This document shows, piece by piece, positions 1-35,875 of a DNA stretch of 35,875 nt. The notes below the pieces were generated by a model that did not search any database, was not told where the DNA came from, and worked only from the letters and a program-made list of their open reading frames with translations. Position 1 is the stretch's first letter. Each line of letters opens with the position of its first letter. Source of the DNA: Comamonadaceae bacterium (GTDB lineage: Bacteria; Pseudomonadota; Gammaproteobacteria; Burkholderiales; Burkholderiaceae_C); contig CANFJC010000003.1 in the NCBI GenBank assembly GCA_947447245.1, forward strand, positions 1 through 35,875, given 5' to 3'. The translations under genes were made by a program, and so were the position numbers.

Positions 1-671
1 ATCTTGTTCAAGAGGGCCATCGCGAAGGCTATCCCATGGAGTCCAGCAGCAGCGGTCGTGCTGTGGTCAAGGGCTTCCCGATTCCTGAGCCGAAAACCTT
101 CTTGCTAGAAGGTGGCAAAAGTGTCACCGTGCCTGACTTGATGCGCAAAGAACCCGCTTACAACGCAGTGGCCACCAGCCCCACATCTGGCGCACCCATT
201 GAACCCAAGGGCGATGCCATGCTGGCAGCTGTTGGCGCTGGCGCTTATGCCAGCCGAGAAGATGTGCCTGAAATGACGACACACGGCAAGCCACTGATTC
301 AGCCACTTCGCGTGGTCAGCGAGTACACGGTGGCCTCACAAGATGTGGACCCGCGTGGTCTGCCAGTGATGGCGGGCGACGGCAAACAAGGCGGCACTGT
401 GAAAGACATTTGGATTGACTCTGCTGAGATGATGTTCCGCTATTTGGAAGTGGAAGTTGCTGGTGGCAAAAGCGTTTTACTGCCCACCGCGTTTTCCCTG
501 ATTCGCAGAAATCAAGTGGAAGTGCACTCTATCTACGCGCGTCATTTTGCCGCTGTGCCAGCACTGAAAAACCCTGACCAGATCACCAAACTGGAAGAGG
601 AAAAGATCAGTGCTTATTACGGCGGTGGTACTTTGTACGCCGATGCAAAGCGCAGCGAACCGCTGATCTGA
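1..671 (+). CDS. puhA: Photosynthetic reaction centre H subunit PuhA (5'-truncated by window edge)
   Basis: H subunit of the type-II reaction centre. One N-terminal membrane helix anchors a cytoplasmic beta-barrel domain that caps PufL/PufM and helps protonate the secondary quinone. The frame is open from base 3 and reads LVQEGHREGYPMESSSSGRA. The REGYP stretch is the conserved segment just after the membrane helix in PuhA, so the ATG at 36 is internal and the helix lies upstream of the window. The remaining ~220 residues contain family landmarks: the KTFLL segment, the VDPRGLPVMAGD loop, the KDIWIDSAE strand and a C-terminal GGGTLYA. It is followed by puhB after 53 bases, as in other purple bacteria. 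Confident call; only the start is missing. Confidence 0.95.
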   Translation, partial: LVQEGHREGYPMESSSSGRAVVKGFPIPEPKTFLLEGGKSVTVPDLMRKEPAYNAVATSPTSGAPIEPKGDAMLAAVGAGAYASREDVPEMTTHGKPLIQPLRVVSEYTVASQDVDPRGLPVMAGDGKQGGTVKDIWIDSAEMMFRYLEVEVAGGKSVLLPTAFSLIRRNQVEVHSIYARHFAAVPALKNPDQITKLEEEKISAYYGGGTLYADAKRSEPLI

Positions 672-724
672 GTTTCAAATCAGCGTCAATTGATTTGAAT
701 TGAAAGTCTGTTGAGGAAAAGATA

Positions 725-1405
725 ATGGCGATCGAAAATTTGGGACATGAATACGAGTTTGAACCGCAGTTTGGTTTGCCCGAACGCTTGCCAAGTGACG
801 AGTTCATTGTCTGGCAGGGCTCGCCCGATGTGGCGGCCTTGGCCTATTCAGCCTTTCACTTCAAAAAATTAGCGCTGTATTTCGCAGTCTTGATCGTGGT
901 TTGTGCTTGGCCAGCTTTAGAACAGGGTGCTGGCTTCATGGCTGTTTTGTCGGCCATCAAATGGATTGCGCCACTGGCGGTCATTGGCTTGGCCACTGTG
1001 TGGACGCTGGCCTACTTCACAGCGCGCACCACGGTCTATACCGTCACCAACAAACGAGTCGTGATGCGCTTGGGCATTGTCTTGACGGTTTCTTTTAACC
1101 TGCCCTTCATGCAAATAGCGTCTGCTGACGTGCGCATGGTGCAAAACGGTTTTGGCGACATCACCTTGGCCTTGAAAGGCGCAGACCGCATTGGTTGGGT
1201 GCATTTGTGGCCCAGCGTGCGGCCATGGCGCATTGCAAAGCCTGAGCCTACATTGCGTGCAGTACCTGATGTGCAAATCTTGGCTGAAAAGCTTCGTGAT
1301 GCATGGACACAAAGCACCGGCCTTGCTGCCAACGCAGTTGAAGCAGCCAGTGCAGCGCCAAATGATCGCCGTGATGGCGCCTTCATGCAAGTGAGTCCAA
1401 CATGA
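725..1405 (+). CDS. puhB: PuhB, photosynthetic complex assembly protein
   Basis: Membrane protein known in Rhodobacter to assist reaction-centre/LH1 assembly. 226 residues. The N-terminus resembles PuhB (GHEYEFEPQFGLPERLPSDE, then IVWQGSPD), followed by two hydrophobic helices at about residues 48-66 and 75-97. A bacterial-PH-like region follows (ARTTVYTVTNKRVVMRLGI, then FNLPFMQIASADVR). The ATG at 725 is preceded by GAGGAAAAGATA, a good ribosome binding site. Its stop overlaps the puhC start by 4 nt (ATGA at 1402-1405), suggesting translational coupling. Position directly after puhA supports the name. Confidence 0.93.
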   Translation: MAIENLGHEYEFEPQFGLPERLPSDEFIVWQGSPDVAALAYSAFHFKKLALYFAVLIVVCAWPALEQGAGFMAVLSAIKWIAPLAVIGLATVWTLAYFTARTTVYTVTNKRVVMRLGIVLTVSFNLPFMQIASADVRMVQNGFGDITLALKGADRIGWVHLWPSVRPWRIAKPEPTLRAVPDVQILAEKLRDAWTQSTGLAANAVEAASAAPNDRRDGAFMQVSPT

Positions 1406-1881
1406 GCCAAGCCCAACTTGTTCAATCTTCTCAAGCCCGTATGCCGGTAGCGCCCGACAGCTTTCCGCGCTGGATTCTTTATTTTGCCGCTGGCATCATT
1501 GCGTTCTCACTCATCTCAGTGGGCTTGATTCGCATCACGGGCAACGGCCCTGATCAGCTTGCAGCTGCGCCCACAGTGCAACGCTCCTTGGTATTCGAAG
1601 ATCAAAAAGATGGGGGCGTTCGGGTAGCCGATGGCGTCTCAGGACAAACCCTCACAGTGTTGTATGGCGAACAAGGTTTTGTGCGCGGCGCACTGCGCGC
1701 ATTAACGCGCGAACGCTTTTCCAGAGGCATCGGTTCCGCCCAACCCTTTGACCTGATTGCCCGTGTAGATGGCAGGGTCACTTTGATGGACCCAAGCACA
1801 GGACAGCGTGTCGATTTAGAGTCATTTGGTCCAACAAATACAGCGGAATTCGCACGATTTCTAGCCATGCAACCTGAATGA
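1402..1881 (+). CDS. puhC: PuhC, photosynthetic complex assembly protein
   Basis: 159 residues with one N-terminal membrane helix (about residues 22-45, WILYFAAGIIAFSLISVGLI) and a C-terminal extracytoplasmic domain. The GGVRVADGVSGQTLTVL, EQGFVRGALRALTRER and FDLIARVDGRVTLMDPSTGQ stretches are typical of PuhC. Genetic work in Rhodobacter links the family to efficient RC-LH1 assembly. The start overlaps the puhB stop (ATGA). A gap of 47 nt precedes acsF. Identity rests on both motif similarity and the puhA-puhB-puhC order. Confidence 0.92.
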   Translation: MSQAQLVQSSQARMPVAPDSFPRWILYFAAGIIAFSLISVGLIRITGNGPDQLAAAPTVQRSLVFEDQKDGGVRVADGVSGQTLTVLYGEQGFVRGALRALTRERFSRGIGSAQPFDLIARVDGRVTLMDPSTGQRVDLESFGPTNTAEFARFLAMQPE

Positions 1882-1928
1882 TTCAGGATTGAGTCAGTCA
1901 ACCATTTTTAAAGCTGGAGATTTTTTTC

Positions 1929-3005
1929 ATGCAAGCCCATACAAGCATTGACACCGCTGAACAAGCATCGCAAAAAGCGGTCGAGAGCACCATGCTCAGC
2001 CCCCGTTTTTACACCACCGATTTTGCGGCCATGGACAAGCTTGACATGTCTCCTATGCGTGCCGAGTGGGACAAAATGATGGCGGAATACGAAGGCGACA
2101 ACAACCACGATCACTTTCAGCGCGACGAAGAATTTACCAGGGAAGTGGCCGAAAGATTCTCGCAAGTCAGCCCTGAAATGCGCCAAGAGTTTTTGGACTT
2201 TTTAATCTCCTCGCTCACCTCTGAATTTTCGGGTTGCATTTTGTACAACGAAATTTTCAGAAATGTTGAAAACCCCGACATCAAACAATTGATGCGCTAC
2301 ATGGCGCGCGATGAATCGCGCCACGCCAGTTTCATCAACCAGTCTTTGAAGGACTTTGGTCTGGGCATTGACTTGGGCGATTTGAAGCGCACCAAGGCTT
2401 ATACCTACTTCAAGCCCAAATACATTTTCTACGCCACTTACTTGTCAGAGAAAATTGGCTACGCCCGTTACATCACCATTTACCGTCAATTGGAAAAAAA
2501 TCCAGACAAGCGCTTCCATCCCATTTTTCGGTGGTTTGAGCGCTGGTGCAACGACGAGTTTCGCCATGGTGAATCGTTTGCATTGATCATGCGTGCCAAT
2601 CCGCATTTGTTGCGTGGCGGCAATGTGTTCTGGATTCGCTTTTTCTTGTTGGCTGTTTACGCCACCATGTACGTTCGTGACCACACACGTCCCATGCTGC
2701 ACCACGAGATGGGCCTTGAGTCTGGCACCTATGACTACGAAGTCTTCCGCATTACCAACGAAATCACCAAGCAAGTTTTCCCTGTCAGCTTGGACATTGA
2801 CAACCCAGCCTTCAGGGAGGGCTTGTCGCATTTGTTCCATGTGCAAACTCAAATGAATGCGGCCAAGGCGCAAGGCGGCTTGGTGGGCAATCTGCAACGT
2901 GTCCGTTGGGCCATTTCGGGCGGCCTCACTTTCCTTCGCTTGTACTTCTTGCCTGTCAAGCACCATGCTTTGCCAGCCGATGTGCGCATGGTGCCTGCTT
3001 GGTAA
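1929..3005 (+). CDS. acsF: Mg-protoporphyrin IX monomethyl ester oxidative cyclase AcsF
   Basis: Aerobic cyclase that forms the isocyclic ring E, converting Mg-protoporphyrin IX 13-monomethyl ester to divinyl protochlorophyllide with O2. 358 residues, the usual AcsF length. Carboxylate-bridged di-iron ligands are visible: the first Glu in the [13 protein letters not shown] helix region, [10 protein letters not shown] (ExxH), and later CNDEFRHGE (ExxH). The N-terminal [17 protein letters not shown] and [21 protein letters not shown] segments are conserved in the family. It lies between puhC and puhE, a placement common in betaproteobacterial PGCs. The ATG follows GGAG with a longish spacing. 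Presence of AcsF implies bacteriochlorophyll synthesis under oxygen; no anaerobic bchE is seen here. Confidence 0.97.
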
Positions 3006-3036
3006 ATTGCTAGCCAACAGACACTGAAAGCCAAGG

Positions 3037-3888
3037 ATGTCCGACACCTTTGTTGCGCTGGGATTTGCGATTTTTATCTGGTGGTTCAGCACCGGTATCG
3101 TGATTCTTTTAAATCGCATGTCGCGCACGGCGGTGACCATGAGTTTGGTCATCTCCTCCGCATTAGGTCTTGGTGCCTTGGCTGGCTTGGCCCACACGGC
3201 GCAGCAAACAGGCGTCACAGGCGCCTACTGCGCATTCACTTGCGCCTTGCTGGCTTGGGGTTGGAACGAGTTGAGCTTTCTCACGGGTTGGATCACTGGC
3301 CCGCAAAAAACAGCCATCTTGAAAAGCACAACGGGCTGGCCCCGATTGACGGCATCCTTCAATGCCGTGGTGTGGCACGAGTTGGCCATTCTCTTGGTGG
3401 GGCTGGCCATTGTGGCCATCACTTGGGATGCGCCCAACCAAGTGGGCACAGGCACCTATTTGGTCTTGTGGATCATGCGCACCAGCGCCAAACTGAACTT
3501 GTTTCTTGGCGTTCGAAACTTGAGTGAAGAATTTTTGCCTGCTCATTTGGCATATTTAGAAAGCTTCTTCAAACGCCGCCGCATGAATGCATTTTTTCCG
3601 TTTGCAGTGGCCTTCGCCAGTGCCTGTTTGTGGCTCTTAATTGACTTCGCCAACCAGCCCATGACCACATCCGCCCAAGTGGTGGGTGCAGTCTTGGTGG
3701 GCACCATGTTGGCCTTGGCCATTGTCGAGCACCTCATGTTGGTCCTGCCGCTAGACACAACGGCTTTGTGGCGTTGGGCCATTCGCAAACATCACAACAC
3801 AGAAACGCCTGCAGCCTTTGATGCACATGTGCCTCCGGTTTTGCCCGCCCACTTGGATTCACATGAAAAATCTCTACAAGTCAATTAA
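3037..3888 (+). CDS. puhE: PuhE, putative photosynthetic complex assembly protein 2
   Basis: Polytopic membrane protein of 283 residues with about seven hydrophobic helices (for example FVALGFAIFIWWFSTGIVIL at the start, GAYCAFTCALLAWGWNELSF mid-protein and VVGAVLVGTMLALAIVEHLM near the end). The WGWNELSFLTGWITGP and LWIMRTSAKLNLFLGVRNLS segments are characteristic of the PuhE family, whose molecular role is poorly defined but whose loss lowers or alters RC-LH1 and pigment levels in Rhodobacter. ATG at 3037 has AAGG directly upstream, close to the start. The 3' end overlaps the crtI start at 3863 by 26 nt. Confidence 0.9.
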   Translation: MSDTFVALGFAIFIWWFSTGIVILLNRMSRTAVTMSLVISSALGLGALAGLAHTAQQTGVTGAYCAFTCALLAWGWNELSFLTGWITGPQKTAILKSTTGWPRLTASFNAVVWHELAILLVGLAIVAITWDAPNQVGTGTYLVLWIMRTSAKLNLFLGVRNLSEEFLPAHLAYLESFFKRRRMNAFFPFAVAFASACLWLLIDFANQPMTTSAQVVGAVLVGTMLALAIVEHLMLVLPLDTTALWRWAIRKHHNTETPAAFDAHVPPVLPAHLDSHEKSLQVN

Positions 3889-5446
3889 CACAGACGGCGG
3901 CCCGGGAGGGGGCGGTGGTGATCACCAGCACCCCACAGGCACAGCCTCTGAAGTGGGCCGGCGTGCGCCTACGGCCATTGTGATTGGCACGGGCTTTGGT
4001 GGATTGGCGGCAGCCATTCGTTTGAGCGTCAAAGGATATCGCGTTCAAATGTTGGAAAAACTCGATGCCCCAGGCGGCCGCGCCTATGTGCACAAGCAAG
4101 ACGGTTTCACCTTTGACGCCGGACCCACCATCATCACCTTGCCGCACCTGATTGCCGAGCTGTTCACACTGTGTGGCCGCGAGATGAAAGACCATGTTGA
4201 TTTGCGCTTGATGTCGCCTTTCTACCGCATTCGGTTTGACGATGGCACGCACTTTGACTACAGCAACAACGACGAGCAAATGCTCGATCAAATTGCCAAA
4301 TTCAGTCCTGAAGATGTGCAAGGTTTCAAGAACCTGATGGTGGCGTCTGAGAAGTGTTTCCAGCTGGGTTTTGTCGAGCTGGGCATGGTGCCCTTTGAAA
4401 CCATTGGCGATGTGATCAAGGCCATGCCCAATTTGGCGCGCATGCAAGCTTGGCGTTCTATTTACAGCTTGGTGGCACAGCACATCAAGCACCCCAAGTT
4501 GCGCATCGTCATGAGCTTTCACCCCTTGCTCATTGGCGGCAATCCTTATTCAGTCACTTGCGTTTACTCGCTCATTCATTCTTTGGAGCGTCGCTGGGGC
4601 GTGCACTCGGCCATGGGTGGCACCGGCGCCATTGTGCGTGAACTGGTGAAGCTTTTGGAAGAGCGAAAAGTGCCCATTCGGTACAACGCGCCCGTCACAC
4701 GCATTCGGGTGGAAGATGGGCGTGCCAAAGGCGTTGAGTTGGCCAATGGGGAATACTTGCCTGCCGACATTGTGGTCAGCAATGGCGACGCCGCGTGGAC
4801 CTACCGCAATCTCATTGAGCCGCAACACCGCAAGCATTGGACCGACAAGCGCATTGCCAAGGGCAAGTATTCATCGGGTCTGTTTGTTTGGTACTTTGGC
4901 ACCAACCGAAAGTACGAAGATGTGCCGCACCACATGATGGTCTTAGGCCCGCGCTACAAAGGCTTGTTGCAAGATATTTTCAAAAATCACAAACTGTCCA
5001 AAGATTTCAGTTTGTATTTGTACCGCCCAACCGCCACCGATCCTTCGCTGGCCCCTGAAGGTTGCGACAGTTTTTATGCGCTTTCTGTGGTGCCCAATCT
5101 CAGCAGCGAAACCGACTGGCCAGCCATCACCGAACAGTATCGCGATGCCATTGCCACGGTGCTGCAAGAAAGTGTGCTGCCTGATTTGAAGCAGCATGTA
5201 GTGTCTTCCAAAGTCACCACACCGCAAGATTTTCAAGACCGCTTGTGGTCTTACAAAGGCGCAGGTTTTGGCCTCGAGCCCATCTTGATTCAAAGTGCAT
5301 GGTTCCGGCCGCACAACAGAAGCCAAGATGTGGAAGGCTTGTTCATGGTGGGTGCCAGTAGCCAGCCAGGTGCTGGTGTGCCCAGTGTTTTAATGTCCGC
5401 AAAAATGCTTGAAACGGTGGTTCCCGATGTCCAATCATTTGCCTGA
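3863..5446 (+). CDS. crtI: Phytoene desaturase CrtI
   Basis: FAD-dependent desaturase that converts phytoene to neurosporene and/or lycopene in three or four steps. 527 residues from the ATG at 3863. The Rossmann dinucleotide motif is AIVIGTGFGGLAAAIRLSVK (about residues 36-55), followed by LEKLDAPGGRAYV and FDAGPTIITLPHL. The C-terminal bacterial-type phytoene dehydrogenase signature is GLFMVGASSQPGAGVPSVLM. A glycine-rich N-terminal tail (DGGPGGGGGDHQHP) precedes the FAD domain, which is unusual. The start overlaps the end of puhE by 26 nt; the ribosome binding site is weak, so a later start is possible. Step number cannot be judged from sequence alone. Confidence 0.95.
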   Translation: MKNLYKSINTDGGPGGGGGDHQHPTGTASEVGRRAPTAIVIGTGFGGLAAAIRLSVKGYRVQMLEKLDAPGGRAYVHKQDGFTFDAGPTIITLPHLIAELFTLCGREMKDHVDLRLMSPFYRIRFDDGTHFDYSNNDEQMLDQIAKFSPEDVQGFKNLMVASEKCFQLGFVELGMVPFETIGDVIKAMPNLARMQAWRSIYSLVAQHIKHPKLRIVMSFHPLLIGGNPYSVTCVYSLIHSLERRWGVHSAMGGTGAIVRELVKLLEERKVPIRYNAPVTRIRVEDGRAKGVELANGEYLPADIVVSNGDAAWTYRNLIEPQHRKHWTDKRIAKGKYSSGLFVWYFGTNRKYEDVPHHMMVLGPRYKGLLQDIFKNHKLSKDFSLYLYRPTATDPSLAPEGCDSFYALSVVPNLSSETDWPAITEQYRDAIATVLQESVLPDLKQHVVSSKVTTPQDFQDRLWSYKGAGFGLEPILIQSAWFRPHNRSQDVEGLFMVGASSQPGAGVPSVLMSAKMLETVVPDVQSFA

Positions 5447-6506
5447 TCCAAGCTTGAATTCACCTCCAGTGTCTTTGCCCTACGACTTAGAGGCCTGCAC
5501 CGAACTCATGCGCGGTGGTTCGAAATCTTTTTTTGCGGCCTCGCGCTTGCTGCCGGTCCGTTTGCGGCCGCCCGCCATTGCGCTCTATGCTTTTTGCCGT
5601 TTGGCTGACGACGCCATTGACGAAGGCGATGACCCGGTTTTGGCCATGGCCGATTTGAAGTCGCGCCTGGCAGCCATTTATGCCGGAAGGCCGGGCGCCG
5701 AAGACGCAGACCGCGCGTTGACCATCGTGGTTCATCGCTACGGCATTCCCATTGGCTTGCTAGAGGCCTTGCTAGATGGTTTCTTGTGGGACTCTCAAGG
5801 CCGCCGCTACGAAAACTTGGCCGATGTCGAGGCCTATGGCGCCAGAGTTGCCGGCACTGTGGGCGCCATGATGTCCATCATCATGGGCGCCAGCACAGAC
5901 ACCGCCATTGCCCGCGCAAGTGAGCTGGGTGTGGCCATGCAACTGACCAACATTGCCCGAGACATTGGCGCCGATGCGCAAATGGGGCGTTTGTACATTC
6001 CCCGCGCATGGTTCCGCGAAATTGGCATGGACGCAGATGCTTGGTTGGCCGATCCTGTGTTCGATTCGCGCATTGCGGGTTTCACTCAACGCTTGTTGTT
6101 GCGTGCAGACGCTTTGTACCGCCGTGGCGAATTTGGTTTGGCCGAATTGCCTTGGGACTGTCGCCCCGCCATTCAAGCCGCGCGATTGGTCTATGCCGAA
6201 ATTGGCAAACAATTAGAGCGTGAAGGCCTCAATTCTGTGGACCACCGCACGGTAGTTTCAACTGCGCGCAAGCTGGCCTTGTTGGCACGCGCAGCCACTG
6301 TGGCGGTCAAGGCGCCTGCGGTGCCCGATGTCACGCTCAGCCCTGTGCCTGCCATCCATTATTTGGTCGACATTGTGAGCCGTGAAAGACACCCCTTGGA
6401 CCTTGAAAAACCATGGAAGCTACCTGTTCGAAGTTTTGATGAACGTGTTGTGTGGATGGTCGACTTGTTCAGCCGCTTAGAACAGCGTGAAAGAACCCCT
6501 CGCTAA
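5427..6506 (+). CDS. crtB: Phytoene synthase CrtB
   Basis: Head-to-head condensation of two geranylgeranyl diphosphates to phytoene. 359 residues from the ATG at 5427 (MSNHLPDPSL), which overlaps the crtI stop by 20 nt. Squalene/phytoene synthase motifs are present: GSKSFFAASRLLP near the N-terminus, first aspartate-rich site ADDAIDEGDD, and second site QLTNIARDIGADAQMGRLYI (DxxxD type). The SRLLP and LYAFCRLADD segments are classic. Overlap with crtI implies a crtIB transcription unit, probably continuing from puhE. Confidence 0.96.
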   Translation: MSNHLPDPSLNSPPVSLPYDLEACTELMRGGSKSFFAASRLLPVRLRPPAIALYAFCRLADDAIDEGDDPVLAMADLKSRLAAIYAGRPGAEDADRALTIVVHRYGIPIGLLEALLDGFLWDSQGRRYENLADVEAYGARVAGTVGAMMSIIMGASTDTAIARASELGVAMQLTNIARDIGADAQMGRLYIPRAWFREIGMDADAWLADPVFDSRIAGFTQRLLLRADALYRRGEFGLAELPWDCRPAIQAARLVYAEIGKQLEREGLNSVDHRTVVSTARKLALLARAATVAVKAPAVPDVTLSPVPAIHYLVDIVSRERHPLDLEKPWKLPVRSFDERVVWMVDLFSRLEQRERTPR

Positions 6507-6520
6507 AGCGCTCGACGTCA

Positions 6521-6700
6521 GTGAATTTGAAAATCTTTGAAGTCGTGGTGTTGCTGGTGGCTGGTGCTTTGTGGGTGGCCTGGCAATTTCGTGATTTGCG
6601 ACGCGCCAAAGAAATCACGCGTCTACAACGTGAAACAGAGAAACAGCAAGCCATGCAGCGCAGTGCCAAGTCTGATGAGACACCTTCGGTGAAGCCCTGA
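6521..6700 (+). CDS. Small one-helix membrane protein, function unknown
   Basis: A 59-residue reading frame starting at a GTG (6521) 15 nt after crtB and ending 14 nt before the next gene. The protein has a single N-terminal hydrophobic helix (about residues 5-22, VVVLLVAGALWVAWQFRDL) followed by a charged, probably coiled C-terminal part (RRAKEITRLQRETEKQQAMQ). No strong ribosome binding site is visible. I do not recognise a family. Tight spacing on both sides suggests it is part of the crtB operon. It could be a real small protein or a chance frame; hydrophobic-then-charged composition favours the former. Confidence 0.5.
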   Translation: MNLKIFEVVVLLVAGALWVAWQFRDLRRAKEITRLQRETEKQQAMQRSAKSDETPSVKP

Positions 6701-6714
6701 CAAAGTGAACCCAG

Positions 6715-7167
6715 ATGACACCTAACCTCAAGGTCATTCACCTGGTGTGCGCATGCTTGTTCTTAGGCAACGTGATTGTGAGCGGCGTCTGGGCCTTGTT
6801 GGCTGAGCGCACGCGCAATCACGCCATCATTCAATTCAGCAACAAGATGGTTCTGATCACTGACGCCATGTTCACCTTTTTAGGCGCGGTAGGTGTGGTT
6901 TGGACAGGCCATGGCATGGCGGAGAATTTTGGTGGCGCTGCCAGTCATCCTTGGATTCAATGGTCATACTGGTTACTCACTTTCTCTGGTTTGATTTGGT
7001 TGTTCGTTCTGGTGCCCATTCAATTCAAACAGCGCGCCTTGCTTCAACAACATTCTGAGATCACAGAAGACTATTGGCGCCTGTCCCGTATTTGGAAAAT
7101 CGCAGGCGCCATCTCCACCGTGCTGCCCTTGCCCATTGTGTATTTCATGGTCACCAAGTCAGTTTGA
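6715..7167 (+). CDS. DUF2269-like four-helix integral membrane protein
   Basis: 150 residues with four hydrophobic segments (about 7-28, 45-64, 79-103 and 127-146). The opening KVIHLVCACLFLGNVIVSG and the FVLVPIQFKQRALL loop resemble the DUF2269 family of small bacterial membrane proteins with no established function. Conserved His (in VIHL) and other polar residues within helices resemble heme-binding or CopD-like folds, but this is speculative. It lies between crtB and a short-chain dehydrogenase, all on the plus strand with short gaps, so co-transcription with the carotenoid genes is likely. Function unknown. Confidence 0.7.
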   Translation: MTPNLKVIHLVCACLFLGNVIVSGVWALLAERTRNHAIIQFSNKMVLITDAMFTFLGAVGVVWTGHGMAENFGGAASHPWIQWSYWLLTFSGLIWLFVLVPIQFKQRALLQQHSEITEDYWRLSRIWKIAGAISTVLPLPIVYFMVTKSV

Positions 7168-7198
7168 CGGTCGTGATCGTCCTAACTTGGAAGCGCAA

Positions 7199-8110
7199 AT
7201 GGCAACTTCAAAAACCGCTCTCAAGGGCCGCGTCGTCTTCATTACTGGTGCAGCCTCCGGCATTGGCGCAGCCACGGCCCTTGAAGTATTGACCCATGGC
7301 GGCACGCCTGTTTTGGTGGACTGCGATGCAGAACCGCTGACGCAAATGGCCCAACGCTGCGGCCCTCAAACGCTTCACTGGGTGGCCGATGTGACGCAAC
7401 TGCAAGCCATGCAAGACGTGGTCGAAAAAACCTTGCGCAAGTTGGGCCGCATTGACATCGTTTTTGCCAACGCAGGTGTTGCGGCTTTTGGCCCCATGGC
7501 TTACATCGACCCCGATGCATGGAAGCGGTGTTTGGATGTCAATGTATTTGGCGTCTTCAACACCATTCGGGCTGCCTTACCAGCCATCATGAAGCAAAGC
7601 GGCTATGTTCTGATCAATGCGTCGTCCTCCTCCTTTGCACACCCTCCGGTGATGTCCGCCTACGCGGCCAGCAAGTCTGCCGTAGAGGCCATGGGCAATT
7701 CATTGCGAATCGAGATGGCTGCGCATGGGGTTGGTGTGGGGGTGGTGCACGCGGGCTGGGTTCGCACACCGCTGGTCACAGAGGGCGCATTGCATCCCGG
7801 CTTTGTTCGATTGCGCGCCACCATGCCAGGCCCTTTGAACAGCGAGACATCGCCAGAAGAAACAGCACGTGTCATTGTGCAGGGCATGCTGCAGCGCAAG
7901 CGCAGAGTGTGGGTGCCAGGTTGGCTGCGAATTTTGTTTGCGCTCAGAGCTTTGCTGCACATGCCTTTTGCCGAGCGCGAATTGCTGCGTGCTGCGCCAG
8001 AGATTGAAAGCATTTACCTTGAAGGCTTAGAGGCAGAGGGTGCGTTGGCTTCTAGCTTTGGGCCCAGAGAGAGGGAGCGGACCTTGGCACGCGCTCGTCA
8101 AAACGACTGA
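7199..8110 (+). CDS. Short-chain dehydrogenase/reductase (SDR), substrate unknown
   Basis: 303-residue classical SDR. Cofactor motif TGAASGIG lies near residue 16, NAG motif in VFANAGVAAFG, catalytic Ser in INASSSS and YAASKSAVE giving the YxxxK pair. The C-terminal part carries a hydrophobic or amphipathic stretch (WVPGWLRILFALRALLHM) suggesting membrane association. ATG at 7199 follows GGAAG at a good distance; the preceding gene ends 31 nt upstream. Its place beside crtIB suggests a role in carotenoid, quinone or lipid metabolism, but no known carotenoid step requires it, so the substrate is not assignable. Convergent with crtC. Confidence 0.85.
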   Translation: MATSKTALKGRVVFITGAASGIGAATALEVLTHGGTPVLVDCDAEPLTQMAQRCGPQTLHWVADVTQLQAMQDVVEKTLRKLGRIDIVFANAGVAAFGPMAYIDPDAWKRCLDVNVFGVFNTIRAALPAIMKQSGYVLINASSSSFAHPPVMSAYAASKSAVEAMGNSLRIEMAAHGVGVGVVHAGWVRTPLVTEGALHPGFVRLRATMPGPLNSETSPEETARVIVQGMLQRKRRVWVPGWLRILFALRALLHMPFAERELLRAAPEIESIYLEGLEAEGALASSFGPRERERTLARARQND

Positions 8111-8121
8111 ACATAAAGACC

Positions 8122-8166
8122 ATGCCACGCGACGCCGAAAAAATTCACTTAGGCACGTCGCGGCAT
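8122..8166. terminator. Hairpin between convergent SDR and crtC genes
   Basis: CGCGACG (8128-8134) pairs perfectly with CGTCGCG (8156-8162), extended by ATGC (8122-8125) with GCAT (8163-8166) across a 2-nt bulge. It sits at the junction of two convergent genes and overlaps the crtC stop. No long T-run follows on either side, so termination would be weak or factor-assisted. Tentative. Confidence 0.35.
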
Positions 8167-9369
8167 TCTAAAAGGCAACATGAAGCGCACCGGCAAGGAC
8201 ACCAGTCGGGGAATGTCCAATGACTCGTGAACTGCAGTGACGCTCTCACCCAGCAGTTGAGTGCGCAGCAAGGATCGAACATAAAACGGCGTGTCTTCTA
8301 AAGTGCTCAGCACTTCGGGCGCTTGGCTCGATTCACTGCACATACCCCGCGAAAGCTGCCAGCCCGAAGAAGGCAAGTTGTGTCTTGCTGGCGCTGTGAA
8401 AGCGGTGTAACTGCCATCCGGTGAAAAGCGTTGCGCCACAACCCGGCCTGGCCCTTGTTTAGGCCTCACATCGTAGACCACGCTGGTATCCCCATTGGCC
8501 ATTTCCGCGCGTGCCCAATCCCAATCTTGGAAGCCGTTTTCTACGGGTTCATCGCCTTCATTGGAATCCATGTAGGCATGACCGCGCCAGCTGAACTGTG
8601 GGTTGTCCATTTCAACTTCAACGCGTGAGCACGGTGCGATAGGTCCCCAACGGTGCAAGCCCTCGTTGTCTAGCGGCGTGACAAAATTGCAAAGCCCTTC
8701 AGGCCTCACAGTGACACGGCCGCGAACTCGCATGGGGATGGGCACATTGATTTCGTCAATGTCAATGGTGAGCGCTTGACCGTCCCAGTTCAAACGACTG
8801 GGGCCAATTTGATAATGCGTGGCATTGCGCGAAACATGCGAGCTGCCTCGCTCTGTCATGGTCCATCGCTTGCCACCTTTGCCATAAAGGGCCACATTCA
8901 AAGCGCAATGGTTTTCAGGATCAGCAAGGCCGCCAGCACGGCTGCGTGCCAATGCATAGTAGGGAGAGAACACACTGCCCACAAAGGCAATGATGGAGAG
9001 GCCGTATTCGCCGTCGTCGCTTAGCGCGTCGACATACCACCAGAGATAACCACCCGGCGGGACGACTTGGTCAAACCGAGGTCCGCCATCAGCGTCGCGG
9101 CCGCCAAACGTCCCGACATGGCTGCCATGGGCACGCCCGGCCCCGGGTGCACGCTGCCCCCCGCCGTGTAAAGGCCCGGCACTTTGCTGCGCGATGAGGG
9201 GCGCGCGAAGGCCGACATCCATCCGTGTGTCGCTTGGCCATAGAGTGCGCCCCCACTGCCCGGAAACAGACGCGCGAAGTCCTGCGGCAAAGTTCGAACC
9301 ACTTGTTGCGGTGAGGCCTTGATCTCTAGGCCACAGCGACGCATCAGCGCCAGACTGCTGGTTTCGCAT
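8149..9369 (-). CDS. crtC: Acyclic carotenoid 1,2-hydratase CrtC (start uncertain)
   Basis: Hydrates the C1,2 end-group double bond of neurosporene or lycopene-type carotenoids. The open frame gives 406 residues. The part homologous to CrtC begins at about 9085 (PRFDQVVPPGGYLWWYVDAL, then SIIAFVGSVFSPYYALAR) and runs to the end, with conserved HCALNVALYG, GRVTVRP and FSWRGHAYMDSNEGDEP. No ATG, GTG or TTG in this frame lies just upstream of that region. Nearest in-frame starts are the ATGs at 9225 and 9369, both deep inside crtD, giving an overlap of about 205 or 349 nt. The true start may be one of these or a rare codon. Same strand as crtD and crtA, last gene of that block. Confidence 0.85.
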   Translation of the reverse strand: MRNQQSGADASLWPRDQGLTATSGSNFAAGLRASVSGQWGRTLWPSDTRMDVGLRAPLIAQQSAGPLHGGGQRAPGAGRAHGSHVGTFGGRDADGGPRFDQVVPPGGYLWWYVDALSDDGEYGLSIIAFVGSVFSPYYALARSRAGGLADPENHCALNVALYGKGGKRWTMTERGSSHVSRNATHYQIGPSRLNWDGQALTIDIDEINVPIPMRVRGRVTVRPEGLCNFVTPLDNEGLHRWGPIAPCSRVEVEMDNPQFSWRGHAYMDSNEGDEPVENGFQDWDWARAEMANGDTSVVYDVRPKQGPGRVVAQRFSPDGSYTAFTAPARHNLPSSGWQLSRGMCSESSQAPEVLSTLEDTPFYVRSLLRTQLLGESVTAVHESLDIPRLVSLPVRFMLPFRMPRRA

Positions 9370-10586
9370 GCGTGTATCTCCGATGAATTGAAGGAATGAG
9401 TATCGCCATCAGCGGGCGCATTGACAAGGCACAAAAGTCGTTCCAAACCAGGCTGAGCCAGCCCTTCGTCGCTTCGATCTTGGGCGCAGACATACACCGT
9501 GCCTTGCTCAGGCAATCTGCGATGTTGAAAAATATCATCAAACTCACGCTGGTAATTTTGGTTGAAAAAGACGTTGTGCCGCACCATGGGAAAGCCACTG
9601 CTTTCAGCATGCATCGACAAGGTGAAAGCTGACAAAGACCGATTTTCCGCGGTCACTGTTTGAAAACTCGGCTGCACGGCTGGGCCCAACAAACCCTGCG
9701 CCAAAGCAGCCACATCGCCATTGAAAATCACATGATCGGCTTCAAGCACTTCACCTGAATCAAGTTGCACACCACTGACTTGACCGCCTTGGGTGAGGAT
9801 GCGCTCGCACGCATGACCATAGCGGGGTTTCACGCCCCATTTTTCGCCCAACTGCGCCAAAGCTTTGGCCACTTCAAACATGCCGCCAGAGACCGACCAC
9901 ACGCCATCCAATTCAACTTGCGCCACCAGCATCAAAGTGGCCGGTGCGGACCAGGGCGAAGAGCCGCAGTAAGTGGCATAGCGACCAAAGAGTTGTTGCA
10001 AACGAGGGTCGTGAAAGTGTTTGCCCAAACTGCGCCACAAACTGGCGAAGGGCCCCAAGCCTGTGAGCGTGGCCATGCCTTGCAATCCCAGATCGCCCAC
10101 CATGCTTAAAAGATCGGGTCGCTCGCTTCGGATGTAGGGTTTCTCAAGCGTGTCATACAGGCTGCGTGCTTGCTTGCAAAAACCCAAAAACCGTCTGGCT
10201 TCTTGGGGGCTGCTGAAGGCTGCGATGGCATCTGCACTCTGGGCGGTGTCAGACAATAAATCGAGTGTCTGTGGGCTGCCATCCCATGCATGTCTGGCCA
10301 GCACGCCAATGTCTTCGAGTTTCAAAATATCGGCAAGTGAGGTGCCCATCTCTTGCAACATTTGATCCAAGACCCAGCGCATGGTAAACACAGTGGGGCC
10401 GGAATCAACGCCCACACCATCGACTTGCACTTGGCGAATTTTGCCGCCAGGGCTTGCGGCGCTTTCAACCAAGCTGACATCCAATCCGCGGTGTGCCAAG
10501 ACCAAGGCACTGACCAAACCGCCAATGCCTGCACCCACCACCACCACCCGAGGTGTGTGCCTGGAATTAAGCATAGACTTTGCCAT
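9021..10586 (-). CDS. crtD: Hydroxyneurosporene/methoxyneurosporene dehydrogenase CrtD
   Basis: CrtI-family FAD desaturase that introduces the C3,4 double bond after 1-hydroxylation. 521 residues from the ATG at 10586. Features: dinucleotide motif VVVGAGIGGLVSALVLAHRG, the following ESAASPGGKI, the GVDSGPTVFTMRWVLDQML segment typical of CrtD, and the C-terminal signature GLYTAGGSVHPGPGVPMAAM. The start at 10586 has AGGG about 10 nt upstream and overlaps the end of crtA by 20 nt; an alternative ATG at 10574 lacks a ribosome binding site. Its 3' end overlaps the crtC frame extensively. Confidence 0.93.
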   Translation of the reverse strand: MAKSMLNSRHTPRVVVVGAGIGGLVSALVLAHRGLDVSLVESAASPGGKIRQVQVDGVGVDSGPTVFTMRWVLDQMLQEMGTSLADILKLEDIGVLARHAWDGSPQTLDLLSDTAQSADAIAAFSSPQEARRFLGFCKQARSLYDTLEKPYIRSERPDLLSMVGDLGLQGMATLTGLGPFASLWRSLGKHFHDPRLQQLFGRYATYCGSSPWSAPATLMLVAQVELDGVWSVSGGMFEVAKALAQLGEKWGVKPRYGHACERILTQGGQVSGVQLDSGEVLEADHVIFNGDVAALAQGLLGPAVQPSFQTVTAENRSLSAFTLSMHAESSGFPMVRHNVFFNQNYQREFDDIFQHRRLPEQGTVYVCAQDRSDEGLAQPGLERLLCLVNAPADGDTHSFNSSEIHACETSSLALMRRCGLEIKASPQQVVRTLPQDFARLFPGSGGALYGQATHGWMSAFARPSSRSKVPGLYTAGGSVHPGPGVPMAAMSGRLAAATLMADLGLTKSSRRVVISGGMSTR

Positions 10587-11277
10587 GCCATTGACCCTGC
10601 ACTTGCAAAGGGACAAATCGTGCAAACATGGATTCAGAAAAATAGTCGTTTTGCGCAGCGTCTTGAATGGCTTCTAAGTGCGCGCCCGAACGCGCATACG
10701 CATTCATGTCCGACACACTGTCCCAAATGGTGAAAGTGGCTTGCCGCACAAAGGGTGCTTCGCCCAAGCCAACCGCCAACTGGCAGCCTTTGGCATCTGT
10801 CAGTGCGTTTTGAGAAGGCGGCGCATGCCGCCAAAACGCAGGTGCTTTGGCCAGCTTGATGGAGGCACGCGTCAGCGCCGCCACAGGCCCCTTGATGGGT
10901 TGCGCCGCGCAAACGTCAAGTGATTGTCCGTCCCAGCTTCCGCGGCATGACCAAGTTTTAAGCAGGGCCCAACACAACTCGTCAGAACGCTCTTGGTACG
11001 CTTGCAATAAACTGGACTTGGCCACAAAGTCTTGGGCTGTTTCCAAAGATTCAAACAAGCCAAACAAACCTTGGCGTGAAGGGCTGGGTCTAAGTCCAAA
11101 ACCACCCTCATAACCACTGCCCAAAACTTTTGAAAACAGCAAGCCAGGAATGTCTTGCAAAGCTTGGGGCCCTTTGACGATGCGCGACCAACCCCACAGC
11201 CGCGAGGCCTGTGCAATGTCAGCCAACAACAGCACGACCACTTGGTCATTGTTGGCTGTTGATGCTGGCGCGCTCAT
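10567..11277 (-). CDS. crtA: Spheroidene monooxygenase CrtA
   Basis: O2-dependent ketolase that converts spheroidene to spheroidenone (2-keto end group). About 236 residues from the ATG at 11277. Family landmarks: IPGLLFSKVLGSGYEGGF, GSWDGQSLD, GPVAALTRASIKLAKAPAFW (very close to the conserved GPVAALTRATI motif) and GLGEAPFVRQATFTIWDS. The ATG at 11277 is chosen because GGGGA lies 9 nt upstream; the ATG at 11292 directly abuts a terminator T-run and has no ribosome binding site. With CrtC, CrtD and CrtF it predicts spheroidenone production under oxic conditions. Confidence 0.92.
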   Translation of the reverse strand: MSAPASTANNDQVVVLLLADIAQASRLWGWSRIVKGPQALQDIPGLLFSKVLGSGYEGGFGLRPSPSRQGLFGLFESLETAQDFVAKSSLLQAYQERSDELCWALLKTWSCRGSWDGQSLDVCAAQPIKGPVAALTRASIKLAKAPAFWRHAPPSQNALTDAKGCQLAVGLGEAPFVRQATFTIWDSVSDMNAYARSGAHLEAIQDAAQNDYFSESMFARFVPLQVQGQWHGKVYA

Positions 11278-11292
11278 GTCTGAATTCCCCAT

Positions 11293-11327
11293 AAAAAAAG
11301 GCCTGAACCGCAGCGGGTGCAGGCCTT
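11293..11327 (-). terminator. Rho-independent terminator after pufC
   Basis: On the minus strand AAGGCCTG (11327-11320) pairs with CAGGCCTT (11305-11298), followed by a run of seven T (11299-11293). Loop of 14 nt with weak internal pairing. It lies 15 nt past the pufC stop (11342) and just before crtA, so it should end most puf transcripts; any readthrough would reach crtA-crtD-crtC. Confidence 0.8.
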
Positions 11328-11341
11328 GTGAGTCTCAGAGT

Positions 11342-12361
11342 TTAAGGCTTTGCGAGGGCCTGAAGCTCTGGGAAGTCTTTGGCCATTTGTGCACCATAAA
11401 GCGGTTTGTAAGCCCCTTGGTGGCAAGTGCTGCAATTGACCTTGGCCACATCACCTTTGGGACCGAGGCGATTTGCCGGGAACTTGTCGGTCAGCGGTGT
11501 CATGTAGTCATTGTTCAAGTCACGCGCCATCCGAATGCCATGCCATGCAGTGACACGTTGCGGCCGAGACTCTTCCCAAGATGCAAAGTTGCGCGTGTTG
11601 TGGCAATACGTGCAATTCACACCCAGAGATTCAGACATGTGCACCATCAGCGAGTAAGTGTGCTCAGCTTGCTTGGTCGATGCACGGTTGGCATGAGCGC
11701 CTGCACCGGTCATGGCTGTATTGCTGTTGACACGAATAGGCTGTGCGTCCTTCAGGTAAGGGGTGAAGGGGTCAAACGGCAAAGACGTTAAACCGGCCGC
11801 TTTGGTGGCAATGTTTTGCCCTGCCAAATCACCCAATAAACTGTTGGCATACAGGCGATCTTTTGGCGCTGTCCAAACTTGCGTTGGGATGTTGTTGCCA
11901 CGGTGACAGGTGTAGCACGTGACGCCAGTTTCGGCCACGTGGGCTTTGTAGTCTTGATTGACCTTTTGCGTCATCTCAATCATGCGACGCGCCACCACCT
12001 TGGTGTACTTGTCGTCATCCGCAAAATTTTGAACATTGTGGCAATAAGCGCAACCGGCCTCTGGCGCAACCCATTGGGTAATGGAGGCCATGTGTCGGTT
12101 GAACTGGCCCACGCTCAGATCGCCCAAAACTTGAACATTTTTGTAAACGTCCTTGGCCTTAGGACCATCGGCATCAGCAGCGTCTGCTGCAGCGGGCGCT
12201 GCATTCAAAGACGCTTGCTTGGCCAAGGTACGCGGGTTGTAGATTTGCTCCATGCCCGTGCCACGGAAGCCAGTTTGAACTGTTTCAATGGGCGGCCTTT
12301 CACAGCCGGCCAACATCACAGCGGCCATCAGGCACAGTGCAGTTTTAAAAATCATTTTCAT
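11342..12361 (-). CDS. pufC: Reaction-centre tetraheme cytochrome c subunit PufC
   Basis: Periplasmic electron donor to the photo-oxidised special pair. 339 residues. A lipoprotein signal peptide (residues 1-20) ends at the lipobox MLAGC, so it is probably a diacylglycerol-anchored lipoprotein. Four heme c sites are visible: CAYCH, CYTCH, CTYCH and CSTCH. The [20 protein letters not shown] segment after the lipobox is conserved in PufC. Start overlaps the pufM stop by 4 nt (ATGA, 12358-12361), indicating translational coupling. The HiPIP encoded at 29482-29790 is a plausible donor. Confidence 0.97.
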
Positions 12362-13332
12362 GGTTTCACTCCCAGGATAGCGGGATCAACCACGATAGGG
12401 CTGCCCAATGGGTAAGCAGGGACGACATGGTGTTTGACAGACCAGAGGTACCAGTTGTCAACGACGGTTCCTGTAAGCAAGATGCCGACACCGCCAACCA
12501 AGGGGCAGAGCACTGCAAACCACCACGCCCAGCGGTGAATGGATTCCATGGTGGCGTTAAAGCCCATGGTCCAGCGCCAGAACAAAGCAGCCCGCTCAGA
12601 AGCCGTACCGCGATCTACAATTTGTTCAATCTCACGCTCACCGCCATAACGTCCGACCGCCAAGATGGTGGCACCGTGCATGGCAAACAACAACACAGAA
12701 CCGTACAAGAACACAATCGACAGCGCATGGAACGGGTTGTAGAACAAGTTACCGTAGCGCAGCGAGATGGCCGAGACCCAATCTAAGTGCGGAAAGATCC
12801 CAAAGGGTACCGCCTCTGACCAGCTGCCCATCATGATGGGGCGGAAAAATCCGCAAACCAAGTAGAGCCAAATGGCCGCTGCAAAGGCCCAAGCCACATG
12901 CGTGCCCAAGCCAAGTTGTCTGGCACGACGGTAAGTTCGAACCCACCATAACATGATCGATATGGTCAGCAAGAAGCCCACAACAAGCCACCAACCGCCT
13001 TGAGCCAGCGGTGGAATACTCAGACCATAAGACGGCGGTGGTGGCTCCAGTGCCAGCCAAAACAACTGACGCAGCAATTGAATGGGATTCCAGTCAACCG
13101 AAGCCAACATGTTGAAGCCAATGATGTTGAAAGCAGCGATGCCGAATATCAAGGACGCTACGCCGAGCGAGCCCAGATAAACAGGACCGATTTGTGCATT
13201 GCCAATGCGACCAAAGAGGTGCACCAGAAAAGGTTCCCCCGTGCGCTTGTCGTCGCCGCGAGGTAAGTCAACGCCGTGGTGCAAAGGCCCAACGGGCTGC
13301 ACCGAGGTGAAAAGATTTTGGTATTCGGCCAT
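12358..13332 (-). CDS. pufM: Photosynthetic reaction centre M subunit PufM
   Basis: Core transmembrane subunit that with PufL binds bacteriochlorophylls, bacteriopheophytins, quinones and non-heme iron. 324 residues with five hydrophobic helices. It opens [11 protein letters not shown] and carries RC landmarks such as [33 protein letters not shown] (special-pair region), [20 protein letters not shown] and [20 protein letters not shown] (quinone/iron region). The C-terminus is extended, as expected when a bound tetraheme cytochrome is present. It is 19 nt downstream of pufL and overlaps pufC by 4 nt. Confidence 0.98.
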
Positions 13333-13351
13333 TTCAATTTCCTCTCTTTAA

Positions 13352-14179
13352 TTAGGTGCGCCAGATGGGCATGTTGAGCCACCAACCCCACCATTCAGGC
13401 CAAGCGCCAGTCCAGAACGGGCCACTCACCACAATACAAACAATGCCGAACCACACCGCTGCCAGTGCCAAGAAAAGGCCTAAGCGGTGAATGCCCAAGG
13501 TACCCACTGAGTAACCAATCAGGTCGCGAAAGAACGTGTCTTCGTGTTCTGGCGTCTTGACCACTTCGCCCTTGCCAGGGTTGGTCGCTGACAGCACCAA
13601 GCCGCCGTGCATCGACAGTGCGAGCGTGGTTGCAAAGAACAAACTGGCCGCAATCATGTGCCACGGGTTGTAGTGGAAGTGCAAGTACTGGTAAGCGGTG
13701 TTGCTCACCCAGTCAAGGTGACTGTAGATGCCATAAGGGAATGCATGGCCCCAAGCACCCATCAGCACAGGACGGATCACTTGCAAACTGACATAAGCCA
13801 AAATAGCCATGCTGAAAGCCACTGGCACATGCAAGCCCATGCCTAACTTGCGGCAAATTTCAACTTCACGCAAAGCCCAGGACACAAACGAGCCGATGGC
13901 GCAGACAGTGATCAGTTGCCACAAACCGCCTTCCATCATGGGCGCAAAACGCAAGCCATAAGAAATGTCGGGTGGGGCAATGTTGATTTGCCAAACGTTC
14001 CAAGTGGGGCCCATCGCTGCGCCCCACAAAATCATGGTGGTGCCCGTGAGGACAAAAAACAGTGTCGTGATTCCAAAAAATCCGACATAAAAAGGACCGA
14101 CCCAAAAATCAAACAGGTCGCCCCCAAAAATGGTACCGCCGCGTACACGGTATTTGCGTTCAAAACTCAGCATGGACAT
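13352..14179 (-). CDS. pufL: Photosynthetic reaction centre L subunit PufL
   Basis: Core RC subunit, 275 residues, five transmembrane helices. Opening [20 protein letters not shown] is the standard L-subunit N-terminus. Cofactor regions include [40 protein letters not shown] with the special-pair His, and [20 protein letters not shown] with an iron-ligand His. The ATG at 14179 follows GGAGGATGCAACT, a strong ribosome binding site. It is separated from pufA by 127 nt that contain a strong hairpin. Confidence 0.98.
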
Positions 14180-14243
14180 AGTTGCATCCTCCGACCGATT
14201 GACTGTTTGTGAGGTCTTGTAGGCTTCAAATTAAAAATAAAAG

Positions 14244-14286
14244 GACAGACGCATCGTTCAAATGAATTGAGCGAAGTGCGTCTGTC
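14244..14286 (-). promoter_or_regulatory. Intercistronic pufA-pufL stem-loop
   Basis: GACAGACGCA (14244-14253) and TGCGTCTGTC (14277-14286) form a perfect 10-bp stem. After a 2-nt bulge, TCGTTCAA and TTGAGCGA add an inner stem with one non-Watson-Crick position and a 4-nt ATGA loop. In the transcript a U-rich tract follows. Such a hairpin between pufA and pufL is known in Rhodobacter to protect the LH1 mRNA and set LH1:RC stoichiometry; here the U tract may also cause partial termination. Confidence 0.75.
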
Positions 14287-14306
14287 GACATAAAGACCAG
14301 TGGCCC

Positions 14307-14504
14307 TTATTTTTGCGGCAATGCCGCATTTTGTGGCTGTGCTTTCGCCGCTGCGGCCTTGGCCGTATCGGGATGCCAGCTGTTGATGTTGTACCGATCG
14401 CCGCTGATTTGAATCAGGTGAATCGATGTTGAAATAAAGGCAATCATCAGTCCAGTTAGAACTATTGCCTTGCGGGGATCTATCACACGCCACATGCGCC
14501 ACAT
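14307..14504 (-). CDS. pufA: LH1 antenna alpha subunit PufA
   Basis: 65-residue single-helix BChl-binding polypeptide. The N-terminus MWRMWRVIDPRKAIVL is a classic LH1-alpha opening, and His29 in FISTSIHLIQIS is the axial ligand to BChl a. ATG at 14504 follows AAGGAAA. Odd feature: the tract after the helix reads SGDRYNINSW, placing the first C-terminal Trp 14 residues after His29 rather than the usual ~11 (as in Rhodospirillum rubrum or Rhodobacter alpha chains). The C-terminal tail is Ala/Gln/Lys-rich (AKAAAAKAQPQNAALPQK). It starts 14 nt after the stop of an extra small gene instead of directly after pufB. Confidence 0.93.
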   Translation of the reverse strand: MWRMWRVIDPRKAIVLTGLMIAFISTSIHLIQISGDRYNINSWHPDTAKAAAAKAQPQNAALPQK

Positions 14505-14518
14505 AGTAATTTCCTTTC

Positions 14519-14743
14519 TTAACTCAATTGAGAAATAACGGTATAGACAGAAGACTTCACGCCGTCCAAAGTGCCCGTTGAACCCTCGGCCCCAGGGAGC
14601 CAGCTTCGCCAGTCAAGGACCAGCAACTGTCCCGCTAAAGCGAGAACCATGAACACTAAAAATAGCAAAACATAGGTGACCCCATAACCATCGAAATGGT
14701 CGTGAGATTGAGCCGTTGTCATGCGATCGTTCGGATGGGTCAT
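14519..14743 (-). CDS. Unrecognised 74-aa single-helix membrane protein inserted between pufB and pufA
   Basis: ATG at 14743 with GGAG about 10 nt upstream, 24 nt after pufB, ending 14 nt before pufA, so it is embedded in the LH1 operon with proper translation signals. Residues 1-20 are hydrophilic with His and Asp (RMTTAQSHDHFDGYG), about 21-43 form one membrane helix (VTYVLLFLVFMVLALAGQLL), then LDWRSWLPGAEGS and an amphipathic C-terminal stretch (GVKSSVYTVISQLS). There is no His inside the helix that could ligate BChl in the usual position, so it is not an ordinary alpha or beta chain. It does not look like PufX, PufQ, protein-Y or the Blastochloris gamma chain as I know them. By position it may be an accessory RC-LH1 subunit. 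Function unknown. Confidence 0.8.
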   Translation of the reverse strand: MTHPNDRMTTAQSHDHFDGYGVTYVLLFLVFMVLALAGQLLVLDWRSWLPGAEGSTGTLDGVKSSVYTVISQLS

Positions 14744-14767
14744 ACGTATCTCCGTTGAATGGTTTTT

Positions 14768-14911
14768 TTAGAACCAGGGACGCCAGATCCACACTAAGCT
14801 GTGGGCGAAGAAAGCTCCCACAGCCCACAACAGGTAGCCCTGTATGAAGTACTGGTGAAACTCTTGGGCTTCTTCGTCTGACAGCCCTGAAGGGTTAGCT
14901 GCATCAGTCAT
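14768..14911 (-). CDS. pufB: LH1 antenna beta subunit PufB
   Basis: 47-residue polypeptide, ATG at 14911 preceded by AGAGG, stop TAA at 14768. It reads SGLSDEEAQEFHQYFIQGY then FFAHSLVWIWRPWF at the C-terminus. The LSDEEAQEFH motif, the helix His37 (BChl ligand) and the terminal WRPWF are diagnostic of LH1-beta. First gene of the puf operon, 147 nt downstream of bchZ; a PpsR-like palindrome lies in that gap. Confidence 0.96.
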   Translation of the reverse strand: MTDAANPSGLSDEEAQEFHQYFIQGYLLWAVGAFFAHSLVWIWRPWF

Positions 14912-14949
14912 AGTTTGTGCCTCTTTCTAAATGCCTTTCGGCGACTCCC

Positions 14950-14967
14950 TGTACCCTTGCAGATACA
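14950..14967. promoter_or_regulatory. PpsR/CrtJ-type palindrome upstream of pufB
   Basis: Exact TGT-N12-ACA (TGTACCCTTGCAGATACA), flanked by CC and GG to extend the symmetry, 39 nt before the pufB start. A second inverted repeat, CTGTTG (14975-14980) with CAACAG (14995-15000), lies beside it. PpsR/CrtJ repress photosynthesis genes under oxygen through this motif in other purple bacteria; direct control of puf would be inference. Confidence 0.55.
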
Positions 14968-15058
14968 GGACGGACTGTTGTGGCTTTGACACCGCAACAG
15001 GTGGACCCCCGGACTAGCCGAAGGATTGGACGACCCAACGAATTCAAGTGCACACCTT

Positions 15059-16525
15059 TCATGCGTGTGCGCCTTCATTCGCTTGACCGAACAATTCTGT
15101 GAATCTTTCCGCTTCAACATGAGAGCGGCCGGTTTCCCGTGCATCTCGCTCTGCTTGATCGCGCATTCGTTTGGCTGCTGAAATTCGAACCAATACGGGT
15201 TGTTGTTCCAACAAAGCTTCTAATCTGTCTTGTGCTTCTGGCTCCCACGGCACGGTGGTATTGGGCGCTGAGCGACCCAAAGTGCCTTCAATCTTGTCCA
15301 TCTCGGTGCCCAGTGGCAGGATGTGGAACAGCGCATCAAAAAGACCGTTGCAAAACTCTTGAATGATGTACGTAGCGCCTGCATAGCCCATGAAAGGCGT
15401 GCCGGTATGCCGGCGAATGATGGGCAATGGAAAACTGGCTGGGATGAAACTGGTTTTCATCATGCCGCCACCACCGCACTCGGCCAAATAGATGCGCTCG
15501 TTGTAGCTGCCGTACAAAATGAGCGGCGTTTTTTCCGTGACCAGTCTGCGTACTTCGGCGTTGTCGGTTTTGGCACCCGCGATGCGCGAGATGGCAAAGT
15601 TGCAGGGCAGGCCCATTTCGTCTTCTAAGAAATGGCGAATGCCGCGCGTGTAGGTTTCGTTGGCAACCACGCCAAAGTTGGCAGTACCAAAAAAGTCTTG
15701 GGTGACAGAGCGCCATAAATCCCAAATGGGCTTGATGGTGCTGTGCTTTTCTCTTTCGATGAAGGGCTCGGGATCGAGGCCAAGCAATTCGCCCAAAGAG
15801 CGCAAGAATTTGGTGGTGCTGTGCAAGCCAATGGGTGCTTGCAAGTAAGGCCGCTCTAGAGCTTCACAGAGCATGCGACCAAATTCGCGGTACATGCAAA
15901 TGTTCACATCGGCTTCGACCAAGCGCGACACATCGGCCAGATGTGATCCCAAGGGGAAGACCATGTTGACTTCAGCGCCGATGCCTTGCACCAAGCGGCG
16001 AATTTCAGCCAAATCGCTGGGTGAGTTGAAGGTGCCGTAGCTCGGTCCAATGATATTGACGCGTGGACGCTCGCCTTCTTTGCGCTCCCGCTTGGGCACA
16101 TGCTTGATGCCGTATTGTTGCCACAGCCAGTACATGGCTCGGTTGGCGCATTGCCACTGATCTTCGTCGATGGTGCGCGGTAAAAAGCGTTGCAGGTTGG
16201 TGCCTTCAGGCGTCACACCACCACCAATCATTTCTGCGATTGAACCTGTGACCACCACTGAAGGCAGATCAGGGTTGAGAGTGGCGTGTGCACGGCGCAT
16301 GGCACCTTCGGTGCCTTCACGGCCCAATTGCTCTTCTGCCAAACCCGTGACCACAATGGGCAACTCATGAGGCGGCAGTGCATCGGTGTAATGCAAGACC
16401 GAAGTGACAGGCAAATTCTCGCAGCCCACGGGGCCGTCAATGACAACTTGCAAGCCTTTGATGGCGGTGAACACATACACCGCTCCCCAATAGCCACCTG
16501 CGCGATCGTGGTCAAGAACTAGCAT
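15059..16525 (-). CDS. bchZ: Chlorophyllide a reductase subunit BchZ
   Basis: With BchX and BchY forms the nitrogenase-like complex that reduces ring B of chlorophyllide a. 488 residues. It opens [20 protein letters not shown], with the BchZ Cys in [31 protein letters not shown] follows. Later parts ([32 protein letters not shown]) are typical. The start overlaps the bchY stop by one base (TGATG). Last gene of a probable crtE-crtF-bchCXYZ unit leading into puf, the superoperon arrangement known in Rhodobacter. Confidence 0.97.
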
Positions 16526-18090
16526 CAGATCATGGCCTCCGCTTTGCTTTTTTTGGCTTGCTTCTCAAGCTGTCTGCGCGTTTCCGCTTCAAACTCAGGG
16601 CGGTTTTCAGGCACACCCTGCGAGGCTTCCCAGACGCCGGCTGCATGGCCGGTGCCAGTGTCGCCAAAGAAGGCTTTCATTTCATCAAAGCGCGACTTGT
16701 TGGCAATGGCCCCATTGATCACTTGGGCCAATGAACCTGCACCTGCAGGGCCCATCAGGGGGCGAGCAGAAATGAGGTTGGTGAAATACAAGCTCGGAAT
16801 GCTGAGTTCTTTGGCGGCTTGCACCACGGGTGTGGTGCCAATGGTCAAGTCGGGCTTCCATTCGTGCATGGCGGCCAAATCTTGTTCAAGCGATGCGCGG
16901 TATTGCACGTGCACGCCATGAGCCTCAAGCCATTCACAATCGGGTGCGCTCCAAGCTGTGCGAGGGCAGGCCGTGCCCACATAGCGCAAATCTGCACCAC
17001 TCTCAACCAACAAACGTGCGACCAACAACTCTGAGCCTTCGTAGCCACTGAGCGTGATACGGCCTTTGATGGGTGACTTGGCCAAGCCGCCTTTGATGGC
17101 GCCCAGCATGATGTTTTTCACCATGTCGATTTTGGCTTGCGGCACATTGGCTGCATTGCCGATGGCTTGCAACCAAGCTTCCGTACCGTCATGACCCACT
17201 GGGGCTGAACCCACAATGGGACGACCCGCCGCTTCAAATTCGCGAATGCTGGCCGTGTAAAAAGGATGAATGGCCGCCACGGCTGCGCAATCGAGCGCGG
17301 CATAAAGTTCGCGCCATTCGCGGGTGGGCACCACAGGACCTGCTGCAAGGCCCATGGGCTCGAGCATGCGGCCAATGATCATGGGATCGGCGGGGAACAT
17401 TTCACCAATCATGGTGATGGTGGGCTTGTCAGAGCGGCCTGTGCGAGGCGCTTGAACGGGACCTGCCACAATTTCTTCGCGCGCATATTTCAGCATGGCG
17501 CCTGCCAAAACATCTTTGGCTTCTGCGTGCGTGGGCACACCAAAACCTGGCACATCCACACCAATGATGCGAACGCCGTTGATCTCTTTGGGCAGCAACT
17601 GAAGTGGCACGCCACTGGCTGTGGGCACGCACAAATTGATGATCACAATGGCGTCGTATTTTTCAGGGTCGGCTTGGTCGTAAACAGACTCGCGAATGTC
17701 TTCAAACAACTTGCCTGTCACCAAGGATTCTGAGTTGAAAGGCACGTAGCCCACACTGCGACGCGCACCATAAAAATGCGAGGTGAAGGTCAGGCCATAC
17801 ACACAGCAAGCAGAGCCCGACAAAATGGTGGCCGTGCGGCGCATGCGAAGACCGACACGCAAGGAACCAAACGCAGGGCACATGCTTTGCGGTTGATCGT
17901 GAGGTCCAGCTTTGGGATCTACAGGGTAGTCTTTGGCATATTGCGCCAACACTTCAGACTTGCCTGAGGCCTTGGCGGCAGCCAGCATTTTTTCGCCACC
18001 CGAGTGGCAACCCATGCCATCACCCTCAATGGTGGTGCTCATGCCCGCTGGGGCTTGAGAGACTGGGACGATAGGAATCGTTTTGCTCAT
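16525..18090 (-). CDS. bchY: Chlorophyllide a reductase subunit BchY
   Basis: Catalytic (NifD/BchN-like) partner of BchZ. 521 residues from the ATG at 18090 ([12 protein letters not shown]). This start is preferred over an upstream one because it sits 4 nt after the bchX stop; a longer frame would run back inside bchX. Candidate [4Fe-4S] cysteines occur in [19 protein letters not shown] and [11 protein letters not shown]. The [20 protein letters not shown] and [20 protein letters not shown] segments are typical of BchY. No strong ribosome binding site, consistent with translational coupling to bchX. Confidence 0.96.
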
Positions 18091-18094
18091 GGTG

Positions 18095-19108
18095 TCAGAC
18101 TTCGTCGTACACAACTTCAAGGGTGGGCTTGCTGGTGTCCGTCTTGCCGCACATGTCAAATTGCGTTGCAGGCTCAAGCACCACATCGCGCCCGACAGCT
18201 GACGCTGCAAACAAGCCCAGCAATTGGTCTTGTGTCATGGGGTTGGGACGAATCGGCACGGATGTGGCCACATTGGCAGCCAACTCCGCAAACATGGGGC
18301 CCCATACAGAATCGGGGCGGCCAATGATTTCGTAGCTGGCGCTCTTTCTGCGAATGTCTTCATTGGCAGGAATGGTGGACAACACGGGGATGCCTACTTT
18401 GGTCGCAAAGTTAGCGGCCTCACCGGTGCCGTCGTCACGGTTGATCACCATGCCGGCCACGCCCACATTGCCACCCAATTTGCGGAAATATTCAACGGCA
18501 GAGCACACGTTGTTGGCCACATACAGTGACTGCAAATCGTTGCTGGCCACCACAATCACTTTTTGGCACATGTCGCGAGCGATTGGTAAACCAAAGCCGC
18601 CGCAAACGACGTCGCCTAAGAAGTCGAGCAGCACGTAGTCAAAACCCCACTCGTGAAAGCCGAGTTTTTCGAGCAATTCAAAACCATGAATGATGCCGCG
18701 ACCACCGCAGCCGCGTCCCACTTCAGGGCCGCCCAATTCCATGGCGTAAACCCCATCGCGTTTGAAGCAAACATCGCCAATGGCAACCGCTTCACCGGCC
18801 AATTTTTTCTTGGAGGAAGTCTCAATGATGGTGGGGCATGCGCGGCCACCAAACAACAAACTGGTGGTGTCACTTTTGGGGTCGCAGCCAATGAGCAAGA
18901 CTTTTTTACCTTGCTGCGCCATCATGTAGCTGAGGTTGGCCAGCGTGAAGCTTTTGCCAATGCCGCCCTTGCCATAAATGGCAATGATTTGGGTTTCTTT
19001 GGTCACCTCAGAGGTGGACACGGGGGTCGGTTCAATGGCCGCTTCAGTGCGCAAAATGTCGCGCATGAAATTCACGGGTGCTACAGAAGGAATCGAACTC
19101 GAGCTCAT
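18095..19108 (-). CDS. bchX: Chlorophyllide a reductase iron protein BchX
   Basis: NifH-like ATPase that passes electrons to BchYZ. 337 residues from the ATG at 19108, which overlaps the bchC stop as ATGA and has GGAGA 9 nt upstream; the ATG at 19123 lacks a ribosome binding site. P-loop is IYGKGGIGKSFTLANLSYMM; then LLIGCDPKSDTT (switch I-like). Cluster-ligand Cys occur in EVGRGCGGRG and DVVCGGFGLP. C-terminus matches BchX length. Operon position between bchC and bchY. Confidence 0.96.
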   Translation of the reverse strand: MSSSSIPSVAPVNFMRDILRTEAAIEPTPVSTSEVTKETQIIAIYGKGGIGKSFTLANLSYMMAQQGKKVLLIGCDPKSDTTSLLFGGRACPTIIETSSKKKLAGEAVAIGDVCFKRDGVYAMELGGPEVGRGCGGRGIIHGFELLEKLGFHEWGFDYVLLDFLGDVVCGGFGLPIARDMCQKVIVVASNDLQSLYVANNVCSAVEYFRKLGGNVGVAGMVINRDDGTGEAANFATKVGIPVLSTIPANEDIRRKSASYEIIGRPDSVWGPMFAELAANVATSVPIRPNPMTQDQLLGLFAASAVGRDVVLEPATQFDMCGKTDTSKPTLEVVYDEV

Positions 19109-20043
19109 ACTACTTGTCTCCAATCAAGAACCATCTTTAAACAATCTGCATCGCCAAATGCGGTGCGATAGGCAGCGTCTGCTTGTGTTGCATCTTGTTG
19201 ATGCGTGATCAAACCGTCGAGGGACAAACGACCATCGCCAGCCAAGGCAATGACAGCAGCCAAGTCGGGTGGTGACCACTGTGCGGCCACACGAATGCGC
19301 GCTTCGCGCATGAAGGCCGGCGGAAAAATAAAGGAAAGCGGTGTGTCGTAAAAACCTGCCAACACCACTTCACCGCCTGGGGCCAAGCGGCCAATCAGTT
19401 CGTCGAGTAATGAACCTGCACCGCTGACATCGCAAATGCATTTGTAGTTTTTGCGGGTGTCTGTGCTGGGGTCAATGACCTCATAGCCCACAGCGCCTGA
19501 GCGGCGTGCAGGATTGGTTTCCCAAACCACAGGATGGCTACCGGCCAACACAGCCAATCTGGCAATCATGCGGCCCAAAACGCCGTGGCCGACAATCAAA
19601 TCGGGTTGTTGGGTGCCAGGCGCGCTGTGTGCGTGATAGGCCGTAGCAGCCAATGCAAACAACACACCTTGCTCGGCCAAAGTTTCTTGGATGGCCAAGG
19701 CACGCGCTGAAGGCACGACCAATTTGGAGGCAGACCCTCCAAATAAATTTCGAGCTTCTTGGAAACACTGTGAGCCGGGTATGTACACCCGCGTGCCAAC
19801 TTTCAAAGTGGCTTGATCGCCTGCCTCGACCACACGGCCGACTGTTTCATAGCCTGGCACCAAGGGGTAGCCCATACCGGGAAATGCGGGCATCGTGCCC
19901 TCCCAAAGCAGCCGTTCTGTGCCTGTGCTGATGCCACTGAATTCGACCTCAACTTTCACGTCTGCCGCACCCATTTCGGGCATTGACAAAGCTGTCAAAG
20001 CCAATGACTTGGGTTGCTGGAAAACGATAGCGGTAGACTGCAT
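19105..20043 (-). CDS. bchC: Bacteriochlorophyllide a dehydrogenase BchC
   Basis: Zinc-less MDR-type dehydrogenase that oxidises the 3-(1-hydroxyethyl) group to the acetyl group of BChl a. 312 residues. It opens MQSTAIVFQQPKSLALTAL, as other BchC proteins do; GISTGTERLLWEGTMPAFPG and GYPLVPGYETVGRVVEAG are family segments, and GHGVLGRMIARLAVLAG is the NAD-binding region. The start codon lies only 3 nt from a PpsR-like palindrome, leaving almost no leader. Overlaps bchX by 4 nt. Confidence 0.95.
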   Translation of the reverse strand: MQSTAIVFQQPKSLALTALSMPEMGAADVKVEVEFSGISTGTERLLWEGTMPAFPGMGYPLVPGYETVGRVVEAGDQATLKVGTRVYIPGSQCFQEARNLFGGSASKLVVPSARALAIQETLAEQGVLFALAATAYHAHSAPGTQQPDLIVGHGVLGRMIARLAVLAGSHPVVWETNPARRSGAVGYEVIDPSTDTRKNYKCICDVSGAGSLLDELIGRLAPGGEVVLAGFYDTPLSFIFPPAFMREARIRVAAQWSPPDLAAVIALAGDGRLSLDGLITHQQDATQADAAYRTAFGDADCLKMVLDWRQVV

Positions 20044-20046
20044 AAC

Positions 20047-20064
20047 TGTATATTTACTCTTACA
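20047..20064. promoter_or_regulatory. PpsR/CrtJ-type palindrome, bchC-proximal (overlaps predicted -10)
   Basis: TGTATATTTACTCTTACA, an exact TGT-N12-ACA match, ending 3 nt from the bchC ATG. On the minus strand a -10-like AAATAT (20055-20050) lies inside it, 17 bp from a perfect TTGACA in the neighbouring site. Family precedent: PpsR sites over the -35 and -10 of bchC in Rhodobacter. Confidence 0.7.
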
Positions 20065-20072
20065 TTGATTTG

Positions 20073-20090
20073 TGTCAACAAATATTTACA
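20073..20090. promoter_or_regulatory. PpsR/CrtJ-type palindrome, bchC-distal (contains TTGACA -35)
   Basis: TGTCAACAAATATTTACA, second exact TGT-N12-ACA match, 8 bp from the first site (26 bp centre to centre). On the minus strand it ends in TTGACA (20078-20073), a perfect sigma70 -35 hexamer with a 17-bp spacer to the -10-like AAATAT. Confidence 0.7.
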
Positions 20091-20101
20091 AATAAATCCA
20101 T

Positions 20102-21295
20102 TTACAGGTGTAAACCCTGTGACTTTCGCCCCACCAAGATCTGCGTTTGCAAGGGCATGGGGTTCGGCACCAGTTCCAAATTCGAGAAGCCAGCCTCTGC
20201 CATCATGGCCATCAGCTCACGGGCTGTGCGCAACCTGCCGGCACCCATGGCCAACAGGTAAAAGTGGAAATACGCATCGCCATGAGGTGTTTCGTCGGGC
20301 TCTTGGGCCATGGGTTCTGCCAAAAGCAAAGTGCCGCCTACAGGCAGCGCTTCGTAGATGGCGCGCAGGGCTGTTTTCACATCGGCATCGGGATGGTCAT
20401 GGGCCACACGGATCAAAGTGACCAAGTCGGCGCCACGGGGCAGTGCGTCTTCTAAAAAACTGCCTGGATTGGCTGTTGCGCGATCGGCAATGCCTTGGCG
20501 CTCAAAATTAGCGCGGGCAAGGGCCGCCACTTCAGGCAAGTCAAACAACTGCAATTGCAAGTGCTTGGCGTGGTGTGCCAAGCGGCCTAAAAAGGTGCCT
20601 TGGCCGCCGCCCACGTCGAGCACGCAGCGGTGCTCTTCAAACGAGTAGCTGGCAAAAATTTCATCCACCACAAAGGGCTGTGAAGCTGACATGAGGTTGG
20701 AGTAGCGCGAAAATTTTTCAGCTTGCGCGGCATTCGTGGCCGCGCGTTGCGCGTTCTGCTCTTCAATGGTGTAGGGCCAGTATTGCGACATGGCGCCAGG
20801 CTGCTCTGTGCCCTTCAACATGGCCACAGGGTCTTGCATGTCTTGGTACAACACGGCGTGGTGTTCGATCATGGCGCGAATGCCAACATGGCCCGCCACA
20901 GGGGCGCCCAATGCGCCCAGGCCATAGCGGCCTTCGCTGCGCAAATCCAACAAGCGCAAGGCCAATGCCGATTGCAACAAACGTTGCAAACCAGCGACAG
21001 GCAGGTTGGTGAGCTGAGCCAATTCTTCGAGGGTGCGAGGGCGCTCAGCAACTGTTTCCAAAATGCGCAAACGCACACATGCCAACAAAACTTGGGAATA
21101 CACAAAACCCGCCATCAGATCAAACACTTGGCGCGCCCGGCGCTGTGTGATCCATCGTGTCAGCGGGTTGGAAACACTCCAGCGGTACAAAGAGGTGCTG
21201 GTCATCATGCGATCCCAGACCGCTTCCAGCGAGTCTCGCCAAGGTGTTCTGCGGCCCATGCGCTGAGCAGTAGAGGCCAGATCTAGCGTTTTCAT
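20102..21295 (-). CDS. crtF: Demethylspheroidene (hydroxycarotenoid) O-methyltransferase CrtF
   Basis: SAM-dependent methyltransferase that converts the 1-hydroxy group to methoxy in the spheroidene pathway. 397 residues from the ATG at 21295 (MKTLDLASTAQRMGRR), placed 1 nt after the crtE stop (TGATATG). The N-terminal dimerisation/winged-helix part contains RARQVFDLMAGFVYSQVLLA; the SAM-binding motif is VLDVGGGQGTFLGRLAHHA; TLIRVAHDHPDADV and GGTLLLAEPM are methyltransferase motifs. The start overlapping crtE at 21355 is less likely. Followed after 58 nt by bchC, with two operators in the gap. Confidence 0.94.
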   Translation of the reverse strand: MKTLDLASTAQRMGRRTPWRDSLEAVWDRMMTSTSLYRWSVSNPLTRWITQRRARQVFDLMAGFVYSQVLLACVRLRILETVAERPRTLEELAQLTNLPVAGLQRLLQSALALRLLDLRSEGRYGLGALGAPVAGHVGIRAMIEHHAVLYQDMQDPVAMLKGTEQPGAMSQYWPYTIEEQNAQRAATNAAQAEKFSRYSNLMSASQPFVVDEIFASYSFEEHRCVLDVGGGQGTFLGRLAHHAKHLQLQLFDLPEVAALARANFERQGIADRATANPGSFLEDALPRGADLVTLIRVAHDHPDADVKTALRAIYEALPVGGTLLLAEPMAQEPDETPHGDAYFHFYLLAMGAGRLRTARELMAMMAEAGFSNLELVPNPMPLQTQILVGRKSQGLHL

Positions 21296-21296
21296 A

Positions 21297-22199
21297 TCAA
21301 TGAGAGACGCTGTTGTTGTTGGGACTTGAGGCACGGTAAGCATTGCAAGCTGCACGGGGTACCAAGCGCTCAGACTCTTGCATCACCAATTCGCGCATCG
21401 ACTGAGCGTTGGGGCCTTCTGGAATGGAGTCGGATGCGGTTTGAATGAGCGATTCAAAATGGCCAATGGCGCCCGACAGTCCCAGGTTGGCAATGGCGTT
21501 CGGCCTGTCGTGCTGCGCGTCTTGACCGACGGGCTTGCCCAACAGATCGGCTTGACCCATGACGTCGCGAATGTCGTCGGCCACTTGGTAAGCCTCACCC
21601 AAACAGTCACCCAAGGCTTGCCATTGCTTGGGATCTGCGCCTGCACTCAATGCGCCCGCACTGGTGGCCGCCACAAACAGCGCACCGGTTTTGGCGCGTT
21701 GGTATTGCATGAGGGAAACACGCGATTCAGATTCCCAGGCTTGGCCGGCCACAATGCCCGAAGGCATGCCCACGCAAGAGGCAATGATGTGCATCAAAGC
21801 AGGCAAACGAAGCGGTGATTGGCTGGCTGCTGCAGCCAGCGTTTGGAAGGCCAAAACAATCAGGGCGTCGCCTGTTAGAACCGCCAAGGGTTCGCCATAA
21901 GCGTAGTGCACTGAGGCGCGGCCGCGACGCGTTTTGGCATCGTCAAAACAAGGCAGGTCGTCGTGAACCAAGGAGGCGCAGTGCATGAGTTCAATGGCCA
22001 CTGCTACACCTTCGCTCAGACGAGGATCGTCCATGCCACAAGCATGGGCAACGGCCAAGGCCAATTGGGGGCGAATCCGAGCCCCACCCGGAAACACGGC
22101 ATGACGGACCGCACCGGCCAGCTTGGGAGGGCAACTGGGATCTTCGGCAGAGGCCAAGGCCATGGCCAAACATTGCTCGATTCTGGTAATTGCCTTCAT
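21297..22199 (-). CDS. crtE: Geranylgeranyl/farnesyl diphosphate synthase CrtE
   Basis: Chain-elongating prenyltransferase, 300 residues. ATG at 22199 (MKAITRIEQCLAMALA) follows GGAGA with 8 nt spacing. First aspartate-rich motif DDLPCFDDAKTRRGR and second motif YQVADDIRDVMG; GGARIRPQLALAVAHACG is the conserved substrate-binding segment. In this genomic setting it supplies geranylgeranyl diphosphate for phytoene and for the BChl tail. The upstream region carries two dyads spaced like those of bchC. Confidence 0.93.
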   Translation of the reverse strand: MKAITRIEQCLAMALASAEDPSCPPKLAGAVRHAVFPGGARIRPQLALAVAHACGMDDPRLSEGVAVAIELMHCASLVHDDLPCFDDAKTRRGRASVHYAYGEPLAVLTGDALIVLAFQTLAAAASQSPLRLPALMHIIASCVGMPSGIVAGQAWESESRVSLMQYQRAKTGALFVAATSAGALSAGADPKQWQALGDCLGEAYQVADDIRDVMGQADLLGKPVGQDAQHDRPNAIANLGLSGAIGHFESLIQTASDSIPEGPNAQSMRELVMQESERLVPRAACNAYRASSPNNNSVSH

Positions 22200-22237
22200 G
22201 GTTTTGTCTCCATTGGATGAGGAATACATTTGCCAAG

Positions 22238-22255
22238 TGACAACTCGAATTGTCA
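22238..22255. promoter_or_regulatory. Degenerate PpsR-like dyad upstream of crtE
   Basis: TGACAACTCGAATTGTCA, an almost perfect palindrome with TGA-N12-TCA ends (one base off the TGT-N12-ACA consensus at each arm), 38 nt upstream of the crtE ATG. On the minus strand a TTGACA hexamer spans 22256-22251. It is 8 bp from the next site. Confidence 0.5.
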
Positions 22256-22263
22256 ATCTAATG

Positions 22264-22281
22264 TGTCAACCAATATAGACA
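22264..22281. promoter_or_regulatory. PpsR/CrtJ-type palindrome upstream of crtE
   Basis: TGTCAACCAATATAGACA, exact TGT-N12-ACA match, with TTGACA on the minus strand at 22269-22264. An overlapping repeat AGACAC (22277-22282) / GTGTCT (22290-22295) adds a further dyad. Probably the distal operator of the crtE promoter. Confidence 0.6.
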
Positions 22282-22330
22282 CATGAAAAGTGTCTGTCAA
22301 CCGTACTTGCCTTGATTTTTTAAATTAAAT

Positions 22331-23254
22331 TCAAAATCCGCTTGCAGCAGGCTGGCCCATGGGCCAGATCACATCGGCCACCCACTGCGCCTGCTCCTCA
22401 TGCGCGAGGTGCCCCAGATTGGGCAGCGAAACAATGTCTTGGCTTCGCAGATGCGGCAGTGTTTCGGCCACGCGATAGGCCGCAGACGGCGGCACAATCC
22501 AATCTTGCGAGCCGACGATCAAGGTGAGCGGGTCTTGAAGGGCGCGAAGTCGCTCCCAGAAGGTGTGCAAATCCCAGTGCGCCATCATGTAAAGCGCAGC
22601 TTGTGCGTGGGAGGGGTTGCTGATCAAAGTTTGGTAGAGCTGGGTGCCTTCGGCATCCAGCTTTGAGCCTGTGCCCTCCAACAACTTGTACAACACAGAG
22701 GGGCGCGCCGCTTGCCAGGCAAACAACTCAGGCACCCAAGGTGCCTTGGTCAGAACCTTGGCCAGAGGTGAAAAAACTTGTCCTGCCAAACCATCCAATG
22801 GCAACAAAGCGCCATTCAGAGAGACCAAGCGTTGCGGCTGAAGATGTCCGTTGAGCGTCATCATGCAAGCCACGGCAGCGCCTGCGGAATGGCCTACCAA
22901 GATGTCTGGTTTGATTTTCATTTGCGTCAATAACTCAGACACACCTGCTGCCATGCCGGGAATTGAAAACAAAGTGGCAACATCAGATGCTTGCGGCATC
23001 GAGGTGAAGCCATGACCCGGAAAATCGATCGCCATCACGTTGTAGTGGTCGCTCAGCAAGGGGATCAGCTGACGCCAAGAGTGGGTCGACGCCCCTGTAC
23101 CGTGCAACAGCAAGATGCTTGAAGCCTGAGGCTTGGGGTGCTTGGCCCATTGCACATGCCATCGAAGCTTGGGTGTTTCAATGAAACTCGAAAGATGACG
23201 CAAAGGCCAGTGGCGGCCATCGGTATCCCAATTTAAAGCTTGGCGTGGGCTCAC
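22331..23254 (-). CDS. bchO: BchO, alpha/beta-hydrolase associated with Mg chelation
   Basis: Alpha/beta-hydrolase-fold protein of about 307 residues, encoded next to bchD and bchI in most purple bacteria; its precise reaction is not established. Visible motifs: LLLHGTGASTHSWRQLIPLL (oxyanion loop), MAIDFPGHGFTS, nucleophile elbow VGHSAGAAV, and late LTLIVGSQDWIVPPSAAYRV with the acid, then LGHLAHEEQ with the base. Start is a GTG at 23254, 13 nt after the bchD stop; ribosome binding site is weak. End of the bchIDO unit. Confidence 0.9.
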   Translation of the reverse strand: MSPRQALNWDTDGRHWPLRHLSSFIETPKLRWHVQWAKHPKPQASSILLLHGTGASTHSWRQLIPLLSDHYNVMAIDFPGHGFTSMPQASDVATLFSIPGMAAGVSELLTQMKIKPDILVGHSAGAAVACMMTLNGHLQPQRLVSLNGALLPLDGLAGQVFSPLAKVLTKAPWVPELFAWQAARPSVLYKLLEGTGSKLDAEGTQLYQTLISNPSHAQAALYMMAHWDLHTFWERLRALQDPLTLIVGSQDWIVPPSAAYRVAETLPHLRSQDIVSLPNLGHLAHEEQAQWVADVIWPMGQPAASGF

Positions 23255-23267
23255 ATTCAGCTTCGTT

Positions 23268-25070
23268 TCAAGAGCGGCCCGCCACCGCGCGAACGGCTTG
23301 GTTCAAGGAATTGGCGCCGGCATAAGGCAAGGCCAGGTACTGCGCGCCCATCGCTTTGGCCAAATTTTTGGCGGCCTCTTGCGCTTGAGGCGAAGTGTCC
23401 ACCAGCAAAGTGCTAAAGCCCCGCAGGCGCATGTCAGTGGCTGCGGCCAATGCGTCCGCGGCAGCCTGCGCGCGGCCCGGCCGTCCATCGCGTGCAATGT
23501 TGCCTTTGCCATCCGTGAGCATCACCACAATGGGGGTCTCGCCTTTTTTTCTCAGCTGATCTGCCAACAGCATGGATGCATCAATGGCATGTGCCAGCGG
23601 CGTGCCACCGCCACCCGGCAAGCCAGCCAAACTTCGTTTGGCGCGTGCCAATGAACGTGTGGGAGGCAAGATCAGCTCCGCCGTTTGACCTCTGAATGCG
23701 AGCACTGCCACACTGTCGCGCCGCACATAACAGTCGGCCAACAACAACTCAACCGCGCCCTTGGCCTCGGCCAAACGGTTGAGTGCAGAGGAGCCAGAGG
23801 CGTCGACTACAAACACGGTGGTGGTCTGGCCCGATTGGCGAAAGCGCGTGACATGGAAATCTTCTTTGCGCACCACGATGCGCTGTTTCTGCCCACCAGA
23901 GAGGGCTTGCTGTCTTTGCCGAAGTTTTTGCCATGGCGCTGCAGCCCTGAGTGTTTCAAGCACATTGATGCGTTGCCCCGCGCGCGGCTCGCCTTTGCGC
24001 GCACCCACGGGCCTGCCGCGCAATGCATTTTTTTGCAGAGCGCCTGCACTGCCCGAGGTGGGTGTTTTGGCGCGCTGCAGCTGGCCAATTTTCAAACTGG
24101 CCAACAGGCCAGAAGGGATGGCGGCTTGGGCCGCTTCAAGCACCAACTCGGCTAAATTTTCTGTCAAGGCCAGATCTTCTTCTTGATCGTCAACTGAATT
24201 GGACTCGTCCTGATTTTCAGCATCTTGCGAGTTTGCTTCTGGCGGCGGCTCGGGGGGGGAATCTTCAGTTTCTGCAGGCGTGTCTTGCGCCTCATTTTCT
24301 GGCGCTGCTGCGGGCGGCAGTCGTGTGGCACGAGGTGCCAGCACCAATCGCGCAGCGACGCCTGTGTGTTCTTCTTCGACGGTGAGGCTGCCCGCAAGCG
24401 CAGCGGCTGCCCGCGCCACGCGCACAGCAAATACGCTGGCTCTCAAGGAATCGATGCCCAGTGCCAATGCAGCGGCGCAAAGCGCTTGCACCGTTTCGTC
24501 GTCGATGCTCACTTGTGACAAACGCTCCCTAGCATTCAGCACTTCTTGAGGCGTCCATTCGGGCCCTTCTTCGTCCCCGTCTTGCGCGCCCATCAGCAAG
24601 CGAAAAGCCAGTCGATCTGCCAAGCCGGCTGGCATTTGTTCGTCGTCGCTGGCGCCTTCATCAAGGGCCACCAAGCCTAAGCTGGCCTTGGCCGATGTGT
24701 CTAAACCATCGCGTTGCAAAGCCACCATGCCGGTGTCAAGCACGCTGCCAAAGCGAGCCGCTGAGGACAAGCTCATGCGCTCGGCCATGGCCAAAACCAA
24801 TACACCGCCATTGGCTTGTGACAGCAAGCCTTTGAGGGCGATGGGCTTGCCCGCTTGCAGGGTCGCGCCCAAATCAAGTCCGCCCAACAAAGCGGTGTCG
24901 TTGATGTTCAGGGGCACGCGTCTCAGGGGAGTTTGTGCGGGCAAGAGGCTTTTTAAAAGCGCCAGCCACTGGTCTCGGTTTTCGCAGGCCGGAGATCGAA
25001 GTGCCACACCGCCCAGACCCACGGGGTCGACTGCAAAAAGTGCAGCGATGGTTGCGGCGTCGCCTTGCAT
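23268..25070 (-). CDS. bchD: Magnesium chelatase subunit BchD
   Basis: AAA+/integrin-I-domain subunit of the protoporphyrin IX Mg chelatase. 600 residues. The N-terminal AAA+ part has a degenerate nucleotide site, as is usual for BchD. A Pro/Glu/Asp-rich acidic linker lies in the middle (about residues 257-305, PPEPPPEANSQDAENQDESN). The C-terminal VWA domain contains the MIDAS motif VFVVDASGSSALNRL, then GGGGTPLAHAID and VMLTDGKGN. ATG at 25070, 18 nt after bchI, no clear ribosome binding site. Confidence 0.95.
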   Translation of the reverse strand: MQGDAATIAALFAVDPVGLGGVALRSPACENRDQWLALLKSLLPAQTPLRRVPLNINDTALLGGLDLGATLQAGKPIALKGLLSQANGGVLVLAMAERMSLSSAARFGSVLDTGMVALQRDGLDTSAKASLGLVALDEGASDDEQMPAGLADRLAFRLLMGAQDGDEEGPEWTPQEVLNARERLSQVSIDDETVQALCAAALALGIDSLRASVFAVRVARAAAALAGSLTVEEEHTGVAARLVLAPRATRLPPAAAPENEAQDTPAETEDSPPEPPPEANSQDAENQDESNSVDDQEEDLALTENLAELVLEAAQAAIPSGLLASLKIGQLQRAKTPTSGSAGALQKNALRGRPVGARKGEPRAGQRINVLETLRAAAPWQKLRQRQQALSGGQKQRIVVRKEDFHVTRFRQSGQTTTVFVVDASGSSALNRLAEAKGAVELLLADCYVRRDSVAVLAFRGQTAELILPPTRSLARAKRSLAGLPGGGGTPLAHAIDASMLLADQLRKKGETPIVVMLTDGKGNIARDGRPGRAQAAADALAAATDMRLRGFSTLLVDTSPQAQEAAKNLAKAMGAQYLALPYAGANSLNQAVRAVAGRS

Positions 25071-25088
25071 AAGAGGTGTCTGAGTGCC

Positions 25089-26147
25089 TTAAGTGTTGAG
25101 TGACTCAGGCTTGGGCGCCGTGAGCTCTGCCAAGGCTCTTTCGACGCGCGTTGACGAGCCCGAATCATCAAGCGGGTTGCGACGAAGTCGATGGCGAAGC
25201 GCAGAAGGCGCCACCCGAATCAAGTGCTTTTGTTCAACTTTGGAGGCGCCTTGCAAAGCTGCTTCGGCGCGCGCCGCGCGAACCAGTGTGAGATCGCCCC
25301 GCAAACCATCGGTGCCCAAGCTCATGCAGAGTTGGGCGGCAAACTCACGGGCTTGATCGGGAATGACCACGTCCGGCAAACGCTTGCGAGCGGCCACAAT
25401 GCTGCGCCGAACGCGGTCGTCTTCTTTTTTCCATGCGTCGGTAAAGGCCTGTGGCCCTTGCTCGAAGGCATCTCGGCGCTTCACCACTTCCACGCGCTGA
25501 GCCAGAGTGTCGGGAGTTTTAACTTCAACCGACAAACCAAAGCGGTCCAGCAACTGGGGCCTTAATTCACCTTCCTCCGGATTGCCGCTGCCAATGAGCA
25601 CAAAACGTGCGGGGTGCCGCACGCTCAGGCCTTCGCGTTCCACCACGTTTTCGCCCGAGGCGGCCACGTCAATCAGCAAGTCGACCAAATGGTCTTCCAG
25701 CAAATTGACTTCATCGATGTACAAATAACCCCTGTTGGCGCGCGCCAACAGTCCAGGCTCAAAGGCTTTCACGCCTTGCGACAGGGCGCGTTCCAAATCG
25801 AGCGCGCCGACCACCCGATCTTCTGTAGCACCCAGGGGCAAGTCAACCACCGGCACCATGACCAAATGGCTTTTAGGGGGGGAGGTGCCAGCTTTGTTGC
25901 CGGTAGCAGCGTTCGCCAGGCAGTCTGGGCACTTGGCATTTTCTGGGTCGCAACCGTATTGGCAACCCACCACGGCACGCATTTTGGGCAGTAAAGCAGC
26001 CAAGGCTCTTACGGCCGTGGATTTGCCAGTGCCGCGATCACCGAACACCAAAACGCCCCCGATGCTGGGGTCGATGGCTGTCAGCATGATGGCCAATTTC
26101 ATGTCGTCCTGGCCAACGATGGCAGAGAAGGGGAAGGTCAAAGACAT
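25089..26147 (-). CDS. bchI: Magnesium chelatase ATPase subunit BchI
   Basis: AAA+ motor of the Mg chelatase, 352 residues from the ATG at 26147 (MSLTFPFSAIVGQDDMKLAI). A TTG at 26156 could add three residues. Walker A is VFGDRGTGKSTAVRALAAL; Walker B is GYLYIDEVNLLEDHLVDLLI; sensor region VLIGSGNPEEGELRPQLLDR; CQYGCDPENAKCPDC carries four Cys that might bind a metal. First gene of bchIDO, divergent from dxs across about 135 nt. Confidence 0.97.
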   Translation of the reverse strand: MSLTFPFSAIVGQDDMKLAIMLTAIDPSIGGVLVFGDRGTGKSTAVRALAALLPKMRAVVGCQYGCDPENAKCPDCLANAATGNKAGTSPPKSHLVMVPVVDLPLGATEDRVVGALDLERALSQGVKAFEPGLLARANRGYLYIDEVNLLEDHLVDLLIDVAASGENVVEREGLSVRHPARFVLIGSGNPEEGELRPQLLDRFGLSVEVKTPDTLAQRVEVVKRRDAFEQGPQAFTDAWKKEDDRVRRSIVAARKRLPDVVIPDQAREFAAQLCMSLGTDGLRGDLTLVRAARAEAALQGASKVEQKHLIRVAPSALRHRLRRNPLDDSGSSTRVERALAELTAPKPESLNT

Positions 26148-26187
26148 CTGGTTCAATATGAAGGTTAAAACGGGCCCGATGACAAAG

Positions 26188-26239
26188 TGTCAACTTAAAA
26201 AATTATACAAAGTGTCAATTTAACTTGACGTTTTGTCAA
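26188..26239. promoter_or_regulatory. TGTCAA half-site array in the bchI/dxs divergent region
   Basis: Three direct TGTCAA half-sites (26188, 26213, 26234), plus the dyads TGACAAAGTGTCA (26180-26192) and TGACGTTTTGTCA (26226-26238). TGTCAATTTAACTTGACG (26213-26230) is one base off TGT-N12-ACA. A TTGACG (26225-26230) with 16 bp to TAAATT may drive dxs; a perfect TATAAT lies on the minus strand at 26207-26202. Likely shared operator/promoter, PpsR-type by resemblance only. Confidence 0.45.
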
Positions 26240-26282
26240 ATCCAGTTAAATTATCGCTTCATTGAACAGATATTGAAGGCAA

Positions 26283-28172
26283 ATGATGAGTGCCCTGCTA
26301 GATTGGATTAAGTCCCCATCGCAGCTTAGAAAACTGTCCCGAGACAACTTGGCCCCTCTGGCCGCAGAGTTGCGGGAGCGTTTGATTCAGTCGGTCTCGC
26401 AAACGGGTGGGCATTTCAGCTCCAACCTAGGCACCGTAGAGCTCACGGTGGCCCTGCACTATGTTTACAACACCCCTGAAGACCGCTTGGTGTGGGATGT
26501 GGGCCATCAAACTTATCCCCACAAAATTTTGACCGGCCGCAACGAGCAGATGGGCAGCATGCGCCAAATTGGCGGTTTAAGCGGCTTTCCACGCCGCGAA
26601 GAAAGCATTTACGACGCCTTCGGCACAGCACACTCATCCACCAGCATTTCGGCCGCATTGGGCATGGCCATGGCCGCCAAACAAATGGGCAGCCGCCGCA
26701 AAGCAGTGGCCATCATTGGCGATGGTGCACTGACAGCCGGCATGGCTTACGAGGCCTTGAACAATGCAGGCGCGAGCGATTGCAATTTGCTGGTGATTTT
26801 GAACGACAACGACATGTCGATCAGCCCGCCGGTTGGGGCCTTGAACCATTATTTGCATGAACTGATGAGTGGCCGGTTTTATGCCGATGCCAAAAAAATT
26901 GGCAAAGAAGTGCTGAAAAATGCGCCGCCTTTGTATGCCTTGGCGCAAATGATTGAGCAACAAACACAAAGCTTCATTCAGCCTCAAACCATGTTTGAAA
27001 ATTTAGGCTTTGAGTACACAGGCCCTGTGGATGGGCACGATGTGGATGCGATGGTCAATGCCCTGAAGAGTTTGTACAACAAGCCTGGCCCGCAGTTTTT
27101 GCATGTGGTCACACGCAAAGGCAAGGGCTATGCCAAAGCAGAAGCCGATCCTGTGGCCTATCACGGCCCCAGTCAATTTGATCCTGCAGTTGGCATTGTC
27201 ACCGCCGCCGCGCCTGTCCCTGCCAAGCCAACGTTCACCAACGTCTTTGGTCAGTGGTTGTGTGACATGGCCGCGCAAGACGCGCGCTTGGTGGGCATCA
27301 CACCGGCCATGCGCGAAGGCTCTGGCATGGTGAGTTTCAGTCAACAGTATCCTCTTCGCTATCACGATGTGGGCATTGCAGAACAACATGCGGTGACCTT
27401 TGCCGCTGGCATGGCTTGCGAAGGCTTGAAGCCCGTGGTGGCCATTTATTCAACCTTCTTGCAACGCGCGTACGACCAACTGATTCACGACGTGGCCTTG
27501 CAAAACTTGCCTGTGGTGTTTGCACTCGACCGCGCAGGTTTGGTGGGCGCCGATGGCCCAACGCATGCTGGCATGTACGACATTGCTTTCACGCGTTGCA
27601 TTCCCAACATGAGCATTGCGTGTCCTGCAGACGAGGCTGAATGTCGTCAGTTGCTCAGCACTGCTTATGCGCAAGATCATGCTGTGACTGTACGTTATCC
27701 AAGGGGTGCGGGCGTGGGTGCCCAGGTTGGAACAGACTTAGAGACTTTGCCTTTTGGCAAAGCTGAAATCAGGCGCCAAGGCCAAGGCGTGGCGCTGCTG
27801 GCTTTTGGCCCGCTGCTGTACGAAGCGCTCAAGGTGGCTGAAGGCCTGAACGCCACGGTGGTCAACATGCGTTGGGCCAAGCCCTTGGATGTGGAAACCT
27901 TGAAACAAATTGCCCTGTCTCATGACCGCTTGGTCACGTTAGAAGATGCCACGCGCAAGGGCGGTGCAGGCTCGGCGGTGATGGAAGCTTTGCAAGACAT
28001 GGGCATAGCCATGCCGGTGTTGGTAGTGGGCTTTGACGATGAATTCACCGAGCATGGCGACCCGCAAAAATTGATGCAGCAATATGGCCTGACTGCACCC
28101 GGCATTCAAAAACGCATTGAAGACTGCTGGCCAGATTTGAAGGCCGCGCCTTTGTTGAGGGTGGTGGGCTAA
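26283..28172 (+). CDS. dxs: 1-deoxy-D-xylulose-5-phosphate synthase Dxs
   Basis: Thiamine-diphosphate enzyme condensing pyruvate and glyceraldehyde 3-phosphate, first step of the MEP isoprenoid route. 629 residues, normal length. Motifs: [36 protein letters not shown], ThDP-binding [18 protein letters not shown] with ILNDNDMSI, the pyrimidine-domain [19 protein letters not shown], and [23 protein letters not shown] at 26283 follows GAAGG. One-base overlap with hemA (TAATG). Placed in the PGC to feed carotenoid and phytol tail synthesis. Confidence 0.97.
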
Positions 28173-29425
28173 TGGCTGTTTGGACTTTAGGGCTGAACCA
28201 CAAAACCGCGCCGATTGATTTGCGCGAGCGTTTTGCGTTTGCCTCAGAGCGCTTGGATCAGTCCTTGAAAGGTTTGCGCCAAAGTTTTACCACGCACAAA
28301 GAAGTGGCGATTTTGTCGACGTGCAATCGAACAGAAATTTACTGCGCCGGTGATGAAGTTCAAATTCCGCAAACTTTGAGATGGTTGGCAGATGCTGGCA
28401 AAACACAAGTCAATGTGTTGGCCTCGCACACTTACCGCTTTGAGGGAGATGCTTCTGCGCGGCATGCGTTTCGAGTGGCCAGCGGTCTTGACTCCATGGT
28501 CTTAGGCGAGTCTCAAATTTTGGGGCAATTGAAAGAGGCGGTGCGCTTGGCCAGCGACTCAGGTGCTTTGGGTACCACGCTCAACCAATTGTTTCAGCGC
28601 TCTTTTGCGGTGGCCAAGGAAGTCAGAAGCACCACGGAAATAGGCGCACATTCCATCAGCATGGCAGCGGCCGCTGTGCGCTTGGCAGGCCGTATTTTTG
28701 AAAACATCAAAGAAACCAATGTCTTGTTTGTGGGTGCCGGCGAAATGATTGAGTTGTGCGTGGCGCACTTTGCGGCCAAGTCACCCAAAACCATCACCAT
28801 TGCCAACCGCTCTGCTGAAAGAGCCGACCTGTTGGCGCAAGTTCACGGCGGGCGAAGTATCTCCTTGGCAGATCTGCCCAAGCGATTGCACGAGTTTGAC
28901 ATTGTGATCAGTTGCACCGCCAGCACTTTGCCTTTGATTGGACTGGGTGCCGTGAAAAGTGCCTTGCGCGCTCGGAAAAGCAAACCCATGTTCATGGTTG
29001 ATTTGGCGGTACCGCGTGACATTGAGCCCGAGGTCAAAGACCTTCGCGATGTGTACCTTTACACCGTGGACGACCTGACCGAAGTGATCAACAGCGGCCA
29101 AGTGCACAGACAAGCCGCCGTGGTCGATGCCGAAGTGATCATTGACGATGGCGTGCAAAAATTCATGTCATGGCTGGCGCACAGAAGCGATGTGCCCTTG
29201 ATCCAAGACTTGAACTTTCAAGCAGACAGTTGGCGCCAGGCCGAGTTGATGCGCGCGCGCAAGTTGCTAGACAAAGGTCAGAGCATTGAAAGCGTCTTGG
29301 AGTCGCTTTCGCTGGGCATGATGAAGAAAATGCTGAACGGCCCCCTGCGTGAGTTAAATCACGCAGAAGAGCCGCAGAGGGTGAAGGCCCGAGAGGCTGT
29401 CAAACAAATGTTTTTGAAGCCTTGA
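28172..29425 (+). CDS. hemA: Glutamyl-tRNA reductase HemA
   Basis: C5-pathway enzyme: reduces glutamyl-tRNA(Glu) to glutamate-1-semialdehyde, the committed tetrapyrrole step. 417 residues. The N-terminal [17 protein letters not shown] and the catalytic-Cys motif [12 protein letters not shown] are diagnostic. Further segments are [25 protein letters not shown]-binding [13 protein letters not shown] and [13 protein letters not shown]. The C-terminal dimerisation helices are present. Translationally coupled to dxs by TAATG. Ends convergent to the HiPIP gene. Confidence 0.97.
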
Positions 29426-29442
29426 CGGTGCGCTTGGAGAGC

Positions 29443-29475
29443 TTCAGAGTGCACAGGGTTCATGCACACTCTGAA
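29443..29475. terminator. Hairpin between convergent hemA and HiPIP genes
   Basis: TTCAGAGTG (29443-29451) pairs perfectly with CACTCTGAA (29467-29475); the loop has additional TGCA self-complementarity. It occupies the gap between the two convergent stops (29425 and 29482). No T-run follows, so it is only a possible bidirectional terminator. Confidence 0.4.
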
Positions 29476-29481
29476 AGAGCA

Positions 29482-29790
29482 TTAGCCCTTCTTGGCGTAA
29501 GCTGAGCACCAGCCATTGCCGGCAACTTGCTTGCCTGCAAACAAGGGGCAAGCGCCCGCTGCATCCGTAGCCTTGCCTTGGAACAAAGCGCAGTTGTTGC
29601 ACTTTTGAGTGGCAGCGTGTTTGGGGAATTTTTTGGCGTCCACTTTGGTTGAATCTGCGGCATATCCCAAAGCAGCAGCCTGCGGGTCTTTTTCGTTGAC
29701 CGTGGCTTGGGCCATGGCTTGTTGTGCCGCCAAGGCTGTACCGCCCAAAGCCACTTGCATCATAAATACGCGACGATTGGTTTGTTTCAT
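29482..29790 (-). CDS. hip: High-potential iron-sulfur protein (HiPIP)
   Basis: Periplasmic [4Fe-4S] electron carrier of 102 residues. A Tat-type signal peptide is seen (NRRVFMMQVALGGTALAAQQ, twin Arg, cleaved near AMA-QA). The mature part has the HiPIP cluster pattern: KCNNCALF (Cys-x2-Cys), GACPLFAGKQV, and WCSAY near the C-terminus. ATG at 29790 follows GGAAA. In Rubrivivax and Rhodoferax relatives HiPIP reduces the RC-bound tetraheme cytochrome, which matches the PufC encoded here and the gene's location at the PGC edge. Confidence 0.95.
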   Translation of the reverse strand: MKQTNRRVFMMQVALGGTALAAQQAMAQATVNEKDPQAAALGYAADSTKVDAKKFPKHAATQKCNNCALFQGKATDAAGACPLFAGKQVAGNGWCSAYAKKG

Positions 29791-29914
29791 AAAATTTCCA
29801 ATGAGGTTGCTAAAAATCTGAACGGACGAATATTAACTTTAAAAATACAAGTTTGCCGAAAGCTTCTAGCCTAATAGCGATAGATTTCTTCGGGGAAGGT
29901 TTTCAAATTGCGAA

Positions 29915-29993
29915 GTTGAGTAGACAGCTTAAGGCGGCTGAACGATTTCTGGTACCCCAGTATGAGGAAGCCGCCTTAAGCTGTCTGCTCAAC
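29915..29993. repeat. 25-bp inverted repeat (long hairpin) in the HiPIP-MFS intergenic region
   Basis: Left arm 29915-29939 and right arm 29969-29993 are reverse complements at 24 of 25 positions. The inner 18 bp (AGACAGCTTAAGGCGGCT and its complement) are perfect; the mismatch (T opposite G) would be a wobble in RNA. The 29-nt loop holds a small nested hairpin CTGG-TACC-CCAG (29949-29960). The rest of the 244-nt gap between the HiPIP start and MFS start shows no gene. No transposase or target duplication is visible. Confidence 0.85.
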
Positions 29994-30034
29994 CCCTCCG
30001 GAATCAGAGACAATCAGGGCTCTAGCTCAAGCAT

Positions 30035-31279
30035 ATGAACGCATCCCCCACCCCAACCAACACTTCCCCCCCTGCGCCCTCAGAGGCTCAGAATGCTTCC
30101 CTGATGACCTCGCTGGAGAAACGCTCGAGCATTTCACTGGCGGCTATCTATGGCTTGCGCATGTTGGGTTTGTTTTTGGTGTTGCCCGTATTTGCCATTG
30201 AGGCGGCTCATTACCCTGGGGGGGATGATCCTAGCTTGGTTGGTTTGGCGATGGGCATTTACGGCCTGACACAGGGGGCTTTGCAAATGGCGTTCGGAGC
30301 GGCTTCCGACAAGCTAGGCCGAAAGAAAGTCATTGTCTTTGGCCTCCTTATTCTGGCCGTGGGTAGCTTTTGGGCGGCCGCTGCTGACAGCTTGTTTGGC
30401 TTGCTAATCGGTCGATCTTTGCAGGGAGCGGGCGCCGTCTCTGCTGTGGTCACGGCATTGTTGGCAGATCAGACGCGCGATCTGGTCAGAACCAAGGCCA
30501 TGGCCTTGGTTGGGGCCAGCATTGGCCTGATGTTCGCTTTGTCTTTGATTTTGGCGCCAGCCCTCAACTCGGTGGCCGGTTTGTCGGGTTTGTTTGTCCT
30601 GACAGGCATGCTGGCTTTCGGCGGTATTGCGGTGGTCATTTGGGGTGTGCCTCCCGAGCCTGCCCAGCAAACGGCGGTGCCCAAAGGCAGCCTGAAGGAA
30701 GTTCTGACGCACATTCCTTCTTTGCGCAACAACTTGGGCGTGTTTGTGCTGCATGGCGTCCTTTTGGCCATGTGGGTGGCCGTGCCGCAAATGATGGTGG
30801 ATGCCGGCTTGCCCAAAGAGCACCATTGGTGGATTTATTTGCCAGCCGTCTTGTTTGGGTTTTTGGTCATGGGCAAAACACTCTTTCCGCTTGAGCGAAA
30901 AGGGTATCTGCGTGCGGTGTTTCTAAGCTCTGCCTTGGTCATTGCGCTGGTCATGTTCAGCTTGGCCTTGGTCTCAGGCGGCACGCCCAACTTGTGGTGC
31001 ATTGCCGGTATCTTGTGTGTCTTCTTTTCCGCCTCCAACATTTTGGAAGCCTGTCAGCCCAGCATTGCCTCCCGCGGCGCCCCGCCGCATGCACGCGGCA
31101 TGGCCATGGGCTTTTACAACACCTTGCAGTCGCTGGGCTTTTTTGTGGGGGGTGCCGCAGGGGGCGCCCTCATGAAATCAGGGGGAGCGATGGTTTTATT
31201 TGGGGTTTGTGGCTTGGCCACCCTGGTCTGGCTTTTGGTTGCATGGTTCATGGAACCCATTGAAGCACCGGCCCGCTAA
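30035..31279 (+). CDS. Major facilitator superfamily transporter
   Basis: 414-residue membrane protein with about twelve hydrophobic helices. MFS motif A is seen in the loop after helix 2 (GAASDKLGRKKVIVFGLLIL), a motif-B-like region in LIGRSLQGAGAVSAVVTALL, and a repeated pattern in the second half (AMGFYNTLQSLGFFVGGAAG). The N-terminal 30 residues are Pro/Ser/Thr-rich and probably cytoplasmic. It resembles the YajR/drug-efflux branch; the substrate is not known. It lies directly upstream of ssb (48 nt), a pairing common in Comamonadaceae. Not obviously part of the PGC. Start ATG at 30035 has no clear ribosome binding site. Confidence 0.88.
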   Translation: MNASPTPTNTSPPAPSEAQNASLMTSLEKRSSISLAAIYGLRMLGLFLVLPVFAIEAAHYPGGDDPSLVGLAMGIYGLTQGALQMAFGAASDKLGRKKVIVFGLLILAVGSFWAAAADSLFGLLIGRSLQGAGAVSAVVTALLADQTRDLVRTKAMALVGASIGLMFALSLILAPALNSVAGLSGLFVLTGMLAFGGIAVVIWGVPPEPAQQTAVPKGSLKEVLTHIPSLRNNLGVFVLHGVLLAMWVAVPQMMVDAGLPKEHHWWIYLPAVLFGFLVMGKTLFPLERKGYLRAVFLSSALVIALVMFSLALVSGGTPNLWCIAGILCVFFSASNILEACQPSIASRGAPPHARGMAMGFYNTLQSLGFFVGGAAGGALMKSGGAMVLFGVCGLATLVWLLVAWFMEPIEAPAR

Positions 31280-31327
31280 CAAGCATAATTGCATTTGTTC
31301 ATCGCAAGAGATTTCAAGGAAATAAAC

Positions 31328-31825
31328 ATGGCATCCGTCAACAAAGTCATTCTGATCGGCAACTGCGGCCGCGACCCCGAAATTCGTTACCTGCCCTCCG
31401 GCCAGGCCGTGGCCAACATCAGCATCGCCACCACCAGCCGCCGCAAAGACCGCACGTCTGGCGAAACGGTTGAAGACACTCAGTGGCACCGCGTCACCTT
31501 CTATGACCGCTTGGCTGAAATTGCCGGCGAGTATGTCAAAAAAGGCCGCCCCATTTACATCGAAGGCCGCCTGAAGTACGGCAAATACACCGACCAAGCC
31601 GGTGTTGAGAAAAACACGGTCGACATCATTGCCACCGAAATGCAATTGCTCGGCGGCCGTGAAGGCATGGGCGCCCCCAGTGGTGGTGGCGATGATGACA
31701 GTGGTGGCGCACCTGCTCGCCGTCCTGCAGCGGCGCCCCGTCCTGCTGCCAGCGCACCTGCTGGCAAACCCGCCGCCAAGCCTGCCAGTGGTTTTGACGA
31801 CATGGACGACGACATTCCTTTTTAA
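31328..31825 (+). CDS. ssb: Single-stranded DNA-binding protein SSB
   Basis: 165 residues from the ATG at 31328, which has AAGGAAA upstream. The OB-fold starts MASVNKVILIGNCGRDPEIR, with YLPSGQAVANISIATTSRRK, TQWHRVTFYDRLAEIAGEYV and YIEGRLKYGKYTDQAG following. A flexible Gly/Pro/Ala-rich linker (about residues 118-155) leads to the acidic C-terminal tip FDDMDDDIPF that recruits partner proteins. Housekeeping gene in replication and repair; it marks the return to core chromosome after the PGC. Confidence 0.98.
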   Translation: MASVNKVILIGNCGRDPEIRYLPSGQAVANISIATTSRRKDRTSGETVEDTQWHRVTFYDRLAEIAGEYVKKGRPIYIEGRLKYGKYTDQAGVEKNTVDIIATEMQLLGGREGMGAPSGGGDDDSGGAPARRPAAAPRPAASAPAGKPAAKPASGFDDMDDDIPF

Positions 31826-31849
31826 GCCGCATTCCCAGTTCAAAAAGCC

Positions 31850-31879
31850 AAAAGCCTGCCCCTGTTGCAGGCTTTTTTT
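31850..31879 (+). terminator. Rho-independent terminator after ssb
   Basis: AAAAGCCTGC (31850-31859), loop CCCTGTT, GCAGGCTTTT (31867-31876), continuing to a run of seven T ending at 31879. Perfect 10-bp stem 24 nt after the ssb stop. It separates ssb from the RND operon promoter. Confidence 0.9.
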
Positions 31880-31889
31880 GCGGTCTTTT

Positions 31890-31909
31890 ATATACCCTAT
31901 GGGGTATAT
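31890..31909. promoter_or_regulatory. CsoR/CstR-like operator upstream of the RND efflux operon
   Basis: ATATACCCTATGGGGTATAT: 8-bp arms ATATACCC and GGGTATAT around TATG. AT-rich ends enclosing a C-run/G-run dyad are typical of operators for the CsoR/RcnR/CstR repressor family (copper, nickel, formaldehyde or persulfide sensors). A possible -10 (TAAGAT, 31912-31917) lies just downstream, so a bound repressor would block the promoter. Repressor gene not in window. Confidence 0.55.
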
Positions 31910-31938
31910 GTTAAGATGCCATTTTGCTTGGGGACGAC

Positions 31939-33021
31939 ATGAAAAAGAGATTTGTCAACGCATCACGCCGCTCGCTGTTGAGTGCCGCTTTGGCCCTGAG
32001 CTTAGGTTGGGGCGTAGCCTCAAGCTTTGCGCAAAACATCGCCACCCCCGTCGGCCCCGCCGTCAAGGTCATTGCTGCTGGAAAAAAGTCTGTTGCCAAC
32101 TACAGCGACATCGACGCTGTGGTGGAAGCTGTGATGCAAAGCACTTTGTCGTCTCAAATACCAGGTCGCGTGCTCAGCTTGAACGTCAAAGCGGGAGACC
32201 GCGTTAAGGCTGGTCAAGTGATGGCAACCATTGACGACAGAGAAGCGCAAACAGGCGTGATCCGAAGCCAAGCACAAATGCAACAAAGCGACGCAGAGTT
32301 GCGACAACTGCAAATTGCATTGAAGCGCACACAAGAATTAAAAACACAGGGCTTTGTCAGTTCGGCAGCTTTGGACTTGGCAGAGGCGCAATACAAAGCT
32401 GCGCAGGCAGGCCGCGATAGCGCAGGAGCTGCTACGGCACAAGCCAAAGTGACGCAGTCGTTTTCAAAAGTGACGGCGCCCTACGACGCTTGGGTCTTGG
32501 AAACATCTGCACAAGTTGGTGACTTGGCCATGCCAGGCAAACCCCTCATGACTGTTTATGCGCCGCAACCCTTGCGCGTTGTCATGCAATGGCCAGCGTC
32601 TCAGAAGAGTGCCTTGCCAAAGTTGAGTGATATCCAAATTCAATTGGATAAAGAAAACATCAAGCCTGTTGCGATGCAAATCATGCCTAATGCCGATGGC
32701 ATCAGTCAAACGATTGGCATCAAATTGGATTTGCCGCGGACAGGAGCGGCCGTGAATGCTTCACCGGGTCAGCAAGTTCAAGTGCGAATAGCGGGTGCCG
32801 CGCAAGCCAAAGGCTTGGTACCCAAATCTGCCATCTTGCGCAGAGGCGAAATGACAGCTGTGTATGTCGCGCAAGAAAACGGCTTTGCCATGAAGTTGGT
32901 GCGCTTAGGTGCAGACCACGGCAGTGCGGGCATTGAAATTTGGGCGGGCCTCAAAGAGGGCGACTTGATTGCAGTGGATGCCGTGCAAGCCGGCATGAGA
33001 GGCGCACATGTCGCCAAATAA
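31939..33021 (+). CDS. RND efflux periplasmic adaptor (membrane fusion protein)
   Basis: 360 residues from the ATG at 31939, preceded by GGGGA. An N-terminal signal sequence (RRSLLSAALALSLGWGVASSFA, cleavage near SFA-QN) indicates export. The lipoyl half-motif VLSLNVKAGDRVKAGQVMAT, an alpha-hairpin (about residues 90-160, QAQMQQSDAELRQLQIALKR) and the second lipoyl half TAPYDAWVLETSAQVGDLAM define the HlyD/AcrA family. The following permease gene overlaps by 14 nt. No Met/His/Cys-rich metal-binding tail is seen, so a copper-type HME adaptor is not supported. Substrate unknown. Confidence 0.9.
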   Translation: MKKRFVNASRRSLLSAALALSLGWGVASSFAQNIATPVGPAVKVIAAGKKSVANYSDIDAVVEAVMQSTLSSQIPGRVLSLNVKAGDRVKAGQVMATIDDREAQTGVIRSQAQMQQSDAELRQLQIALKRTQELKTQGFVSSAALDLAEAQYKAAQAGRDSAGAATAQAKVTQSFSKVTAPYDAWVLETSAQVGDLAMPGKPLMTVYAPQPLRVVMQWPASQKSALPKLSDIQIQLDKENIKPVAMQIMPNADGISQTIGIKLDLPRTGAAVNASPGQQVQVRIAGAAQAKGLVPKSAILRRGEMTAVYVAQENGFAMKLVRLGADHGSAGIEIWAGLKEGDLIAVDAVQAGMRGAHVAK

Positions 33022-35875
33022 TTTGCCCGATCAGCAGTCCGATCAGCCGCTTCAGCAAAAGACGGAGCACAGCCGCTTTGGTTTTGCTGGCCAGCTGGCA
33101 GCCAAGTTTCAAAACAACGCCCTCACGCCTTTGCTGGCCATCGTGGCCTTGCTGATGGGTTTGTTTGCCGTCTTGGTGACACCGCGCGAAGAAGAGCCGC
33201 AGATTAACGTGACCATGGCCAATGTGCTGATACCGTTTCCAGGTGCCAGCAGTGAAGATGTCCAAAATAAAGTGGCACGGCCCGCAGAACAAGTGCTGGG
33301 TCAAATTGCGGGCATTGAGCACACCTATTCAGTGTCGCGTCCTGGCATGGCGGTGTTGACGGTGCAATTCAAAGTGGGCGTGCCGCGCACCGAAGCCTTG
33401 GTGCGTTTGTACGATGTGCTCAACGCCAATCAAAACTGGTTGCCGCGTGACCTGGGCACCTTGTCGCCTATCGTGAAACCCAAAGGCATTGACGATGTGC
33501 CCGTATTGGCCGTCACTTTGTGGGGCAAAGATGCGCCTTCAGCATTGGAGTTGGAGCGCGTGGCGCGCAGTCTTGAAATGGACTTGAAGCAAGTCAAGGG
33601 CACTCGCGAAGTTCAAACCATTGGCGGCCCTGGCCGTGCGGTGCAAGTGAACTTGAACCCTAGCCGCTTGCGTGAACGTGGCTTAGATTTGCTCAGTGTG
33701 CAAGCCGCACTGGCGGGTGCCAATGCCATTGCGCCGTCTGGCCATGTCATGAACCCCAACAATCCCGCAGGTCAGCGCATCAACATTGAAACAGGCAACT
33801 TTTTTGAATCGGCAAACGATGTAGGCGACGTGGTGGTGGGAGTTCATGCTGGCAAGCCCATCTATTTGAAAGAAGTTGCACAAATTGAAGAAGGTGCACA
33901 ACAAGCACAGCAATACGTGAGCTACTTACCTGGCACATCACAAGTCGATTTGAAGGGCCAGATGTACCCCGCAGTCACCCTGACAGTGACCAAAAAGCCG
34001 GGTGAAAACGCCGTCGATGTAGCGCGTGCCGCACGTGCACGCGTAGAGCAAATGCGCAACACCGTCTTGCCTCAAGGCATTGAAGCCACCATCACACGCG
34101 ACTATGGCGAAACCGCTGCTGAAAAAGCCAACAAGCTGATTCAGAAATTGGCCTTTGCCACCGCCTCGGTTATTTTGTTGGTGGGTTTGGCCTTAGGCAA
34201 ACGTGAGGCCGTGATTGTCGGCGGAGCGGTGATCTTGACCTTGACGGCCACCTTGTTTGCCAGCTGGGCTTGGGGCTTCACACTCAATCGCGTGAGCTTG
34301 TTTGCGCTCATTTTCTCGATTGGTATTTTGGTGGACGATGCCATTGTGGTGGTGGAAAACATCCACCGTCATCAGCAGTTGTATCCTGGCAAATCACTCA
34401 AAGAAATCATTCCTGCGGCAGTGGATGAAGTGGGTGGCCCCACTATTTTGGCGACGCTCACCGTCATTGCGGCATTGTTGCCCATGGCCTTTGTGTCAGG
34501 CCTGATGGGCCCCTACATGAGCCCCATTCCGATCAACGCCAGCTTGGGCATGGCATTGTCTTTGTTGATTGCGTTCACCGTCACGCCCTGGTTGGCTTTG
34601 AAGTGGATGAAGTCGCATCACGGTGGCAACGAACTCGCAGCTTCTCATCAGACTTCGCACGCACCTGTAACTGGCTTTGCAGCGCGCTTGCCCGAATTGT
34701 TTGGCCGCATCTTGCGACCCTTTTTGAACAGCAGTCGCCAGCGTTGGAAACTGTTGGGTGGCATTGTGTTGGCCATGGCCCTGTCGGTAGGTTTGGCAGG
34801 TGTGCAGTGGGTCATTTTGAAAATGCTGCCCTTTGACAACAAAAGTGAATTCCAAGTGGTGGTCGACATGCCAGCTGGCACGCCCTTGGAAAACACCGCG
34901 GCTGCTTTGCAAGAGATGGGTACGTTTTTAGCGCAGCAAAAAGAAGTTTTAGATGTGCAGTCGTATGCGGGCACCGCCAGTCCCATCACCTTCAATGGCT
35001 TGGTGCGTCAGTACTATTTGCGCGCCGATGCCGAGCAAGGTGACTTGCAAGTTAACTTGGTCGACAAGCACCAACGCTCGGAAAAGAGCCATGCCATTGC
35101 ACAGCGCTTGCGCCCTGCTTTGAAAAAAATAGCAGTCACACATGGTGCCAACATCAAAGTGGTCGAAGTGCCACCTGGCCCACCTGTCATGAGCCCGCTG
35201 GTGGCCGAAATCTATGGCCCCGATGAAGCGGGTCGTCAGGCCTTGGCCGCCAATGTGGCCCAAGCCTTTGCCAAAACCCCCGGCATTGTGGGTGTTGACA
35301 CGTCGCTCAAAGCCGATGCAACCAGGCAATGGTTGCAAGTGCGCACCCAACGTGCCGAAACACTGGGCATTCCAGTCAGTGCCATCGCGCGAACTGTCCA
35401 GGGCAGCTTGCAAGGTGTCGATGCCACTTACATGCGCAATGACAGCAGCAAAATGCCCGTGCCAGTGCGCTTGCAGCTGCCCCTTCAATCGCAGGTTGGT
35501 TTGAAGGACGTGTTGGCCATGCCCATGCGCGCAGCCAATGGTCAGTTGGTGCCTCTGTCTGAATTGGTGGAAATCAAAACCGAAGTGATTCAAAAACCGC
35601 TGTTCACCAAAGACTTGTTGCCTCTGAGTTATGTGATGGGTGACATGGCGGGCGCGCAAGACTCGCCGCTCTATGGCCTCTTTGGCATTCGTGCCAACCT
35701 GAAAGAGGCGGCATTGCCTGGTCAAGGCGAGTTGGGTGAGTACTGGATTCAACAACCCAGTGACACCTACCGCGAGTACGCCGTGAAGTGGGATGGCGAA
35801 TCGCAAATTACCTATGAAACATTTCGTGACATGGGCACGGCCTATGGTGTGGGCTTGATCTTGATTTACTTGTTG
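33008..35875 (+). CDS. RND efflux permease (3'-truncated by window edge)
   Basis: Inner-membrane proton-driven pump. The frame from ATG 33008 stays open for 956 codons to the window end. It begins MSPNNLPDQQSDQPLQQKTE, then a first helix (NALTPLLAIVALLMGLFAVL). The porter domain opens INVTMANVLIPFPGASSEDV, a typical RND N-terminus. The TM4 motif SIGILVDDAIVVVENIHRHQ carries the paired Asp of the proton relay. A second large periplasmic loop follows residue ~600 and the last visible residues enter a later helix (YGVGLILIYLL). It overlaps the adaptor by 14 nt, so the two are co-translated. An outer-membrane channel gene is not in view. Confidence 0.93.
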   Translation, partial: MSPNNLPDQQSDQPLQQKTEHSRFGFAGQLAAKFQNNALTPLLAIVALLMGLFAVLVTPREEEPQINVTMANVLIPFPGASSEDVQNKVARPAEQVLGQIAGIEHTYSVSRPGMAVLTVQFKVGVPRTEALVRLYDVLNANQNWLPRDLGTLSPIVKPKGIDDVPVLAVTLWGKDAPSALELERVARSLEMDLKQVKGTREVQTIGGPGRAVQVNLNPSRLRERGLDLLSVQAALAGANAIAPSGHVMNPNNPAGQRINIETGNFFESANDVGDVVVGVHAGKPIYLKEVAQIEEGAQQAQQYVSYLPGTSQVDLKGQMYPAVTLTVTKKPGENAVDVARAARARVEQMRNTVLPQGIEATITRDYGETAAEKANKLIQKLAFATASVILLVGLALGKREAVIVGGAVILTLTATLFASWAWGFTLNRVSLFALIFSIGILVDDAIVVVENIHRHQQLYPGKSLKEIIPAAVDEVGGPTILATLTVIAALLPMAFVSGLMGPYMSPIPINASLGMALSLLIAFTVTPWLALKWMKSHHGGNELAASHQTSHAPVTGFAARLPELFGRILRPFLNSSRQRWKLLGGIVLAMALSVGLAGVQWVILKMLPFDNKSEFQVVVDMPAGTPLENTAAALQEMGTFLAQQKEVLDVQSYAGTASPITFNGLVRQYYLRADAEQGDLQVNLVDKHQRSEKSHAIAQRLRPALKKIAVTHGANIKVVEVPPGPPVMSPLVAEIYGPDEAGRQALAANVAQAFAKTPGIVGVDTSLKADATRQWLQVRTQRAETLGIPVSAIARTVQGSLQGVDATYMRNDSSKMPVPVRLQLPLQSQVGLKDVLAMPMRAANGQLVPLSELVEIKTEVIQKPLFTKDLLPLSYVMGDMAGAQDSPLYGLFGIRANLKEAALPGQGELGEYWIQQPSDTYREYAVKWDGESQITYETFRDMGTAYGVGLILIYLL

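Follow-up and report, generated by a model that had tools for sequence, protein, structure and literature searches.

A 74-codon gene, here called X, lies between pufB and pufA in the photosynthesis genes of a Comamonadaceae bacterium, and its product is a paralogue of the LH1 beta chain that lacks the histidine ligating bacteriochlorophyll (BChl). Sequence comparison suggests, with a probability of roughly 0.55, that X descends from a duplicated LH1 beta gene and is a resident non-antenna subunit of LH1 with beta topology, packed against the ring; a structural role in RC-LH1 is our best guess at its function. Many freshwater phototrophs have such a gene in this slot. The gene is not new: it has been published as ORF74 of Roseateles depolymerans and as ORF2 of Rubrivivax gelatinosus. 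New here are its recognition as a His-less beta paralogue, the partition of Burkholderiales genomes into groups of 38, 5 and 3, and the link to frames upstream of pufB.

The puf locus and published records of X

The window, a stretch of 35,875 nucleotides (contig CANFJC010000003.1), carries on its minus strand the genes bchZ, pufB, X, pufA, pufL, pufM and pufC in that order (Table 1). The coordinates, strand, length and flanking gaps given for X in the initial annotation were all exact, as was its claim that the gene has a ribosome binding site of its own. The pufB product of the window contains both His residues and ends in WRPWF, and no frame was found in the bchZ-pufB interval by the upstream-frame profile described below. 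The hairpin stretch following pufA had a z-score of -3.95, with none of 200 shuffled sequences equally stable, and presumably represents the usual element of segmental mRNA stability. Since the hairpins lie between pufA and pufL, X is on their upstream side together with pufB and pufA. The window genome is a draft of 74% completeness in which the two puf light-harvesting genes are the sole PF00556 matches at E ≤ 0.1; no LH2 genes were found in this draft at that threshold.

Table 1. Positions of puf features in the window and of single-helix frames preceding pufB in other loci
Feature	Locus	Position	Strand	Description and basis
bchZ	window	15059..16525	-	upstream of pufB; named from PF00148, PF08369 and place
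pufB	window	14768..14911	-	short LH1 beta chain, 47 aa; ORF; PF00556 E 2.9e-10
pufB-X gap	window	14744..14767	-	24 nt; Shine-Dalgarno GGAG, ending 6 nt 5' of X ATG
X (ORF74/ORF2)	window	14519..14743	-	His-less LH1 beta paralogue, 74 aa, ATG start; ORF, homology, model
X-pufA gap	window	14505..14518	-	14 nt; purine-rich Shine-Dalgarno AAGGAA
pufA	window	14307..14504	-	LH1 alpha chain, 65 aa; ORF; PF00556 E 5e-5
two strong hairpins	window	14185..14310	-	pufA stop to pufL; fold -38.1 kcal/mol
pufL	window	13352..14179	-	ORF
pufM	window	12358..13332	-	ORF
pufC	window	11342..12361	-	tetrahaem cytochrome; PF02276 E 5.8e-143
upstream frame	L130	1145-1378		single-helix, before pufB
upstream frame	L145	1081-1329		single-helix, before pufB; His near ligand position
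upstream frame	L146	1480-1710	reverse complement	single-helix, before pufB
upstream frame	L157	1030-1332		single-helix, before pufB
upstream frame	L164	1789-2076	-	single-helix, before pufB
upstream frame	L166	1145-1372		single-helix, before pufB
upstream frame	L190	1573-1785		single-helix, before pufB
upstream frame	L192	1960-2184		single-helix, before pufB

The initial annotation had allowed that X might prove homologous to an already characterised protein. X is in print as ORF74 and ORF2, but the cited passages assign it neither a family nor a function. In those of PMC10037100, ORF74 of R. depolymerans (RD2015_RS05155) has a locus number between those of pufB and pufA, a 1-kb transcript covers all three genes (with Suyama 2002 as the source), and ORF74 ranks third in the list of genes reduced by mutation of a sigma factor (2.34% remaining, compared to 0.71% for pufA and 1.09% for pufB). 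The passages cited from PMC12817894 describe two frames "of unknown function" in the puf operon of R. gelatinosus, of which ORF2 lies upstream of pufA and has no central His, and reject ORF2 as the source of Gemmatimonas pufA2. X homologues were identified by sequence between pufB and pufA in three Rubrivivax loci (L093, L099, L100), and the 74-aa frame in this slot of R. gelatinosus DSM 1709 (L099) is a clear homologue; Roseateles ORF74 was equated with X by name, position and length alone, and no essential difference was seen. A survey of titles and the beginnings of abstracts found no paper presenting ORF74 or ORF2 as beta-like, though Nagashima 1994, Suyama 2002 and Kasalicky 2018 may contain such a description. 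In the text searched of a 2023 review (PMC10214105) the words Rubrivivax, Burkholderia, betaproteobacter, Limnohabitans and PufQ do not occur, and the cited parts of PMC5374385, PMC12654162 and PMC4949548 contain nothing further on X.

X as a conserved paralogue of LH1 beta

A search of Burkholderiales puf operons, which the initial annotation had proposed as a check, found X conserved in the same position. Among the 40 genomes of a relatives search, the window's own included, stop-free homologues were detected in 17 down to E 2.3e-5, each filling a 74-codon slot, which refutes a random frame absent from close relatives; matches of any kind at E ≤ 1 were seen in 23 of the 40, those beyond the 17 being weaker. 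A scan of named genomes drew on 240 relatives found by tblastn, of which 80 were kept, including Limnohabitans isolates and Rubrivivax gelatinosus. The X set comprised 135 loci with 119 distinct sequences, some genomes having been reached twice. pufB was directly 5' of X in 134 of the 135 loci (the exception is L062) and pufA directly 3' in 131, while the four loci without pufA (L015, L034, L069, L141) all stop at a contig end. Thus X occurs with puf operons, between pufB and pufA, and the direct adjacency of these two genes, which had been taken as normal, does not apply to Burkholderiales, where X between them is the rule. The product is 74 aa long in 92 of 97 loci and 71, 73, 73, 75 and 75 aa in the other five. 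Median dN/dS for X was 0.277 over 1097 non-independent pairs (equal length, dS 0.15-1.2), none reaching 1, compared to 0.116 for pufB and 0.085 for pufA; by this measure X is under purifying selection, constrained yet faster-evolving. On these sequence data X is a genuine gene, well beyond chance.

The family of X was apparent from searches of PDB sequences, in which E-values refer to 177,635 entries. With phmmer, the window protein matched the LH1 betas 7xxf (E 3.6e-7) and 8z81 (E 3.8e-7), and a 17-row X profile reached 8z81 at E 1.5e-14. At E ≤ 10 this profile matched 41 sequences, of which 39 are chains of the LH alpha/beta family and two are receptors. In hhalign comparisons X scored 99.4% against long LH1 betas over 61 columns, C-terminal helix included, and 95.8% against the short beta over 42 columns. 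Since hhalign E-values are pairwise, we relied instead on locally column-shuffled controls, none of 100 of which scored as high in either comparison. An alpha-chain origin (5.7%; 13 of 100 controls as high) and a relation to PufX (0.4% against three PufX rows; 42 of 100 as high) were rejected. Given that the beta matches exceeded all controls and those to alpha and PufX did not, we classify X as a beta paralogue. The alignments establish homology to the long LH1 betas along the conserved length, comprising the helix, the WRxWLPG turn and the C-terminal helix. Against this stand the general domain models: neither Pfam nor NCBIfam recognised anything in the window protein, the best PF00556 match among 17 X members was E 0.32, and the NCBIfam pufB model touched two of the 17 (best E 6.6e-4).

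The initial annotation was right about a conserved single-helix gene without a His at the BChl position, which is Gln39 in the window protein; it missed both the beta paralogy and the earlier publications, and the His/Asp-rich N-terminus it noted is not conserved across the family. Its view that X is unlike PufX, gamma and protein-W by sequence agrees with the PufX score and with the absence of the names gamma, protein-W and protein-U among the 41 PDB matches. PufX, protein-W, protein-U/Y and gamma are small single-helix additions to RC-LH1 and may be functional parallels to X, though the pufX gene follows pufM whereas X stands between pufB and pufA. The closer likeness is to LH1 betas with a C-terminal extension (7xxf of Rhodopila globiformis, 8z81, 9m8m), which have the helix, a WRPWLPG turn and the C-terminal helix in common with X. 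The long betas of five Burkholderiales (G052, G189, G203, G276, G306) align with X over the same 61 columns; however, each is the sole beta of its operon and has the central His and the EFH motif, both of which X lacks.

Helices are predicted at residues 15-40 (membrane) and 58-73 (C-terminal) of X, with WRSWLPGAE at 45-53 (structure model with mean pLDDT 74 and pTM 0.55). The C-terminal helix is modestly amphipathic, with a hydrophobic moment of 0.37 that 4% of shuffles equalled. A Foldseek search with the model returned 10 matches, none at E ≤ 0.001, as expected since a single helix carries too little information.

Distribution of X and frames upstream of pufB

A draw of 399 Burkholderiales genomes contained 48 with reaction-centre genes, of which 46 had a readable antenna region after two whose contigs stop at pufL (G170, G323) were dropped. 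Three arrangements were found. First, 38 of the 46 encode X and alpha along with a short beta that bears the His; in G075 the alpha gene is on another contig. Second, the five genomes with long betas named above have a single His-bearing beta and no X. Third, three genomes of one genus (G092, G212, G243) combine a short beta with another frame, likewise without the His, that precedes pufB. Among the 351 genomes without reaction-centre genes, X was detected at E ≤ 0.001 only in G297, where the contig ends before pufL and which is counted outside the 46. When the class (369 genomes) and the phylum (398 genomes) were also sampled, with some overlap with the order draw, 21 genomes outside Burkholderiales matched. 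Those of them that were read, a set to which G806 and G871 do not belong, contained His-bearing betas or frames upstream of pufB, and none had X in the pufB-pufA slot. Short betas without X do occur outside the order (G899, G1037, Novosphingobium), so that the three-way split is limited to Burkholderiales.

Phylogenetic trees were based on 74 columns only. Of the 45 X sequences in the larger tree, 44 formed, together with the G092 upstream frame, one side of a branch supported at 100/100. The second tree had 23 X sequences, and 22 of these alone made up one side at 100/99. The remaining sequence, X of L141, had a long branch and grouped with long betas when the trees were unconstrained; holding all X together was not rejected (AU p 0.63 in the larger tree and 0.26 in the second). 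Within the limits of so few columns, the trees agree with one reading in which an ancestral long beta was duplicated and its roles were divided, the short beta retaining the pigment and X the tail. The X of L141 (from G075) is also divergent in its C-terminus, SVIPLMFM, which is nearer to long betas than to other X, and it could be an intermediate or have an independent origin.

A frame matching the upstream-frame profile (A6) precedes pufB in the three Burkholderiales. Outside the order, 20 genomes were compared, five from the same class and 15 from other classes (probably Alphaproteobacteria, to judge from their puf genes), and 12 of them have such a frame; G871, with a weak match to a 322-aa frame, was left out of the 21 matched genomes. 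Six of the 12 are themselves rows of the profile and so match by construction, and the other six are known by profile match alone. Methylobacterium aquaticum and Candidatus Thiodictyon syntrophicum are two named examples, the frame of the latter being annotated merely as hypothetical. The frames in Table 1 span several classes; they are relatives of LH1 beta, and profile comparison also connects them with PufQ. Like X, these Q-like frames have a single helix, mostly no central His and a similar C-terminal helix; unlike X, they lie upstream of pufB, and the LPGAE motif is absent from all nine rows of alignment A8. Their score against the long beta was 98.3%. PufQ of Rhodobacterales (PF05398) is likewise a small single-helix puf product, linked to X via the Q-like frames, but its gene occupies the bchZ-pufB slot, whereas X adjoins pufB and pufA. 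No match was obtained between PufQ and beta, including the long beta directly, or at E ≤ 1 between PF05398 and the window protein or 16 further members (A1), and the Pfam PufQ cut-off was passed in none of the 20 non-Burkholderiales genomes.

The likeness to PufQ raises the alternative that X is an assembly or pigment-handling factor, which would deliver BChl or assist assembly of LH1 alpha and beta without lasting membership of the complex. X would then be the Burkholderiales counterpart of the frame, PufQ or Q-like, found before pufB in many other purple bacteria. PufQ is ascribed a role in assembly; its database records carry only the label "bacteriochlorophyll biosynthetic process". The profile comparisons of X with the Q-like frame (98.1%, 58 columns) and of the Q-like frame with PufQ (93.7%, 61 columns; six annotated PufQ proteins from Rhodobacterales plasmids) both exceeded all 100 shuffled controls, and such a relation fits a helper as well as it fits an LH1 subunit. 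Moreover, none of the 46 Burkholderiales had X and a Q-like frame together at E ≤ 0.01, a threshold at which the upstream-frame profile found X, beta and that frame plus one weak partial match (G267, E 0.0074). The direct match of X to PufQ, however, is weak (42.6% over 26 columns, a level reached by none of 100 controls), and X is no closer to the Q-like frames than to beta: these frames form a separate clade (100/98, second tree), and a joint clade with X is neither supported nor rejected (AU p 0.45). The upstream frame of G092, which stood among X in the larger tree, joined the Q-like frames once more Q-like rows were added, and for that reason is not called X. Finally, a place inside the antenna segment would suit amounts above the needs of a helper. 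We consider an assembly factor the main rival to the subunit role, though a less probable one.

The profile matches suggest that X, the upstream frame and perhaps PufQ belong to one wider group. A bolder and tentative proposal, which we are inclined to doubt, is that the three are branches of one old beta lineage that lost its BChl ligand. They would form a class of non-antenna LH1 subunits or assembly partners that has been overlooked in many purple bacteria and whose Burkholderiales branch came to lie within the antenna segment. A genuine link to PufQ would also give that protein a family origin.

Possible roles of X in the core complex

As a resident non-antenna subunit descended from a duplicated LH1 beta chain, X would insert like beta, with its N-terminus in the cytoplasm and its C-terminal helix on the periplasmic face, and would pack against alpha and beta of the ring with no His-held BChl. 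It could take a beta place and interrupt or gate the ring; alternatively, it could sit on the outer ring face and provide the C-terminal helix that in long betas is part of the chain itself. From its place in the antenna segment before the hairpins we would guess more than one copy per reaction centre, and position alone suggests translation in pufB-like amounts. Additional helices in a BChl a ring have a precedent in 7xxf, whose ring contains 11 gamma-like helices between betas according to the cited part of PMC9640540. Across 54 loci, distance correlations singled out no partner for X, the partial r given bchZ being 0.27-0.36 alike for pufB, pufA, pufL, pufM and pufC.

Residues lost and kept by X bear on whether it could hold pigment. 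In the BChl-ligand column, the 119 distinct X sequences have Gln in 95, Lys in 8, Thr in 8, Asn, His and Ser in 2 each, and Leu and Gly in 1 each, compared to 90 of 90 distinct pufB products with the His motif, which were found by the WRPW motif or by profile, independently of His. The column of the -18 His has Gly in the window protein and varies among members, 9 of the 119 having His. The strongest conservation lies past the membrane helix, in WR..LPGAE and the C-terminal helix: of 119 sequences, W45 is kept in 118, R46 in 118, P50 in 119, G51 in 119, A52 in 117, E53 in 116, V66 in 117 and S71 in 118.

Some of these residues leave room for a pigmented beta variant, in which Gln39 or a water would ligate BChl at one or a few odd LH1 sites. 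In 88 of 119 X sequences Gln at 0 is accompanied by Ala at -4, a small residue at -1 and Trp at +9, and residues at these four positions line the BChl site of beta; two Curvibacter MAGs (L057, L059) even have His at the ligand position, with the remaining beta hallmarks still missing. Thr, Ser, Leu and Gly occur at position 0 as well, however, and nine sequences, all from the window's genus, are changed at three positions together (Val at -4, Lys or Asn at 0, Leu or Tyr at +9) with the gene still kept, so that pigment binding cannot be the general function. We therefore regard a pigmented variant as unlikely. Docking of the reaction-centre-bound cytochrome PufC by the conserved part past the membrane helix would fit the conservation peak there and the presence of pufC in 44 of the 46 surveyed genomes, but is very improbable, being weakened by two genomes of one genus (G326 and G355, drafts of 85% completeness) that keep X with no PF02276 match and no CXXCH frame of at least 120 aa in the 3-4 kb after pufM. 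In these small genomes (loci L179 and L180) a frame of 146-159 aa without CXXCH follows pufM.

A non-antenna LH1 subunit remains our preferred reading of X. Opening, sealing and assembly of the LH1 ring are, according to the cited parts of PMC10214105 and PMC9640540, known chiefly from a few models, several with a small extra protein of their own. X is a protein to seek in the betaproteobacterial core complex, where it would be expected to appear as a beta fold without His-bound BChl, and the long-beta genomes without X offer natural controls. Lastly, two antenna types were observed within a single genus: in L001-L006 alpha has a ISGDRYNINSWHPD-like motif and X has Gln, and in L009-L017 alpha has LLSTNKFNWLDG and X has Lys or Asn.
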